DNA of 64,000 bases from an uncultured bacterium (lineage in GTDB: Bacteria; Desulfobacterota; BSN033; UBA1163). The stretch spans positions 1 to 64,000 of the forward strand of contig CALLAL010000003.1 in assembly GCA_938002255.1 (NCBI GenBank), written 5' to 3'. A program made the position numbers and the translations under genes. The notes below the pieces were generated by a model, which was not told where the DNA came from, ran no database searches, and saw only the letters and a list, made by a program, of their open reading frames with translations. Below, piece after piece: positions 1 through 64,000 of this stretch (positions are counted from its first letter, which is position 1; every line of letters begins with the position of its first letter).

Positions 1-1
1 A

Positions 2-202
2 AAGAGAGAGAATTTTGAGTGGAACGAGCAGAGTTCTTCGGTGATAACTGGTATTTTTTACACCCCTCAAAGGATTTACAGAAACTCCCTCAAGAATATT
101 GCCGACATTGGGGCTGAGATTCACTCTATGAATTGTTATAAGAAAGGAGAATCTTGTGTTTTTGACGTTTTCCGGAGGTCGGGCGCAAAGGTAAGCAGTT
201 GA
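2..202 (+). CDS. C-terminal fragment of an unrecognised protein, possibly V4R-like
   Basis: An open frame runs from the window edge to a TGA at 200-202, giving the last 66 residues of a protein that starts outside the window. The tail contains a Cys-x-x-Lys-Gly-x-x-Cys-x-Phe pattern (NCYKKGESCVFDV), which resembles the end of V4R/4-vinyl-reductase-type ligand domains, where a cysteine pair closes the fold. That resemblance is weak and I do not assign a function. It could also be a chance frame, although it is open from the edge and its composition is protein-like. Confidence 0.45.
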   Translation, partial: KRENFEWNEQSSSVITGIFYTPQRIYRNSLKNIADIGAEIHSMNCYKKGESCVFDVFRRSGAKVSS

Positions 203-252
203 TTTTCCGTGGAATCAGAAATGTATCTGAAAATTAATCATCTGGAATCCTC

Positions 253-570
253 TCAAATCTTGAAACACCGGTGCTGGAGGTCGTAGTAGAGAAGTAATCC
301 GGCAAAATAATCCAAGCCCATGTTCCCCATGGTAATGCCAGCCGTGGCAAGAAGAACGAAGAGATTTGGCTTCTTTAGCTTGATGTCTTCAACGATCAGG
401 GCCAGCTCCACTCCGGCAGAGAAGAGGATCCCTCTTAAAACAGGATGTGGAAAAACTTGAAAAAGAAGGGGTTCGGAATCGCTCAAAAATAGTCCTATGA
501 AAAAGACAATCTCCTTTAAAACCACCAAAAGCCCAACTATCCTGGCACCAAATCGGATATGGCCAACCAT
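253..570 (-). CDS. Small hypothetical membrane protein
   Basis: A 105-residue protein with ATG at 568-570. It has about three hydrophobic stretches (roughly residues 9-29, 45-62 and 70-95), so it is probably an inner-membrane protein. I do not recognise a family. It is transcribed away from the AOR gene, and the 230-bp gap between them holds a short inverted repeat. There is no clear Shine-Dalgarno sequence. The alternative is a chance frame, but the ordered hydrophobic segments with charged turns argue for a real gene. Confidence 0.5.
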   Translation of the reverse strand: MVGHIRFGARIVGLLVVLKEIVFFIGLFLSDSEPLLFQVFPHPVLRGILFSAGVELALIVEDIKLKKPNLFVLLATAGITMGNMGLDYFAGLLLYYDLQHRCFKI

Positions 571-575
571 ACCCT

Positions 576-600
576 AGTGTTCGCGACACATCAGAACACT
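576..600. repeat. Short perfect inverted repeat in divergent gap
   Basis: AGTGTTC at 576-582 and its exact complement GAACACT at 594-600 are separated by 11 bases. The repeat lies just upstream of the small membrane protein and inside the 571-799 gap between two divergent genes. It could be a regulator binding site or a chance hairpin. The rest of this gap shows no clear structure. Confidence 0.35.
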
Positions 601-799
601 CTCAAGCAATCCACTGACCAGATTCATGAGGCCATAGTTATTTTCGGTCAGGAAAGTAGGTGTTATTCTCTGCAACCTTTCCAATAATGGCATCGCCGAG
701 CGTGAGCGGAACCTTGGGAAGAACCTAATATGTTAAGGGGAAAAACCATTTGGAATAGACTGAGAGAAAACTTGATTTAAATCCTCTCTTTCGTTTAAG

Positions 800-2542
800 A
801 TGAAAGAGATGAACGGCTTTTTCAATCAACTTCTTCGAATCGATCTTTCAAACGAAAAGTGGACCGTTGAGCCCATTCCCGATCCTATTCTCCAATCCTA
901 TCTGGGGGGAAAAGGATTGGGTTCCTATCTTCTCCTCCAGGATAATCCTCCTCGGGTCGATCCTCTTTCTCCTCAGAACCACCTCATTTTTACATTGGGT
1001 CCCCTCGCTGATACTCCCTTTTATGGTTCCAGTCGCTTTGCGGTTTTTACAAAATCTCCTCAGACGGGCATCTACTCTGAATCGTACTCAGGAGGAAAGA
1101 TTACTCCCTCCCTTAGCCGAACCGGATATGACGCCATCCTCGTCAAGGGAAAAGCAAAACATCCTATCTTCTTAGAAATCAGTGATGAAGAAGTACTTTT
1201 CCATTCAGCCGCTCACCTCTGGGGAAAGGATACTTTCGAAGCTGAACAGGCCATTCTCAAAACCGTAAGAAGAGAGGATGCTGGTGCCCTGGTCATTGGT
1301 CCGGCTGGAGAGAATCTGGTAAAGTTTGCAGTCATTGAAATCGAACGCTGGCGCTCCCTTGGAAGAGCAGGCATTGGTGCTGTGATGGGCGCAAAAAAAT
1401 TAAAGGGGATGGTCTTCCATGGAAAACGTCGGAGGGAGGTTGCGGACCTCATCACCCTTAAACAATTATCTAAAGAATTTAAGGAACGAGTAAAAAATAG
1501 TGAGATTGTCCACATCTACAAGAAGTATGGGACCCCAATGCTCGTCTCCATCATGAATACGATTGGGGCTTTCCCCACCCAGTATTGGTCCAAGGGAACC
1601 CTTGAGGGATGGGAAGGGATCAGTGCAGAAAGCCTGATGGAACGTTGCGAGGTCACCTCTCTGGCCTGTCCTCACTGCTTTATGGCATGTGGAAAGGTTT
1701 CACGGGTAAAAGAAGGAAGACACCAAGGCCTTCAAATCATGGGGCCTGAATATGAAACGATCTATGCCTTTGGTGGCCTCTGTATGGTTAAATCCATCGA
1801 AGAGATTATTTATCTTAATGACCTCTGTGACCGTTTGGGAATGGATACCATTACCGCAGGGAATCTCGCTGCTTTTGCTATTGAGGCCTCTTTGAGAGGG
1901 AAGATCAAAGATAAACTCGAATATGGGGATGTGGATGCCATCGCCGGTCTTTTGAAAAAGATTGCTTATCGTAGAGGAGTAGGAAGAATCCTCTCTGAAG
2001 GGGTTCGTCATGCTGCATCGGTCTGGGGGATGGAAAAAGAAGCCATCCATGTCAAAGGACTGGAACCAGCAGGATTTGACCCGAGAGTACTAAAAGGGAT
2101 GGGATTGGCTTATGCCACCTCAGACCGGGGCGCCTGTCATTTGAGAGCCACGTTTTACAAATCAGAACTTTCGGGGCAGATTGATCCCGAACAGATCAAA
2201 GGAAAAGCCCGTCTTTTCATCGATTACGAAGACAAGATGACTCTTTTTGATGCCTTGATCCTCTGCCGATTTTATCGGGATCTTATCACCTGGAACGATC
2301 TTGAAAAAATACTCCAAGCAGCTTGTGGATTCGTTTTCAAAAAACGAGACCTGAAAACCATTGCTTCTAAGATTATCCAATTAGCCAGGGACTTCAACCG
2401 GCAGGAAGGGGTGACTAAAAAAGATGATAGACTTCCCCGCCGTTTCTTCCGCGAAGTGCTCCAGGAAACAGGCAAAACGATTCAACCCGAAGAGATGGAT
2501 CTGATGCTGAAAGAATATTACCAACTGAGGGAGTGGGTATGA
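800..2542 (+). CDS. Aldehyde:ferredoxin oxidoreductase family protein
   Basis: A tungsten (or molybdenum) bis-pterin enzyme of the AOR family, 580 residues, which oxidises aldehydes to carboxylic acids with ferredoxin or runs in reverse. The N-terminal AOR domain is recognisable from the LGGKGLG motif near residue 35 and VDPLSPQN near 53. The four 4Fe-4S ligands are visible as C290-x2-C293-x3-C297 and a distant C489 (LILCRF), matching the family pattern. Length is normal. No signal peptide is seen, so it is cytoplasmic. The ATG at 800 lacks a strong ribosome site; an ATG at 809 is an alternative. The stop overlaps the next gene by four bases (ATGA), coupling it to a diheme sensor kinase. The true substrate cannot be read from sequence. 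Confidence 0.93.
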   Translation: MKEMNGFFNQLLRIDLSNEKWTVEPIPDPILQSYLGGKGLGSYLLLQDNPPRVDPLSPQNHLIFTLGPLADTPFYGSSRFAVFTKSPQTGIYSESYSGGKITPSLSRTGYDAILVKGKAKHPIFLEISDEEVLFHSAAHLWGKDTFEAEQAILKTVRREDAGALVIGPAGENLVKFAVIEIERWRSLGRAGIGAVMGAKKLKGMVFHGKRRREVADLITLKQLSKEFKERVKNSEIVHIYKKYGTPMLVSIMNTIGAFPTQYWSKGTLEGWEGISAESLMERCEVTSLACPHCFMACGKVSRVKEGRHQGLQIMGPEYETIYAFGGLCMVKSIEEIIYLNDLCDRLGMDTITAGNLAAFAIEASLRGKIKDKLEYGDVDAIAGLLKKIAYRRGVGRILSEGVRHAASVWGMEKEAIHVKGLEPAGFDPRVLKGMGLAYATSDRGACHLRATFYKSELSGQIDPEQIKGKARLFIDYEDKMTLFDALILCRFYRDLITWNDLEKILQAACGFVFKKRDLKTIASKIIQLARDFNRQEGVTKKDDRLPRRFFREVLQETGKTIQPEEMDLMLKEYYQLREWV

Positions 2543-4161
2543 TTCTGTTCCGCAGTCTAAAAACGAAGATCATCTTCAGTGTCATCATGTTAGTGGTTGT
2601 GATCGAAGGAGTTTTCCTCTATCTCAACATCAAATCCCTCTCTCAACAGATGATCGAAAAGACCGAAGAAGAGGCCTTCAATCTGAGCGAAACCATTCGT
2701 CTCAGCATCCGTTATGCCATGATCAAAGACCGACGAGACGAGTATCAGCGGATTATCGATGACGTCGCTCAGCGAAAGGGAATCGTGGAGGTTCGAATCT
2801 TCAACAAGGCCGGAGAGATTACTGTCTCTTCGGATCGCTCCAAAGTTGGAACCATTGTAGATATGAAGGCAGAGGCTTGTTATGGTTGTCACAGTGAAAG
2901 CGAAGCCAAAGTGCTTCTTCCCTCAGACAGCAAAACCCGTGTCTATCAAACAGAAAAACAGAGACTTCTGGGTCTGATCAATCCCATCTATAATGAACCG
3001 GCGTGCTTCTCCTGTCATCCCCAAAACATCAATGTCTTGGGGGTGCTGGATACGATGGTCACCCTTGAAGAATTCGATCAAGAAAAGGCCGGTCTATATA
3101 ACCGGATGATCTTTTCGGGAATCATCAGTGTTGTCGTGCTCAGTCTGCTGATGAGTCTGCTCTTTACCCGGTTTGTGAACCGACCCATTGACAAACTTTT
3201 AGCGGCGACCAAGAAAGCGGCTCAGGGAGATCTTAACCAAGCCGTTAACATTCCATCTCATGATGAATTGAGGGAACTTGCTGACTCCTTCAACCATATG
3301 ATCACGGAATTAAAACGATCCCGTGATGCCATAGAGGAATGGACTCAAACACTTGAACAGCGGGTGCAGGACAGAACTCGTGAGCTCCAGCAGGTTCAGG
3401 ATCAACTGGTCCAAGCTGGAAAGATGGCTGCCCTGGGGGAGCTGGCAGCAGGCGTCGCCCATGAAATCAACAACCCTTTAACCGGAATTCTCACCTTTAG
3501 CTCCTTGATGCTTAAAAAAGTGGATGAAAACCACCCTTGGAAAAAGGATTTGGATAACATAGTTCAACAGACGACTCGTTGTCGAAACATTGTGAAAGGA
3601 TTACTCGATTTTGCCCGGCAGAGGAAACCGGATAGAAAAGAATGGGACATCCATGCGCTCATTGATCGAACGGTGACGCTAGTGGCAAATCAAGCCCGCT
3701 TCCAGAACATCAAAATCGTTAAAGAATTCGACCCTCATCTTCCCCATCTTTTGGTTGATGGAGACCAAATCCAACAGGTCTTTATGAACATCATCATCAA
3801 TGCGGCGGATGCAATGAGCGGTCAGGAAGGAACCCTCACCATCAAGACATCTTCCCAGAATGGAATCGCTGAAATCTTATTCAGAGATACGGGATGCGGA
3901 ATGAGTAAAGAACACCTTTCCAAAGTTTTCACACCTTTTTTTACAACCAAAGAAACCGGTAAGGGTACGGGATTAGGGTTAGCAATCAGTTATGGGATCA
4001 TTCAGAGCCACGGAGGAGAGATTGAGGTAGAAAGCGAAATCGGAAAGGGATCAACGTTTCGGATTAAACTTCCTGTGGAACCATCCCATGACGAGATGAT
4101 CACGAAGGTAGAAGAAGGGAAAGAGAAATCACCGGTTTCTTTCAGGGAGGGGAGTGTTTAA
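2539..4161 (+). CDS. Membrane sensor histidine kinase with two c-heme motifs
   Basis: The start is taken at ATG 2539, which overlaps the AOR stop as ATGA behind a GAGGGAG site. Order of parts: TM1 (about 11-29), an extracytoplasmic sensor of about 160 residues with two CxxCH heme sites (CYGCH 114-118, CFSCH 156-160), TM2 (about 191-211), HAMP, a coiled linker, HisKA with the phospho-acceptor His at about 308 (VAHEINNPL), and HATPase with the N box (INAADAM), DTGCG and GKGTGLGL. It should autophosphorylate in response to redox state, a ligand or gas at the hemes. No response regulator lies beside it. Its 3' end overlaps the convergent DUF6599 gene by 20 bases. The heme ligation is inferred from the motifs. 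Confidence 0.93.
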   Translation: MILFRSLKTKIIFSVIMLVVVIEGVFLYLNIKSLSQQMIEKTEEEAFNLSETIRLSIRYAMIKDRRDEYQRIIDDVAQRKGIVEVRIFNKAGEITVSSDRSKVGTIVDMKAEACYGCHSESEAKVLLPSDSKTRVYQTEKQRLLGLINPIYNEPACFSCHPQNINVLGVLDTMVTLEEFDQEKAGLYNRMIFSGIISVVVLSLLMSLLFTRFVNRPIDKLLAATKKAAQGDLNQAVNIPSHDELRELADSFNHMITELKRSRDAIEEWTQTLEQRVQDRTRELQQVQDQLVQAGKMAALGELAAGVAHEINNPLTGILTFSSLMLKKVDENHPWKKDLDNIVQQTTRCRNIVKGLLDFARQRKPDRKEWDIHALIDRTVTLVANQARFQNIKIVKEFDPHLPHLLVDGDQIQQVFMNIIINAADAMSGQEGTLTIKTSSQNGIAEILFRDTGCGMSKEHLSKVFTPFFTTKETGKGTGLGLAISYGIIQSHGGEIEVESEIGKGSTFRIKLPVEPSHDEMITKVEEGKEKSPVSFREGSV

Positions 4162-5065
4162 GATCAAAATTCTTTAAAAATTGATTCAAAAGCCGATTTC
4201 CTTCTTCTTCATCGAAGCCAACGGCACCGAAAAGAAACGTCTTCCGCGGAACGACAAAGACCTTTCCCTGATAACCATCCTCGCCCTTCAACATCTCTGA
4301 AGTGAATTGATGGACCTTTCCTTTTTTAAGAAGGTCATCCCGATATAAGGTTAAGGCGCCTTGTGCACCCGAAGCGTTTTTAAAAAGGGCGATGAAAAGT
4401 TTCGCCTCCTTAACCTCTGTCCTCCCTTCCCCTCCAACAGGAGGTCGGCTGAGATAGATTCCCTGAAACCCTCTCCCTAAAAAAGTCCTGCCTAAAAGCC
4501 CTTCCGGTAGATATTGAATTGAACCAGCCTTTAACTTTTCTTTGGGGAAGAGAGCGATCTCCCTGGGCGGGGGAGAAGTATCCTCAATCTTGGAGGCCAC
4601 CAAGGAGGCCAACGGTTTTAAAAAAGGTGAATTGGGCTGAGTACTGAAGATCATAACGAAATAACGACCTTTATAAAAGAGAGCCGTTTGGTCATCAAGG
4701 AAAGAGTCCAGTCCAACTCCGATCGGTCGTTCCTCACTTTTGAACCGGGAAAAAATACCAAAAGCCTGAACGACCAGACCCATGTCGTAGATGTCTAATT
4801 CAATCTGCTGGTCTGGATTTTCCTTATGTTGATAGATTGCAAAAATGGATTTCTGATACCCGTATTTGAAGAAGAGTTCGGCCTGTCCATTAATCCGATG
4901 AAATAGAGTCTTCCTCGTAAAGGTTTCTGGCTTTCCAACAAGGGCCCAACCCTCAGGTAGCCCCTTTTGTGGAATGAAGGAGTATAGGTTCAATGACTCC
5001 GCATCGCTGTTGGATGCGGTCCAAAGGATGAGAAGTGTAAAAATAAGGAAGCGAATGATTCTCAT
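4142..5065 (-). CDS. Exported DUF6599-type protein
   Basis: A roughly 307-residue protein beginning MRIIRFLIF with a classical signal peptide ending near SDAES, so it is exported to the periplasm. The frame stays open further upstream, but that would run 82 bases into the aldo/keto reductase gene, so the ATG at 5063-5065 is preferred. The body resembles the DUF6599 family (beta-rich, function unknown; family name from memory). It follows the Tat aldo/keto reductase by 38 bases and is probably in the same transcript. Its last 20 bases overlap the sensor kinase on the other strand. Confidence 0.72.
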   Translation of the reverse strand: MRIIRFLIFTLLILWTASNSDAESLNLYSFIPQKGLPEGWALVGKPETFTRKTLFHRINGQAELFFKYGYQKSIFAIYQHKENPDQQIELDIYDMGLVVQAFGIFSRFKSEERPIGVGLDSFLDDQTALFYKGRYFVMIFSTQPNSPFLKPLASLVASKIEDTSPPPREIALFPKEKLKAGSIQYLPEGLLGRTFLGRGFQGIYLSRPPVGGEGRTEVKEAKLFIALFKNASGAQGALTLYRDDLLKKGKVHQFTSEMLKGEDGYQGKVFVVPRKTFLFGAVGFDEEEGNRLLNQFLKNFDLKHSPP

Positions 5066-5103
5066 GCAAATCGAGTGAGATCGGTTTTTGAAAGGCCTTG
5101 CTC

Positions 5104-6243
5104 TCAGCCCATCAGGGTATGAACCCATGTGATCTGTTTTTTGATGTCCACCCCATTTCGGCATGAAACAGAACAGGCTGAACAATCCAAGCAGGGTTGA
5201 ATCTGTTGTGCCAGCCTCTCATTTTCCAAGACCTCCTGAATGAGTTGGGCTCTCTCATAGCCTTTGTGATAGAGCGCCAGTCTCATGAGGTCCTGATGAA
5301 AAACTCCCTGTGGACATTCACCGACACATCCTCCACACATTGTACAGACCTGCCCTTTTAGAAAAGCCTGATAGGTGGCTAACTGATGCAGGTTTATTTG
5401 AGTGAAAGCACTGCCCATCACAGCGGCACATTCCTCGATCTGTTCAATCGTCGTCACTCCGGGAACGGTTGTAGAAACATTCTGATCCCTCAATACATAT
5501 TTCAACGCAGCCTGATGAGGATTGAACCCTCCCATCCTCTCTTTTTGATATCCCCCTGACTGAGTCTTCATCGCCACAACACCTATTCCTGCCCGAGCCG
5601 CAAGGGCAATGGCCTCTTTTAAATCTTTAGAATGGGTGAAATTGTAAGAAACCAGGGCTACGTCGTGGAGATTTGACTTGACTGCTTCTCTTAATAGAGC
5701 TGCCATTCGGGTGTGAGAGGAAAACCCTGTGAAACGGGCTTTTCCTTCTTTCTTCATTTTCTCCATAAAATGGAAGAGGTTTGGATCCGAAACTTCCTCC
5801 GCGGTATGGTGATTATGCCAGACAAGAACATCAATGTAATCCGTCCGTAATCTGCGGAGACTGGTTTCCACAGAGGCCCTCATCTTCTTTTCATCCCCTG
5901 GATGAACTTTTGTTTGAATGAAAATCTTTGTCCTTTTCCCTTCAAAGGTTCTTCCCACTAACTCCTCATTCCTTCCCCCCATATAGCAATCGGCGGTATC
6001 GTAAAAGTTAATCCCAAGATCAAAGGCACGAAGAAGCACAGCCGGATCACTGCAGTTCATTACCCCCATCCCTACAGCGGTTACCTTGAGTCCAGTTCTA
6101 CCGAGAGTCCGATATTCTAACGGAGGTTTTTTCTCTGCATGAACCACTGGAAGTTGTTTGAATAAGTGGCTGGAAGCTATCCCCATAAACGTTGTGGATA
6201 GATTTTTCATGAATTGGCGGCGGTTGATTGACTGTTTTGGCAT
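5104..6243 (-). CDS. Tat-exported aldo/keto reductase with two 4Fe-4S motifs
   Basis: 379 residues. The N terminus has a twin-arginine motif (NRRQFMK, residues 8-13) followed by a hydrophobic stretch, which predicts folded export. The central aldo/keto reductase barrel keeps the catalytic tetrad D82, Y87, K112 and H143 (YDTADCY, QTKVHP, VWHNHH). The C terminus has two ferredoxin-type cysteine clusters: C300/303/306/310 and C351/354/357/361. This AKR-ferredoxin arrangement occurs in anaerobes. If it is exported, the usual NADPH donor would be missing, so electrons may come through the FeS centres; this is inference. A GGAGGG site precedes the ATG. The substrate is unknown. Confidence 0.9.
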   Translation of the reverse strand: MPKQSINRRQFMKNLSTTFMGIASSHLFKQLPVVHAEKKPPLEYRTLGRTGLKVTAVGMGVMNCSDPAVLLRAFDLGINFYDTADCYMGGRNEELVGRTFEGKRTKIFIQTKVHPGDEKKMRASVETSLRRLRTDYIDVLVWHNHHTAEEVSDPNLFHFMEKMKKEGKARFTGFSSHTRMAALLREAVKSNLHDVALVSYNFTHSKDLKEAIALAARAGIGVVAMKTQSGGYQKERMGGFNPHQAALKYVLRDQNVSTTVPGVTTIEQIEECAAVMGSAFTQINLHQLATYQAFLKGQVCTMCGGCVGECPQGVFHQDLMRLALYHKGYERAQLIQEVLENERLAQQIQPCLDCSACSVSCRNGVDIKKQITWVHTLMG

Positions 6244-6271
6244 ATTCCCTCCAAAACTCCTTTTGAATTTA

Positions 6272-6299
6272 ATTATAGCCCACTCTGCTCAATTATCAA
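6272..6299 (-). promoter_or_regulatory. Sigma70-like promoter for the Tat AKR gene
   Basis: Read on the minus strand: TTGATA (6294-6299), a 16-base spacer, and a perfect TATAAT (6272-6277), located 30 bases before the AKR start codon. This is a motif match only. Confidence 0.6.
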
Positions 6300-6620
6300 C
6301 ATCAACTTCCACGAGATCCCTTTTCCGGGATGGTGTAAATCTTTATGGTGTAACAGGTATGAACAATCTGTTCGGAAAGGCTTCGAGGCGAACCTTTTTC
6401 TATATCAGCACTTCTTTTTCGCTTCCCTGCCGGAATTCAGTTGAAATAAAGTTTTCCGCCTTCCATAAAAATTATAAAAATCGGCCATTCGAAGCCTTTT
6501 AGGGCAGCTTGCCCATGCCTGTTTTGCGACAAACAGGTTCTGACCCCTCCTAAAGCGCTTCTTGTTTGTGGTGAATATTGATTCTTTATCATTTTTCAAT
6601 TATGATGTAATTTAAAGGAG
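6300..6620. other. Gene-free gap with one small hairpin
   Basis: No convincing gene is seen between the AKR promoter and queF. The one clear structure is CCTGTTT (6518-6524) with AAACAGG (6531-6537) around a 6-base loop. It is not followed by a T-run on either strand, so it is not a typical terminator. The queF ribosome site AAAGGAG is at 6614-6620. Confidence 0.4.
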
Positions 6621-6625
6621 ATGGG

Positions 6626-7030
6626 ATGGCAGAATATACAGACCAACACGCTCGAGCAGGAATTGATACACGACTTCCAAAAATCGAGTGTTTCAAAAAT
6701 CAATTTAAGGATTACGAAATCACCATCAGCATCCCGGAATATACCTCCATCTGCCCTCGGTCAGGACTTCCCGATTTTGGAACCATTACGATCCGATATG
6801 TTCCGGATCAATGGTGTGTGGAATTGAAATCTCTCAAGATGTATATCCTCGCCTATCGGAATCTTGGGATTTTTTACGAAAATGCTGTCAACCGCATTTT
6901 AAGGGATCTGGTGAAAGCCTCCAAACCTATCCGGGCTGTGGTCACGGGTGAATTTAATGTGAGAGGCGGGATGAAAAGCATCATCGAAGCCTGTTACCCT
7001 CCCAAAGGGTCTGTGAAGCGGAGGAAATAA
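6626..7030 (+). CDS. queF: NADPH-dependent 7-cyano-7-deazaguanine reductase
   Basis: QueF reduces preQ0 to preQ1 in queuosine synthesis, a cytoplasmic T-fold enzyme. The 134-residue length fits the short unimodular form. The key motifs are present: the nucleophile C43 in EYTSICPRSGLPDFG, the conserved D50, and the QueF motif ELKSLKMY (66-73). The AAAGGAG site at 6614-6620 sets the ATG at 6626; the ATG at 6621 is in another frame. No other queuosine genes are nearby, so it is probably a single-gene unit or is followed by arsC 70 bases later. Confidence 0.96.
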   Translation: MAEYTDQHARAGIDTRLPKIECFKNQFKDYEITISIPEYTSICPRSGLPDFGTITIRYVPDQWCVELKSLKMYILAYRNLGIFYENAVNRILRDLVKASKPIRAVVTGEFNVRGGMKSIIEACYPPKGSVKRRK

Positions 7031-7100
7031 GATATCATCAATGAAAAAGTCCAGAAATCGTTCACCAGAGAACAAGTGATCGTTTTGAGGGAAACGCGAA

Positions 7101-7529
7101 ATGGAACCAGAGGGCAAGAAAATCCTTTTTCTCTGCACAGGTAACTCCGCACGAAGCCAGATGGCAGAGGGATGGATGAAGTTCCTCGGGCCAAAGGATT
7201 GGCAGATCCAGAGCGCAGGCATCTTTCCCTCCTATGTCCATCCCCTGGCAATCCGTGCCATGGAGGAAGTCGGAGTTGATATCTCCGGACAGGTCTCCAA
7301 GTCAACAGATCAATTCCTTGACCAGCAATTTGATTATCTCATCACACTCTGCGACCATGCGGCAGCCACCTGCCCTAACTTTCCTGGCTCAGGCAAGCGA
7401 ATTGCCTGGTCCTTTGAAGACCCAGCCGCCGCGATTGGAACGTTGGAAGAACGATTGGCCGTGTTTCGAAAAGTGAGAGATGAGATGAAGGCAAGAATTG
7501 AAGAATTCTTAAAAACCGAATTATCTTAA
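7101..7529 (+). CDS. arsC: Arsenate reductase, thioredoxin-coupled LMW-PTPase type
   Basis: 142 residues with the phosphatase-type loop C12-x5-R18 (CTGNSARS) and the two resolving cysteines C84 and C91 (LCDHAAATCP), the triple-cysteine relay of the thioredoxin-dependent ArsC family. The D-P loop is at WSFEDPA near residue 107. It would reduce arsenate to arsenite in the cytoplasm. No efflux pump or ArsR regulator is near, so it is a stand-alone gene here. A plain low-molecular-weight tyrosine phosphatase is less likely because the extra cysteines are kept. Confidence 0.9.
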   Translation: MEPEGKKILFLCTGNSARSQMAEGWMKFLGPKDWQIQSAGIFPSYVHPLAIRAMEEVGVDISGQVSKSTDQFLDQQFDYLITLCDHAAATCPNFPGSGKRIAWSFEDPAAAIGTLEERLAVFRKVRDEMKARIEEFLKTELS

Positions 7530-7532
7530 TCG

Positions 7533-8174
7533 CTAAAAATCTACCCCACTTCTTTCCTCTTTTAGCGTTTTTAAGTGGCAGGTGTCATTCATCAAAGCAA
7601 GAATATATTTTCCTCCCTTGAACTGAATCAGGTTGATGGCCGTCGTATCCTGGACAATCTGCCAGAAATGGGAGTTGTCAAGACCTAAGATTCCGCAAAG
7701 AAGTACTTTGTTGACCACACGATGGGAAACAAGAATGATCGTCTCTCCCGGATGTTTTTGAATGACTTCCTCGAGCGAGACCATGGCCCTTGACCGAACA
7801 TCATCCAGCGTCTCGCCTCCAGGAAGCCTGGCAAGAAGGGGCTTCTCTTTCCATAACCGGTAGGTTTCTGGATCGGCCATCTGTATCTCCTGATGGGCAT
7901 GCCCTTCCCATGTTCCAAAGCTCATATCGATGATTCCTTCAAGGGGTTGAACTTTCAATTGATGAACCCTGGCAATCAGCGCCGCTGTCTGCCATGCCCG
8001 CGAAAGAGGGCTGGAGTAGATTCTATGAATCTGGATATCTCTAAAATAATCACTTGCTAACTCCGCTTGTTTAAGCCCTGTCTCGTCAAGAGGAACATCG
8101 GTCCTTCCTCGAAAGATTTCTTCCTTATTCCAGGCTGTTTGCCCATGCCGTATGAGATAAATTGAGGTCACCAT
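7533..8174 (-). CDS. Histidine phosphatase (phosphoglycerate-mutase-like) family
   Basis: 213 residues with the RHG signature at residues 9-11 (LIRHGQTAWN), the acidic loop SFGTWEGH and the second histidine in VSHRVV. The family includes cofactor-dependent phosphoglycerate mutase, GpmB-type phosphatases and alpha-ribazole-5'-phosphate phosphatase (CobC). The length and the FRGRTDVPL segment fit the GpmB/CobC side rather than glycolytic GpmA. Given the cobalamin theme of the window, CobC is possible, but no lower-ligand genes are adjacent. It converges on arsC with a 3-base gap. Confidence 0.85.
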   Translation of the reverse strand: MVTSIYLIRHGQTAWNKEEIFRGRTDVPLDETGLKQAELASDYFRDIQIHRIYSSPLSRAWQTAALIARVHQLKVQPLEGIIDMSFGTWEGHAHQEIQMADPETYRLWKEKPLLARLPGGETLDDVRSRAMVSLEEVIQKHPGETIILVSHRVVNKVLLCGILGLDNSHFWQIVQDTTAINLIQFKGGKYILALMNDTCHLKTLKEERSGVDF

Positions 8175-8186
8175 GTGTTCTCTCCT

Positions 8187-9197
8187 TTAATTTGAATCGG
8201 AGATTTTTAATACCCCCGACCCTTGAATCTTTCCCTGTTTCAGAAGAAGGAGGGCGTGGTTTGCCTCTGGCAAATCAAATTCTTGAACTTCTGGAATAAT
8301 GGGAATTTGAGCAGCCAGTAAAAGAAAATCTTCGGCATCTTTCCGGGTCAGATTTGCAACGCTTTTAATCTCTTTTTCGTCCCAGAGATGTTGTGAATAA
8401 TCAAGAGGAGGAATCGGGTTTCTTTTCCGAATCACTGCAAGGATCAATTTTCCTCCTTTCTCTAAAACGTTTAGGGCCTTCGGAACGGTCTCTCCTACGG
8501 GAGTGAAATCAATGGCACAGTGGAGTTTCCTGGGAGGTGGGTCTTCCGGCCTCCCTGCCCAGGCTGCTCCCAGCTTTATTGCGAGGGCCCGATGGGCTTC
8601 ACTTCTTGTAAAGACAAACACCTCACATCCCCGATAAATTGCCATCTGGATAACAAGGTGAGCAGAGGCACCGAATCCATACAGCCCAAGGGTTTGCCCC
8701 CTTTTAATACCCGAGAGCATCAAATCCCGGTACCCGATGGCTCCTGCACAGAGAAGAGGTGCAGCTTGAGAATCAGAAAACCTATCGGGAATTAAATAGG
8801 CAAAGCGCTCTCCAACCACGGTGTAGGGAGCATAACCTCCAGGGGCGTCACATCCTGTCCCCTTAAAAGCCGGGCAAAGATTTTCATGGCCTTCTTTACA
8901 GAAATCGCATGTCCCACAGGCTGAATGAATCCAGGCAATTCCAACCCGATCTCCCAGTTTGAACCGTTTTGCTCCTTGTCCCAAACCTACGATCCTCCCA
9001 ACCACCTGATGGCCCAAGACAATCGGAAGATTTGGCAGTAGCCTTCCTTCAATTTCGTCCAGTTCGGTGTGACAGATACCACAGACCGAGACTTTTACCA
9101 AAATTTCTCCGGGCCCTGGAGTTGGATCCGGCAGATCCTTGAGTTCCAAAGGTTGTTCTTCAATGGTTGAGATCTCTTTAAGGACCATTCCTTTCAT
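8187..9197 (-). CDS. Zinc-dependent alcohol dehydrogenase family protein
   Basis: Start chosen at ATG 9195-9197 behind AAAGGAG; the frame stays open upstream but the added residues do not look like the family. About 336 residues of the medium-chain dehydrogenase/reductase type: catalytic zinc site CGICHTE and GHQVVG near the N terminus, structural zinc loop with cysteines in CGTCDFCKEGHENLC, and a Rossmann region with YGFGASAHL. It would oxidise an alcohol or reduce an aldehyde with NAD(P). It lies back to back with a broken AOR gene, so both may have belonged to aldehyde metabolism. Confidence 0.9.
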   Translation of the reverse strand: MKGMVLKEISTIEEQPLELKDLPDPTPGPGEILVKVSVCGICHTELDEIEGRLLPNLPIVLGHQVVGRIVGLGQGAKRFKLGDRVGIAWIHSACGTCDFCKEGHENLCPAFKGTGCDAPGGYAPYTVVGERFAYLIPDRFSDSQAAPLLCAGAIGYRDLMLSGIKRGQTLGLYGFGASAHLVIQMAIYRGCEVFVFTRSEAHRALAIKLGAAWAGRPEDPPPRKLHCAIDFTPVGETVPKALNVLEKGGKLILAVIRKRNPIPPLDYSQHLWDEKEIKSVANLTRKDAEDFLLLAAQIPIIPEVQEFDLPEANHALLLLKQGKIQGSGVLKISDSN

Positions 9198-9301
9198 ATC
9201 CCGGTGTCTCCTTTCAGTGTAAAAATCATATAACAAAATACTTGAACTTACAAAATATAAAATGGGTCCATTGATAGACGATTCGAATTGACAAATAGAA
9301 T

Positions 9302-9601
9302 AGTTTTGGGGTTCCCCTTCATGCCGATCCCCTTTCCCCTGGAAATCCACTTATGATCACAAACGGACCTCTCACAGGCCAACACTGCCAGGGACGTCCA
9401 GATTTGTGGCTTGCGGAAAAATTCCGTTAACAAAGATATGGGGAGAATCGGCCTGTGGCGGAAATTTTGGAGCCGAGCTGAAGAAAGCGGGTTGGGATGG
9501 AATCCTCTTGAAAGGGATTTCTGAAAAACCCTGCTACCTGTGGATTGAAAATTCTCGATGCGAATTGAGGGACACTACTGATCTCTGGGGCAGAGATATC
9601 G
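9302..9601 (+). pseudogene. Decayed fragment of a second AOR gene
   Basis: Translation of 9323-9376 gives a clear AOR N-terminal segment (ADPLSPGNPLMITNGPLTG). A one-base frameshift near 9377-9379 then moves the match to another frame, which continues with TSRFVACGKIPLT and later LKKAGWDGILLKG and DLWGRDI up to about 9601, with a stop at 9646-9648. These segments line up with residues of about 53-142 of the intact AOR at 800-2542. The first 50 residues, the FeS ligands and all catalytic parts are missing, and an in-frame stop (9296-9298) lies just upstream. It is therefore a remnant, not a gene. Confidence 0.85.
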
Positions 9602-10042
9602 ATGAGGGAGGAGACGAAAAAGATTCCTGTCATCCACGACGCAGGTGACCTCGGCCTCGCCACTATGCTAATGGATCTGATCAGGCAGACCCTTGAGCAA
9701 GACCCAAGGAAAAGAGAGGTAGTGAAGACCTTAGATGAAAGAATCCTTCTTGAGGTCCTCGACATTCAAACCAGGGTGGTATTGGAATTCAGAAGAGGAA
9801 CCATCGTGATCACTCTCAACTTCATCCCGTCTCCTGATCTTCACATCGTGACCAATTCAGCCATCCTACTCGACCTCTGCCAGATCAAATTTAGATTTGG
9901 CCTGCCGATCCTTTTGGATGCTTTTGGTTGGAAGATGATGAAAAAACTTCTCAACGGAAAACTTGTTATGAAAGGCCTGTGGGGTCGATGGGGCACCGTG
10001 ATCAAAGTGATGAAATTATTCTCGGTCGTCCACGAATACTAA
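9602..10042 (+). CDS. SCP2-like (sterol carrier) domain protein
   Basis: About 146 residues from ATG 9602, or 125 from ATG 9665. The central and C-terminal part (VLEFRRGTIVITL, SAILLDLC, LLNGKLVMKGLWGRWG) resembles the SCP2/sterol-binding fold, which usually carries a short lipid or acyl ligand. The N terminus overlaps the dead AOR remnant, so its start may have been remade by the deletion that destroyed AOR. A GGGAGGAG stretch at 9605-9612 could be its ribosome site, but no ATG follows it at the right distance. Role unknown; family call moderate. Confidence 0.6.
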   Translation: MREETKKIPVIHDAGDLGLATMLMDLIRQTLEQDPRKREVVKTLDERILLEVLDIQTRVVLEFRRGTIVITLNFIPSPDLHIVTNSAILLDLCQIKFRFGLPILLDAFGWKMMKKLLNGKLVMKGLWGRWGTVIKVMKLFSVVHEY

Positions 10043-10072
10043 AAGGGGCAGAGCACAAGCAAACCCTTGTCT

Positions 10073-11722
10073 TTATAAAGAACAACGGCTTCCCATGATT
10101 GGTGTAAACTTTCCTTTTTCCAGAAAAGAATCGAACACCTTTTTTGAAGTCCCCTCAATAAAATAGGAGACATGTTGGTCACCAATTCTTCTTAGCCCAT
10201 AGAATGTCCTCTCTCCAAGTATTTTCTGAAGGAGATCCCCCCATAGAGTTTTTTCCGGTCGTCCCTTCAGGGTCTCGCACAATTGATTGAAAGAAAGGCC
10301 TTCCTCAATCTCTCCCTGGTCCATCTTACCTTTGATAAAATTGATAACTCTCACGAGACGCAGGAGGGTGATGAGATCCAGACGTTTAAATGCCCCGGTT
10401 TCGATTGGCAGTGCACTAGACCGCCATTGGGTCGAATGAGGGGGCAACATTCCACCCTTCTGGCACATCACAAAAAGAGAAGTCCCTGGAGTTGGGTAAT
10501 AGATGCTCGGTCCGATGAGAACCCTCTTTCCCATCAAATAGATTAGGGTATCCGTCATTTCCTCAACGGTCTGGCTAGGTATCCCCAGGATAGCATACGC
10601 CACCACATTGAGTCCGACCTCTTCTGTTGCTTTCAGGACATGATCAAAATCGGTGATCGGTTGAGGTCTTTTTATCCTCTTCTTCATCGAAGGGTCTGAG
10701 CTCACGAAAGAGAGATTGAGTGTATGAAAGCCAGCCTTTTTCATCAATTGAATGAGTTCCCCATCCAGAGAAGCAAAAGAGAGACCATTCATCGCAAAGA
10801 GTTCAAGCCTGCCCTGCCCGAATGCCTCAATGATCAAAGCCATCAATCTCTTTGCCCGTTTCAGGTCAAAGGTGAAGTTATCATCCTCAATATCAAAGAC
10901 CTCGATCCCAAATGTTTGATGGCAGTCCATCATCTCTTGAAGGATATGTTCAGGGCTTCGCGCCCTGAAAGAAGATCCCATGACAAGAGGGGCTGAACAA
11001 TAGGCACATCGATGGGGGCAGCCCCGGCTCGTGATGATCATGGTGGATTTCTTTCGATTGATCCGATATCGACCCAGGTCGAGGAGGTCTCTGGCGGGAG
11101 GTGGGAGGGAGTCGAGGTCAGGAATAAATCCACGGAGAGGGTTGATGTGAATTTCTCCGTTTCGTTTGAATCCGATTCCATCAATCACACCCACCTCATC
11201 CCGTTTGCCCCTCCTGAGACAATCTACAAAAAAGGATAGGCGATACTCCCCTTCTCCCGAAATGATATAATCCACAAAGGGATTCTTTAAAACCCCATCT
11301 GGATCACAACTCACATGGGAACCTCCCATCACCACCACTTTGTTGGAATCCCATTCTTTGATGAGTTGGGCGACCTTAAGGGCCTCTCCATGATAAGGGG
11401 TGAAGGAAGATGAGATTCCAAAGACGTCGGCATTGGATTCCAATATTTTCCTTTGGATTTCCTCCCAATCCAATCCAAAATGATAAAAACCTGTATAAAG
11501 CTTGAAAGGACTCCGATCATCAAAAGGGTAGAAATCTTTAAGGTACGAAAGTGCAGAAGGAGTCGATATGGATTTTTTCCGATCCGTCTGGCAATCGAGG
11601 ATTTCAACTTCATCACCACGGGATTGAAGGGACGAAGCAAGATAAGCCAGACCGATTGGCTGGGTCCGAATGGATGTCCGATAGAAATCCTCTATAGGAG
11701 GTTGAATGAGAAGGATTTTCAT
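10073..11722 (-). CDS. B12-binding domain/radical SAM protein
   Basis: 549 residues. The N-terminal half is a cobalamin-binding-type Rossmann domain (MKILLIQPP, then VVVMGGSHVSCDPDG and YIISGEGEYR). It is followed by a radical SAM barrel with C-x3-C-x2-C in RGCPHRCAYCSAP near residue 235, which binds the 4Fe-4S cluster and SAM. The classical base-off histidine motif DxHxxG is not seen. Such enzymes do methylations or ring rearrangements on lipids, peptides or natural products; the substrate cannot be told here. The neighbours are the SCP2-like gene (convergent) and rsmE, which give little help. Confidence 0.9.
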   Translation of the reverse strand: MKILLIQPPIEDFYRTSIRTQPIGLAYLASSLQSRGDEVEILDCQTDRKKSISTPSALSYLKDFYPFDDRSPFKLYTGFYHFGLDWEEIQRKILESNADVFGISSSFTPYHGEALKVAQLIKEWDSNKVVVMGGSHVSCDPDGVLKNPFVDYIISGEGEYRLSFFVDCLRRGKRDEVGVIDGIGFKRNGEIHINPLRGFIPDLDSLPPPARDLLDLGRYRINRKKSTMIITSRGCPHRCAYCSAPLVMGSSFRARSPEHILQEMMDCHQTFGIEVFDIEDDNFTFDLKRAKRLMALIIEAFGQGRLELFAMNGLSFASLDGELIQLMKKAGFHTLNLSFVSSDPSMKKRIKRPQPITDFDHVLKATEEVGLNVVAYAILGIPSQTVEEMTDTLIYLMGKRVLIGPSIYYPTPGTSLFVMCQKGGMLPPHSTQWRSSALPIETGAFKRLDLITLLRLVRVINFIKGKMDQGEIEEGLSFNQLCETLKGRPEKTLWGDLLQKILGERTFYGLRRIGDQHVSYFIEGTSKKVFDSFLEKGKFTPIMGSRCSL

Positions 11723-11782
11723 GGTGGACCATCCCTGTTTGGATGAAAAGTGACCCCGTTTGACTGGTCTCCCTAAAGTGAT

Positions 11783-12532
11783 TTATCCCAGATCTCCCAG
11801 TTCATATTGTAGAATACCGACCAGAGAGATGGCGGCCGTTTCGGTTCGCAAGAGACGCTGACCTAATTTCACAGCGATGAATCCATTTCTCTTCGCCTCT
11901 TCGACCTCCCCTTTCGTAAATCCTCCTTCGGGTCCGACCATCAGGTAGATTTTGCCAAAGGGGGAAAATAATGGGGAGAACCTTTTTAAGACTTCTTTTA
12001 GATTCTCTCCTCCTTTTTCATAGAGGAGGATCTTGAGCCCATCTTCTTGGCAATACGCTAGTGCCTCTGCGAAAGATCGATATCTCTCGATCTTGGGCAC
12101 CTTTGCCCGTCTCGATTGATGAACGGCTTTTACCGCAATTGCTTGCCATCGATGTGATTTTTTCTGTTTTGAATCTCTCTCTTCTAAAGAGATGGATTTC
12201 TCTGATTTAAAAGGAAGGATCGCAGATACCCCTAATTCGGTCGCTTTCTGGATGATCCACTCCATCCGTTCTTTCGCCGGGAGGGCCTGAAGCAGAAAGA
12301 TCTCCAGAGGGGACTCCGTCGAAGTAGGAAATGTCTCAAAGAGGTGGACTGTGGCTTCGCGATCAGAAAGTCGAAGTACCTTCCCCCGGAACTCTCTCTT
12401 TTGAGAGTCGGTCAGCGTAAGGATGCTCCCAAGACGGGGTCCCTGAACTCGAAGGGCCTCCAGAGGAGGCCCTTCGAGAATCACTTCGTCGCCGATTTCA
12501 CATGATTGATCTAGTAAAATTCTATCCTTCAC
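11783..12532 (-). CDS. rsmE: 16S rRNA (uracil1498-N3)-methyltransferase, first copy
   Basis: Start taken at GTG 12530-12532, giving 249 residues, normal for RsmE. The open frame extends 45 residues further, but that stretch is a Lys/Arg-rich shadow of the upstream Lon-like gene. An N-terminal PUA-like domain is followed by the SPOUT knot: KATELGV, LMVGPEGGFTKGEVE and LRTETAAISLVGILQYELGD. It overlaps the Lon-like stop by 11 bases, so it is in that operon. A second RsmE lies at 49698-50435. The N terminus of this copy departs from the usual MRRFFV-type start, so its target may differ. Confidence 0.85.
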   Translation of the reverse strand: MKDRILLDQSCEIGDEVILEGPPLEALRVQGPRLGSILTLTDSQKREFRGKVLRLSDREATVHLFETFPTSTESPLEIFLLQALPAKERMEWIIQKATELGVSAILPFKSEKSISLEERDSKQKKSHRWQAIAVKAVHQSRRAKVPKIERYRSFAEALAYCQEDGLKILLYEKGGENLKEVLKRFSPLFSPFGKIYLMVGPEGGFTKGEVEEAKRNGFIAVKLGQRLLRTETAAISLVGILQYELGDLG

Positions 12533-15005
12533 AGGAAGGTTTACCTTTCTTCTTCTTTTTTTCTCCGGCTTCCTCGCCACCGCTTTCATACTCTTTGATC
12601 TTTTTCCCCAACTCATGTAGTTTGCGGTCCACCAGGGCATTGACCGTACCCTCCTTAAATTTTCCATCCGCCATCCGTTCTCCTGCCTCCACGCCTGTTA
12701 AAATCTCAATCCCTTCATCAATTGTCTTCACGGGATAGATATGGAACTTCCCTTCCCTCACCGCTTCCACCACATCTTTTCTAAGCATGAGATCATCAAC
12801 ATTCAGGTGAGGGATCATGACTCCCTGTTTCCCTGTTAAGCCTTTCGCTTTGCACACATCGAAGAACCCTTCGATCTTTTCATTTACTCCACCGATGGGC
12901 TGGATCTCACCCTTCTGGTTGACAGAGCCCGTGACAGCAATGTCCTGCCGGAGAGGCAACCCTGAAAGACTGGAAAGAAGGCCATAGAGTTCGGTAGAAG
13001 AAGCACTATCTCCTTCCACACCGCTATAGGACTGCTCAAAACAGATGCTGGCGCTCATGGTAATGGGTTTGTCCTGGGCAAACCGATCCCGGAGGTATCC
13101 TGCCAGGATATAGACTCCTTTATTATGGATTGGACCACTCATCTCCGCTTCTCTTTCGATATTGATAATCCCTGCCTTGCCCAGAGAGGTTTTAACCGTA
13201 ATTCGTGAGGGTTTTCCAAAGGCATAATCTCCCAGATCATAGACGGAGAGACCATTAACCTGGCCCACAACCTTTCCATCTGAGTCGATCATGATGGTCC
13301 CCTCTTCGATCAACTCCTGTAGCTTTTCTTCAATGAGATTGACTCGGCGGATCTTCTTCTCTACGGCAAGATCCACATGTTTCCCTTTGACGACATCACT
13401 CCCGTCTTTGAGAGCCCAATAGTTGGCTTCCCTCAGAATATCAGCAATCAAGTGAAAACGAGCAGAGAGTTTCTTCTGCCTGCCTGCGATCTCCACTCCG
13501 TACTCCACCACAGCGGCTATTCCTGTCCGATCAAATGGCAACAATTTCTCCTCATCGCAGATCTTTCGGATGAAGCTTGCATATTGGTGTACCCTCCTAT
13601 CATCTTTGTCCATAACCGAATCGAAGTCCGCTTTAACCTTGAAGATCTTTTTAAAGTCATCATCCAGGTTAAACAAAAGGTGATAAAGATAATTATCTCC
13701 GATCATGATAACCTTTGTGTTACACTCGATGGGTTCCGGTTTGAGGGCCGTGGTGGCGAAGAAATAGAAGGGATCATAGGTCTGAACTTCCATGACCTGA
13801 TTTTTTAAGGTTCGCTTCAGGGCAGGCCAGACCCCGGGTTCGACCAGGGCATCCAGTGCATTGAAGATGAGATAGCCTCCGTTGGCTCTTAAAAAGGATC
13901 CTGCCTTGATGTGGGTAAAATCCGTTCTCCAGACCCCAGAACGTTCGACCACCCTTTCGATGGTGCCGAAGAGGTTCCGATAATTCGGGGTCATTTCAAC
14001 AATGATGGGGGATCCTTTAGTCTCAGAATTATCCACCACCACATTCACCTGGTATTCGGTGAAGGTATCTACCGTAGGTGGGAGAACCAATCCAGGAAGG
14101 ACAGGAGTTGGAGACTCCTCTCTTTCTCGAAATCGGGGCAGATTGTTGAGGATGTCCTCCTGGACTTCATCAAGATATAAATGAATCTTTTCGTCATTAA
14201 ATCTCTCTTTAATATCGGCAATGGAGTCTTTGACCACAGGAGAAATGACTTCCATATCCAGAGCCGATAGTTCGTCTTTAATCTCCTTTTCCGACTTTCG
14301 GGTCTCTTTGAAAATCTCTTCGAGGTTATTGATCAATTCAATCTGCTTCTCCTTAATGCGTTGAAGCTCCTCTTTAGAAAATTTGTCTTCTTCTGCCATA
14401 GTTTCCAACTGCTCAATATTGACTGGATTTCCCTCAACTACAGGGAAAATGCCAGGACGAGAGTAAGGCCCCATCTGGATCTGAACAAGTGCAAACCCTT
14501 CTTTATTCACTTTCTTTTCAAACTCCCGAAACATCTCCGCCTGCCTGTTTCGAAATCCTTCAATGAGTTCCTTCTTCTTGTTGAGATAGGTCTCGTTTTC
14601 AAAGATGAGGGGAATCTTTTTCTTCAGGGACTCAATCAGGGTTTCCATCTCCTTCTTGAAACGAATCCCCTGTCCTGCAGGAAGGCTGAGCATATGGGGC
14701 ATATCCGGATTTTTGAAATTGTTGACATAGCAGATATCATTGGGAATTTTGCCGGCGATATCCAGCCCTTTGAGAACGGATTTGATGGTAGTAAATCGAC
14801 CCGTGCCAGCCAGACCGGTGACGAAGATGTTATAACCAATGCTGTGGATCCCGAGCCCCACGCGGATGGCCTCCAGCGCCCTGTCCTGACCGATGATCTC
14901 CTCACACGGCTGGACCGATTCAGTAGTTTCAAAGGGAAGGGAATCTGGATCGCACCGCCAACGTAGTTTTTCTACTGGCACCTCTCGATAGGTCCTCTCT
15001 TCCAT
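12522..15005 (-). CDS. Lon-family protease with altered AAA Walker A (LonH/LonC type)
   Basis: About 827 residues. The ATG at 15003-15005 is preferred, 9 bases after GGAGG; a GTG six bases upstream is too close to that site. An AAA-like N-terminal domain has GLAGTGRFT near residues 64-72, where arginine replaces the Walker A lysine, as in the E. coli YcbZ/AAA_32 branch of Lon proteases. A long helical insert (about 115-300) follows, then the remaining AAA part and the Lon protease domain with the Ser-Lys dyad: S667 in EGDSASS and K710 in GGVNEKIEG. Cytoplasmic. ATP hydrolysis is doubtful, while proteolysis looks intact. It sits between dnaJ-like and rsmE genes on one strand. Confidence 0.92.
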   Translation of the reverse strand: MEERTYREVPVEKLRWRCDPDSLPFETTESVQPCEEIIGQDRALEAIRVGLGIHSIGYNIFVTGLAGTGRFTTIKSVLKGLDIAGKIPNDICYVNNFKNPDMPHMLSLPAGQGIRFKKEMETLIESLKKKIPLIFENETYLNKKKELIEGFRNRQAEMFREFEKKVNKEGFALVQIQMGPYSRPGIFPVVEGNPVNIEQLETMAEEDKFSKEELQRIKEKQIELINNLEEIFKETRKSEKEIKDELSALDMEVISPVVKDSIADIKERFNDEKIHLYLDEVQEDILNNLPRFREREESPTPVLPGLVLPPTVDTFTEYQVNVVVDNSETKGSPIIVEMTPNYRNLFGTIERVVERSGVWRTDFTHIKAGSFLRANGGYLIFNALDALVEPGVWPALKRTLKNQVMEVQTYDPFYFFATTALKPEPIECNTKVIMIGDNYLYHLLFNLDDDFKKIFKVKADFDSVMDKDDRRVHQYASFIRKICDEEKLLPFDRTGIAAVVEYGVEIAGRQKKLSARFHLIADILREANYWALKDGSDVVKGKHVDLAVEKKIRRVNLIEEKLQELIEEGTIMIDSDGKVVGQVNGLSVYDLGDYAFGKPSRITVKTSLGKAGIINIEREAEMSGPIHNKGVYILAGYLRDRFAQDKPITMSASICFEQSYSGVEGDSASSTELYGLLSSLSGLPLRQDIAVTGSVNQKGEIQPIGGVNEKIEGFFDVCKAKGLTGKQGVMIPHLNVDDLMLRKDVVEAVREGKFHIYPVKTIDEGIEILTGVEAGERMADGKFKEGTVNALVDRKLHELGKKIKEYESGGEEAGEKKKKKGKPSCEG

Positions 15006-15088
15006 CTTCACATTCCTCCTGGTTGGGTGAACAGATGTTATGGGGGTTTTTTATAACAGAACGCTGGAAAAGTCAATGTGGGTAAAGT

Positions 15089-16012
15089 TTAAATACTCTC
15101 TTTGGCAAGTTCTTGGATGAGATGTTTTGCTCTTTCTGATATTCTTTTGGGAATTCGGACGATCACTTTGACATACTCATCCCCCCGGCTATCGCCCTGG
15201 AAATGAGGGAGTCCAAGCCCTTTTAATCGCAATTTTGTATGGCTTTGGGTTCCTGGAGGAACCTTGATTTTCTTGGTTCCTTCGAGGGTGGGCACCTCGA
15301 TCGAAGTGCCAAGGACAGCTTCTGAAAAACTAATCTCCTTTTCAACGATCAGGTCATCCCCTTCCCGACTGAAGATGGGATGTTCCCGGATCGAAATGTG
15401 AAGGTAAAGATCTCCCGGAGGGCCCCCCCTTTTTCCCTCCATCCCTTTGCCGGCAAGTCTCAGCTTTTTCCCCTCCTGGATTCCTTTCGGGATTTTTACA
15501 GAAACTTCCTCCACCTTCCCATTTTTCCGATAAGAGATCCTCTTCTCCCCTCCTTGAGCCACTTCTTCGAGAGAGAGCGAAAGTTCGTAGACGATATCCT
15601 CGCCCTTTTGGGGCATTCGACCCAGATCTTGATAACCATAGGAGCCTCCAAAAAGATCTCCGAAATCAAAACTGCCCCGTCCTCCACCGAATTTAAATTC
15701 CCTTCGACCTCTCCCACCAAAAAGACCTGAGAGAATCTCATCAAAATCAAACCCCCGAAAAATGTCTTCTTGGGTAAAGCGCTGACGGAAGCCATCCGCC
15801 CCGAAGGTGTCATACTGTTTTCTTTTTTCCGAATCGCTTAATACAGCGTAGGCTTCGTTGATCTCCTTGAAGCGTTCCTCAGCCTCCTTCTTATTAGGAT
15901 TCCGGTCAGGATGGTACTTCATCGCTAATTTTCGGTAGGCCCGTTTGATCTCCTCATCACTGGCGTTTTTAGGAACACCTAAAATTTCATAATAATCTTT
16001 GTTTGACATCAT
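15089..16012 (-). CDS. DnaJ-like co-chaperone without zinc finger (CbpA type)
   Basis: 307 residues. The J domain (about 5-70) has the HPD motif at 34-36, which stimulates DnaK. A Gly/Phe-rich linker with GLFGGRGR and LFGGSYG follows, then two CTD beta domains. The four-repeat CxxCxGxG zinc finger of true DnaJ is absent, so it is a type II/CbpA-like co-chaperone. The start overlaps the stop of the ClpX-like gene, indicating translational coupling and a shared job in handling misfolded proteins. No DnaK or GrpE is in the window. Confidence 0.92.
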
Positions 16013-17802
16013 CGCTTCCCCTCTGATTCGAAATCAAATCGTCGACTATAGGCCTCTTGAATCACCCGATTCAGATAACCCTCTGGATCATCAATGGCTT
16101 CTCGGGTAATCACAAACTCTTTATGGCCGATTCGATCTCGGATTAACTTCATTCCATGTTCATAATCTTTCAACAGCCGGGAGCAAATTAATTGCCCCCG
16201 GGTGTTCTCTTCGAGAGCCATCTCAATGATCCGATCAAGGGCTTCTGTCTCAAATTGAAGCTGAATCCCATTTCTTACCTGAAAATTTCTTTCAAACTCT
16301 TCGACCTGTCGCTCGACCTCTACCACCTCTTCAAAGACCGTGTTCACATCAAATCCTTTATCCACCATCCGGCGGGCAATGAGATCGATCCGACTTTCGG
16401 GAAAGGCCGTCCCGTACCGTTTCCGGAATTCACCCTCCCTTCTCAAGATGGACGCTTTGAGTTCATTTCTTTCCCGTTCGAGAAGCCTCTCAAACCGAGC
16501 CACTCTCTCTGGGTGGAGAGGATCCTGAAGCAAGTTCTGGAGTTCTTGTTCAGGATTTCTGACCACCTCCCGGGTCACCACAAATTGACGAATGCCTGTT
16601 GAAGGAAGCCGCTTCTCAAATTTGAGCAACACCTTCTCCACAGCACTCACTAATCCCCGAGCTCCGGTCTTCTCCTCATAGGCCTTTACCGCCAATTCAT
16701 ATAGGGCTTCATCTTCAAACTGGATGTCGATTCCATAGGATTTAAAATCCTTCTTCTTCCCTAAGATGATGGGATTGTTGGGGTTTTTAAGAATGCCATA
16801 AAGATCTTCGACCTCCAATTTCTCAAAGATGGCAGTCACGGGAAGACGACCGATGAACTCTGATTCAAACCCAAAAGCGATGAGATCTTCGGCCTTCACT
16901 TGTTTAAGATATTCTGCCCTTTCATCTTTCGAACGAATCTCTGCCCCGAACCCAATCCCCTCTCGATTCAGTCTCCTCTTGATGATTTCCTCAAGGCCAT
17001 TGAAGGCGCCACTCATAATGAAAAGGATATGTTTGGTATTGATCGTTCGCTTCTCCTTCTTTCCGGTTCTTCGATATTGTTCAATGGCTTCTAACTGAGA
17101 GATAGGGTCATGGGGAACTTTTAAATCTACCTCAGTCTCTTCCATCGGCTTGAGCAAGGCCCGCTGAACCCCTGTTCGTGACACATCAGGTCCGATGGTA
17201 TGATTCGAGGATGCGATCTTATCAATCTCATCGATATAGATGATGCCATATTGAGCCATCTCAATATCGCCATTCGCCTCGTAGACTAGATCGCGGACTA
17301 AATCCTCAACATCCCCTCCGACATAACCGGTCTCGCTGAATTTGGTCGCATCTCCCTTCACGAAAGGAACCCCAATTTTTTTGGCGATCAATTTGATTAA
17401 ATAAGTCTTGCCCACTCCGGTAGGCCCAACCATGAGGATATTGTTTTTGATATGTCCGACACCCTCATAACGAGTCTTTCCCTGTCTCATTTCGGTAAAC
17501 TTAATCCGGTTAAAGTGGGTACAAATCTTAGTGGCCAAGATTTCCTTTGCTTCATCCTGTCGGATGATATAATCGTTGAGAAAAGCCTCTAATTCTTCCG
17601 GCTTCAAATCAAACTGGATCTTCCTCTTCTTCTCACCGCTTTCCTTCTCATCCTTTGACCCCTCTTCCGCCTGGGGTTTTGGAAAAAGCATTGGAACAAC
17701 CAACCGAATACGATCCCCATACTTCTTCCCCAGGTATTCATTCAGTTCTTTTTCAAGTTCCTTTTGATCCGGGATCTTTGAATTTGAATCTTTCATCGTC
17801 AT
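16009..17802 (-). CDS. ClpX-like AAA+ ATPase without zinc domain, with C-terminal extension
   Basis: About 597 residues, against about 424 in E. coli ClpX. Starts at 17802 or 17796 are both possible behind AAGGAG. The Cys4 zinc domain of ClpX is absent, replaced by a charged N terminus. The AAA core keeps Walker A GPTGVGKT (126-133), the pore loop GYVG (159-162), Walker B IIYIDEID (187-194), the arginine-finger segment EFIGRLPV and, notably, the IGF tripeptide (283-285) by which ClpX docks on ClpP. An extra charged helical region of about 170 residues follows the ClpX core. It probably unfolds proteins for ClpP, but with different adaptor and substrate choice. First gene of the ClpX-DnaJ pair. 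Confidence 0.9.
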
Positions 17803-17835
17803 CAAACTCCTTATTTTTTCAGAAGTTACAAATAT

Positions 17836-17863
17836 AATATAACCACTCCCCCCCCATTTTCAA
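17836..17863 (-). promoter_or_regulatory. Putative promoter of the ClpX-like/DnaJ operon
   Basis: On the minus strand: TTGAAA (17858-17863), a 16-base spacer holding an eight-G run, and TATATT (17836-17841), about 35 bases before the start codon. It looks sigma70-like. I see no clean sigma32 (CTTGAAA plus CCCCAT) or CIRCE element, although the TTGAAA and G-run are noted. The rest of 17864-18006 has no gene. Confidence 0.45.
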
Positions 17864-18006
17864 CCCCCTTTTTTGTAGCAAGGGTCCAAAGGGATAAGAG
17901 GCCAAAATCGCATGGATTGTGAGATTCCGATTTTCTTTCTCTTTAATTTTCTAACCCTAAGAGGAATAAGGAGTTTTTAAAAAGGAAATTGGAGATTTAA
18001 AAAAGT

Positions 18007-19065
18007 TTAGATGAATCGGATGGCTTTGAGACGGTCTCCTTCCCAGATGCATTGACGTCTCTTTCTCTTTTGGCAGGTATCTCCTCCCTGAAGAAGGGCT
18101 CCAACCACCAGAGGAAGGGCAATGGTGGCATCCATATAGACTGCAGCATAAGCCGATTCTTTCTCAATCTTTCCCCAAGATTTTGCCTCCTCAAAGGTAC
18201 AACCCGAAAGTCCACCCCATTTGGGATCATCCGTAGTTATCTGGAAAGCAAATCGGTGGCCGCTCTCTTTCTGAAAAAGAAGTTCACTCACAGGACCCAA
18301 TTGTTGGATATAATTTTTGGGAACCCCTCCTCCAATGTAAATCGCACCGGTTGTTTTAGCCATGCGTTTGAGTTGGGCAATTTCGAAGTTATCCCGAATC
18401 TGATCGATGATCAATCCATCAGCGGGGATTTTCTTCCGAGCATGAAGAAAGGTCAGCCCGATGCCAATCGAACTGTCGCAAAGGGCAGGGACAAAGACGG
18501 GAACCCCCAAACGAGAGGCGGTCTTTAAAATGGACCCCTCATCGTCGAGCCTTTTTCCAAGAGCCTCGAGGTATTGCCTTGAAGAGACCACCCTCTCGCC
18601 TAATCCTTCAGGAACCTCAGAAAGGAGTTCGATGACCCGATTGATTTCATGATCATCCATCAGGGCATCATAGACCCGGACGATGCGGTGTTTTCTCAGG
18701 GCATCATCATCTCCTTCTACCGCTCCAATATAATGCCGATAGCCGAAGCTTTCGAAGAGATCATGAAAGATATTGGCTCCTGTGGAGACAAGGACATCCA
18801 CCATTTTAAATTCCATCATATCCCGAATCACTCGCCTCATCCCACCGGGAACCATTGCCCCTGACAATCCCAGAAAGATGACGCAGGTGGGATCGCTGAC
18901 CATCTTTTGAAACACCTCAAAGCATTTGTAGAGATTCCTGCTCTGAAAGGAGGTGTGTTGAAAGGATTGGAGGAGGTCGTAAACCGTTTGGATTTTTGTC
19001 AAATCGAGGGGTTCAACAGGTTGCCGCAGAAACGATGATTTAGCTCTCTGTCGCATCAGTCCCAT
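18007..19065 (-). CDS. Deoxyhypusine synthase-like protein
   Basis: 352 residues of the deoxyhypusine synthase fold, which in eukaryotes and archaea moves an aminobutyl group from spermidine to eIF5A. The catalytic lysine is kept as K250 in GGGVPKNYI, and the segment EEAKSWGKI matches the eukaryotic EAVSWGKI. STGANIFHD is the NAD-region signature. Bacteria lack eIF5A, so bacterial members are thought to act in polyamine metabolism (for example homospermidine-type transfer) or on another protein. No polyamine genes are adjacent. It is divergent from the inositol phosphate synthase gene, with 170 bases between them. The family call is firm, the substrate unknown. Confidence 0.9.
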   Translation of the reverse strand: MGLMRQRAKSSFLRQPVEPLDLTKIQTVYDLLQSFQHTSFQSRNLYKCFEVFQKMVSDPTCVIFLGLSGAMVPGGMRRVIRDMMEFKMVDVLVSTGANIFHDLFESFGYRHYIGAVEGDDDALRKHRIVRVYDALMDDHEINRVIELLSEVPEGLGERVVSSRQYLEALGKRLDDEGSILKTASRLGVPVFVPALCDSSIGIGLTFLHARKKIPADGLIIDQIRDNFEIAQLKRMAKTTGAIYIGGGVPKNYIQQLGPVSELLFQKESGHRFAFQITTDDPKWGGLSGCTFEEAKSWGKIEKESAYAAVYMDATIALPLVVGALLQGGDTCQKRKRRQCIWEGDRLKAIRFI

Positions 19066-19164
19066 GCTCCGTCGGATCGATCAATCGGTTTGGAAGGTAA
19101 CAAATTAGGACTCATAAGTCAAGCAAATTGTTGGAAGAAAGACCCTTCTCAAACAGCAAATTTC

Positions 19165-19193
19165 TTGACAATCGAATGGAAATGAGATAGTTA
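19165..19193 (+). promoter_or_regulatory. Sigma70-like promoter for ino1
   Basis: TTGACA (19165-19170), exactly 17 bases, then TAGTTA (19188-19193), giving a 5' leader of roughly 35 bases before the ATG at 19236. Perfect -35, moderate -10. Confidence 0.55.
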
Positions 19194-19235
19194 ATTGAAG
19201 TTGTAAAAGAGGACGCGTGAGGAAAGGTTAAGGGT

Positions 19236-20348
19236 ATGAAAAAGAATTCGATCCGCATCGCCATCGTAGGGGTTGGAAATTGTGCCAGTGCTCTCATCCA
19301 GGGGATTGAATTCTATCGGGATCTTAGTCGAAAGAATCCGAAATTCGAGCCCTTGGGTTTGATGCATCTCGATCTTGGAGGGTATCGGCCCTGGGATATC
19401 GAGGTAGGGGCAGCATTTGATATTGATCGTCGGAAAGTAGGAAAACCTCTCCGCGAAGCCATCTTTGCCAAGCCCAATTGCACGAAGACCATCTTCACCC
19501 AATTTAACGATTCAGGGGTGGTGGTTTCGATGGGGGAAGTGCTCGATGGGATTTCTGATCATATGAAAGACTATCCCGAAGAACGCTCCTTTGTCATCGC
19601 TGACGAGAAACCCTGTAATGTGGAGAAAGTCCTCAAAGAATCTGGAGTAGAAATTCTTCTAAACTATCTTCCGGTAGGCTCGGACCAAGCCACCCAATTC
19701 TATGCGGAAGCCTGTCTCAATACCGGGGTGAGTTTCATCAACTGTATGCCCAGCTTTATCGTTTCGGATCCAATATGGTCGAAACGGTTTGAAGACAAGG
19801 GTATCCCCGCTATTGGAGACGACGTGAAATCTCAGATGGGAGCAACCATCATCCATCGTGCCCTGGCAAAACTCTTCGAGGACCGGGGGGTTAAACTGGA
19901 TCGAACCTACCAGATTAACACGGGTGGGAATACGGACTTTCTCAATATGCTCAATCGGAATCGCTTGAAGAATAAACGAATCTCCAAGACCGAAGCCATC
20001 CAGTCCCAGTTAGGTGTTCCCCTGGAGCCAGAAAATATTCATATCGGCCCATCGGATTATGTCCCGTGGCAGAACGACAACAAAGTCTGTTTTCTCCGAA
20101 TGGAGGGAAGAGGATTCGGAGAGGTTCCACTGAACCTCGAATTAAGACTGTCCGTGGAAGATTCTCCCAACAGTGGTGGCATCACCATTGATGCCATTCG
20201 ATGTTGTAAGATCGCTCGCAACCGTGGAATCGGAGGGCCTCTGCTTTCCATCTCGGCTTATGCAATGAAGCATCCTCTGGTTCAGTTTCCTGATAATGAA
20301 GCCAAACGGATGGTTGAAGAATTTATCGAAGGAAAGAGGGAAAGGTAA
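19236..20348 (+). CDS. ino1: Myo-inositol-1-phosphate synthase
   Basis: 370 residues of the short, bacterial/archaeal type of inositol-3-phosphate synthase, which turns glucose-6-phosphate into inositol phosphate with NAD. The Rossmann motif IVGVGNCASALIQG lies at residues 9-22, and conserved blocks DDVKSQMGATIIHR and NTGGNTDFLNML are present, including the catalytic lysine region. A GAGGAAAGG stretch precedes the ATG. Inositol could feed phosphatidylinositol, di-inositol phosphate (an osmolyte of heat-adapted anaerobes) or mycothiol-like compounds; nothing adjacent decides which. Confidence 0.93.
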   Translation: MKKNSIRIAIVGVGNCASALIQGIEFYRDLSRKNPKFEPLGLMHLDLGGYRPWDIEVGAAFDIDRRKVGKPLREAIFAKPNCTKTIFTQFNDSGVVVSMGEVLDGISDHMKDYPEERSFVIADEKPCNVEKVLKESGVEILLNYLPVGSDQATQFYAEACLNTGVSFINCMPSFIVSDPIWSKRFEDKGIPAIGDDVKSQMGATIIHRALAKLFEDRGVKLDRTYQINTGGNTDFLNMLNRNRLKNKRISKTEAIQSQLGVPLEPENIHIGPSDYVPWQNDNKVCFLRMEGRGFGEVPLNLELRLSVEDSPNSGGITIDAIRCCKIARNRGIGGPLLSISAYAMKHPLVQFPDNEAKRMVEEFIEGKRER

Positions 20349-20369
20349 TCGTATGTTTAGATGGCGAAA

Positions 20370-21407
20370 TTATTCCTTAAAAGCAGTAAGCACGTTTTTA
20401 TCTTTTGACGACTTAAGTTCTTTGAAGAATTCCACGACTTTTCTCAAATCCTTCCCCAGCTTTAGATAGAAATCTTCAAAGCGATCCATTCGGCCCAGGT
20501 ATGTCCGGTGAGCCAATAAAACCGCATTGTTAAGTTTTATTCGCTCAAACCCTTTATAGCAACTTGTTTTAAAATTGCCTTGCATCTCTATGAACCGCTC
20601 CTGAATGGATTTAAAAACCTCTTGTCGTCTTCTCAATTTTTCTTCTCGCGAAATCGGGCGATCATAAAAATCCGACAAGGTTTTGTAAGCCTCCTCAATC
20701 CACCGCGCAAAGAGAAATTCATCCTCTTGATAAGCGGTTGCAAGGGCGACCTCTTTCGAAGCAGAACCGTATTTTTCCGTCAAAAAAAGAAGGGCTCCTT
20801 GATTCCCAATAAAGGTTGCCAGTTGTTCATTCAATGCTGTCTCTCCCTTAAAATAGATCGTGGCATGGACCATTTCATGGAGGATGACATTGACAAGAGT
20901 GGGTTCGTCCCATACAAGCATGGATGAGAAAATGGGATCTTTTAGCCAACCGAGGGTGCTATAGGCGGCAGCCTGCTGAAGATAGGTGTCTAACCCTTTT
21001 CGCTCGAGATCTGCCTTCTCCTTTTCCGCCTCCTTTAGAGTAAAAATACTTTTGTAAGTCACTCTTCCGATGATAGGAAAATCCCACTGATAGAGACGTA
21101 GGCGATCTTTTTCAGAGGCGGTCAGCAGATAGAGCACCGGTCGGTCTGTATCAAAATACTTCGTATAATTTTCTGTCCTTTTTAATCCCAATCGCTCCTC
21201 GCCAAAACGTTTGACCGCCTGGACCAGTTCGATCTTTTTTCTGGACTCCTCCTCAAGGAACCCATCCTCCAGGACTTCCTGAACCGGAACACTCCGAAAC
21301 GTGACAAAGGACTGGTGCCAACCCAATCTCGAGAGGTAGAGGAAGTGGCTACAGCCTAGTTGGGGCAAGAAAAGAAAAAGGAGAAGGATTTTTAGGGTGC
21401 CACTCAT
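20370..21407 (-). CDS. Putative aminopeptidase lipoprotein (PF10023-like)
   Basis: 345 residues beginning with a lipoprotein signal; the lipobox ends LPQLGC with the acceptor at C19, so it is anchored at the envelope. A zinc protease site HEMVH (177-181) with a downstream glutamate in NEQLATF (about 194) fits the putative aminopeptidase family PF10023. The ATG overlaps the TRAP transporter stop by four bases, so it is the last gene of that transport operon. A role in trimming imported peptides or in envelope maintenance is a guess. Confidence 0.87.
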   Translation of the reverse strand: MSGTLKILLLFLFLPQLGCSHFLYLSRLGWHQSFVTFRSVPVQEVLEDGFLEEESRKKIELVQAVKRFGEERLGLKRTENYTKYFDTDRPVLYLLTASEKDRLRLYQWDFPIIGRVTYKSIFTLKEAEKEKADLERKGLDTYLQQAAAYSTLGWLKDPIFSSMLVWDEPTLVNVILHEMVHATIYFKGETALNEQLATFIGNQGALLFLTEKYGSASKEVALATAYQEDEFLFARWIEEAYKTLSDFYDRPISREEKLRRRQEVFKSIQERFIEMQGNFKTSCYKGFERIKLNNAVLLAHRTYLGRMDRFEDFYLKLGKDLRKVVEFFKELKSSKDKNVLTAFKE

Positions 21408-23347
21408 CTCTTTCTGAATTTCTGTAAGAGGAAGACAACCACCATCAAGCCCAAACCGATGGCATCATAACGGGGAATCGAATAGACCAGCAACAGGCCA
21501 GCAATGATAAGCATCACTCGCTCATAAAGGGTAGTTTGTTTAAACCACCAATTCTCGACTCCACCGGCAAGAGCAGCAATCCCCAAAAATGCCGTGATGG
21601 TGGTCCAGATCACATCTCCCGCAGGTCCCTTGAGCAAAATCCCCACCCCTCTGGGATCGAGGGTAAACATGAAGGGCACAATAAAAGCCGGGAGGGTATA
21701 TTTCCAGGCATACATCGTCGTCTTATAAGGGTTTCCTTTGGTAAGGGCAGCAGCCGCAAAACAGGAGAGAGCTGTGGGCGGAGAAACTTCTGAGAGAATC
21801 GCATAATAAAAGACGAACATATGAGCGGCGAAGTCCGGAACCCCAAGTTGAATCAAGGCTGGAGCAGCAATCACCGCAGAAATGATGTAAGAGGCGGTCA
21901 CGGGAACCGCCAGGCCAATCACCCAGACAATGAGGGCAGTATAAACGGCAGTTAGCAAGAGACTTCCACCGGCATAGGCAATGATGATGGAACTAAATTT
22001 TAATCCCAGCCCCGTCAGGGTCACCACACCGACAATAATTCCTGCTGCGGCACAGGTGGAAGCAACGCTTAGAACACCGATGGAACCTCCTCTCAATGCC
22101 TTAACCAGTTTGCCGGGAGTTAGCGCTGTATCCTTACGGATGAAACTGACGGCGAAAGCCACGACGGTTGCCCAGAAGACCGCCATAATTGGGGTATAGC
22201 CAAGAATCATAATCCCCACAATAGCAATCAGAGAAATAAAGTGAAATCCATAAAGGTAGGTGAGCTGCCAGAGACTGTAGGTCTTATCGAGGGCAACATC
22301 TTTCACCCCGAACTTCTTCGCATCAATCTCCACCATCAGGAAGATAGACCAGTAGTAGAGGCAGGTGGGAATGCAGGCCATGATGATCACATCGAGATAG
22401 GAGATTTTCAAAAATTCAGCAATAAGGAAAGCAGCTGCACCGAGCACCGGAGGTGAAAGAATGGCTCCAATACCGCCGGCGGAAAGCAGTCCACCAGCAG
22501 CATCTCTGCTGTAGCCTGCTTTGGCTAACATGGGATAGGCAACCGATCCTAAGGTGACCGTGGTCGCCACACCGCTGCCGGAGGGGCCTCCAAGGAGGAA
22601 AGAAGCCAGCGTCACAGTCCGCCCTGCGCCGGTGGGTTTTCCGCCCATTGCCGCAAAAGAGAAATCAATGAAGAACTTCCCTGCCCCAGAGACTTCGAGA
22701 AAAGCGCCATAAATGGTAAATAGGATAATGAAGGTGGAGGAAACATCGATGGGAACACCGAAGATTCCCTCAAGGGTCATATACATATGGCCCACCAAAC
22801 GGCCGAGGTCATACCCTCGGTGAGTCCAGGGTTTGGGGAGAACCGGTCCAACAAAGGCATAGATAATAAAAACAATGACCACAGCAGGCATGATCCAACC
22901 CGTGGTCCGCCGGGTCGCCTCCAAGACCAGAAAGATGAGGATGACTCCGAAGAAAATATCCCAGGAATTTGGAACAACGGATCGGTAGATAAAGTCATCA
23001 AAATCGAGAAACATATAGACAATGACCAAAACGCCAAGGAGGGCAAGGATGTAATCATACCAGATGATCCGGTTTTTAAACCGTTTGAAGGAAGGGAAAA
23101 CCAAAAAGGAAAGGAAGAGAACAAACATGACATGGATGCCTCTCAAGACCTGGGTCATAATGACACCAATGGCTGCATAGAGGTGAATGAGGGACATCAA
23201 TACGGCTATCCCCGTGATAAAGATATCCATTTTTCCTGAAAGCCTTCGGGAAGGGCCCTCTTCCTCCTCTATATACTTCTCAGCCTCTCGGAGGGCCTCT
23301 TCTGTGATCACAGCTTCTTCAACTCGTTTTTCTTTGATCTCCTCCAT
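21404..23347 (-). CDS. TRAP transporter permease, 4TM/12TM fusion (TAXI type)
   Basis: 647 residues with roughly 16-18 transmembrane segments: the small DctQ-like part fused to the large DctM-like part, as in TAXI-type TRAP systems. Characteristic segments are GKPTGAGRTVTLASFLLGGPSGSGVA and SPPVLGAAAF. Such carriers import carboxylates with a sodium or proton gradient and need a periplasmic TAXI binding protein, found here at 24215-25177. A soluble head of about 40 residues, rich in Glu, precedes TM1. The 270-base gap to the DUF1850 gene holds only two weak inverted repeats (23419-23449, 23468-23495). Confidence 0.93.
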   Translation of the reverse strand: MEEIKEKRVEEAVITEEALREAEKYIEEEEGPSRRLSGKMDIFITGIAVLMSLIHLYAAIGVIMTQVLRGIHVMFVLFLSFLVFPSFKRFKNRIIWYDYILALLGVLVIVYMFLDFDDFIYRSVVPNSWDIFFGVILIFLVLEATRRTTGWIMPAVVIVFIIYAFVGPVLPKPWTHRGYDLGRLVGHMYMTLEGIFGVPIDVSSTFIILFTIYGAFLEVSGAGKFFIDFSFAAMGGKPTGAGRTVTLASFLLGGPSGSGVATTVTLGSVAYPMLAKAGYSRDAAGGLLSAGGIGAILSPPVLGAAAFLIAEFLKISYLDVIIMACIPTCLYYWSIFLMVEIDAKKFGVKDVALDKTYSLWQLTYLYGFHFISLIAIVGIMILGYTPIMAVFWATVVAFAVSFIRKDTALTPGKLVKALRGGSIGVLSVASTCAAAGIIVGVVTLTGLGLKFSSIIIAYAGGSLLLTAVYTALIVWVIGLAVPVTASYIISAVIAAPALIQLGVPDFAAHMFVFYYAILSEVSPPTALSCFAAAALTKGNPYKTTMYAWKYTLPAFIVPFMFTLDPRGVGILLKGPAGDVIWTTITAFLGIAALAGGVENWWFKQTTLYERVMLIIAGLLLVYSIPRYDAIGLGLMVVVFLLQKFRKR

Positions 23348-23617
23348 CGTGCACCCCGTTCTATCAAAATGGCTTTACCTTAAAAAAATGTTCTCTTAAT
23401 GTCAATAGAAAAAAGAAAGGACCTGGTGTTATCCCAAGTTTAAAGGTCCCCTTGCAGGAGGCGATTCGGGTAGCCTTGGCTCGATCTGGCTAACCTTACC
23501 TAATCAGGCAAAGGGAGTGCACATTTAAAATACCCTCCTGTTGGATGAAGTTGAAATCTCTGAAGGTTACCTAAAAGATCGTTTCATGAAATCTGATTTG
23601 GAGCTTTTGGAAGGTTC

Positions 23618-24214
23618 CTACACAACGCACTTTAACTCCCAGGGAAATCTTGAGAATTTCGATGTCCGTGGATTGAGAAGGAAAGATATCGTGGATTGAA
23701 AGATGGACAACCCTCCCTCCTTTCTTTTCTGATAAGAGGGGGAGAGATGGAGAAAGAGGTAGGATCCGAGAGGCAGAGATTGAGCTCTCAACCGAATCCG
23801 ATCCCCCCTCTGTCCAATTTCACTCATGTAGATCTTTTTATCTCTAATGATCAATCCTTGCCCCTCACCGGTTCCCCATCTCAAATAGATCGCGCCCAAT
23901 TTCAATTGAATCGGATGAAATTCCCGGAAATCTTCGAACCCATAATACTCCATAATGGGTGCGCTCTTTGTCCTGACTCCTTCGAGGAGAATGGCTCCAT
24001 TTTGAATCCGGAATTCTTCAAAAACAGGTTCAAGGTAGATGGAATGGATGTAAAACATGGAGAAAGGTTCCGAAGAGTCCACACGGATGTGAAGGACCTT
24101 TCCCCGATCAAGGTTCTCTAACTGAAGGAGGGTAACCTTTTTAAAAAAGAATACCCCTCCCAACGCCATGAGAAATGCAACGACCATGAGGAGGGGCCAG
24201 TAAGTTCGTTTCAA
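23618..24214 (-). CDS. DUF1850 domain protein
   Basis: 198 residues with an N-terminal membrane anchor (about 7-24) and a small beta domain. DUF1850 proteins are regularly found beside TAXI-TRAP genes and are thought to belong to that transport system. Here it starts directly at the end of the TAXI gene with no gap and precedes the TRAP permease. The C-terminal 40 residues (after QSLPLGSYLF) look low in family character and could be a slightly extended tail. It probably lies on the periplasmic face. Confidence 0.82.
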   Translation of the reverse strand: MKRTYWPLLMVVAFLMALGGVFFFKKVTLLQLENLDRGKVLHIRVDSSEPFSMFYIHSIYLEPVFEEFRIQNGAILLEGVRTKSAPIMEYYGFEDFREFHPIQLKLGAIYLRWGTGEGQGLIIRDKKIYMSEIGQRGDRIRLRAQSLPLGSYLFLHLSPSYQKRKEGGLSIFQSTISFLLNPRTSKFSRFPWELKCVV

Positions 24215-25177
24215 TTATTTAAGTTTCAGTCCTTTCTCTGTATAAAATCGGATGGCACCCGGATGGAACGGGATTGGAGAACCGCCTGTCGCTTGAGGCT
24301 CAAGGGACAACCAACTTGCTTCTTTATGGACTGCGACAAGCTCAGGTTTATGGTCAAAGAGCGTTTTTACAATATCATAGGCAACGTCGCCTTTCATCTT
24401 TTCGTGGCAGATCACAATATTCCACACCACGGTAATTGGAACATCGGCATCCAATCCAGGATAAGCTTTAGCAGGAATCACGCCTTTCACATAGAGAGGA
24501 CCGTATTTCTCCCTCATCTTGGGAAGCGCATCATCATGCCCGATCAGCTTGATCTTGATTCCAGGAGTTGCTGCGACATCGGTGACAGAGGCTGTTGGAA
24601 CCCCTCCCACCCAGAAATAGGCATCAATCTTACGATCTTTTAAAGCTCCCGCCGATTCAGAGGCACCTAATTTATCTCTTTTAATATCCTTATCCGGGTC
24701 AATTCCAAAGGCTTCGAGAACTCTCAAAGCCATCACTTCTGTTCCACTTCCAGGAGCACCGGTGGACACTCTCTTTCCTTTTAGGTCGGTCACCTTTTCA
24801 ATGCCTCGACCTTCAACGGTCACAATGTGCATATTATTCGGATAGAAGGCAAAGAGAGTTCGAAGAGGAATCTTTTCCTTGAACACTCCTCTCCCCTGAT
24901 ATGCATCCCATCCAGAATCTGCCATGATAAGAGCAAGATCAGCCTTCCCTGCGCCCACAAGACGGCAGTTGTCCACAGAAGCCGTCGTCACCTCAGCTGT
25001 TGCTTCTGCATAAGGAATGTATTTAGAAATAACGCTTGCCATCCCACCCCCCAACGGATAGTAAACGCCTCCGGTTCCCCCCGTAGCGATGGAAAGACGA
25101 ACCGACTTTTGCGCCCATGCAGTGGAAACCCCAAACATAAGCAGAACGATCATTCCCAACATAACCAATCGCTTCAT
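24215..25177 (-). CDS. TAXI family TRAP transporter solute-binding protein
   Basis: About 320 residues. The ATG at 25175-25177 follows an AAGGAGG site and begins a signal peptide (MKRLVMLGMIVLLM, cleaved near AWAQ). The mature start SIATGGTGGVYYPLGGGMAS is the hallmark of TAXI proteins. It binds the ligand, often glutamate or another carboxylate, in the periplasm and hands it to the TRAP permease. The operon order is flavoprotein, TAXI, DUF1850, TRAP and lipoprotein peptidase. Confidence 0.95.
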   Translation of the reverse strand: MKRLVMLGMIVLLMFGVSTAWAQKSVRLSIATGGTGGVYYPLGGGMASVISKYIPYAEATAEVTTASVDNCRLVGAGKADLALIMADSGWDAYQGRGVFKEKIPLRTLFAFYPNNMHIVTVEGRGIEKVTDLKGKRVSTGAPGSGTEVMALRVLEAFGIDPDKDIKRDKLGASESAGALKDRKIDAYFWVGGVPTASVTDVAATPGIKIKLIGHDDALPKMREKYGPLYVKGVIPAKAYPGLDADVPITVVWNIVICHEKMKGDVAYDIVKTLFDHKPELVAVHKEASWLSLEPQATGGSPIPFHPGAIRFYTEKGLKLK

Positions 25178-25243
25178 AAAAGACCTCCTTGAATGGGATA
25201 TCACAAACAATTTATATTAGAAACAAAGCCGATGTCAAGAAGA

Positions 25244-26878
25244 TTAAAAACGTTGAGGGAATCCCTCTGGGATTAAGGGTTGCTCATGTAGGATGGGACG
25301 ATGGGTAATCCGAAGTTCTCCATCCTCCAAAAGATAGCAGGTATTCATCAGCCATTCCTGATCGTTCTGCTCTTGAAAATCCTGGCGAAAGAAAGAACCT
25401 CTGCTTTCTTTTCGAAGCAGACTCCCTTTCAAAATGGCCTTTAAAGTCAATATCCCATTTTCCAGTTCTCTCTTCTTAAAGAGGTTCCTCAGGTTAGAAG
25501 GATAGATCTTTTCAACTCTTCTCTCGATTCCTGCTAAATGCTCTAACCCCTCCTTGAGGGCGCTTTCCTCCCGTATCGGTCCACCATACTTCCAGGCTAG
25601 ACGTTTTAGGTCTTTAAGCAGGGTTGCCGGAGGATCAAATCCCCCTCTGCCTTTTCTCAGGTATCTCTCAGCTTTTCTCTCCCACCTTCTTTTAAAGAGG
25701 TCTGAAAAAAGATCTGGTTTCTTGTCTCTTGCATAGGTGGAGGCAGAGAGACCCGCCAGAAGGCCAAAAACCACACACTCTGTTAGTGCATTTCCTCCAA
25801 GACGATTGGCACCGTGGACGCCCCAGACCACCTCTCCTGCTGAAAAGAGTCCATGGATCGCCGTCCTCGCATGGCCATCAACTTCAACCCCTCCCATGCA
25901 GAAATGAACTGCTGGTAAGACCAGAAATGGACGGTCTCGAAAAGGAAATTTAGAACGTCTTAAAAAATTAAGCGGATAATGATCCCATTTCTCTTCAGGA
26001 ACTTGAGTTAGATCAAAATAGATGTCACCCTTTCGTGAAATGTCAAAGAGAGTAAACGAGAGGGTATCTCTCTGGGTAATAATCGCTCGATTCAAATCAT
26101 CTCCAAGATTCAATCGCTCTAAGAGATTTTCTCCCTTTTCGTTCAGTAGCCTTGTCTCTTTCGGATAGGGAGGATAGAGAATGAAAGTGTGAAGTCTTGG
26201 CTCTGCCATCACAAAAGGGTAGAACTGAACAAATTCGAGGTCTAACAGGGTAAGCCCTGCTCGAAGTGCCAGACCATAACCATCTCCGAGAATCGTCCGC
26301 TGGTTATCACTTCGCTGATAGATCCCTCCTGCCCCGCCTGCGGCTAATACGATGGCCTTGGATTGAATCAGACAGGATTTCCCGTCATGTAAGAAACCAA
26401 AGGCACCTCTGACTTCACCATCTTCGATGATCAGATCGAAAATGGTTAGTCCAGGAAGAAGCCCGACAGAGCTATTTTGCAATCGTTCCTTCAGGGGATA
26501 CGTCAGGAGCACTCCTGGTAGCATCGCGGAGCCCCTCTGCCTTCCGACGAAATAACCCATCTGGTTTTCAACCAACGGCACACCATAGCCTCTCAACGCT
26601 TCTATGGCAGCGGGGCCCTGTTCGATGAGGATCTTCACCATTACAGGATGGTTTAACCCTTTTCCGGAAAGAAGGGTCTCTTTGAGATGGTTTTCTCTGG
26701 GAAAAAAGGAGTTGGCTACTGAAAAAGCACCGTTTGAAAGGTAGGTGTTCGTTCCAGAACCAATTGAAAATTTACCGGTGATCAGCACTTGAAGACCTGC
26801 TTTTTGGGCCTCCAAACATGCCAGGAGACCGGCCAGTCCACTTCCGATGACAAGAACGTCCGTAGAAAGGAATTCCAT
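25244..26878 (-). CDS. FAD-dependent fumarate-reductase/aspartate-oxidase-like flavoprotein
   Basis: About 544 residues from ATG 26876-26878; an in-frame TTG 12 bases upstream would overlap the previous stop. FAD-binding GSGLAG sits near the N terminus, and the family end-motif region AGEVVWGVHGANRLGGNAL is intact, so it belongs to the succinate dehydrogenase/fumarate reductase/L-aspartate oxidase superfamily. No signal peptide or heme sites are seen, so it is cytoplasmic. It starts 4 bases after the TIGR04076 gene and lies 66 bases before the TAXI gene. It may act on the substrate that the transporter brings in. Aspartate oxidase is possible, but no nadA or nadC is here. Confidence 0.88.
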   Translation of the reverse strand: MEFLSTDVLVIGSGLAGLLACLEAQKAGLQVLITGKFSIGSGTNTYLSNGAFSVANSFFPRENHLKETLLSGKGLNHPVMVKILIEQGPAAIEALRGYGVPLVENQMGYFVGRQRGSAMLPGVLLTYPLKERLQNSSVGLLPGLTIFDLIIEDGEVRGAFGFLHDGKSCLIQSKAIVLAAGGAGGIYQRSDNQRTILGDGYGLALRAGLTLLDLEFVQFYPFVMAEPRLHTFILYPPYPKETRLLNEKGENLLERLNLGDDLNRAIITQRDTLSFTLFDISRKGDIYFDLTQVPEEKWDHYPLNFLRRSKFPFRDRPFLVLPAVHFCMGGVEVDGHARTAIHGLFSAGEVVWGVHGANRLGGNALTECVVFGLLAGLSASTYARDKKPDLFSDLFKRRWERKAERYLRKGRGGFDPPATLLKDLKRLAWKYGGPIREESALKEGLEHLAGIERRVEKIYPSNLRNLFKKRELENGILTLKAILKGSLLRKESRGSFFRQDFQEQNDQEWLMNTCYLLEDGELRITHRPILHEQPLIPEGFPQRF

Positions 26879-26882
26879 AGCG

Positions 26883-27155
26883 TTACTCAACTTTAAATCG
26901 GCGGATTTCGTAAATCACTGGGTTTTTAAAATCAGGACAGGGATGGGTTGCTATATTTGGATCACTGAGCCAGGGATAGGAGGCTCCATAGAGCATCCCG
27001 TGAACTTTATACATCATACTGCAGAGGGAATGCCAGCAGATTCTTCCTTCGAGGCCTTCTCCGTCAAACCTTGCTTTATCTCCTACCCGATGTCCAAACT
27101 GGCATATTCCTTTCTGCTCAAGCACGGTTACCTCAACGCGAAAAGGTGCTTTCAT
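26883..27155 (-). CDS. TIGR04076 family protein
   Basis: 90 residues. The pattern VTVLEQKGICQFGHRVGDKARF followed by CWHSLCSMMYKV resembles the TIGR04076 family, small proteins of unknown function with conserved cysteines. It is often encoded beside oxidoreductases in anaerobes; here it precedes the FAD flavoprotein, which suggests a small partner or metal-binding subunit. ATG at 27153-27155 is the only good start. Function not known. Confidence 0.78.
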   Translation of the reverse strand: MKAPFRVEVTVLEQKGICQFGHRVGDKARFDGEGLEGRICWHSLCSMMYKVHGMLYGASYPWLSDPNIATHPCPDFKNPVIYEIRRFKVE

Positions 27156-27327
27156 ATCCCCTCTCGATTTGGTATGGATCTGTGAAACCCCACACCTCTC
27201 CTTCCGATGGCAAGGATCATCTCTTTCCTGCCATTAACCACAGATTTAGTCTGTCAACAAAGAATGAATAAAATAATTCTAAGACAAAAATCGAGGGGCG
27301 TGGTTGTCCTTTAAACCCATGTGTTTT

Positions 27328-27495
27328 TTACTTCTTGGGTTTCATCTGTTTTTCACAGCAGATGATATCACAGGTATCCACACACCCGCAGACTTCATCA
27401 ACAGAAACCACTAGCCCACATACCGTACATTGGTAGGAGGTGCCCTTTTTGACACCCTTCTTTGAAACTTTTTTTGCTACTTTCTTTTCTGCCAT
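27328..27495 (-). CDS. Small Cys-rich putative metal-binding protein (55 aa)
   Basis: The translation starts MAEKKVAKKVSKK: a lysine-rich head, then seven cysteines in the last 33 residues (CTVCG, CGC, a single C and ICC), ending KPKK. This is typical of small zinc-ribbon or metallothionein-like proteins. The ATG at 27493-27495 has a strong AAGGAGG site 8 bases upstream, which makes the frame convincing despite its size. It lies 18 bases downstream of the DUF3108 gene. I do not know a function; the CxxC pairs suggest zinc or an iron site similar to rubredoxin half-sites. Confidence 0.78.
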   Translation of the reverse strand: MAEKKVAKKVSKKGVKKGTSYQCTVCGLVVSVDEVCGCVDTCDIICCEKQMKPKK

Positions 27496-27513
27496 CTCGT
27501 TCTCCTCCTTTTT

Positions 27514-28320
27514 TTATATTGAACCCTCCTGAATTCCTTCCAATTCAAATTTCACCACACCTGTTGGAAGATCCAGCTCCATAGAGATCGGAATCCTATC
27601 TCGGTTTGCAGAATACCAGATGCGAATCGTCCCCTCTTTGTCTCCAAAACTGGAAAAAACGGTTTTTGATTCAAGACAGACCGCCTCAAGGGTCCCCAAA
27701 AATGGTGAAGCCACCTTAACACGATGTGATTGGAAAACCATCTGCCGAAACTTCACCCCATCAAAAATGGACATATGAATCTCTTGTTCTACTGGGAGGC
27801 TTTCTTTCAAATGATATCTGGCGAATAGAGCGAGCGGGTCAAGGGCCAGGGCTGGGAAAACAAATTCTTTCTTCCCACCCTCTCCGTCCTTTTCCACCAT
27901 CGCTTTAGGAGATCTGGAATCAAAGGTGATGGTCTGGATATATTTTTTTTTCTTGATGAAAAGACCTTCCTGGTCAATCCGTTTGACATACTGGAGCGGA
28001 CCGAAGGGGTCTTTCTCAATCACCGAGGTAAACCGATTATTCATCCGAAACATAAATTCTGGAAGTTGATGAGAAACCACTTGAGCATCAACTCGATAGA
28101 GTTTATTCTCTCCATTCACTGCTCCGTTTCCAATTCGAATGGTCGCTTTGAGAATGGGAATACCTAACTTTTTGGCTGTGTAATAAAAAGTTTTCGTTGG
28201 GGGATGATCCAGATTATAAAACTCTTCTGGGTTGGCTTCATTGACTTTCAATCCAAAGCTCAGAAGAAGCCCTATCACTACCCCGATATTTCTGATCGCT
28301 TTTTGATGTCGATGCTTCAT
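27514..28320 (-). CDS. DUF3108 domain exported protein
   Basis: About 268 residues from ATG 28318-28320, which begins a basic N terminus and hydrophobic signal (VVIGLLLSFGL). A TTG/ATG pair 30-33 bases upstream is an alternative. The body (FYYTAKKLGIPILKATIRI, FDSRSPKAMVEKDGEGG) matches DUF3108, a periplasmic beta-barrel-like fold of unknown function. The family is common in Desulfobacterota and is sometimes linked to envelope lipid or polysaccharide genes. Followed by the Cys-rich small gene. Confidence 0.8.
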   Translation of the reverse strand: MKHRHQKAIRNIGVVIGLLLSFGLKVNEANPEEFYNLDHPPTKTFYYTAKKLGIPILKATIRIGNGAVNGENKLYRVDAQVVSHQLPEFMFRMNNRFTSVIEKDPFGPLQYVKRIDQEGLFIKKKKYIQTITFDSRSPKAMVEKDGEGGKKEFVFPALALDPLALFARYHLKESLPVEQEIHMSIFDGVKFRQMVFQSHRVKVASPFLGTLEAVCLESKTVFSSFGDKEGTIRIWYSANRDRIPISMELDLPTGVVKFELEGIQEGSI

Positions 28321-28388
28321 TGTCAAACGTCTAAAATTATAATTAACCATCAAATGGCCAATTTGTCCAGAAAATTTTTCCTGAGCCA

Positions 28389-28613
28389 GTAACCCCTCAG
28401 TTAAAGAAATAAAAAAGGGTTGGGAGGTTGCTTCGGAAAAACCTTGAAGCGAAACCTCTGTTCGTCAAACGACCCAATCTGATTTAAAAAAATCCGATTC
28501 AAAGGGCATGAGGGCCCCGATGGGGGTAACCTTTTATAACCGCTATTCAAGGTTTTGGAGGAGGAACGTTCCAACCCTTTTAAACCGAAAACACCCCATC
28601 ACTGACGGGTTAC
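28389..28613. repeat. Dispersed nested-palindrome repeat, long form, copy A
   Basis: Outer arms GTAACCCCTCAG (28389-28400) and ACTGACGGGTTAC (28601-28613) are inverted. Next come AAAAAAGGGTTGGGAGGTT (28411-28429) against AACGTTCCAACCCTTTT (28565-28581), then AAAACCTTGAA (28438-28448) against its perfect complement (28546-28556). The 225-bp unit can fold into one long interrupted stem. It is clearly related to 36669-36889 and, by its ends, to 28622-28715 and 51380-51480. No reading frame is conserved inside it. Confidence 0.85.
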
Positions 28614-28621
28614 CTGAGCCA

Positions 28622-28715
28622 GTCATCCCTTAGTTAAAGTGAAAAGGTTTGGGAGAGGAAACTGCCCAACCCTTTTAAAATCCATAATACCCCATACCCC
28701 ATCCCTGAGGCATAA
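28622..28715. repeat. Dispersed palindromic repeat, short form, copy A2 in tandem
   Basis: The same end motifs without the interior: GTCATCCCTTAG at the left, CCCTGAGGCATAAC at the right, and a central hairpin of GAAAAGGTTTGGGAG with CTGCCCAACCCTTTT around AGGAAA. It follows copy A directly; both are preceded by CTGAGCCAGT, so the two units form a tandem. The remaining bases of the gap to nrdJ (28716-28823) show no structure. Confidence 0.75.
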
Positions 28716-28823
28716 CCTAAAGCACTTATAGGGTTCCCCTGTTTCGATTACAGGGAAAATCGTAAAAGATAGAATCAGGAATGAACAAAAGAGGGAAGGA
28801 GGAGCAGAAACATCTTGGGAGGT

Positions 28824-31115
28824 TTATCCACAATCTGAGTATCCACAAAAACACTTCATACAGCCCTCTTCGAAGAGAAGAGGCCCTCCACACTCCGGGC
28901 AAGCCCCTCTGAAAAAAACACCACTCATCGTTTGTTTGGGCTCTTTTTTCTCTTGTTCTGGAGTTATCCCAACGATCGGACGATCGGGAGAAATAGGTTT
29001 CTCAAAAAGATTCCCCTGTCGAACTTTTTTCCTCTGAAGATGCCACTCGATGGCTTTGGCTACCGCATCCGCACACGACAAGACTTTTCCATTCTGATAC
29101 CAAACCGGCATATGACAACTGATCCCCTTTAGCTGTCTGATGACATCTTCTGGTTCGATGTTCGATCGAAATGCAAGGGAGACAAGCCGACCAAGGGCTT
29201 CTGATTGGGAAGCCGCACATCCTCCCGCTTTTCCTATTTGATTGAAGATTTCGAAGAGTTGTCCGTCTTCATCTTCATTGATCGTCACATAGAGATTGCC
29301 GCAACCCGTACGGATCTTCCAAGTAGATCCATGGATCACATCCCGGCGAGCCCTTGGCTTTCGATCGAGGGTCGGAAATTCCTGTCGAACCCCTGCTTGA
29401 TCATTCTCCGTCCCAGCTAACCCTTTATAAAGAACCTGTTTTTCTCTACTCCTGTCTCGGTAGATCGTCACGCCTTTACATCCCAGGCGATAGGCAAGCT
29501 CATAGACTTTTGCAACATCTTCAACCGTGGCCTCGTGCGGGAAGTTGACTGTCTTGGATACCGCATTGTCCGTAAATTTCTGAAAGGCAGCTTGCATCCG
29601 GATATGGTCCTCAGGCGAAATATCATGGGCTGTTACAAAAAGCCGTTTGATGTTCTCAGAGATTCCCGGAAGATCATTAAGGTGGCCAATTTGAGCAATC
29701 TTTCTCATGAGCTCTTCGGAATAAAACCCCTCTCTCTTGGCAATGGCTTCAAAGAAAGGATTCATCTCAAGGAGTTCCTTTCCATCCAGGACATGACGCA
29801 CAAAAGCAAGGGCAAAGAGAGGTTCAATCCCAGACGAGGTGCCTGCAATGATGGAGAGTGTTCCGGTGGGAGCAATTGTTGTAACCGTTGCATTCCTCAT
29901 TGTATCCCATCTGGCTTTGAGGATACTCTTCTCGAAATTGGGGAAGGACCCTCTCTTTAACGCTAGTGCTCGAGAGGCTTTTCTCCCTCGCTCCTGGATG
30001 AAGGCCATCACCTTCTCCCCGGTTTCAAAGGCTTTCGGATGATCATAGGGAATCCCCAACTGGATTAAAAGGTCGGCAAATCCCATCACGCCAAGGCCGA
30101 TCTTCCGGTTGGCTTTAGTCAAGGCTTCAATCTGAGGAAGGGTGTAACGATTCATATCAATCACATTATCTAAAAAATGGACAGCCCTCTCCGTCACCAG
30201 ACCTAACTTCTCCCAATCGATCTCGTCATGCTTGACCATGTGGGAAAGATTGATCGATCCGAGATTGCAGGATTCATAGGGAAGCAATGGCTGCTCACCA
30301 CAGGGATTGGTGCTTTCGATCTCGCCCACCTGGGGAGTGGGATTATCTTTGTTAATCCGATCGATGAAGATGATCCCTGGATCACCATTTTTCCAGGCGT
30401 AATAGACCATCTTCTCAAAGACCTCTTTTGCATTGAGATAACGAACGATCTCTTTCGTCCGAGGGTTTCGGAGGGGATATTTCTCTCCCTTTTCAACAGC
30501 CTCCATAAATTCGTTCGTAGCCGCTACGGAGATATTGAAATTGTTAAAACGATGATCCTCATCCTTGCAGGTAATAAAATCAAGGATATCTGGGTGATCC
30601 ACCCTCAGGATCCCCATATTGGCTCCTCTTCGTGTCCCGCCTTGTTTAATGGCTTCTGTGGCATTATCGAAGACACTCATGAAGGAGACCGGACCGCTTG
30701 AAACTCCTTTGGTCGAACCTACGACATCATTCTTCGGTCTAAGTCTGGAAAAAGAAAAACCCGTTCCCCCACCGCTCTTCTGAATCAGGGCCATCTGTTT
30801 CACTGCATCGAAGATCTCTTCCATGGAATCTCCGACTGGAAGGACAAAACAGGCTGAGAGTTGCTGAAGTTCTCTCCCAGCATTCATCAGGGTGGGTGAG
30901 TTGGGAAGGAAATCGAGGGAGGCCATCAGTTCGTAGAACTCCGCCTCCACAGCAGAAAGATCAACGGAAGGATTATAGAATTGTTCTGCCTGAGCAATAT
31001 TACGGGCAACCCTTTTAAAAAGATCTTCAGGTGTTTCAATCACATTCCCCTGAAGATCCTTCTGGAGATATCGTTTCTCAAGCACAGCCATGGCATTGGG
31101 TGTTAGATGAATCAC
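28824..31115 (-). CDS. nrdJ: Adenosylcobalamin-dependent ribonucleotide reductase (class II)
   Basis: About 763 residues. I chose GTG 31113-31115, 8 bases after AGGGGAG. The frame remains open to GTG 31160, but that start has no ribosome site and lies inside a putative NrdR box. The reductase barrel shows NSPTLMNAGR, IQKSGGGTGFSFSRLRP and the active-site segment NPCGEQPLLPYESCNLGSINL with its thiyl-radical cysteine. A TSCPD domain (GCGNLYVTINED) and a cysteine-rich tail (CPECGG, CMKCFCGYSDC) complete it. It makes deoxynucleotides with coenzyme B12, independent of oxygen. Confidence 0.96.
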   Translation of the reverse strand: MIHLTPNAMAVLEKRYLQKDLQGNVIETPEDLFKRVARNIAQAEQFYNPSVDLSAVEAEFYELMASLDFLPNSPTLMNAGRELQQLSACFVLPVGDSMEEIFDAVKQMALIQKSGGGTGFSFSRLRPKNDVVGSTKGVSSGPVSFMSVFDNATEAIKQGGTRRGANMGILRVDHPDILDFITCKDEDHRFNNFNISVAATNEFMEAVEKGEKYPLRNPRTKEIVRYLNAKEVFEKMVYYAWKNGDPGIIFIDRINKDNPTPQVGEIESTNPCGEQPLLPYESCNLGSINLSHMVKHDEIDWEKLGLVTERAVHFLDNVIDMNRYTLPQIEALTKANRKIGLGVMGFADLLIQLGIPYDHPKAFETGEKVMAFIQERGRKASRALALKRGSFPNFEKSILKARWDTMRNATVTTIAPTGTLSIIAGTSSGIEPLFALAFVRHVLDGKELLEMNPFFEAIAKREGFYSEELMRKIAQIGHLNDLPGISENIKRLFVTAHDISPEDHIRMQAAFQKFTDNAVSKTVNFPHEATVEDVAKVYELAYRLGCKGVTIYRDRSREKQVLYKGLAGTENDQAGVRQEFPTLDRKPRARRDVIHGSTWKIRTGCGNLYVTINEDEDGQLFEIFNQIGKAGGCAASQSEALGRLVSLAFRSNIEPEDVIRQLKGISCHMPVWYQNGKVLSCADAVAKAIEWHLQRKKVRQGNLFEKPISPDRPIVGITPEQEKKEPKQTMSGVFFRGACPECGGPLLFEEGCMKCFCGYSDCG

Positions 31116-31156
31116 TTTAGGATCTCCCCTCTTGGCCTCATGGGTAAAGCTAAAAA

Positions 31157-31203
31157 ACACAAGATCTATGGACCAGATAAAAAGTTAACACAATATTTTG
31201 TAC
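31157..31203 (-). promoter_or_regulatory. Tandem NrdR boxes upstream of nrdJ
   Basis: ACACAATATTTTGTAC (31188-31203) agrees with the NrdR consensus acaCwAtATaTwGtgt at about 13 of 16 positions. ACACAAGATCTATGGA (31157-31172) agrees at about 11. Their starts are 31 bp apart, the three-helical-turn spacing known for paired NrdR sites. TTGACA (minus strand, 31204-31209) lies directly upstream of box 1, so repressor binding would cover the promoter. Motif and spacing are seen; NrdR itself is not in the window. Confidence 0.68.
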
Positions 31204-31300
31204 TGTCAAGCAAAATTTATAGGATTCTGTAACCCTTTGGAAGTTGTGGAAAAAACTGGTTTAAGAATCAACTTGTGTCTTGCTTTTGAAAAAGCGATTC

Positions 31301-31327
31301 TTGACAAAATAGGCTTTCTCATATAAT
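31301..31327 (+). promoter_or_regulatory. Putative promoter of the MBL hydrolase-cyclase pair
   Basis: TTGACA (31301-31306) and TATAAT (31322-31327) with a slightly short 15-base spacer, about 80 bases upstream of the ATG at 31405. Both hexamers are perfect. Confidence 0.5.
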
Positions 31328-31404
31328 CTCAGCTCCGTATCATAAGCCAATCCTCGCAATGATGAACCCTGTTTGACTTCTCCACAATGGGGCCATAAAG
31401 AGAG

Positions 31405-32373
31405 ATGATTTCAACATTTTTTAATAAAATTTACAAAATCGAACTCCCTATCCCGTTTCCGTTAAAAACCACCAATGTCTTTCTAATCGATGAGCCGCCA
31501 AGAACCCTCATCGATACAGGGATTAAGACTGATGCCTCTTTCGAAACGCTGGAAAAGAATCTCAAAAGCTTGGGACGATCTTTTGCATCGATTGAACGAA
31601 TCCTGATTACCCATGGCCATATTGATCATTACGGATTGGCAAAAAAAATTTCTACCCTTTCTGGAGCTTCCCTCTATATTCATCCCAAAGAGTATGGAAG
31701 AATTCGCTCTTTGATTCACTCCTTCGGTCCTCTAAAGACAATTCTTCTGAGAAATGGGGTCCCAGAAAATTTAGTCCACCAGGCCATCCGGTTTATCGAA
31801 TCCGCTCAAAAGATGGCCGACCCCCTGGACGAAGCCTTCTTCTTAGAAGACGGAGATTTCATCCCTTTTGATTCAATGACCTTGAAAACCATTCACTGCC
31901 CTGGCCACAGTTCTGGATTGATCTGCTTCTTCTGGCAGGAACAGAAAACCCTCTTCACAGGCGATCATCTCTTAAAAGAGATTTCCCCAAATCCAGTATT
32001 AAATGTTCCTGAAAGTCGGTCTCCGCTTCGCTATCCGGGCCTGAAGGAATATCTCTCCTCTTTAAAAAAGGTTGCAGATCTGGAGGTAAGCCTCCTCCTT
32101 CCTGGTCATGGAGAAGTGATAGACGATCCCAAAGGATTGATCCAACAAATGATCCAACATCATCAACAACGAATGGATCAAATTCTGTCCCTACTTGGCC
32201 TGGAAGGAAAGACACCTTATGAAATCGCCTTGGATCTCTTTCCGGGGGTCCCTCCTTTCGAGATCTTCCTCGGCATCTCTGAAGTCTTAGCCCATTTGGA
32301 GATTTTAAAGGAAGAGGGAAAGGTTCACGTCAAGGAAAAGGATGAAAAAAATTATTACGTATTGAACCATTAA
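31405..32373 (+). CDS. MBL-fold metallo-hydrolase
   Basis: 322 residues. The metallo-beta-lactamase fold metal site THGHIDHYG (HxHxDH) is near residue 70, CPGHSSG near 168 and a late GHG at about 232, giving a two-metal centre. The C-terminal winged-helix-like region (about 250-320) is typical of the GloB-type/LACTB2-like branch, which acts on thioesters or RNA-like substrates. Cytoplasmic. It ends 6 bases before the cyclase gene, so the two are cotranscribed. The substrate cannot be told from sequence. Confidence 0.88.
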   Translation: MISTFFNKIYKIELPIPFPLKTTNVFLIDEPPRTLIDTGIKTDASFETLEKNLKSLGRSFASIERILITHGHIDHYGLAKKISTLSGASLYIHPKEYGRIRSLIHSFGPLKTILLRNGVPENLVHQAIRFIESAQKMADPLDEAFFLEDGDFIPFDSMTLKTIHCPGHSSGLICFFWQEQKTLFTGDHLLKEISPNPVLNVPESRSPLRYPGLKEYLSSLKKVADLEVSLLLPGHGEVIDDPKGLIQQMIQHHQQRMDQILSLLGLEGKTPYEIALDLFPGVPPFEIFLGISEVLAHLEILKEEGKVHVKEKDEKNYYVLNH

Positions 32374-32379
32374 GCGTCA

Positions 32380-33768
32380 ATGATTCGATTTCCTCACATG
32401 CTCCCCCATACCCTTCCCCATTACAGTGTTGGGCCTTTTGTGGGTTTGATTGCTAATATGATTATGGCCATCCTCTGCCTAGTCGTCATGGCTCTCTACT
32501 CACATTACCGACCTTTGAGGAGTCTCTTCCTCTTCTACTTCCTTTCGGCTTCCCTGTTTCTCGGTTGGACGATCTATGGGTTTCAGAACTCTCCCGAATC
32601 CATCCTGTTAGGGTACCGAATCGATCTGGCGGCTTTGGCGCTTCTGCCAGCAAGCTGGGCCGGGTTTACCTCCTCTCTCGCTGACATGAAGTTGAACCGA
32701 TTCTCCAGAGTCTTGATGGGAGTAAGCCTCATCCTATGTTTACTGGCATTGTTCGGGAAAGGAACGCTCTTTCTAAGTCTTCCATTACAACCTCATGAAG
32801 TGACCCACGAGATCCTGAGGCCCCAATCCAGGCTACTCAGACCGCTGATTCATTTTTTTGCTCTAACCATGGGGCTCTATTATGTGGTAACCACATCGAA
32901 GGCATTGCTAAAGAAAGAGGGGCCCCCTTATCTTCTTCCATTTCTGGTGGGAATGATCCTCTGGTTGTTAGGAGGGGGGCATGACGCCTTACGCTCTTAT
33001 GGCATCTCCATGGTATTCCAAGGGCAGATCCTCTGGTTTACCTCGATCTGGCTCTCTATCTTTCTCACCCTTGCCGTTGCACTCCACTTTCGTTCTCTGG
33101 GCCTGGCCATCCGGGAGGCCCGGGATGTGTTTGAGAAGTTCGTTCCTCCGGCTTATCTTCGCCGGATTGCGTCTCGCGGTCTAGGATCGATTCGTTTAGG
33201 AGAGGCAGATCAACAGTGGGTTTCCATTCTCTGTTGTGACATCCGTGGCTTTACAACCCTTTCGGAACGGTTACCTCCGGTCCAATTAATCGCTCTTGTC
33301 AATCAGCTCTACGATGAAATGGTTCATCGAATCAATGCTAAACAGGGAGTCATTGACAAATTCCTTGGGGATGCGGTCCTATGTATCTTCGAAGGGGATC
33401 ATTCCACCCTTCGAGCTGTAGATTGCGGGGTGGAGATCTTGACAGCGGTCAACCATTTCAATCAAAGAAACCTCTTTATAAGGGATCAGTCCATTCAGAT
33501 CAGTATCGGTGTACACTTCGGCCAAGTTATTTTAGGCACGATCGGATCCCCTGAGCGAATGGACTCCACGGTTCTGGGACTCACCGTCAACCTGGCAAAG
33601 CGCCTGGAAGAATTAACAAGGACTCTGAATGTTTCCATGCTCATTTCCAAGGAAGTGGCCGTCCAGTTACCCGAGGAGTACCTCCATCGATTGCGTCCTA
33701 TGGGAAAGGTAACTGTAAAGGGCCATTCCACTCCCCTTACCGTTTACGAGGTGATAGGGAGTCAATAG
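32380..33768 (+). CDS. Membrane class III adenylate/guanylate cyclase
   Basis: 462 residues. The first 225 form about seven membrane helices, like a 7TM sensory region. The C-terminal cyclase domain (about 280-455) keeps the metal aspartates in CDIRGFT and KFLGDAV, the substrate lysine in KFLGD, and the transition-state residues in VNLAKRLEE, so it should be active. It would make cAMP or cGMP in response to a membrane signal; the base-selecting lysine/aspartate pair suggests ATP, but this is not certain. A GTG or ATG further inside is not needed; the gene starts 6 bases after the hydrolase. Confidence 0.9.
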   Translation: MIRFPHMLPHTLPHYSVGPFVGLIANMIMAILCLVVMALYSHYRPLRSLFLFYFLSASLFLGWTIYGFQNSPESILLGYRIDLAALALLPASWAGFTSSLADMKLNRFSRVLMGVSLILCLLALFGKGTLFLSLPLQPHEVTHEILRPQSRLLRPLIHFFALTMGLYYVVTTSKALLKKEGPPYLLPFLVGMILWLLGGGHDALRSYGISMVFQGQILWFTSIWLSIFLTLAVALHFRSLGLAIREARDVFEKFVPPAYLRRIASRGLGSIRLGEADQQWVSILCCDIRGFTTLSERLPPVQLIALVNQLYDEMVHRINAKQGVIDKFLGDAVLCIFEGDHSTLRAVDCGVEILTAVNHFNQRNLFIRDQSIQISIGVHFGQVILGTIGSPERMDSTVLGLTVNLAKRLEELTRTLNVSMLISKEVAVQLPEEYLHRLRPMGKVTVKGHSTPLTVYEVIGSQ

Positions 33769-33785
33769 GTTTATACCCGCCAGTA

Positions 33786-33889
33786 CAAACGGGGAAGGAC
33801 AACCGCTCTATAAGACTTCTAATCAATGGGGTTATCCTCAAAGAAGGGCGCCTCGAAGTATTTCTAAACGATTCATCCCTCCCCGTTTG
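33786..33889. repeat. Inverted repeat between convergent genes
   Basis: CAAACGGGGAAGGA (33786-33799) and TCCCTCCCCGTTTG (33876-33889) pair over 14 bases with one mismatch, with 76 bases between them. The repeat sits in the 155-bp gap between the convergent cyclase and mlaD genes. It could act as a two-way transcription barrier or be the end-repeats of a small element. Its arms differ from the dispersed repeat family elsewhere in the window. Confidence 0.55.
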
Positions 33890-33923
33890 CCTGAAAGGGA
33901 TGGTAACATTCCAGTTGAGACAA

Positions 33924-35081
33924 TCAGAACAAACTGAATTTTAAATATTTTTTGGGTCTGGTCTTGACATCTTGAAGCAATTCTTTGAATTCACTCGCCG
34001 CCCCTCTAAATTCAACCAGGGCCTCTTCTAATTCTTTCATCAACTTCTGATCTTTTAACAGGGCCCCGGCTACCCCTTCCCCCTGGTCAATTTTTTTAAG
34101 AACGGAAGAGAGGGAGAGAACAGACTGATTCAGGTTGTCATAAAGAGAGGGATCCTCAATGATCCGTTTCAGTGTTCCTGTTTTTTCATTCAATCCTCTG
34201 CTGAAGGCTTCGATATCCTGAGTAATCCTCTCGATGCTCTGGGTCAAGTGTTCGATCTTTGAAACAGCGGCTAACGTTTTATCATAGAGCGAAGGATCTT
34301 CCACCAGTTTTTTAAGCGTTCCCTGGCTTTCCCTTACCTTTCGGGTAATCTCTTCCACCGATTCATTCGTCTTTTTCGATAACTCATCAATCGAGGTCAC
34401 TGCTGAGGCCATTCTCTGGTAAAGAGTGGGATCCTCGATCAGCATGCGGAAGGTTCCCCGGGACTCCTGGATATCTTTTAAGGTGTGAGATAAGGTTTGA
34501 ACGCTTCGATTCAGGTGATCGTAGATCGAGGGGTCGGTAAGAAATTTGGCAAGCGTCCCCTCTCCCTCTTCAATCTTCAAAATGAGATTGTCCAATCGAT
34601 TGATCACCTCGCCGACCTTGGCGATAGAGATCCCCGCTGTTTCCATAATCTCTGAGATCTCGACGGCCACCGATCCCTTGATCACCTCGCCCTTTTCAAT
34701 AGGCTCTCCTTTGGGGGAGCCCGTACTCAATTCAATATATTTGTCTCCCAACAACCCCATGGTCATAATACTGGCCTGGGCATCTTTGCGGATAAAGCCC
34801 TGAACATTTTTCTTAACAGAAATGGTCACGATGGTCCCGTAGATCCGATCCAGCTGAATGTCTTTCACAGACCCAATTTCTGTCCCGTAGATCCAGACAG
34901 GCGCACCTTTTCTCAATCCCCTCACATCCTGAAACTGGATCTTCAAATCGATCTTGGGGGAGAAGACTTTTTCAATCCCTCCGGCAAAAAAGACGGCAAC
35001 CAATAGCACAAGAAGGGCAAGAGAGACCACCAGCCCCACCTTAAGTTTCGACCACCTTAATTGCTTTTTCATATCAAACAT
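33924..35081 (-). CDS. mlaD: MlaD-type MCE protein with repeated C-terminal helical motif
   Basis: 385 residues. One N-terminal membrane helix (about 15-34) is followed by an MCE domain (about 40-135) that forms the lipid-binding ring in the periplasm. After it comes a long helical region with five copies of a motif like GTLKKLVEDPSLYD, starting at residues 175, 209, 254, 302 and 336 (the last degenerate). AGGAGG lies 6 bases before the ATG. With the ATPase and permease just upstream it forms a phospholipid or hydrophobe transport system of the Mla type. MlaB and MlaC are not in the window. Confidence 0.9.
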   Translation of the reverse strand: MFDMKKQLRWSKLKVGLVVSLALLVLLVAVFFAGGIEKVFSPKIDLKIQFQDVRGLRKGAPVWIYGTEIGSVKDIQLDRIYGTIVTISVKKNVQGFIRKDAQASIMTMGLLGDKYIELSTGSPKGEPIEKGEVIKGSVAVEISEIMETAGISIAKVGEVINRLDNLILKIEEGEGTLAKFLTDPSIYDHLNRSVQTLSHTLKDIQESRGTFRMLIEDPTLYQRMASAVTSIDELSKKTNESVEEITRKVRESQGTLKKLVEDPSLYDKTLAAVSKIEHLTQSIERITQDIEAFSRGLNEKTGTLKRIIEDPSLYDNLNQSVLSLSSVLKKIDQGEGVAGALLKDQKLMKELEEALVEFRGAASEFKELLQDVKTRPKKYLKFSLF

Positions 35082-35096
35082 CTCTCTCCTCCTTGT

Positions 35097-35837
35097 TCAG
35101 CCATTCCCTTGTATGCTGAGTTCTCTTAGAAACGTCCTGATTTCAGGAATGGTCGATCGCTGCAGCTCTTCTCGATTCCCGTCAAAGAGGATTTTTCCCC
35201 CTTTTAAAAACATAAACCGACGAGCCAGTCGGAAGGCATCAAACATTTTATGGGTAACGATGATAAATCCGCTTCCCTTCTGGGAAAGGTCCAAGATCAG
35301 CCTGCAGATGACATCCGCACTCACAGGATCAAGACCGGTGGTGGGTTCGTCATAGAGAAACATCCTGGGCTCAAAGGCTGCTACGGACCGCATGATGGCC
35401 ACCCTCCGATGCATTCCACCGCTGAGCTCTTCCGGCATTTGATGAATCGCCTCTTCCAATCCCACCCTTCTTAGGAGCTCCCTCACCTTCTGATCAATCT
35501 CTTCTTCTGTCATGTGGGTATATTCCCTCAGGGGGAAAGCGACATTCTCCTTCACGCTTAAAGAGTCAAAAAGAGCACCTTCCTGAAAGACCATACTGAA
35601 TTTGATTCGAACCTCCCGAAGCTCTTCTTCAGTTTTTTTGTTGATCTCTTCTCCATCAATCCGAATTCGCCCAGAGTCTGGCCTCAGGAGTCCGACAATC
35701 AGTTTAAGGATGGTGGTCTTCCCATCTCCGCTTCCTCCTAAGATGGCCACCCTCTCGTTTTCTTGGACAGAGAAACTCAGATCATTAAGGATCGGCCGCT
35801 GGCCATAAGAAAAAGAGACCTTTTCAAATTCAATCAT
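35097..35837 (-). CDS. mlaF: Mla-type ABC transporter ATPase
   Basis: 246 residues. Walker A GGSGDGKTT (an aspartate in place of the usual glycine-rich serine position), Q-loop FQEGALFD, signature LSGGMHRR and Walker B MFLYDEPTTGLDP are all visible. It drives MlaE-mediated lipid movement across the inner membrane. It overlaps mlaE by four bases and precedes mlaD by 15, so the order is mlaE-mlaF-mlaD. Confidence 0.93.
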   Translation of the reverse strand: MIEFEKVSFSYGQRPILNDLSFSVQENERVAILGGSGDGKTTILKLIVGLLRPDSGRIRIDGEEINKKTEEELREVRIKFSMVFQEGALFDSLSVKENVAFPLREYTHMTEEEIDQKVRELLRRVGLEEAIHQMPEELSGGMHRRVAIMRSVAAFEPRMFLYDEPTTGLDPVSADVICRLILDLSQKGSGFIIVTHKMFDAFRLARRFMFLKGGKILFDGNREELQRSTIPEIRTFLRELSIQGNG

Positions 35838-36604
35838 ACCGTGAATCCCAAGAGATAGAGTAACACTCTCGTTAAGATGAAATCAGCCACAATGATGACG
35901 ATAAAGGAAAGGACCACCGCCCGTGTTGTTGTTCGCCTTAAACCGATGGCGCCGCCTTTGGTAGAAAGTCCCATATAGCAACTGATGCAGGCAATTAAAA
36001 AACCAAAGATAAAAGGTTTGATCGATCCTGCAAGGACATTCTCATAAATCAGAATATCTCGAATCGAACTCCAGAAAAAGGTTCCACTCTGGTGACTTAC
36101 AAAAACGGCGATATAGTAAGCCCCGAAGAGAGAAACGGTATCACCGATGATCGTCAGAACCGGAAGCATGAGGATAGCACTCCAGACTCTCGGGGTCACC
36201 AATTTCTTAATGGGGTCAACCCCAAAGACTCGGAGCGTATCTACCTGGTGTCCGAGTACCATCGACCCTAATTCAGAAGCAATGCCAGAACCCACTCTTC
36301 CCGCAAAGATCAGAGCGGTTAACACAGGACCAATCTCCCGGATGATGGAAATTCCCACCACCTTTCCTGTGTACATCTTCAATCCGAGTCTTGAGAGTTC
36401 TGCAGAGAGCTGGAGGGAGAGGGCCATTCCGATGAAGAGCGAGATGAGGACGACGATGAACAGGGAACCAGACCCAGCGTAATCCATCTGTTCAATCCAA
36501 TCTTTAAAATAAAAGGGCTGCCGCACTCCTCCCATCAGCCCTTGAAAGGAGAGACGATAAAAATCCTGTAGATGTTGGAGACCCTCTTTGACTCTATATT
36601 TCAT
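35834..36604 (-). CDS. mlaE: Mla-type ABC transporter permease
   Basis: 256 residues with about six membrane helices and the permease family segments IREIGPVLTALIFAGRVGSGIASELGSM and the conserved late GLSTKGGAIGLRR. It forms the inner-membrane lipid channel with mlaF and mlaD. It starts the operon; the region upstream is occupied by a dispersed repeat (36669-36889), so the promoter must lie within about 60 bases of the start or inside the repeat. Confidence 0.93.
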   Translation of the reverse strand: MKYRVKEGLQHLQDFYRLSFQGLMGGVRQPFYFKDWIEQMDYAGSGSLFIVVLISLFIGMALSLQLSAELSRLGLKMYTGKVVGISIIREIGPVLTALIFAGRVGSGIASELGSMVLGHQVDTLRVFGVDPIKKLVTPRVWSAILMLPVLTIIGDTVSLFGAYYIAVFVSHQSGTFFWSSIRDILIYENVLAGSIKPFIFGFLIACISCYMGLSTKGGAIGLRRTTTRAVVLSFIVIIVADFILTRVLLYLLGFTV

Positions 36605-36668
36605 AGGGATGAATTAAGGAGTAGTCTATCAGATTTCGCTGGAGGGATGCAATGAATATTTAAAAGTC

Positions 36669-36889
36669 GTAACCCCTCAGTGGAAGGAATAGAAAAAGGG
36701 GGGAGGTTCAGTCGTAAAAACCCTGTAGCGAAATCTTGATCGTTTAAACTTCTCCCGTTAGTTTTAAAAACATCCGATTGAAACAGGTTGAAGGCTCAGG
36801 GGAGTAACTTCAATGTCCGCAAGGTAAGGTTTTGGAGGGGGAACTTTCCAACCCTTTTCAATCAATAAGATTGCCTCATGGAGGAGTTA
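36669..36889. repeat. Dispersed nested-palindrome repeat, long form, copy B
   Basis: GTAACCCCTCAGT (36669-36681) and AAAAAGGGGGGAGGTT (36693-36708) at the left; GAACTTTCCAACCCTTTT (36841-36858) and a worn GGAGGAGTTA end at the right. The interior aligns with copy A (28389-28613), for example AAAAACCCTGTAGCGAAATC, ATCCGATTGAAA and AAGGTTTTGGAGG. It fills most of the 344-bp gap between mlaE and the next gene; the rest of that gap has no feature. Confidence 0.82.
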
Positions 36890-36948
36890 AAAATTCCTCC
36901 CCTCCCAGATAGAGAAAAGGGAGGGAAAAACCTGTCCGTTTGGGTCCA

Positions 36949-37740
36949 TTACTGAATGGTCTCACCCACCTTCACCGCCAGAACCTTGGTCTGTGGGATA
37001 GCCTTCATCCACTTTTGAAAATCTTCCACCGTCCCTGTCAAAACAGGAAATGTTCCATAATGGATAGGAATGACGTACTTTGAACCAAGGAGCTTTGCAG
37101 CATAGGCTGCCTCTCTGGGATCCATGGTGAAGTGACTTCCAATAGGAAGGATCGAGACCTCTGGCTGATAAAGCTCTCCAATGATCTTCATGTCGCCGAA
37201 AAGACCGGTATCGCCTGCATGATAAAGGGTGAACCCATTCTCAAATCGGAGGACGAACCCGGCGGGTTCTCCGGTGTAAATCACCTGGTCTCCTTCGGTG
37301 ACACTTGAACTATGAAGGGCATGAACCATGGTGATGGCTATTCCGTGAGACGTATAAGTCCCTCCTTTGTTCATTCCAATCACCTGCTTCGCCCCTTTCC
37401 GAGTGAGGTACCTTCCAAGTTCAGGCATGGCCACTATTTTCGCATTCGTCTTTTCTGCAATGGTAAGGGTATCCCCCAAATGGTCTCCGTGGCCATGGGT
37501 GACAAGGATGAGGTCTGCTTTCTCAACGGATTTCAGCTCGGGTGGCGTCTTGGGGTTTCCCATTAGAAACGGATCGATATAGAGCACAACCCCTTTAGGT
37601 GAAATGAAGCGAAAGGCCGCATGGCCTAAATAGGTGATCTTTACCTCCTTGCCGATTTCAGCGGCTTGAAGTGGGAAGGATAAAAGAAAAGAAAAAAACA
37701 AAATTAAAAACAGGATGAACAGGATGGGTTTTCTCATCAT
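36949..37740 (-). CDS. Exported UlaG-like MBL-fold hydrolase
   Basis: 263 residues. A hydrophobic signal peptide (about 4-26, ending LQAAE) precedes a UlaG/UPF0173-like metallo-hydrolase with LGHAAFRF, THGHGDHLGD and a final IPIHYGTFP. The family is normally cytoplasmic, so the signal peptide is unusual. AAGGAGG precedes the double ATG. It follows the radical SAM gene by 33 bases and is probably cotranscribed with it. The substrate is unknown; a beta-lactamase role is unlikely. Confidence 0.88.
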   Translation of the reverse strand: MMRKPILFILFLILFFSFLLSFPLQAAEIGKEVKITYLGHAAFRFISPKGVVLYIDPFLMGNPKTPPELKSVEKADLILVTHGHGDHLGDTLTIAEKTNAKIVAMPELGRYLTRKGAKQVIGMNKGGTYTSHGIAITMVHALHSSSVTEGDQVIYTGEPAGFVLRFENGFTLYHAGDTGLFGDMKIIGELYQPEVSILPIGSHFTMDPREAAYAAKLLGSKYVIPIHYGTFPVLTGTVEDFQKWMKAIPQTKVLAVKVGETIQ

Positions 37741-37772
37741 GACACCTCCTTCTTAAAATAAATTGATGGATG

Positions 37773-39350
37773 TTACCCCTTTTTTATGAGCAATTCTCTG
37801 GTTTTCCAATAAAGATTGGAAAGGCCACAGAGACGACGACCCCAGAAGGGGTTTGAGGATCGTCGCGCATTGGGATGGATAAAGCAGAAGTGGCGGCATT
37901 TTAGTTCTAACAGTCTTTTTTCAAAGGCCTTAGCATCCTTTACCCCTTCGAAATAATCCGGTATCCAATAGCCGAGAGAAGAAAAAGCATTCTCATCGCG
38001 GGAATGATATTGATAAAAATCCATAAAATTCCAGAGCGAGGACTTTACTCCGAAGGTCTCTGGATCAAGATGCCATGGGGACCCGGGTTCCATTTCAATC
38101 GTGAAGGTTCGAATCCCCCTCACATTGGGATAATGAGCGCGAATCGTTTTCTGTAAATGGATCGTCTCTTGGAGATCCGCCTCTCTCTCAAAAGGAACCC
38201 CCATGGTAAAAAAGAGGTCGCAGAATACCTGATGGCTTTTTAACTGATCGAGGCATGCCATCAGATCTCGATTCGTATAAGCATTTCCCTTATGAACCTT
38301 TCTCAAGCGATCCGATCCAACATCGGGGGAAATAGCAATCAGCGATTTGGCCCCCGGAAAGGTCTCTTTAAAGGATTTGATAAAAGCAGAGGTGGGTAAT
38401 CCAAAAGATTCAAAGAAGCACTCCATTTGAATCTTTTCCTCACGAATCCGTTCGAACAACTCCAGAAAATAATCCGGCTTCCCTGGATAAGGATCAAAAC
38501 AGATATGAAAGGTTTCATATCCGTAGGAAAGAGCTTCCCGGATCGACTCGAGAACCCCTTTCACCCCTCGGTAAGTCACCCCTCTACGACCCGTAATCGT
38601 TTTCTGGGAAGGAATATTCCCGCTGCACCAGGTACATTGGACCGGGCAACCTCTTCCAACCGTGAGATGATAGATGGGCGACTTCAGTGAATACATCCAG
38701 AAATTTTTCTCTTTGGACACCCCCTTAACATAGAAGGGTTGTCCAATAAAGCGGATATAGGTGGAATAATGGTTGAGGAGAGGAAAGTTCGTAAACGAAA
38801 GGTCGTTGAGATCTTTCTCAGAAGCCACATAAGAAAGGGGGTTGATCAAGATTCTCCCCTTTCTTCGCCAGGTGAGATTGGGGATGGAGAAAAGATCCTC
38901 TTGGCCTTGAAGCAGCGTTCTGGTGAGCTCTAGGATGGGCGCTTCCGCCTCTCCTCGAATCACGCCGTCCACCGCATCAAAATTTCTCAAAATCTCTTCG
39001 TGGTAGAGGCTTGCGGTGAATCCTCCAAGGAGAACATAAATCGAAGGGAAGGCCTGCTTGATCTTTCCGGCGACTTCAAGAACATCATAACTCTGATGGT
39101 GCCAGTGGAGGTCAAAAGCAACGATCTTGGGAGATTTTTTTCGGAGGTAATCAAGAATAGAAAAATCGGGGTTCTCAATCCATTCCACTCCTAAATGAAC
39201 AATTTCCGTTGGAATGTTATTCCGGTGGAGCAGATCAGCAAGGCCTAAAAGCCCCATGGGAAGAAAGTTAATCCAGATGAAAGAACCAATCGGCCGATAA
39301 TAATTCTGTAATTTGGGGACATGGAGGAAGAGGCAATCCAATCTTTCCAT
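37773..39350 (-). CDS. B12-binding domain/radical SAM protein
   Basis: 525 residues. An N-terminal cobalamin-type Rossmann domain (FDLHWHHQSYDV, LLGGFTASLYHEE) is followed by a radical SAM barrel with C-x3-C-x2-C in GRGCPVQCTWCSGN near residue 242. It differs strongly from the other B12/radical SAM protein in this window. The motif DLH recalls the DxH of cobalamin-binding domains but lacks the rest. It lies between an exported hydrolase and a CrtI-like oxidoreductase, so a lipid or isoprenoid substrate is possible. Reaction unknown. Confidence 0.88.
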   Translation of the reverse strand: MERLDCLFLHVPKLQNYYRPIGSFIWINFLPMGLLGLADLLHRNNIPTEIVHLGVEWIENPDFSILDYLRKKSPKIVAFDLHWHHQSYDVLEVAGKIKQAFPSIYVLLGGFTASLYHEEILRNFDAVDGVIRGEAEAPILELTRTLLQGQEDLFSIPNLTWRRKGRILINPLSYVASEKDLNDLSFTNFPLLNHYSTYIRFIGQPFYVKGVSKEKNFWMYSLKSPIYHLTVGRGCPVQCTWCSGNIPSQKTITGRRGVTYRGVKGVLESIREALSYGYETFHICFDPYPGKPDYFLELFERIREEKIQMECFFESFGLPTSAFIKSFKETFPGAKSLIAISPDVGSDRLRKVHKGNAYTNRDLMACLDQLKSHQVFCDLFFTMGVPFEREADLQETIHLQKTIRAHYPNVRGIRTFTIEMEPGSPWHLDPETFGVKSSLWNFMDFYQYHSRDENAFSSLGYWIPDYFEGVKDAKAFEKRLLELKCRHFCFIHPNARRSSNPFWGRRLCGLSNLYWKTRELLIKKG

Positions 39351-39458
39351 TAAACGAATTGTAAAATGTTAAATGAAAGGATTTCAACTCTCGTCGATCT
39401 TATTCGTGGATCAATCTCCGAGTGCATCTTCTACGTCAAAGGGTTCCTTCTTCAACGT

Positions 39459-40964
39459 TTATGGTTTTTTGATCTTCTGGAGAATCCCCCTCGCCGCAAA
39501 GAGGCCAGATAGGCTGGCCCCTACGATTCCATGGGAGGGGCGGGTGTAGTGGCCTACCTGGAAGAGCCCGGGAATCGGAGTTTGATGAGAAGGCCTTCGA
39601 TTTACAATTTGTTCCGGAGTGGACGCAAGACCGTACATCGCCCCTTGTTCATTTCCAGTATATCGCTCAAGAGTCACCGGAGTGGCTGCTTCAGAGAAAA
39701 GGAGGTGCTCTTTCAACCCCGGAATCAATTTCGATTCCAGTTGCTGAAGAATCTTCTGGGAAAATTCTTCTTTGATTCGATGGTAAGTCTCGGAATCCCC
39801 TGCCCTCCACCTTTCCAGATAATGGTAGGGACAAACGATAAGGGTTTTAATGAGGTGTTGTCCCTCCGGAGCCAGAGAGGAATCCAGAAGCGTTGGAATC
39901 GACACGATCAGAGTGGGATTTTTCGGAATCTCACCCCTTTGCATCATCCGGAACTCCTCTTCAAGATCGGAAAGGGAACGTAGATAGGTAAAATAAGGAA
40001 GTCCACTCTCCCTCAACTTTAAATCCGTGGCGAGATAAAGAACGAAACAGGAGAGGGAATATTCAAATTGCCTCCCTTGCTTTTCGAGAGAGAGTCGGGA
40101 CTCCTGGGGAAGCATTCGAACCAGATGATTTGGATTGATATTGGAGAGGATCAAAGGCGATTCAAACACGCGTCCGTCTTTGGTCAGAACACCCTTGGCT
40201 TTTCCGTCCTTAAGGAGGATCTGTTTCACCTCCGTTTGGAGAAAGATTTCTCCTCCAGCATGAAGAAGGGCCTTTGCCAGGGCTTCTGTTACCTTTCCCA
40301 TTCCACCTTTGGGGTAGAACACTCCCTCCATCAAGGCCTTGCTGATGAGAGTGGCCACAAAAAGAAAGGAGAGACGCGAGGGTGGATCGGTGACCGGAAG
40401 GGTGTGAAGGGCCATCTTGATTTCCCCTGTCTTAAAGAGACGATCCAGAATCTTCTGATGAGTTGTCCGGTGAAAGCGGATCAGGTTTTTGAAGTAGAAA
40501 GGAAAGAGGACCTTTCGGATTGGAGTGATCTCCGAGTAGGATTTGACTTCATCGCCAATTCGCTTAACTAAAGAAAGATATTCCTTTAAGCCTCTCTCCT
40601 CCTCTGGAAAGAGGGTGAGTAATTGATCGACATAGGCAGAAAATCCTCCGGCCTCAATATGGACCTCAAATCCAGGGTAAAGGTTTTGGATCCTTCCAAC
40701 CGGGATAAATTCGATCGCCTCTTGAAGGCCAATCTCTTTCAGGATTTGATGGAAGGTCCCTCCCTCCTCGCACCCTCCGATAAAGGACCCTGTGGCATCA
40801 AAGGTAAAGTCCCCCCTTTTAAACGAAACAACATAGCCTCCCACCTGTTTTTCTTTCTCAAGGAGTAGGATCTTCCATCCCATTCTGGCAAGAAGGGCTC
40901 CAGCGACGAGGCCCCCCATCCCTCCGCCCATCACAATCGCATCAGTCTGGTTTGGACGCTTCAT
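39459..40964 (-). CDS. CrtI/CrtISO-like FAD-dependent oxidoreductase
   Basis: 501 residues. The N-terminal dinucleotide motif GGGMGGLVAGALLA and LLEKEKQVGGY are those of the phytoene desaturase/carotenoid isomerase superfamily, as is the C-terminal GLFQVGHYTRPSHGIVGASLSG. Members desaturate, isomerise or saturate long isoprenoids, for example in carotenoid or retinol chemistry. No phytoene synthase is nearby, so another hydrophobic substrate is likely. It overlaps the MMPL transporter stop by 23 bases and has an AGAGGAAGG site, so the two are made together. Confidence 0.87.
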   Translation of the reverse strand: MKRPNQTDAIVMGGGMGGLVAGALLARMGWKILLLEKEKQVGGYVVSFKRGDFTFDATGSFIGGCEEGGTFHQILKEIGLQEAIEFIPVGRIQNLYPGFEVHIEAGGFSAYVDQLLTLFPEEERGLKEYLSLVKRIGDEVKSYSEITPIRKVLFPFYFKNLIRFHRTTHQKILDRLFKTGEIKMALHTLPVTDPPSRLSFLFVATLISKALMEGVFYPKGGMGKVTEALAKALLHAGGEIFLQTEVKQILLKDGKAKGVLTKDGRVFESPLILSNINPNHLVRMLPQESRLSLEKQGRQFEYSLSCFVLYLATDLKLRESGLPYFTYLRSLSDLEEEFRMMQRGEIPKNPTLIVSIPTLLDSSLAPEGQHLIKTLIVCPYHYLERWRAGDSETYHRIKEEFSQKILQQLESKLIPGLKEHLLFSEAATPVTLERYTGNEQGAMYGLASTPEQIVNRRPSHQTPIPGLFQVGHYTRPSHGIVGASLSGLFAARGILQKIKKP

Positions 40965-43473
40965 GCCTTCCTCTGAGGAGTAATAAAAGCGCAGGCAGGA
41001 GAAAAAGTGAGGTCATTAAACAGAACCCCATCCCTAAGATGGTCACCCATCCCATCGTGGAGAGGGCTTGATAACGAGCGGTGATCAGGGATCCGAATCC
41101 AAGCATGGTCGTAGTGGAGCACATCGTCATCGCCCTTCCTGTGATGCTTAAGGCATGGATCGGATCTTTTCCTCCTCCTTCCAGGTAGCGGTGCATCAGA
41201 TGGATGCTGTTGTCAATTCCCATACCGATGATCATGGGAAGGATGACCGCGTTAACGAAGTTGATCCTGATTCCTAAAAGGGCCATCGCTCCGACCAGCC
41301 AGATCAGTCCGGTTGCGAGGGGCGTCAAGGTTAAGAGGGTCATCTTCCCGCTTCGGAAATGGGAAAAAACCAGTAAGAAAGTCATGAGAAGCGAAATGGG
41401 AGTCAGCAAGGAAAGATCTTCCTTCACCAATTGGATGATTTCCGATTCCACCTTTTCTGCGCCCGTAATCGAAACACCCGGAAGATCTTTCTCCAGTTGA
41501 TCAAGTGAAAGTTTTCCTTTTTGATAGTAGATCGGAGTGACAATCCTGTACCCTTCTTTCCGCCTTTGGAAAAGTGAATCCATCCCCCTCTTCAAAGGGC
41601 TCTGTTCAAGAAAAGCGATGAGCGTGTCGCGCTGAAAAATCCTCTCGTTGCCCAGTCTCAATGATTCGAGACTTTGAAGAAGGTCCTGAAATTCATTCAC
41701 CTCAAATCCATTCGCCGTTAAAGCCCTGACAAATTTCTCTCTCGTCTTCCCCAAGTCCATCGAATCCCGAATCGTTTCAGCAATCCTTTTCTGCTTTTCA
41801 GGGGAAGGAAGGAGTGAAGAGAGAGAGACATAGGAATGAATCTTCCCTTCTGTCTGATATCTTTTCAAGATGTGGAGCGTCCTTTCCTCTTTTGAAAGCA
41901 GCATGGAAAGATCCTGCCCTTCCAGAATGATCATGGCTTCCAAATGGTTTCCTCCAAAGGCCTTGGCCATTCGCTCTAAACCTTCCAGAGCTTGGGTATC
42001 CTTTGGTCTCAGGTTTCTGAAATCCTTTTCCACCTCGACCTTAAATGCAAAGAAACCTAAAAGGAGGGTGATACCGAATAAGACAAACAGCCCAACCAAG
42101 GGATGCCTCTTCAGCAAGGAGGAGAGGGTTTTAAATCTTAAGGTCTGGATGGGGCAATAGGGATAAGTCTTCTTCCGCTTATCGACCCATATAAGAAATG
42201 AGGGGAGAACAAAGGTAATGCAGAGAAGTGCGCAGAGAAGTCCGACCGAAACGATAAAAGCCAGCTCCACGATTCCCCTTATCCTGGAAAAGTAGAGAAT
42301 AGCAAAGGCAAAAATGGTTGTTAAAGCCCCCGTCCAGATGGCTGATCCTGTTTCGGTTAGAGTGATTTCCATGGCAGAGGCAATGTCTTTTCCTGAGGCC
42401 CGTTCCTGCTGGTATCGATCATAAAGGTGGACGGCAAAGTCAATTCCCAACCCCACGAGAATAGCTGCAAACGCACTGGTGAGAAGGTTTAAACTTCCGA
42501 GGGTGAGAGAAGCAAGGCCCATGGTCAGCTGAATTCCTCCAACAAGGGGAAGGCCCACAAAAAGAAGCGTCACCCATCTTCGATAAACTGAGAAGAAGAG
42601 GAAAAGAACCAGAAGAAGGGAAAGGATGAGAGAGGATTGCATATCGAACCTGAGTGTCCTTGCTTCGGCTGTAGCAATGGGATGGGCCCCCGTAAAAAAA
42701 ACTCTGATGCCTCTGGCCTCTTGAGTTTTGATTTCTGATAAGGAAGTCTCCAACTGTTTCATGAGCAGATTCGAAAAGGAAAGATCACTGGCAGGTCGCT
42801 GGGGTTCAGCCATAATTAAAAAATGATCCCCTGCTTTCGATTGGAAGAAAGGACTTGATTCATCAAACTCCATGCCCTTCAGGCCCTGTTTCCACTTCGC
42901 CATAAAAAGCCAGCGCATCTCAAGGGGATCGATCTGAATCAGATCTTTCATGGCAAAAGAGGCCTGGCTCACAAGGGCTCTTCGATTCTTTCGGACCTGC
43001 TTGGTGATGGCGTCCTCGCTCCATCGTTCCTTTAATATTGAAAGATCTTCTTCTTCAAGGAAGAGATAAGGATGGGTAAGAAAAAGGGTTAGGAGGGGTT
43101 TAGCCTTCTCAAAATCTTCCGTCTCCATCTTCTGATAGCGAACACTTTTAAAAGCCTTCTTCCCAGAAACCTCCAGGTCTTTTAACGTCTCTGCTATGCT
43201 GATTCCCGAATCGATAAAGTTCTGAAGGCCTGTCCCCTCTTTCCTCTCCAGAAGAACAAAGAGAAGGTCAAATGTCCCTGTTCCTTTCAAATGCTCTAAG
43301 TAGAGTTTAATGGGTCCCTTCTCGGCAGGAAAGAGTTTCATATAATCTGGATCGAACCGGAGCCCTCCAGTAAGGACAAAGGCAACCACAAACAGGCTGA
43401 GAAAGAGGAGAAGAATCTTTCGAGGGTGTTCAAGACAGAGATGGGCTATCCCTTTGAGGATTTTCTTTCGCAT
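40942..43473 (-). CDS. MMPL/RND family lipid or hydrophobe transporter
   Basis: 843 residues with the two-fold RND layout: TM1, a large periplasmic loop, five TMs, then TM7, a second loop and five TMs. GLGIDFAVHLYDRY and GMGIDNSIHLMHRYLEGG in the membrane halves are the conserved proton-relay segments of the MMPL/HpnN group, which export lipids such as hopanoids or mycolic-type products. No squalene-hopene cyclase or outer-membrane channel is nearby. First gene of the cluster ending at the exported hydrolase. Confidence 0.9.
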   Translation of the reverse strand: MRKKILKGIAHLCLEHPRKILLLFLSLFVVAFVLTGGLRFDPDYMKLFPAEKGPIKLYLEHLKGTGTFDLLFVLLERKEGTGLQNFIDSGISIAETLKDLEVSGKKAFKSVRYQKMETEDFEKAKPLLTLFLTHPYLFLEEEDLSILKERWSEDAITKQVRKNRRALVSQASFAMKDLIQIDPLEMRWLFMAKWKQGLKGMEFDESSPFFQSKAGDHFLIMAEPQRPASDLSFSNLLMKQLETSLSEIKTQEARGIRVFFTGAHPIATAEARTLRFDMQSSLILSLLLVLFLFFSVYRRWVTLLFVGLPLVGGIQLTMGLASLTLGSLNLLTSAFAAILVGLGIDFAVHLYDRYQQERASGKDIASAMEITLTETGSAIWTGALTTIFAFAILYFSRIRGIVELAFIVSVGLLCALLCITFVLPSFLIWVDKRKKTYPYCPIQTLRFKTLSSLLKRHPLVGLFVLFGITLLLGFFAFKVEVEKDFRNLRPKDTQALEGLERMAKAFGGNHLEAMIILEGQDLSMLLSKEERTLHILKRYQTEGKIHSYVSLSSLLPSPEKQKRIAETIRDSMDLGKTREKFVRALTANGFEVNEFQDLLQSLESLRLGNERIFQRDTLIAFLEQSPLKRGMDSLFQRRKEGYRIVTPIYYQKGKLSLDQLEKDLPGVSITGAEKVESEIIQLVKEDLSLLTPISLLMTFLLVFSHFRSGKMTLLTLTPLATGLIWLVGAMALLGIRINFVNAVILPMIIGMGIDNSIHLMHRYLEGGGKDPIHALSITGRAMTMCSTTTMLGFGSLITARYQALSTMGWVTILGMGFCLMTSLFLLPALLLLLRGRHEASKPD

Positions 43474-43578
43474 GTCAGAAAAAGCGCCTTAAAGATGAAC
43501 AGATTATAACAGAAGCCTACTGAATATAAAAAGGCTTAACGGACGAAGGCGTGACGGAAATCCGATTCGCAGAGAGTC

Positions 43579-44202
43579 TCAGGGAAGAAAGGTTTTGATC
43601 AAAGCGATGATGACGCTCCGGAAGAAGGCGATGAAGGGGTTGAGCAAGCCAAGAAAGAGCAACCCAACGATGATAAAGAATCCATAGGGTTCAAGGCGGG
43701 CAAGAAAATAACGAATTTCAGAAGGTGCAAACCCCATCAAAATCTTGGAGCCATCCAGAGGGGGGACGGGAATGAGGTTCAGTGCGGCCAGGGTAATATT
43801 AATATGGGCAAGGGTGTAAACCATGACAGCACCCATTCCAAAGGAAGGCAGACCGAGGAGACGATGGATCAGGAGCGCTCCAAAGGCCACTAGGATGTTG
43901 GCGAGAATGCCTGCCGATGAAACCAGGATCAGCCCTTTTCTCCGGTGCGGGATGTTGTTGAGATTGACCGGAACAGGTTTGGCCCAGCCAAAACCCGCAA
44001 GAAAAAGCATGAGTGTTCCTATAGGATCAAGATGTTTGAGCGGATTGAGACTCAATCTCCCCATCCATTTTGCCGTTGGATCCCCCATCCAGTTCGCGAC
44101 CCAACCATGGGCTACCTCATGAAGCACCACCGAATAGAGGAGTGGAACAACGAGAAGTATAAACGCCACTGGATCATTCATCAATAATCTAAAAAGCCCC
44201 AT
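43579..44202 (-). CDS. Site-2 protease family zinc metalloprotease
   Basis: 207 residues, a short M50 protease with about five membrane helices. The zinc site is HEVAH (28-32) and the third-ligand segment is NLIPVPPLDGSKIL. Small members of this type are common in bacteria and cut within membranes, but their substrates are mostly unknown. No PDZ domain is present. It lies between the MMPL operon and the divergent sugar kinase and is probably a single gene. Confidence 0.9.
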   Translation of the reverse strand: MGLFRLLMNDPVAFILLVVPLLYSVVLHEVAHGWVANWMGDPTAKWMGRLSLNPLKHLDPIGTLMLFLAGFGWAKPVPVNLNNIPHRRKGLILVSSAGILANILVAFGALLIHRLLGLPSFGMGAVMVYTLAHINITLAALNLIPVPPLDGSKILMGFAPSEIRYFLARLEPYGFFIIVGLLFLGLLNPFIAFFRSVIIALIKTFLP

Positions 44203-44337
44203 GGATTTTCCTCACTTCTCTTGAATTCGTATGGTTTCGATTTTAGGTGTATAAGCCATTTTGATTCACACCACTATAACCGATGCCGTAAACTTAGGCA
44301 AAACCCATCGCCCATCGTTGCGCGCAGGACTGTCAAA

Positions 44338-44358
44338 CTCACTTTATATATAAGTGAG
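44338..44358. promoter_or_regulatory. Operator-like palindrome in divergent gap
   Basis: CTCACTT (44338-44344) and AAGTGAG (44352-44358) are exact inverted arms around TATATAT. It lies in the 278-bp gap between the M50 protease and the sugar kinase. A dimeric regulator could bind it and control either gene. The rest of this gap shows no gene or clear motif. Confidence 0.4.
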
Positions 44359-44480
44359 AGTCTTGTAACAATGCAAATGGGTTTGAGTTTTCTCAAAGGC
44401 TGCTAACGATAAAGGGAAAGAAGTTTATCCTTACTCTCTTAGAACCTTGAAAAAAGGAACAAAACTTTTTAAAAAGAACC

Positions 44481-45461
44481 ATGCGTTTTAACCTTTCCTA
44501 TCCTGAAGATCAGTCGTTCGATGTGGTGGGAATGGGGCTCAACTCTGTGGACTTCCTCACAATCATTCCTCAATTTCCTGAACCCAATGCGAAGATGAGA
44601 ATCCGTCAATTCTCCAAGCAGGGGGGAGGTCAGGTGGCCACGGCCATGGTGGCCCTTGCACGATGGGGCCTTAGAACAAAATATATTGGAAAAGTGGGGG
44701 GAGATGAGCTGGGATCTTTCTCTCTCGACTCCATCCGTCAGGAAGGAGTGGATGTTTCTTCGGTGATGATCGAACCCGACGCCACCAATCAGTTTGCTGT
44801 GATCCTCGTGGACGGTATCTCCGGTGAGCGGACCATCCTCTGGGATCGGGATGAAAAATTGATGTATCGCCCTGGAGAACTCAAAAGGGAAGAGGTCTGT
44901 TCTGGAAAGATCCTCCATCTGGATGGGCATGATATCCAGGCAGCCATCCAGTGCGCCCGATGGGCAAAGGCAGAAGGAATGCCTACGGTGATTGACATCG
45001 ATAAGGTGGAACCCTTGACCCGAGAGTTGATCAAAGAGATCGACTTCGTCATTACCTCCTCACGATTTCCATCCCTCTTCACCGAAATCCATGATCCGGA
45101 AAAGGCTTTACTCAAACTACAACAATATACAGATGGATTCCTCTGCGCCACACTCGGGGCTGAAGGAGCAATGGCCCTAGTGAATGGCAAAATCATTTAT
45201 TCCAAAGGGTTCTCTATCAAAGCGATTGACACCACCGGCGCAGGCGATGTTTTTCATGCCGGTTTCATCTATGGTTTGTTCCAGAATTGGGAGGTCGAAG
45301 AAATACTAAAATTTGCTAATGCCGTTGCCGCCTTAAAATGCCGGCACCTTGGCGGCCGGAAAGGAATTCCTACCCTCGATCAAGTCCAAACCTTTCTTTC
45401 CGAAGTTGGAGACCTTGACAACCCCTCTTCTGGTCTGTTACATCAGGGTTCAATCAAATAG
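44481..45461 (+). CDS. PfkB family sugar kinase
   Basis: 326 residues of the ribokinase fold. The first PfkB signature region is GGGQVATAMVALARWG and the second, with the catalytic aspartate and anion hole, is DTTGAGDVFHAGF. It phosphorylates a sugar or nucleoside; the exact substrate (fructose, ribose, 2-keto-3-deoxygluconate or a nucleoside) cannot be told. The stop codon is only 3 bases before the cobalamin riboswitch, so read-through from this gene would pass through the switch. No sugar transporter is adjacent. Confidence 0.9.
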   Translation: MRFNLSYPEDQSFDVVGMGLNSVDFLTIIPQFPEPNAKMRIRQFSKQGGGQVATAMVALARWGLRTKYIGKVGGDELGSFSLDSIRQEGVDVSSVMIEPDATNQFAVILVDGISGERTILWDRDEKLMYRPGELKREEVCSGKILHLDGHDIQAAIQCARWAKAEGMPTVIDIDKVEPLTRELIKEIDFVITSSRFPSLFTEIHDPEKALLKLQQYTDGFLCATLGAEGAMALVNGKIIYSKGFSIKAIDTTGAGDVFHAGFIYGLFQNWEVEEILKFANAVAALKCRHLGGRKGIPTLDQVQTFLSEVGDLDNPSSGLLHQGSIK

Positions 45462-45464
45462 GGA

Positions 45465-45643
45465 GTATCCGGAAAAAGGGAACCCCGTTAAAGACGGGGA
45501 CGGACCCGCCGCTGTATTCGGGGACGAAACCTGCAAGAAGCCACTGGTCGTAAGGATTGGGAAGGCGCAGGGAGGCCAGAAGTACTCAGAAGACGTCAGG
45601 CCAAGTAGGATGATCCGAGAGTCAGAAAACCTTGTCCGGATAC
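45465..45643 (+). ncRNA. Cobalamin riboswitch
   Basis: The paired closing stem P1 is exact: GTATCCGGA (45465-45473) with TCCGGATAC (45635-45643). Inside are the conserved elements of the class: CCCGCCGCTGT, GCCACTGG, GGGAAGGCG and the late B12 box AGTCAGAAAACCT. It lies upstream of a BtuB-like receptor and is followed by a strong terminator, so adenosylcobalamin or another cobalamin would shut down receptor expression. Confidence 0.95.
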
Positions 45644-45693
45644 GCTTCACGAAGGAGTCTTCGAGGTAGAGACTGTGAAGGGTGCTTGCGGGT

Positions 45694-45735
45694 AAAAATC
45701 CCCGGTCTTTCAAGGCGAAGGCCGGGGATTTTTTT
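45694..45735 (+). terminator. Rho-independent terminator after the riboswitch
   Basis: TCCCCGGTCTT pairs with AAGGCCGGGGA around an 8-base loop, followed by seven Ts (45729-45735). It lies between the riboswitch and the receptor gene, as expected for transcription control by cobalamin. Confidence 0.9.
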
Positions 45736-45837
45736 GCCCCTTCCTCCCCGCCTGCCCGAAGCTCGCCCTTCAGCAGGTACGCTTCTCCGCTCATGAGGGG
45801 GAGCATTTAAAATTTCTTCATTCACAGGAGGAGATGT

Positions 45838-47847
45838 ATGATGAAACAAGCTGTCCAACTCATCGTTTTAGGGATGTTACTTATTTCAATCCCTCCCTCA
45901 ATCCATGCTCAGGAAAAAGAAATCACCATGGAAACCATCGTCGTTACTGCCACCAGGGACCCCCAAGAGGTTCGAAAAGTCCCTTCCAATGTTACAGTCC
46001 TGACCCGGGAACAGATTGAACAATCGAATGCCAAAACCACCATCGATTTATTAAGGAATGAAGTTGGAGTCACTGTCCAGGATTTTACAGGCAGTGGAAA
46101 AACAGCTTCCATAGACCTCCGGGGGTTTGGCGAGACAGCGCCCCTCAACATCCTGGTTCTGGTGGATGGAAGAAGGGTGAACGAAATTGACCTGAGCGGT
46201 GTAGACTGGACCCAGATCCCTTTCAACCAAATTGAGCGGATCGAAATCCTTCGAGGTCCGGGAAGTGTCCTTTACGGAGACAATGCCGTGGGGGGAGTGG
46301 TGAATATCATCACTAAAAAACCGGATAAACCTTTTTCAGTAAAGGGCGAGGTGGTCCGGGGCAGTTACCTTTTCCATAAGGAGAGCGCTTCTGTCTCGGG
46401 ACAATCAGGCCCTATCTCTGCGATGGTTTATGGAGACTACAGTTCAACCGAAGGGTATCGGGAGAATGGTTTTTTACGATACAAGGATGCAGGAGCACGC
46501 ATTCTCTTTGATCTTAACCCCACCCTTCAGCTTTCTCTAAGTGGGAATTTCCATCGGGATGATTTTGGTATGCCTGGAGCGCTCCCTCAATCTCTCTACG
46601 AAAACGATCGAAGATCTACCCAAAAACCAAACGATAAGGGAGCCACCGACGATGGTTTCATGGCATTGGGTATGAAAGCAAACTGGAAGGAGTTGGGCCG
46701 CCTAGAGGCTCACCTCTCTTACAGACATCGAGAAGTATCCAACTTCTTTCTCTCCTCTCTTCCCGTCTCCTCGTTCAAAGATCGAAGAAATCTCTCTACC
46801 TGGGGATTAACCCCCCAATACATTCTTGAAAAACCTTTAGGAGAGCATTTGAATAAGATCATTCTTGGCATGGACTATTATCATTCAGATTCAAATGTCA
46901 ATTCGGAGTCTTTCTTCTTCGGATTTACCACCCCAGATGGGATTGAGGTGATTAAAAAGTCTTACGGTCTCTATCTTCACGATGAATTTTCTATCCTTGA
47001 AAACCTGATTCTTTCACTTGGCGGAAGATGGGAATGGGTTACCTATAAGGTCTCTCAGGATCTTTCCGGAGTGCGTGATCGGCAAAGAGACGCTCAACCT
47101 GCCTGGAATGTAGGGCTCAACTACCTTTTCGGTAAAGCGTCCTCAGCCTTTTTAAGTGTGAAGCGGAGTTTTCGATTTCCCGTTTCTGACGAATTGATTC
47201 AATACGTCTTTCCGCCCCCGACATTTCAACCCACCATTCAGATCAACTCTTTTATGAAACCTCAGACCGGTTATCATTACGAAGCAGGAATCCGTCATGC
47301 TTTAAACGATTGGATAGAAGGGAACTTCACTTTTTTCTGGATGGATTTATATGATGAGATTTTCTACAATCCTCTGACTTTTAGTAACGAAAACTATTCT
47401 AAGACGAGACGTCAGGGAACCGAGGTCAGTCTTAAAACCAGACCTCTTTCCTGGCTCCATCTGGTGGGCAATTACAGTTACATGCGCCCCATTCTGAAGG
47501 GAGGGCCTTTTTCTGGAAAGGACATCCCTGGCGTGGCTCGACACAAAGGATCTTTTGGGTTGGATCTCTATCCGGCCAAGGGATTCCTCTTTAGCGCAAG
47601 AACGCATTGGGTGGGCCCCCGACGCTTCATCAGTGATTGGGGGAATCAGGTAGGAAGACTCGATGGATACTATAGCCTCGATGCAAAACTCTCCTATGAA
47701 TGGAAGGGGCTGAAAGCTTTTGTAGGGGTTAACAACATCACCAACCAGAAATATGCGGAATATGGCGTCCTCAACTTTTTGGGTCTTCCCTTTTACTATC
47801 CTTCACCAGAGCGTAATGTCTTCGGAGGAATTTCTTACACGTTTTAA
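45838..47847 (+). CDS. TonB-dependent receptor, probably for cobalamin
   Basis: 669 residues. It has a signal peptide (cleaved near IHAQ), a TonB box (METIVVTATR), a plug domain with RIEILRGPGSVLYGDNAVGGVVNIITKK, and a 22-strand barrel ending in Phe (GGISYTF). The cobalamin riboswitch directly upstream points to corrinoid import, as for BtuB. An AGGAGGAG site is at 45827-45834. No BtuCDF follows; the energising ExbBD proteins lie just beyond the tRNA gene. The substrate rests on the riboswitch, not on the protein sequence. Confidence 0.92.
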   Translation: MMKQAVQLIVLGMLLISIPPSIHAQEKEITMETIVVTATRDPQEVRKVPSNVTVLTREQIEQSNAKTTIDLLRNEVGVTVQDFTGSGKTASIDLRGFGETAPLNILVLVDGRRVNEIDLSGVDWTQIPFNQIERIEILRGPGSVLYGDNAVGGVVNIITKKPDKPFSVKGEVVRGSYLFHKESASVSGQSGPISAMVYGDYSSTEGYRENGFLRYKDAGARILFDLNPTLQLSLSGNFHRDDFGMPGALPQSLYENDRRSTQKPNDKGATDDGFMALGMKANWKELGRLEAHLSYRHREVSNFFLSSLPVSSFKDRRNLSTWGLTPQYILEKPLGEHLNKIILGMDYYHSDSNVNSESFFFGFTTPDGIEVIKKSYGLYLHDEFSILENLILSLGGRWEWVTYKVSQDLSGVRDRQRDAQPAWNVGLNYLFGKASSAFLSVKRSFRFPVSDELIQYVFPPPTFQPTIQINSFMKPQTGYHYEAGIRHALNDWIEGNFTFFWMDLYDEIFYNPLTFSNENYSKTRRQGTEVSLKTRPLSWLHLVGNYSYMRPILKGGPFSGKDIPGVARHKGSFGLDLYPAKGFLFSARTHWVGPRRFISDWGNQVGRLDGYYSLDAKLSYEWKGLKAFVGVNNITNQKYAEYGVLNFLGLPFYYPSPERNVFGGISYTF

Positions 47848-47946
47848 GAGATCCCCAAAGATTCCATGATCCCTCATCGATGAAATTGATTCCCAATCAG
47901 TGTCATCAGGGATTTCTGGATGATTCAGACATCTAAAAACTGACTC

Positions 47947-47975
47947 TTGACACATGGGAAAGGTTGTAATATAAA
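47947..47975 (+). promoter_or_regulatory. Sigma70 promoter of the tRNA-Phe gene
   Basis: Perfect TTGACA (47947-47952), 17-base spacer, TATAAA (47970-47975), 16 bases before the tRNA. A strong stable-RNA promoter by motif. Confidence 0.8.
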
Positions 47976-47991
47976 TGGGTTAACTCAGGAT

Positions 47992-48064
<73 letters not shown>

Positions 48065-48079
48065 CTTTGTCATTACAAC

Positions 48080-48106
48080 AGGGCAATTTCGATTGCCCTA
48101 TTTTTT
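48080..48106 (+). terminator. Rho-independent terminator after tRNA-Phe
   Basis: AGGGCAAT and ATTGCCCT form a perfect 8-bp stem closed by a stable TTCG tetraloop, followed by A and six Ts. It ends 36 bases before the exbB start. Confidence 0.92.
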
Positions 48107-48142
48107 CATTCACACATGCCCAAGGCATGGAGGTTGACCATT

Positions 48143-48769
48143 ATGTTTGTTTCACTTATCCTAAAAGGCGGGCCGATGATGATTCCCATTTTCCTGGGAT
48201 CCATCATCGCCCTTGCCATTGTCCTTGAAAGATTCTGGACCCTATGGAAGATCCGCCTCAACCTTTCGCGTTTTACCCGGGGGATTCTTGATCTCCTTGA
48301 AGAAGGAAAGATTCAGAAAGCCCTTGAGCGGTGTGCCAGAGTCCGACACCCGATTGGTGACCTCTTTAAATTAGCCATTCTTAATCGTCACCTTCCTCGC
48401 AATGAGGTTGAGGCAATGATGGAGCGAGAAGGAGATGAACAGATTCAATACCTGGAACGATATATGGGAGCCCTCATCATCATCATCGGAGTCGAACCGA
48501 TGATGGGATTCCTCGGAACCATCATCGGTCTCATTCAGGCCTTTATGACCTGGGAACAGATGGGGGCTAACATCACGGTCAATGCCTTAGCAGGAGGAAT
48601 TTACCAGGCTATGATCACCACTGCGGCTGGACTTTCAGTGGCCATTCCGGGTTTCATTTTTTACCACCTCATCATGGGAAAGATCAAGCATCATGCCCAG
48701 GAAATGACCTATTACGGAAATGAACTGCTCGATCTTCTCTTTCAGATCCAGGAAGGAGGTGCCCGATGA
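48143..48769 (+). CDS. exbB: ExbB/TolQ/MotA family proton channel protein
   Basis: The ATG at 48143 is chosen because GGAGG (48129-48133) sits 9 bases before it; the longer frame would begin inside the tRNA gene. The product has 208 residues with three membrane helices. The core GFLGTIIGLIQAF segment and ITTAAGLSVAIPG are typical of the family. With ExbD it converts the proton gradient into force on TonB, probably for the BtuB-like receptor upstream. A hairpin CATGCC-CAA-GGCATG (48115-48129) abuts the ribosome site. TonB itself is not encoded here. Confidence 0.93.
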   Translation: MFVSLILKGGPMMIPIFLGSIIALAIVLERFWTLWKIRLNLSRFTRGILDLLEEGKIQKALERCARVRHPIGDLFKLAILNRHLPRNEVEAMMEREGDEQIQYLERYMGALIIIIGVEPMMGFLGTIIGLIQAFMTWEQMGANITVNALAGGIYQAMITTAAGLSVAIPGFIFYHLIMGKIKHHAQEMTYYGNELLDLLFQIQEGGAR

Positions 48770-49206
48770 AGATTAAGGCTAGGCGAGAGTTCAGGGTCAG
48801 TCTTGAATCCCTTGCTTTCACCGATATCATCCTCAACATCTTTATCTTCTTCTTCACGGCGTTCAGTCTGGTCTATACGTTCAACCCCGTGAGAGAATCG
48901 AAAATGCTCATCAAATTACCACAAGCTGATATCAAAACGCCCCCTGATCAAAAGGAGCCGGTTATCGTTAATATCAATAACCGAAATGAACTCTTTTTAA
49001 TGAATAAACCCACTAATCTCAAGGAGTTAAAAAAGGAACTGGAAACTCTCATCGCATTTAATAAGGAAAGACCTGTCATCGTCAGAGCTGATAAACATGT
49101 TATATTTGATAAGGTCGTCCAGGTTCTCGATGTGGCCAAAAACTCAGGCGTTGAAAAACTTGGAATTGCCGTTGAAGAAAAACCTCATTCTCCTCCAACA
49201 CCATAA
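48766..49206 (+). CDS. exbD: ExbD/TolR family biopolymer transport protein
   Basis: 146 residues overlapping exbB by four bases (ATGA). One N-terminal membrane helix (about 20-40), with the conserved membrane aspartate in FTDIILNIFIFF, is followed by a periplasmic domain (VIVRADKHVIFDKVVQVLDVAKNSGVEKLGIA) of the ExbD fold. Partner of ExbB. Confidence 0.93.
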   Translation: MKIKARREFRVSLESLAFTDIILNIFIFFFTAFSLVYTFNPVRESKMLIKLPQADIKTPPDQKEPVIVNINNRNELFLMNKPTNLKELKKELETLIAFNKERPVIVRADKHVIFDKVVQVLDVAKNSGVEKLGIAVEEKPHSPPTP

Positions 49207-49367
49207 AAACGTAGTTAACAACATCTTACCTCCCTATTGATCAGTATACAGAGAAAAATCTATGATTTCTTTAGGATGATTTAAAAACTTACCGTTTTAC
49301 TTTCCTTTAATAATATAACTTATTGAATTTATTAAATAAAAAATTTATAATTTTTTAAATTTTTCTC

Positions 49368-49397
49368 TTGACATTCCTATATTTTGTGTTCTAAAAT
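49368..49397 (+). promoter_or_regulatory. Sigma70-like promoter of the small Cys-rich gene
   Basis: TTGACA (49368-49373), 18-base spacer, TAAAAT (49392-49397), in an unusually AT-rich stretch (49207-49440) that otherwise holds no gene. The ATG follows about 57 bases downstream. Confidence 0.65.
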
Positions 49398-49453
49398 AAT
49401 GTCCATTCAATATGTAGAAAAAGAAACTATTTACCGGAAGGAGTTTACATGAT

Positions 49454-49591
49454 ATGAGTTATCTGATCTGTGATAAGAGAAAAGGTAGTCCTAAAATTCA
49501 TATAGAGGTCTGTCGGAGAAAGTGTAAACTACTTTCAGAGTGTAAAACTTATAAAGAATTTGTAGACAATACGGAGAAAAAAGCGGCTTAA
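49454..49591 (+). CDS. 45-aa Cys-rich small protein
   Basis: The predicted peptide starts MSYLICDKRKGSPKIH and contains four cysteines, three of them clustered (CRRKCKLLSEC), ending in EKKAA. GGAAGGAG (49436-49443) lies 10 bases before the ATG. A promoter upstream and a terminator downstream make this a complete single-gene unit. The cysteine spacing suggests a zinc site or a small FeS or heme-free redox protein. I do not recognise a family. It is unusually well provided with expression signals for such a small frame, so I consider it real. Confidence 0.75.
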   Translation: MSYLICDKRKGSPKIHIEVCRRKCKLLSECKTYKEFVDNTEKKAA

Positions 49592-49661
49592 AATACCTCC
49601 CTGCCTGCCTCTGCCTGTTGGGGGTAGAAGGTGGGCAGGCCCTTCATACCCCTCCTTTCTG

Positions 49662-49699
49662 AAGGGGCAGTTCTGTTGTATTGGAATTGCCCCTTTTTT
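49662..49699 (+). terminator. Rho-independent terminator after the 45-aa gene
   Basis: AAGGGGCAGTTC pairs with GAATTGCCCCTT around a 10-base loop, ending in six Ts. The T-run touches the stop codon of the convergent rsmE. It serves the plus-strand gene. Confidence 0.85.
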
Positions 49700-50435
49700 A
49701 TCCTATATCTCCTAATTCATACTGAAGAATGCTGAGGAGGCAGAGGCTTGCAGTCTCAGCCCTTAATATCCTCTCCCCTAAATAAATAGGAATAAACCCT
49801 TTTTTCTTGGACTGCTCAATCTCTTCTTCGCTAAACCCTCCTTCCGGTCCAATCACAGAAAATATCTTTTTTCGATCTTTCAACTCTTTTAATACCTCTT
49901 TTAATCTGTTTCCTTCTCTTTCATAAAGGATTAAACGAACCGATTCATCATGGCCCAAAGAGAGCATCTCAGAAAAGTTACAAGGGGGCGCAATCCTGGG
50001 CAAATACCCTCTTCCACATTGCTTTGAGGCTTCAATGGCAATCTTTTCCCATCGATAATGTTTTTCTGATTTTTTCGATTTTTCCAGAAGAGGAATGGAA
50101 CGGGATGAAAAGAAGGGGATGATCTCTCGAATCCCCAACTCTGTGGCTTTCTGTACGAGATAGTCCATCTTCTCCCCTTTTAGAAGGCTCTGGGCCAGAG
50201 TGATTTCAAGAGGAGAATCTGACTTTGAACAAGAGATGGCCTCGACTTTTACTACAAGAGAGGTGGGGCGGTCTTGAACGATCCTCCCCTGATAGGTTTG
50301 TCCAGAACCATCAAAAAGAGTAATCTCATCTCCTTCCCTTAGCCGTAAAACCCTTCGGATATGCCTCACCTCTTGGCCTTTAACTGTTAGGAATTGATCT
50401 TCAAGATGAGGATGTGGAATATAAAATCGGGGCAT
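49698..50435 (-). CDS. rsmE: 16S rRNA (uracil1498-N3)-methyltransferase, second copy
   Basis: 245 residues with the orthodox RsmE start MPRFYIPHP, the PUA part VRHIRRVLRLREGDEITLFDGSG, KATELGI, SVIGPEGGFSEEEIE and LRAETASLCLLSILQYELGD. It methylates U1498 of 16S rRNA. It follows prmA by 9 bases, the usual prmA-rsmE pairing, so this is more likely the orthologue than the copy at 11783-12532. Confidence 0.94.
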   Translation of the reverse strand: MPRFYIPHPHLEDQFLTVKGQEVRHIRRVLRLREGDEITLFDGSGQTYQGRIVQDRPTSLVVKVEAISCSKSDSPLEITLAQSLLKGEKMDYLVQKATELGIREIIPFFSSRSIPLLEKSKKSEKHYRWEKIAIEASKQCGRGYLPRIAPPCNFSEMLSLGHDESVRLILYEREGNRLKEVLKELKDRKKIFSVIGPEGGFSEEEIEQSKKKGFIPIYLGERILRAETASLCLLSILQYELGDIG

Positions 50436-50444
50436 CGCCGTTTC

Positions 50445-51329
50445 CTACTCATAAGCTTTTTTCTTAAGGGTGAGGCAGACCCATTCCCTCTGTTGGGTTG
50501 TTTCCAACCATTTCAAAAGGCCAGGATGGAGGTAGTACTGGCGCAGTTTGTCTTCCTCGATCTTTAGCACACCCGAGAGGATAAGAATCCCTTGATTGTT
50601 AAGGTGGTGGATTAAAGCCTTTCTCATCCTCCTCAACGTTTTCGAGTCGAGGTTAGCCATCACCAAATCAAACTCCCCTCGGACATCTCCAATCCTTGCG
50701 CGTTTAATTCGAACGCTCTCCGAAACTCTATTACGAATCACATTCTCTTTGGCATTGTCCACCGCCACTTGATCGATATCGATGCCCAGAACCTCCCTGG
50801 CTCCCAATCGAGATGCCGCGATTGCCAGGATTCCTGATCCTGTTCCGATGTCCAGAACGGAGAGTCCCCTCTTCTTGAGCCTTTTTTCAAGAGCCTGAAG
50901 GCAGAGTTGAGTGGTGGGATGGGTCCCAGTACCAAAAGCCATGCCAGGATTGATCTCAACCAAGAGATCATCTTTTGTGAGGCGAACTTTTGCCCATGGC
51001 GGTTTAATGATCCACCGAGAACCCACACGAAGGGGTTTAAAAAACTTTTTCCAGTTCTCGCTCCAATCCCGCTCCAGGATTGATTCAGATTGAATGTCAA
51101 TGGAGGGAAACTCGGGATTAAGTTTTCGGAGGGACATGAGATACCGATGAAGGGAGCGTTCGATTGGGTTCGCTTTTTCCTCATCAGGAAAATAAGCCTT
51201 AAGACCCACCTGTGGGAACTTGGTCTCTACCTCTTCGATACCCGTGGCTCCCATCTCCAGCAGAAAATTGGAGATGGGTTCGGTGAAGGTTTGAGGAACG
51301 ATCATCCCGATCAAGAGCCAGCGTTTCAT
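50445..51329 (-). CDS. prmA: Ribosomal protein L11 methyltransferase
   Basis: 294 residues. An N-terminal substrate-recognition domain (about 1-95) precedes the SAM-dependent methyltransferase domain with NPGMAFGTGTHPTT, VLDIGTGSGILAIAA and the active-site region LVMANLDS (usually NI; here NL). It trimethylates ribosomal protein L11. First gene of the prmA-rsmE operon. The start ATG 51327-51329 lacks a strong ribosome site. Confidence 0.94.
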   Translation of the reverse strand: MKRWLLIGMIVPQTFTEPISNFLLEMGATGIEEVETKFPQVGLKAYFPDEEKANPIERSLHRYLMSLRKLNPEFPSIDIQSESILERDWSENWKKFFKPLRVGSRWIIKPPWAKVRLTKDDLLVEINPGMAFGTGTHPTTQLCLQALEKRLKKRGLSVLDIGTGSGILAIAASRLGAREVLGIDIDQVAVDNAKENVIRNRVSESVRIKRARIGDVRGEFDLVMANLDSKTLRRMRKALIHHLNNQGILILSGVLKIEEDKLRQYYLHPGLLKWLETTQQREWVCLTLKKKAYE

Positions 51330-51379
51330 AAACTATTCCTATCACTGCCCGGGGAGGTTGTCAAATGGATCTGGTAAGG

Positions 51380-51480
51380 AGCAACTCCTCGGTGATAATG
51401 ACAAAAAAGGGTTGGAAGGTTGTGAAGAGGGAACTTTCCAACCTTTTTTAATCAATCATACCCATCATTGAGAGGGTACA
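51380..51480. repeat. Dispersed palindromic repeat, short form, copy C
   Basis: Outer arms GCAACTCCTCGGTGAT (51381-51396) and ATCATTGAGAGGGTAC (51464-51479). Inner hairpin AAAAAAGGGTTGGAAGGTT (51403-51421) with AACTTTCCAACCTTTTTT (51432-51449), nearly perfect. It has the same end sequences as the copies at 28.4-28.7 and 36.7 kb but no interior. It lies in the divergent gap between prmA and the BASS gene, so it is not simply a 3' terminator. Confidence 0.85.
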
Positions 51481-51549
51481 GGTGGGAAAGGGCTCTCCCT
51501 TGCAATAATCGGTTTGAAAAGATATGTTGGTAAGAAAAAGATCATCCAA

Positions 51550-52464
51550 ATGCGTTCTCTTTTTTTCCGCTATCTCAAAAATCGAAACCTTCTCCTTTTG
51601 ACCGCATTGCTTCTGGGATTGTTCTGGGGAGAGGTCGCCTCTCTTCTGAAAGGGATGATTCTTCCCGCTTTGGTCTTGATCATGTCTCTCTCCACAACCC
51701 ATATTACGCTCAAGGAATTGCTTCAGATCCGAAGATACCTCCGGGATATCTTAATCATCACCCTCATCCATTATCCCTTTTTAAGTGGCCTCATTCTCTT
51801 AGCCAGCCATGTTAGCGTTAGGGATCCTGACCTTCGGGTGGGATATATCGTGATGGCAGCCGTCCCGTCCGCCGTGGCGGTTATTCCTTTCACCTTTCTC
51901 TTAAAGGGAGAGATGGTGGTCTCTCTGATCGGCTCCGCATGGATTTACCTCTTCGCCCTTGTGGCTGCCCCTTTCATCTCTCTCCAATTTCTAGAGGTAG
52001 GATCGATTGACTCCCTCAGGCTGTTATGGACTCTTTTTCAACTGATCCTTATCCCTTTTCTTCTCTCCAGGCTTCTTTTGAGATGGGGAAAATTTCATCA
52101 GTTTCAGCCTAAAGCAGGGATCCTGATCAATCTCGGCTTTGCCCTTATTCTCTACATCGTCATTGGAATCAACCGAAAGGTCTTCTTTAGCCATCCGGAT
52201 CTTTTAATCCTAGTTTCGGCCATCGCTTTCTTGAGAACCTTTATTAGTGGGCATTTGATCGATCTTCTTTGTAAGAGGTTGGGGGTGGACCCTAAGCGCC
52301 GGATCAGCTACATCCTTTTCGGTTCATACAAGAATCTGGGTCTGGCAGCAGCCATCAGCATCGTCCTTTTCAATGAAAGGGCAGCCATCCCGGCTGCCAT
52401 TACCACACTCTTCGAATTTCTCTTTCTGATCTGGCTTACCTACTGGCGGAAAAGATGGGGCTGA
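51550..52464 (+). CDS. BASS-fold membrane transporter, substrate unknown
   Basis: About 304 residues from ATG 51550; a TTG 36 bases upstream is possible but adds a basic tail. It has some nine to ten membrane helices and the family-like segment FGSYKNLGLAAAISIVLFNERAAIPAAI, which fits the bile acid:sodium symporter (BASS/SBF) superfamily that imports organic anions with sodium. Its length is a little short. It converges on the alpha/beta hydrolase gene with a 29-base overlap. Substrate unknown. Confidence 0.75.
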   Translation: MRSLFFRYLKNRNLLLLTALLLGLFWGEVASLLKGMILPALVLIMSLSTTHITLKELLQIRRYLRDILIITLIHYPFLSGLILLASHVSVRDPDLRVGYIVMAAVPSAVAVIPFTFLLKGEMVVSLIGSAWIYLFALVAAPFISLQFLEVGSIDSLRLLWTLFQLILIPFLLSRLLLRWGKFHQFQPKAGILINLGFALILYIVIGINRKVFFSHPDLLILVSAIAFLRTFISGHLIDLLCKRLGVDPKRRISYILFGSYKNLGLAAAISIVLFNERAAIPAAITTLFEFLFLIWLTYWRKRWG

Positions 52465-53224
52465 GGATGAACTCCCTGATCGTCTCGTTGAAGATCGATG
52501 GAGACTCCATCATCACCATATGGCCTGCCTCAGGAATGATTTCCAATCTCGAGCCTTTGATGCGATCATGGAGAAACTGAGCATATTTCACAGGGGTTAA
52601 TTGATCATCATCACCACAGATAATGAGAGTGGGGAGAGTGATGTTTTCTACTTCCTTCATGACATCGAATCGGTTGCAGGCGGTAAAGTCGCCCTGAACA
52701 ACCTCCGGCCGACAACTCATCATCCCAAGGACTCCCCTTTCAATCAATTCGGGTGAGGTTTTGCTGGAAAAAGCCAGCTCATTGATTTTCTTGACGACTT
52801 CTTCAAATCGCGTCAGGGTTTCATTCAGAATCATAGGAAGGACCCGTAATCGTGCCCCAGTTCCCACAAGGATAATCCCCTTGAGGATTTCAGAATACCT
52901 TAAAGCCAAGGTCTGAACAATGGCACCTCCCATGGAGTGGCCTACAAGAAACAATTTTGGCAGGTGCAAGGTGTTGATAAAACGATAGACCTGTTCGGCA
53001 TATTTCCCGATGTCAGTTTCTCCTTCTCCTTCCGAGGCTCCATGTCCAGGAAGTTCAAGGATGATGGGGTTAAAGGCTTTCTTAAAAAAACCTTTCTGGT
53101 AGCTCCAGGTGTATTGCCCTCCTCCCGCACCATGGATGAAGAGGACATACTCCCTTCCTTCTACAAATGGCTCTAACCCTGTCCAGTAACTGATTGCCTT
53201 TCCATCGATTCTTGCAACGGCCAT
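52436..53224 (-). CDS. Alpha/beta hydrolase
   Basis: 262 residues of the alpha/beta hydrolase fold: FIHGAGGGQYTW (oxyanion region), nucleophile serine in VGHSMGGAIVQ near residue 97, a late aspartate in CGDDDQLTPV and the histidine in PEAGHMVMMESP, so the Ser-Asp-His triad is complete. It probably hydrolyses an ester or thioester in the cytoplasm. The 5' end overlaps the dusB gene by 52 bases and the 3' end overlaps the convergent BASS gene. Confidence 0.9.
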   Translation of the reverse strand: MAVARIDGKAISYWTGLEPFVEGREYVLFIHGAGGGQYTWSYQKGFFKKAFNPIILELPGHGASEGEGETDIGKYAEQVYRFINTLHLPKLFLVGHSMGGAIVQTLALRYSEILKGIILVGTGARLRVLPMILNETLTRFEEVVKKINELAFSSKTSPELIERGVLGMMSCRPEVVQGDFTACNRFDVMKEVENITLPTLIICGDDDQLTPVKYAQFLHDRIKGSRLEIIPEAGHMVMMESPSIFNETIREFILSPIFSASR

Positions 53225-54183
53225 TCTTCCCTCCTCTGAATCGATTCAAAATAGTGATGGAACGCCCCGAAAAGGGCGTCTAACTCTTTGAGTCGTGATA
53301 AGATGGCATGGAAAGAGGTGCAGCACGGAAGCCCTTTGGTATACCAGTAGAGGTGCTTTCGAATCTGGTAGATCGAACCAACCTTCCCATAATAGTCCTG
53401 AATGATAATTAGATGACGTTGAATGACATTCCATCGTTCTTGAAGGGGTATCTCACTTGCACGTTTCCCAGAATGGGAATTTAATCTGCGGAAAATCCAG
53501 GGATTTCCCAGGGCCCCTCTTCCAATCATCACACCATCACATCCAGTTTCAACCAGCATCTTTTGGATTAAAGTAGGGTTTCTGGCATCTCCATTGCCAA
53601 TGACAGGGATCTGGACCGCACTTTTTACCCCAGCAATGAGATTCCAGTTCGCCCTGCCGCGAAAGGCCTGCTCTCTCGTCCGGGGGTGGATGGTTATGGC
53701 ATCGACGCCGCAATCCTCTGCAAGTTTTGAAATCTCGACGGCATTGATTTGTCTCTCATCCCAGCCCGAACGAATCTTGATGGTCAGGGGGCAGGTAATC
53801 TCTTGCCTCATCTGGGTCAGGATAGCTCTGACCCTTTCAGGAGAACACATTAAAGCAGCTCCTGCACCGGTTTTCACCACCTGTTTAGCCGGACATCCCA
53901 TGTTGAGATCAATAGCCACCGCTCCCATGGCTTGAGCCTGACAGGCAGCCTCTGCAAGAGCCTCCGGTTTCGAACCGAATAGTTGAACCGAGACCGGATG
54001 TTCTCCCTCCTCCAGTTTTAAAAAGGGTTTTCCTTTTCGTAAAAGCCCTTCCGCGCTCACCATTTCAGTAAACGTAAGTCCGCCCCCTATCTCCCTTATC
54101 AATTGTCTGAAAGGGAAATCTGTAATGCCTGCCATCGGTGCCAGAAAAAGATTGTTGGGGAGCTGAAGGCTTCCGAGTCTCAT
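53173..54183 (-). CDS. dusB: tRNA-dihydrouridine synthase
   Basis: About 336 residues from ATG 54181-54183. The FMN barrel begins LFLAPMAGITDFPFRQL, the catalytic cysteine is in NMGCPAKQVVKTGAGAALM, and the flavin-binding end is VIGNGDARNP and GVMIGRGALGNPW. It reduces uridine in the tRNA D loop. It has the DusB-like length and start. It sits downstream of the metal-importer genes on the same strand. Just before the start lies a short direct repeat (CCTTATTGCTAT then CCTTATTGCTTT on the plus strand, 54184-54207). Confidence 0.93.
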   Translation of the reverse strand: MRLGSLQLPNNLFLAPMAGITDFPFRQLIREIGGGLTFTEMVSAEGLLRKGKPFLKLEEGEHPVSVQLFGSKPEALAEAACQAQAMGAVAIDLNMGCPAKQVVKTGAGAALMCSPERVRAILTQMRQEITCPLTIKIRSGWDERQINAVEISKLAEDCGVDAITIHPRTREQAFRGRANWNLIAGVKSAVQIPVIGNGDARNPTLIQKMLVETGCDGVMIGRGALGNPWIFRRLNSHSGKRASEIPLQERWNVIQRHLIIIQDYYGKVGSIYQIRKHLYWYTKGLPCCTSFHAILSRLKELDALFGAFHHYFESIQRREEWPLQESMERQSVTGQG

Positions 54184-54234
54184 CCTTATTGCTATCCTTA
54201 TTGCTTTACGTTTAGCGCTCACTGCTTAGTGTCT

Positions 54235-55080
54235 TCATTTTTTGTTCCACCGCCTCTTAATGACTTCAATGGCTTCATTGACCCGTAAAGGTCTACCAAA
54301 ATCAAGTCCTTCTTCTTTTAATCCCTTAAATAGCCTTGATAGTGTGGGTTCTTCAAGGTTGAACTGTTCAAGGTCTTTGAATTTCCCGAAAATTTCTTCG
54401 GGTGTTCCCCGCTCGCCCAGATGCCCATGACCATGCATCAGATAAAGAATATCTGTGATTTCAGGCACAAGGTCTACCTCATGGAGTGTCATGATGAAGG
54501 TCATCCCTTTTTCTCGGTTCAATCCATTTAAAACATCAATTAACTCCCTTCGGGTAAGGGGATCCAATCCTGAAAACGGTTCATCCAGAATCAAGAGGTC
54601 CGGCTCCGTGACCAATGCACCTGCCAGAGCGACTTTCTTCCGTTCTCCGCCTGACAGGTAGTGAACAATCTTACCTTTCACCGGTTCCAAATTCAATCTC
54701 TCGATCACCTGATCTGCAAGTTTCTTCGCCTCCTTCCTCTGAACCCCATAATTAAGAGGGGCGAAGAGAATGTCATCATAGACCGTAGGGCCAAGAATCT
54801 GTTCATCCACATCCTGCATCACAACACCGATTTTTTGACGGAGGGTTGAAAACTCTTTTGCTGGGTCTTTCCCAAAAACCCTCACACTCCCTTCCTTCGG
54901 AATGAGGATCCCAAGGAGGTGTTTGAGTAAGGTGGTCTTACCGCAACCGTTGGAACCAAGAATGGAAACCCTTTCGCCTTGATTGACCACAAAGTCAAGG
55001 CCGCAGATTTGAACTTTTGTCCTGTCTGCATAAACATGGGTGATGCAATCCACCTGGACGAGTGGTTCCTGATAGGCCAT
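54235..55080 (-). CDS. cbiO: ECF-type metal importer ATPase
   Basis: 281 residues. Walker A GSNGCGKTT, Q-loop VMQDVDEQ, signature LSGGERKK and Walker B LLILDEPFSGLDP define an ABC ATPase of the energy-coupling-factor type. With CbiQ and CbiM just upstream it powers cobalt, nickel or zinc uptake. The last 45 residues are an extra tail. Confidence 0.93.
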   Translation of the reverse strand: MAYQEPLVQVDCITHVYADRTKVQICGLDFVVNQGERVSILGSNGCGKTTLLKHLLGILIPKEGSVRVFGKDPAKEFSTLRQKIGVVMQDVDEQILGPTVYDDILFAPLNYGVQRKEAKKLADQVIERLNLEPVKGKIVHYLSGGERKKVALAGALVTEPDLLILDEPFSGLDPLTRRELIDVLNGLNREKGMTFIMTLHEVDLVPEITDILYLMHGHGHLGERGTPEEIFGKFKDLEQFNLEEPTLSRLFKGLKEEGLDFGRPLRVNEAIEVIKRRWNKK

Positions 55081-55093
55081 TGGGCTATTCTCC

Positions 55094-55711
55094 TCAATAA
55101 CGAATCTTGTTCTTAAATCCCCTGAGGGTCATGGCTTCGTACATTTTCTCGCTTGAATCAATTCCCTTGATGATCAAGTGGCCAAAGGCATTCGATAGGT
55201 TGACGAGGCTTCTCTTCGGATGTCTCCATTGAAATCCCCCCCGTAAATAAAGGGCATGTTGGGTTTCTTCGAAAACCTTAAGAAGGATAAAAATTGATCG
55301 ATAAGTTAGAAATAGAGCGGTGACCAACAGAGAGGGGAAAAACCTGTCAAGGACCCCAAAGATGGAAGGATAGGGAGTGGTCGCTAAGAGAAGGACAACT
55401 CCAGTTGAAGCAGAGAGAACTTTTAAAAAGACCCTTAGGACAAATTGAATCTGAAAATCAGAGATGAAGAGAAAGAGAATGGTAAAAACAAGGGGATAAA
55501 GAGTAAGTGGGAAAATTCTGAGGGGAAGACGGGTGGCAAAAAAGAAACCGAGAACGACAGCATACAGGAGGAAAAGCCCTGAGAGATTTTTCAGAAGGAC
55601 GATGCCAGAGAGGACCAGAAGCATCCCCAAAATTTTCCACCCAGGGGAGAGGTGATGAAGAAAGCTTTTACCTTCTGTTGACAAGTAATCGAGATAAGAG
55701 AGGTGGACCAT
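55094..55711 (-). CDS. cbiQ: ECF-type transporter T component
   Basis: About 205 residues from ATG 55709-55711, which overlaps the CbiM stop as TAATG; the longer frame upstream is a shadow of cbiM. About five membrane helices and the coupling-helix region with AMTLRGFKN near the C terminus (the family's Ala-Arg-Gly type motif). It links the ATPase to CbiM. Confidence 0.9.
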   Translation of the reverse strand: MVHLSYLDYLSTEGKSFLHHLSPGWKILGMLLVLSGIVLLKNLSGLFLLYAVVLGFFFATRLPLRIFPLTLYPLVFTILFLFISDFQIQFVLRVFLKVLSASTGVVLLLATTPYPSIFGVLDRFFPSLLVTALFLTYRSIFILLKVFEETQHALYLRGGFQWRHPKRSLVNLSNAFGHLIIKGIDSSEKMYEAMTLRGFKNKIRY

Positions 55712-56439
55712 TAAGCCTCTTGCTCCAATTTTATTAGAGCCGGTCTTAACCGGTAGATGTACCTCAGGATCAGGGTGGTCATGATTCCTTCCAGTATCCA
55801 TCCTAAAAATCCAAGGGAAAGGGTAACTCCTGCAAAGCGACCAAGATTGGCTTCGGCGCTCTCTTTGGATTGTCCGTGATGATCATCATGTTTTTTAAAA
55901 AGTTTAAATTCGAATACCCCGTGTCCCTCATCTTGATGCATTAAGTCTTCGTAATGGGATACCCCAAGACTGACCACACCAATCATTGAAAAGGTCGAGA
56001 GGCAAAGAGCAAGAAAGGTGGCGATAAAAGCCACTGGTATCAATCGCTTCCAAACCTTCCAGAATAAACGGAAGAAGAAATAACCGAATATACCTTCTAT
56101 GGAGAGAAGGAGGGTATTTAGCCCAATGACAGTGATCCCCCCATGTCCAAAAAGGGCTAAGATGACATTGACCACAAAGGCCGCTAAAAAGGTAAGGGAG
56201 GGGCCTAAAAGGATGCCGGAGATCACCATCAGGTTGACATGGTAAGCAATCGGAACGATTTCAACAGAAGCACCAAGAACCATAGCTGCTGCCATCATGC
56301 CAAGCAGGGGGAGTTTTTTAGTTAAATCTTCCTTGTGAGTTAAGCGAAATAGAAGAGCTCCGGATACCATCGTGATGAGGTATCCCATCGCCCAGAGCCA
56401 GATGGGTAAGATGCCATCGGGTAAATGAATATGGGACAT
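55711..56439 (-). CDS. cbiM: CbiM-type metal-binding permease
   Basis: 242 residues with about seven membrane helices. The N terminus MSHIHLPDGILP holds histidines at positions 3 and 5; in this family the amino-terminal histidine ligates the metal. An additional His/Asp-rich loop lies at about 160-190 (HYEDLMHQDEGHG, KKHDDHHGQ), which may bind metal in the periplasm. No CbiN or NikN gene follows. First structural gene after the Fur-family regulator. Confidence 0.92.
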   Translation of the reverse strand: MSHIHLPDGILPIWLWAMGYLITMVSGALLFRLTHKEDLTKKLPLLGMMAAAMVLGASVEIVPIAYHVNLMVISGILLGPSLTFLAAFVVNVILALFGHGGITVIGLNTLLLSIEGIFGYFFFRLFWKVWKRLIPVAFIATFLALCLSTFSMIGVVSLGVSHYEDLMHQDEGHGVFEFKLFKKHDDHHGQSKESAEANLGRFAGVTLSLGFLGWILEGIMTTLILRYIYRLRPALIKLEQEA

Positions 56440-56486
56440 CTTTTTTCCTAGAATCTGATTGTTGTTGCCGACTTGTAGCTAAAAGA

Positions 56487-56903
56487 TTAAGATCGTAACC
56501 CCTTACAGACTTTGCAAAAGCCATAAAAATGAAGTTGGTGGTCTGTCACTTCATAACCAGTTGACTCAATCACCCTTTGTGACCAATCTAAAATGTCACA
56601 AAAATGCACTTCTGCTACATGGCCACACCTCTTACAAACGATATGGTGGTGATGTTCTATGATATCGCAGAGTTTATACTTGACCCTCGATCCGTTGATA
56701 ATTTTAAATGCGATCCCGAGTGATTCGAAGAGATCGAGGCAGCGATAGATTGAAGTCAGCCCAATCCTTCTCTCTTTCTCTGCAAGACATTGGTAAAGAT
56801 CCTGTGGACTCATAGGATTTTTAGAATTTGAAAGCTCCCGAAATACAAGTAACCTGGGATGGCTCATTCGAAGACCTTTTTCTTTAAAAATCTTTTTTAT
56901 CAT
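56487..56903 (-). CDS. Fur-family transcriptional regulator, probably metal-sensing
   Basis: 138 residues. A winged-helix DNA-binding half (about 5-80) is followed by the metal/dimer domain with HHHH (84-87), C90-x2-C93 and C130-x2-C133, the structural zinc sites. The metal-sensing histidine string fits Fur, Zur or Nur. The gene is 47 bases upstream of cbiM, so it most likely controls that importer, and the palindrome 56920-56937 lies just before its start. Which metal it senses (zinc, cobalt or nickel) cannot be told. Confidence 0.93.
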   Translation of the reverse strand: MIKKIFKEKGLRMSHPRLLVFRELSNSKNPMSPQDLYQCLAEKERRIGLTSIYRCLDLFESLGIAFKIINGSRVKYKLCDIIEHHHHIVCKRCGHVAEVHFCDILDWSQRVIESTGYEVTDHQLHFYGFCKVCKGLRS

Positions 56904-56919
56904 AATAAGTTAGAACAAT

Positions 56920-56937
56920 AATGAAAATGTTTTCATT
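56920..56937. promoter_or_regulatory. Fur/Zur-type operator upstream of the regulator
   Basis: AATGAAAA (56920-56927) and TTTTCATT (56930-56937) are exact inverted arms around TG, 17 bases upstream of the regulator's ATG. The A/T-rich, GAAAA-TTTTC form resembles Fur-family boxes, so autoregulation together with cbiMQO is likely. Confidence 0.65.
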
Positions 56938-56986
56938 TAGATTTTATTTGTTAAATAGATCACTGTCAAGCTTTAAACTTCAGATT

Positions 56987-57009
56987 AAAAAAAACGCCAG
57001 GTGACCTGG
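56987..57009 (-). terminator. Putative terminator of the cysteine synthase gene
   Basis: On the minus strand CCAGG-TCA-CCTGG is followed by CG and eight Ts (56987-56994). The stem is short (5 bp), but the T-run is clear, and it lies about 47 bases after the cysK stop. Confidence 0.55.
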
Positions 57010-57055
57010 GGTGGGTTAAGCAGGAAATCCGGACCACTTTTGAAAATTTTGCAAC

Positions 57056-58048
57056 TTATTTCTCATCCTTAACTAAACATTCCAGGGCGGTAATATACTC
57101 TTCAGTCATGCAGGTTGGAATTCGATGCTTCTTTAAACATTCAAAACACTTACTGGGTTCATAAAGAGGGGTACTCACATATTTTTCGCCTCCATCTGGG
57201 AAGAGGGTCACCAAGATCCCCTCCTTCATGTTCAAGGCTTTTTGTAAAGCCCCCCACATGGCTGCTCCAGAACTAATTCCACAGAAGATACCTTCTCGAA
57301 GGGTGAGAATCCTTGCCATCTCAAAAGCATCTTCATCTTTAACATTAATCTTTTCATCCAATCGATTTGGATCATAAATCTCAGGGACATATTGGGAATC
57401 AAGGTTCTTTAACCCTTGAATGGCAGAATTGGGATAAGGTTCAACCCCCACAATTCTGATGTCGGGATTATACTCCTTCAACCTCATGGAAACACCCATT
57501 AAGGTCCCTGTCGTCCCTAACCCTGCGACAAACATCTTAATTTTCCCCTCTGTGGCTCTCCAGATCTCTTCGCCCGTAGTCTCATAGTGGGCCAGAACGT
57601 TATACTTGTTTTCAAATTGATGAGGCATATAATATTTCGGATCTTTCGCCATCTCTTCTGCCAGATCGATTGCACCATCCATCCCCCTTGAGCCAGGGCT
57701 TAAAATAATCTTAGCCCCAAAGGCGGTCAGGATCTTTCTTCTCTCAATGCTCATGGTCTCCGGCATCACCAATTCCAAACGATACCCTTTCACGGCACAA
57801 ACCATGGCTAGAGCAATGCCTGTATTGCCACTGGTGGGTTCGATCACGATTTTATCCTTAGTGAGGAGACCTTCTCTCTCTCCATACTCTATCATATACT
57901 TGGCAATACGATCTTTTACAGATCCTGCCGGATTATACCGCTCTAATTTTGCATAGATTTCGACCTTTTTGTTCGGAACGATTTTATTGATTCTCACCAA
58001 GGGGGTATATCCCACCAGATCGACCATGTCTTTAGCCACGCGATACAT
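57056..58048 (-). CDS. cysK: Cysteine synthase family PLP enzyme
   Basis: About 330 residues from ATG 58046-58048, 11 bases after GGAGG; a GTG at 58087 is the longer option. PLP lysine in NPAGSVKDR, the phosphate-holding loop GLGTTGTLMGV and PTSGNTGIALA identify the O-acetylserine sulfhydrylase/cystathionine beta-synthase family. An unusual short C-terminal tail carries four cysteines (CFECLKKHRIPTC, then LEC), which the standard enzymes lack and which may bind metal or sulfur. It makes cysteine from O-acetylserine or O-phosphoserine. Confidence 0.9.
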   Translation of the reverse strand: MYRVAKDMVDLVGYTPLVRINKIVPNKKVEIYAKLERYNPAGSVKDRIAKYMIEYGEREGLLTKDKIVIEPTSGNTGIALAMVCAVKGYRLELVMPETMSIERRKILTAFGAKIILSPGSRGMDGAIDLAEEMAKDPKYYMPHQFENKYNVLAHYETTGEEIWRATEGKIKMFVAGLGTTGTLMGVSMRLKEYNPDIRIVGVEPYPNSAIQGLKNLDSQYVPEIYDPNRLDEKINVKDEDAFEMARILTLREGIFCGISSGAAMWGALQKALNMKEGILVTLFPDGGEKYVSTPLYEPSKCFECLKKHRIPTCMTEEYITALECLVKDEK

Positions 58049-58152
58049 CGTCTTTACTGCCTCCTGCACAGTGTCTCTGTATGTCACTGCTGCTATATAG
58101 TTGTTTAAACTGGACTACCCAAAAACGCCATCACCGAACTCCAATGGTAACA

Positions 58153-58914
58153 TTACAGGATACTTAAAATCTCTGCCTGTCCGTCGGTAATCACAATCGT
58201 ATGTTCAAAATGAGCGGAGCGCTTTCCATCTGCCGTGACGACGGTCCACCCATCCGAAAGGATCTTCACTTCAAAGGTTCCTTCGTTAACCATGGGTTCT
58301 AAGGCAAAAACCATCCCTTTCTCAAGCCTCGGCCCCTGTCCTGGAGATCCAAAATTGGGAATCTGGGGCTCTTCATGGAGGTTTTTCCCTATGCCGTGAC
58401 CCACAAATTCCCTCACCACGGAAAACCCTTTTCCCTCAACCCATTTCTGGATCGCATGAGAGATATCAAAAAGCCGGTTGCCGACCCTTGCCATCTCAAT
58501 CCCGATATAGAGTGCCCTCTCCGTCACCTCAAGCAGTCGTTTGGCTCCCTGATCGACTTCACCAACTGGCACTGTAATGGCTGCATCTCCGAAATAGCCG
58601 TTGAGATTGACCCCTACATCAATGCTAACGATATCCCCTTCCCTTAACTTCCTTGGACCGGGAATCCCATGGACCACTTCTTCGTTAATGGAGACACAGA
58701 TGGTGGCAGGATAGTTACGATATCCTTTGAAAGCCGGAACGCCGCCCTTTGAAAGAATGATAGCTTCAGCCACTCGATCCAGCTCCTGGGTTGTTCTGCC
58801 TGGGATAATCATGCCCTTCAGTTCTTGTAAAACCTCGGCTACAATGACATTGGACCGTTTTAACTGTTCGATCTCGCGTTGCGATTTAATGATGATCACG
58901 GGATTAATATGCAT
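58153..58914 (-). CDS. map: Methionine aminopeptidase type I
   Basis: About 253 residues from ATG 58912-58914; GTG 58897-58899, which would give the common MIIIKS start, is an equal alternative. The metal ligands are visible in IDVGVNLNGYFGDAA (two Asp), VGHGIGKNLHEEP (His), EPMV (Glu) and AHFEHTIVI (Glu). It removes the initiator methionine. It is divergent from purB with a 100-base gap that holds promoters. The long open frame upstream is a shadow of purB. Confidence 0.95.
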   Translation of the reverse strand: MHINPVIIIKSQREIEQLKRSNVIVAEVLQELKGMIIPGRTTQELDRVAEAIILSKGGVPAFKGYRNYPATICVSINEEVVHGIPGPRKLREGDIVSIDVGVNLNGYFGDAAITVPVGEVDQGAKRLLEVTERALYIGIEMARVGNRLFDISHAIQKWVEGKGFSVVREFVGHGIGKNLHEEPQIPNFGSPGQGPRLEKGMVFALEPMVNEGTFEVKILSDGWTVVTADGKRSAHFEHTIVITDGQAEILSIL

Positions 58915-58964
58915 TTGAGCAAGCGGAATTGTCAACAGGAATGTCTTATCTCGTATTGACTTTG

Positions 58965-58994
58965 TTGTCCCAACCAGTAAAATGAGTTTATAAT
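58965..58994 (+). promoter_or_regulatory. Promoter of the purB-ftsH operon
   Basis: Perfect TATAAT (58989-58994) with TTGTCC (58965-58970) at 18 bases, 21 bases before the purB ATG. The better TTGACT at 58956-58961 is too far (27 bases) to pair with it. Confidence 0.55.
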
Positions 58995-59014
58995 CTTTAC
59001 CAAAAGGAGCGTAA

Positions 59015-60316
59015 ATGATTCCCAGATATACCCGGCCAGAGATGGCTAAAATCTGGACCGAACAGAGGAAATTCGAAGCTTGGCTCGAGATTGAGCTTGC
59101 TGTGTGTGAAGTCCTTGCCGATTTAGGAGAAATTCCTGCAAAAGCCGTCAAGGAGATGAAAGAAAAGGCTTCGTTCAATGTGGATCGGATTAACGAGCTG
59201 GAGAAGGTGACCAAGCACGATGTCATTGCCTTTCTCACCAATGTGGGAGAATCGATTGGTTCTCTCTCTCGGTATCTCCATTATGGTCTGACTTCCTCCG
59301 ATATCCTGGATACGTCCTTGGCTCTTCTGCTTAAAGAGGCCTCTGATCTCATTCTTAAGGATATCGAACGGTTGCTTGCCGTCTTAAAAGAAAAAGCCTT
59401 TTTACATAAGCAAACCCTGATGATCGGCCGGTCCCATGGGATCCATGCCGAGCCCATCACGTTTGGCCTTAAGATGGCGCTCTGGTATGATGAAATGAAA
59501 AGAAATCTCCTTCGAATGGAAAGAGCAAGAGAGGCGATCAGCGTGGGCAAGATCTCAGGGGCCGTGGGCACCTTCGCTCACATCCCTCCCATTGTGGAGG
59601 AGAAGGTCTGTAAACGATTGGGGCTCAAACCGGCGCCTATTTCCACGCAGATCGTCCAGAGGGATCACCATGCCGAATTCTTTACCACCCTTGCCCTCAT
59701 CGCTACATCCATCGAAAAATTTTCTATAGAACTCCGGCACCTCCAGCGAACCGAAGTCCTCGAAGCCGAAGAATTCTTCTCAAAAGGGCAGAAAGGCTCG
59801 TCTGCCATGCCTCATAAGCGGAACCCTATCTCTGCCGAAAATCTCTCTGGGCTGGCAAGGCTCATTCGTTCATATAGCCTTGCTGCCATGGAGAACGTTC
59901 CCCTCTGGCACGAACGGGATATCAGCCATTCCTCTGTGGAAAGAGTGATCGGTCCCGACGCAACCATCCTCATCGATTATATGCTCAATCGTTTCACGAA
60001 CCTTGTCGAAAACTTGATTGTCTATCCAGAAAATATGAAAGCGAATCTTGAAAAGATGGGGGGACTGATTCACTCCGAATCGGTTCTTCTCCTACTTACT
60101 AAAAAGGGCCTTTCACGTGAAGAAGCCTATGGGGTTGTTCAACGGAATGCCATGCAGGTCTGGGAAAAGGGAGCGGATTTCAGGACCCTTCTGTCTCAGG
60201 ATGAAACCATAAGAAATCTTCTCACCCCGGAAGAACTGGATCATCACCTGGATGTCCGGAGTCATCTTAAACACGTGGACGACATCTTTCGAAGGGTATT
60301 TGGTGAGTTGAAATGA
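59015..60316 (+). CDS. purB: Adenylosuccinate lyase
   Basis: 433 residues of the aspartase/fumarase superfamily. The signature [18 protein letters not shown] carries the catalytic serine loop, and the His segments HYGLTSSDI and [10 protein letters not shown] are present. It acts twice in purine synthesis (SAICAR and adenylosuccinate cleavage). AAAGGAG lies 5 bases before the ATG. The stop overlaps ftsH by four bases. Confidence 0.96.
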
Positions 60317-62202
60317 AAAAAGAACAGAAAGGCCCTCCCAATCTTCGAGAACTCCTTGGTTTTAAAGAACCCCCGGAGCGGGGAGGCAAAAAACCGATCT
60401 TCAAAAAGACGCATTTTACCATCTGGTATTTTGTGATCGCCTTTCTCATCATCCTCCTCGTCCAGAACTATTTTGTTTCGAAGGGAGCCGAGGATGTGAT
60501 CCCTTACAGCGAATTTAAGAATGCCTTAAGGGAAGGCAAGATTAAGGAATTGACGATCACCCTTGAAACGATCTCCGGAGAGTGGGCTACAGAAAAGGGC
60601 GTTAGAAAATTTCAGACCGTCCGGGTAGAGGATCCTGATCTGGTCAAGGAACTGGAAACCCAAAAAGTGAAATATACAGGGAAGATCGACAGCAAATGGT
60701 TAACCAACATTTTATCCTGGATCATTCCTCTCATCTTCTTTATTCTCATTTGGCGGTTTCTCTTTTCGCGAATTGGCCCGGAGACCAGCGTGATGTCCTT
60801 TGGAAAGAGCCGGGCGAAAATCTTTGCAGAGAAAGACAAAAAAGTCACCTTTGCAGATGTGGCGGGGATCGACGAGGCAAAGGAGGAGTTAAAGGAAGTG
60901 GTTGAATTTCTTAAAAACCCGGGTAAGTTCCAACGCCTTGGAGCCAAGATCCCAAAAGGTGTACTTCTCGTTGGAACACCTGGAACGGGAAAGACCCTTC
61001 TGGCAAGGGCCGTCGCTGGAGAAGCCAATGTGCCTTTCTTCTCGATTAGCGGCTCCAACTTCGTGGAGATGTTTGTAGGGGTTGGAGCCGCCCGGGTAAG
61101 GGATCTCTTTGCCCAGGCCCAAAACCACGCCCCTTGCATCATCTTTATTGACGAACTCGATGCCCTTGGAAAAGCACGGGGAGTTAATCCAGTGGGCAGG
61201 CACGATGAACAGGAACAGACGCTCAACCAGCTCCTTGCGGAGATGGATGGTTTTGATCCCAATGCAGGGGTGATCATCATGGCTGCTACCAATCGGCCGG
61301 AGATCCTCGATCCTGCCCTGCTCCGGCCTGGAAGATTCGACCGCCATGTCCTGGTGGACCGGCCTGACATCGTTGGAAGAGAAGAGATACTTAAGATTCA
61401 CACACGAAACATCAAGCTTTCTCCTGAAGTCGATCTCAAAGTCATTGCCTCCAGAACTCCTGGCTTTGTCGGTGCAGACCTTGCGAACATCGTGAATGAA
61501 GCTGCTCTGTTAGCAGCCCGTAAAAACAAAGAAGCCGTAGAGATGTCCGATATCGAAGAAGCGATCGATCGGGTCGTGGCAGGGCTGGAAAAGAAAAGGA
61601 GGGTGATGTCAAAAAAAGAAAAGGAGATCGTCGCCTTTCACGAATCTGGCCATGCTATTGTGGCCACCAGCCTACCCGGTGCAGATCCGGTCCGACGTAT
61701 CTCCATCATTCCAAGAGGAATTTCAGCCCTCGGGTACACCCTCCAGCTTCCTACAGAAGACCGCTATCTCATGACCCGTTCTGAACTGCTTGATCGTCTG
61801 GCCGTTCTTCTTGGGGGTCGAGTGGCAGAAGAGATCGTCTTTGGAGAGATCTCTACGGGAGCCCATAACGACCTTCAGAGGGCTACGGACATCGCCACGA
61901 GTATGGTCAAAGAGTTTGGAATGAGTGAGACACTCGGGTATGTCACCTTTGAAAAGGAAAAGAAACCCCTTTTCCTTCCGTCTTCCTTTATTTCATCGAA
62001 AGAATACAGTGAGGAGACCGCCAAGAAGATCGATGAGGAGGTCAAAAGGATCATCGATCAGACTTACCAACGAACCAAAGATCTTCTCACTGCGAAGAGG
62101 GATAAATTGGAAGAACTGGCCCGTCTTCTCCTTGAAAAAGAGGTGGTCGAGGAGGCGGATCTTAAGAAAATCCTTCATCCCCCCGAACCGATTAAAGAAT
62201 GA
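60313..62202 (+). CDS. ftsH: ATP-dependent zinc metalloprotease FtsH
   Basis: 629 residues. Two membrane helices (about 38-56 and 133-152) flank a periplasmic domain of about 75 residues. The AAA domain has Walker A GTPGTGKT, Walker B IIFIDELD and the SRH region [20 protein letters not shown]. The zinc site is HESGH with a later aspartate. A proline-rich, charged cytoplasmic head of about 37 residues before TM1 is longer than usual. It degrades membrane and short-lived proteins. Confidence 0.97.
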
Positions 62203-62897
62203 AAAAGATCTTCAGACATCTTCGGACAAAGATCATCACAGGCCTGCTGGTTATCCTTCCTTTGGGGATTACCATCTTTATCTTAAAGTTCATCTTCACC
62301 GCCCTGGACAATTTTGTTGGACCCTTAGGCCCCCAAGTGACCTACTTTCTTTTTCATCGAGAACTTCACATTCCAGGCCTGGGAATTATTATCTTCTTCT
62401 TGCTGCTCTATCTCCTGGGATTAATCGCCACCAATGTGATGGGCCGAAAATTGGTGAACTGGGCAGATCGCTTCTTCACCAATCTCCCGATCATTAAAAA
62501 TATCTATCTCTCCTCCAAACAGCTGACGGATGCCTTTTCGGCAACGCGAAAAGGATCGTTTCGACAGGCTGTTTTTGTCGAGTTTCCACAGCCCGGCAAC
62601 TTCATGCTGGGATTCATCACGAATGAGCTTTCTGATCTCACCCCCCAGATCAAAGTAGCGGTCTTTATCCCAACCGCCTTCATCCCTCCCCAGGGCTTCA
62701 CGATCTTTTTACCTAAAGAAAAGATCATATCCTCCCATCTTTCCATTGAAGAAGCCATCAAAGCGATCATGTCCGTCGGTATTGTGACTCCCCAGAATCT
62801 CCCTGCTCCACTTAAGGAAAATCATTCCCGAAAGGATTCGATTGAAAATTTGGGAAAGATGGAGTATCCTAATTCAAACATCGAAGGAGGGCTGTAA
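62199..62897 (+). CDS. DUF502 family membrane protein
   Basis: 232 residues with two membrane helices (about 14-34 and 62-84) and the conserved DUF502 segments [22 protein letters not shown] and [18 protein letters not shown]. Function of the family is unknown. It overlaps ftsH by four bases, so the two are co-translated, and a role in membrane protein quality is possible. Confidence 0.9.
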
Positions 62898-62899
62898 AG

Positions 62900-63211
62900 A
62901 TGTTACTGCTATTCATCCTGGTGGCTGGGATGGCACTCATTCTCTCCATCATTGTGGCGTTCGGTGCTGGAATGGGAGCACCCGTAGCTCTCATCATCTC
63001 CCTCATCTCCCTTGGCCTTTCCATTCTAGCCCTTCATCGGACAGGGATGACGCTCGATTTGAAAAAGAAAATCGAATCCTCAGAACCTCCAGAAGATTTA
63101 AAGAAACAGGTGGATGCCATGCTGGCCATGACCGATGCCCTAAGGGAAAAGACAGCAGATGCACTGGAGCGGCTGGAGAAAGTGATCCGAAAAACAGAAA
63201 AAATCGAATGA
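62900..63211 (+). CDS. Small hypothetical membrane/coiled-coil protein
   Basis: 103 residues: two closely spaced hydrophobic helices (about 2-46) followed by a charged amphipathic helix rich in Lys/Glu (about 55-103), probably a coiled coil on the cytoplasmic face. It starts 2 bases after DUF502, so it belongs to the purB-ftsH operon. No family recognised. Confidence 0.75.
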   Translation: MLLLFILVAGMALILSIIVAFGAGMGAPVALIISLISLGLSILALHRTGMTLDLKKKIESSEPPEDLKKQVDAMLAMTDALREKTADALERLEKVIRKTEKIE

Positions 63212-63273
63212 TGCCCCCGTCTCCCAAAATATTCGATGACTGAATGATCCGTCTTCACTGATGAGGTTTCCCT

Positions 63274-64000
63274 ATGAAGCAATCCCTAAAGATTCTCTTT
63301 GCCACTCCGGAAGCGGTTCCTTTTGCTAAGACAGGAGGATTGGCTGATGTCGCCGGGGCTTTGCCGAAATACCTTCAACCTCTTGGATGCGAGTTGATTC
63401 TGGTCATGCCTTACTATCGGATGGTCAAACAATCCGGTTTCCCCATCCAGTATCTGGGCGAAGGTCTGGAGATCCCTCTGGGAGACGAAATCCTTCGGGC
63501 TGACCTTTACTTAGGAGAATTGAAACAGGGGATTCCAGTCTATTTCATTGGAAGGGATGAATTTTTTGACCGGGAGTACCTTTATAGCACTCCAAGAGGG
63601 GATTACTTTGACAATGCAGAGCGTTTTATCTTTTTTACCCGGGCAGTGCTCCATCTCGCCCGGCACCTAAACTTTTCACCGGATGTTATCCACCACCATG
63701 AATGGCAAACCGGGTTGATCCCAGCCTATCTCAAATCGATTTATGTGAACGAGCCTCTTTTTGAACACACCGCGACCGTCTTTACAATTCACAATATCGC
63801 ATATCAGGGTCTCTTCAAAAAAGAAAAACTTGCCCTGACTGGCTTACCCGTGGAGATGTACAATCCAGAAGGCATTGAATTTTGGGAAAGGATTAATTTG
63901 ATGAAGGCGGGGATCGTCTATGCCGATGCAATCAATACTGTGAGTCAGAAATATAGCGAAGAAATTCAGACTCCTGAATATGGATATGGATTGGAAGGGA
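63274..64000 (+). CDS. glgA: Glycogen synthase, 5' part
   Basis: The ATG at 63274 begins MKQSLKILFATPEAVPF, followed by the ADP-glucose site AKTGGLADVAGALP (about 18-31), DVIHHHEWQT and TIHNIAYQG. This is the N-terminal glycosyltransferase-5 domain of starch/glycogen synthase; 242 codons are inside the window and the rest lies beyond. It makes alpha-1,4-glucan from ADP-glucose. There is a 62-base gap after the small membrane protein, so it may be the next gene of that operon. Confidence 0.96.
   Translation, partial: MKQSLKILFATPEAVPFAKTGGLADVAGALPKYLQPLGCELILVMPYYRMVKQSGFPIQYLGEGLEIPLGDEILRADLYLGELKQGIPVYFIGRDEFFDREYLYSTPRGDYFDNAERFIFFTRAVLHLARHLNFSPDVIHHHEWQTGLIPAYLKSIYVNEPLFEHTATVFTIHNIAYQGLFKKEKLALTGLPVEMYNPEGIEFWERINLMKAGIVYADAINTVSQKYSEEIQTPEYGYGLEG

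Follow-up and report, generated by a model that had tools for sequence, protein, structure and literature searches.

Most bacterial insertion sequences show weak target choice. A habit unusual among prokaryotic transposases was described for TnGBS and the ISLre2 group, which insert 15-17 bp upstream of the -35 box, and a similar habit was found in the ISKra4 group (Guerillot et al. 2014, PMC3942029). These Mutator-type DDE elements (p-MULT 3 for TnGBS/ISLre2 and p-MULT 4 for ISKra4) lie at a fixed distance upstream of the sigmaA -35 box, and their orientation is related to the symmetry of their terminal inverted repeats (TIRs); those with near-perfect TIRs occur in both orientations (PMC3942029). 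For IS66 elements, 8-bp direct repeats are known (PMC3281130), and ISDge4, a member of the ISBst12 group, has a single tnpC-type transposase, ends of the form GTAAC..CTCAG (GTGACTACTCAGCA / GTAACTGCTCAGCA) and the 8-bp direct repeat CCTCGATG (PMC12898284). Among small repeats, MITEAba12 is non-coding and IS-derived with inverted ends, and has putative outward promoters inside the element (PMC6382973), while REP/BIME sequences, which go with RAYT, are palindromic, intergenic and present in many copies. The repeats described here are a MITE family with long forms of about 225 bp and short forms of about 70-100 bp. It is very probable that the family was moved in trans by an ISBst12-like IS66 transposase and inserted at a fixed site upstream of sigma70 promoters. 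A habit published for Mutator-type elements appears thereby to be extended to another transposase family, which looks like convergent evolution. The open-licence literature searched contained no report of IS66 elements that target promoters, although an earlier one may exist.

In the window, the whole 64,000-nucleotide stretch of DNA that was analysed, the initial annotation had described four related units, two long and two short. An nhmmer model of the four copies recovered each of them with E values of 1e-20 to 1e-28, and gave no convincing place for a fifth unit in the window. The limits given for the long copies A and C were exact, while the ends of the short copies were shifted by 1 bp (B ends at 28716, not 28715; D spans 51381-51479, not 51380-51480). 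Copy A is 73% identical to copy C over 227 columns, and copy C is a member of an older subfamily. In copies B and D the outer ends and inner hairpin arms are retained, and most of the interior is missing. The proposal that such short forms are internal-deletion derivatives held in outline; the break points of B and D differ from each other, and a 95-bp short form with a perfect 8-bp target-site duplication (TSD) was found in a relative. Right after copy C, at 36890-36930, lies a G+C-rich inverted repeat (TTCCTCCCCTCCC...GGGAGGGAAA) outside the family.

Table 1. Positions in the window of the MITE copies, their ends, their duplicated targets and the neighbouring promoter-like sites.
Feature	Position	Strand	Remark
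Long MITE copy A (225 bp), recent	28389..28613	+	40 genome copies at 93-97% identity
Left terminal inverted repeat of copy A, GTAACCCCTCAGT	28389..28401	+	
Right terminal inverted repeat of copy A, one mismatch	28601..28613	-	ACTGACGGGTTAC on + strand
Inner inverted arms of copy A (AAAAAGGGTTGGGAGG... / ...CCAACCCTTTT)	28414..28581	.	pair and covary between species
CTGAGCCA, duplicated target on the promoter side (left) of copy A	28381..28388	.	
Target-site duplication CTGAGCCA between A and B, common to both	28614..28621	.	
Outward promoter-like site 19 bp from copy A	28342..28369	-	9/12 consensus match
Short decayed MITE copy B	28622..28716	+	
CTAAAGCA, decayed third copy of the A/B 8-bp target, directly after copy B	28717-28724		
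Long MITE copy C, from an old subfamily, diverged (73% to A)	36669..36889	+	TSD decayed
Short MITE copy D, divergent gap between prmA and SBF-type transporter gene	51381..51479	+	
Outward promoter-like site 20 bp from copy D	51500..51528	+	TTGCAA, 17 bp, TATGTT; 8/12

The absence of further copies in the genome had been named as grounds against a dispersed family. When the host genome (3,265,797 bases in 59 contigs) was searched at the DNA level, 102 first-look candidates were obtained, and 40 full-length matches were scored at 93-97% identity. A profile built from 26 copies (R1) found 72 copies, near-complete or cut by a contig end, at E below 1e-20, and about 8 further fragments or short forms, a density of roughly one per 45 kb; these copy numbers, like the ages, are approximate. 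The earlier observation was right, and the family is larger than four units. Several contigs of the draft genome (G000), e.g. C2, C3, C31, C33, C34, C54 and C55, end inside MITE copies, so the true copy number may differ slightly. It follows from these breaks that the family itself fragments the draft assembly. Relatives of the unit in the genus are mostly 70-81% identical over long stretches, and the copies at 93-97% are therefore probably a recent burst in the host lineage.

The initial annotation had left the choice between a MITE and a REP-type element, and had pointed to target-site duplications, to empty sites in relatives and to a transposase with matching ends as things to look for. 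An inverted repeat of 13 bp forms the ends, with GTAACCCCTCAGT on one side and the reverse complement on the other, and sites with at most one mismatch to GTAACCCCTCAGT numbered 116 in contrast to 2 for the reversed pattern. Among 60 copies with both ends placed, the flanking target was duplicated exactly over 8 bp in 28, at 7/8 in 18 and exactly over 9 bp in one, so that a TSD with no more than one mismatch is present in 47 of these testable copies, 46 times over 8 bp and once over 9 bp. At one locus, that of copies A and B, six relatives carry the ribonucleotide reductase / DUF3108 pair in one locus with no element match there, as expected of an empty site. Together with IS66 elements sharing the ends (see below), these findings support the MITE reading, and the units are short, multi-copy and too small for a transposase gene. 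The REP-type reading was not supported, since the TIRs and TSDs of a DDE transposon are present here, and REPs are not known to have either. Other elements with the same ends and TSDs, 95, 306, 342 and 434 bp long, were found in relatives, and some elements of 154-157 bp share the ends and have an unrelated interior. The interior of this second MITE type (L115:1501-1657, L119:1364-1517) is rich in CCCCCTTTGGCAAAGGGGG-like repeats.

The position of the copies relative to promoters was analysed by reading the flanks outward from the element end and recording the offset to the start of the -35 box. Promoters here are consensus calls of a -35/-10 pair and are thus predicted only. In a first count, TTGAC started at offset 19 in 21 and at offset 20 in 9 of 137 flanks, and when flanks were aligned on TTGAC, a -10 box followed after 17 bp. 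With refined ends, an outward sigma70 pair of at least 9/12 was found at offset 19 in 35 of 136 flanks and at offset 20 in 6, in contrast to 0-3 at each remaining offset in the range 0-69. Promoters facing inward gave no peak (0-3 per offset in the same flanks). The 41 pairs at offsets 19-20 compare with a mean of 1.3 and a maximum of 5 in shuffled flanks. The first histogram had already been seen when the offset window and the 9/12 threshold were chosen; the sets of relatives and autonomous elements were tested later. Base composition by distance from the element end, taken without motif alignment, departed most strongly at 19-22 and 14 and further at 23, 36-37 and 42-44 (the -10 box), with the TTGAC bias at 19-23 and a flat profile in the TSD. 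This bias at the same positions makes the promoter spacing independent of the chosen thresholds.

At offsets 18-21, 41 of 76 elements have a promoter matching 9/12 or better in one flank or both, and 54 at 8/12. It lies on the left only in 18, on the right only in 20 and on both sides in 3, so these MITEs, like the TnGBS, ISLre2 and ISKra4 elements with near-perfect TIRs, are found in both orientations. The remaining 35 elements, copy C included, have none at 9/12, and 22 have none at 8/12; some insertions may therefore miss, or hit weak or decayed promoters. In the window itself, the site beside copy A (TGGACA at 28369-28364, 16 bp, GTTAAT at 28347-28342) is directed at the DUF3108 gene 27514-28353(-); alone it is a weak match, and it is absent from the list of a separate pattern scan. 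The site beside copy D lies under the 9/12 threshold of a further scan, and copy C has no clear promoter at 19-20 bp. Relatives from the genus and family had a pair at offset 19 in 12 and at offset 20 in 3 of 52 distinct termini, some of which may be unrelated end-like sequences. Unlike in MITEAba12, where putative promoters are internal, the promoters here lie at a fixed distance in the target DNA.

Matching ends were found on a complete IS66 element from elsewhere in the phylum and on remnants within the genus, with no such transposase in the host genome, where PF03050 (IS66 transposase) had 0 hits. The complete element, 1603 bp long, is from a Desulfomonile genome (L143:1380-2982, same record as L223), and kinship with that genome would place the host in the phylum Thermodesulfobacteriota. 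It encodes a single 480-aa transposase (PF03050, E 1.8e-40, 139.6 bits; IS66 equivalog NF033517, 229.5 bits, over the cut-off of 180) and has perfect 16-bp ends GTAACCCCTCAGTTAC on both sides and a 9-bp TSD GGTACTGTT. Beyond the ends the MITE has little in common with it. In one relative of the same genus (G005) a contig begins inside IS66 tnpC, whose stop codon overlaps ACTGAGGGATTAC, and the same junction of tnpC stop and MITE end occurs in G002 and G015. An element in G001, of the same genus (L308:565-2057), has both ends and carries a DruA-domain ORF (PF14236, Druantia) before an internally deleted tnpC. In the left flank of the G001 element a promoter was seen at offset 19. The family has the GTAA.. 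ends and the 8-bp direct repeats of ISBst12-like elements, and the mover is likely an ISBst12-like transposase of the IS66 family. Since the host has no PF03050 match, we infer the helper from the relatives: an IS66 transposase would have moved these copies, and it would have been present formerly or may be hidden in an assembly gap. Another transposon was considered and rejected as a partner. An IS1634-family element with an intact transposase ORF (L055:203-2131, G000:C37) adjoins 17 bp left over from a MITE end; it was set aside because relatives that lack the MITE ends share its TIRs (TTAAACT..TCTTCTACAG).

The promoter spacing was also present in the autonomous elements. In a clade sampled from Desulfomonile, Schekmanbacteria, Riflebacteria, Acidobacteria and others, a pair of 8/12 or better was found at offset 19 in 10 and at offset 20 in 2 of 28 flanks. 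On the other hand, classical ISBst12-like members sampled, which are 23-29% identical to the L143 transposase, had no promoter spacing (1 of 49 flanks at offsets 19-20). The difference has a Fisher p of 8e-6, to be read with the caution that flanks taken from a single element or genome lack full independence. Strongly supported branches divide the promoter-spaced clade from the classical group in the transposase tree. No promoter was seen in some clade members for which both flanks are known (L225, L239). The Desulfomonile element has offset 20 with its 9-bp TSD, so the distance from TSD to -35 box is 11 bp, matching the cases with 8 bp and offset 19.

From these arrangements a mechanism can be proposed. 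The transposase would duplicate 8 bp at insertion, giving the order element end, 8-bp duplicated target, 11 bp and -35 box, with the promoter facing away, and the target would span roughly -55 to -47 relative to the start site. This region is the UP-element / alpha-CTD zone. Neither the promoter nor the DNA just upstream of it would be interrupted by such an insertion, which should therefore have little effect on the host gene, and the 8-bp target beside the promoter would be regenerated and usable by later insertions, which would account for tandem arrays. Reading away from the promoter, the window has CTGAGCCA, A, CTGAGCCA, B and CTAAAGCA. At C30:56640 a weak promoter is followed by TTTTTCTG, a long copy, TTTTTCTG again, a copy of about 69 bp and CTTTTCTG; a similar tandem with a truncated neighbour was found at C40:212. 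In L256:437-506 an IS66 end is followed by ATTTTTGT, a 61-bp palindromic MITE (GTAACTGCTCAGTGAAC..), AATTTTGT and a promoter at offset 19 (TTGCAA-17-TATAAT at 19 bp). The promoter-proximal copy is the longer and better preserved one in the window (A/B) and at C30, relative ages in tandems being judged from decay. This repeated use of one target fits a target defined by the promoter.

Guidance would come from a transposase complex that docks on RNA polymerase at the promoter or from one that reads the promoter DNA. We tentatively propose that an IS66 clade in several phyla docks on the RNA polymerase holoenzyme (alpha-CTD or sigma) and that the MITEs share this tether; if true, such docking would be the bacterial counterpart of Ty3 at Pol III promoters. 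It is also possible, with some reservation, that the transposase reads the -35 hexamer and T-rich upstream DNA with no part for RNA polymerase, a proposal which competes with the tether and leaves the MITE and IS66 assignments as they are. The strongest base bias is indeed at the -35 box (19-23) and in a T-rich stretch at 13-15. However, the -10 box is enriched as well: of the 31 flanks in which TTGAC lies at 19/20, 24 match it at 4/6 or better at spacer 16-18, in comparison with 6-8 at spacers of 22 and above, though 15 at spacer 10-12. Moreover, 59 of 62 empty sites tested lie in intergenic DNA, outside any ORF of at least 150 aa. Both the -10 enrichment and the intergenic sites could also follow from a loss of genic insertions. 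By either route, a clade of the common IS66 family appears to insert base-precisely while sparing gene and promoter, a rare kind of targeting, and the way in which a transposase finds promoters could be tested in this system. It would explain the intergenic repeats upstream of many genes in the host genus, and the insertions would mark sigma70 promoters in uncultured genomes.

The units could instead have been retained because they function as a structured RNA or bidirectional terminator, and have spread secondarily, which we consider very improbable. When both strands were folded, long copy A was better than shuffles on both (z -6.4 on +, -3.1 on -), and short D gave z -6.1 on +, while short B was no better than shuffles (z -0.4). 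The inner arms pair in 96.5% of cells in an alignment that covers 7 genomes with 14 sequences, and both partners have changed in 8 pairs, in comparison with 2.6 in shuffles; however, inverted-repeat arms that are copied together can mimic covariation. At columns 37/204 and 45/196 of alignment A3, many species have G-U pairs on the + strand, so that the RNA of that strand would fold better than that of the - strand; independent changes were too few for this strand preference to serve as evidence. No known RNA family was matched at gathering score at 28300-28800 (Rfam, best E 0.67), and terminator pattern scans were near chance, in line with the earlier remark that the units are not just terminators. 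TSDs, an empty site and transposon ends show ordinary transposition, and in a transposed MITE the inner-arm fold may matter for transposition or as an insulator.

It is very unlikely that the mover was a Mutator-type element (ISKra4 or ISLre2) rather than IS66. The same kind of target is published for those elements, with a spacing of 15-17 bp from the -35 box (PMC3942029), whereas the spacing here is 19 bp, and the word MITE is absent from that report. The autonomous elements with these ends have IS66 transposases, not Mutator-type ones, and show identical ends and the 19-bp spacing themselves, while ISDge4 has a close TIR (GTAACTGCTCAGCA) and an 8-bp direct repeat (PMC12898284). Random insertion with survival only upstream of promoters is hardly credible, although nearly all copies are intergenic as purifying selection predicts, because selection alone would hardly produce a peak one base wide, with 35 flanks at 19 bp and 0-6 at any other offset, that recurs in relatives and in autonomous elements of other phyla, nor the re-use of an identical 8-bp target.
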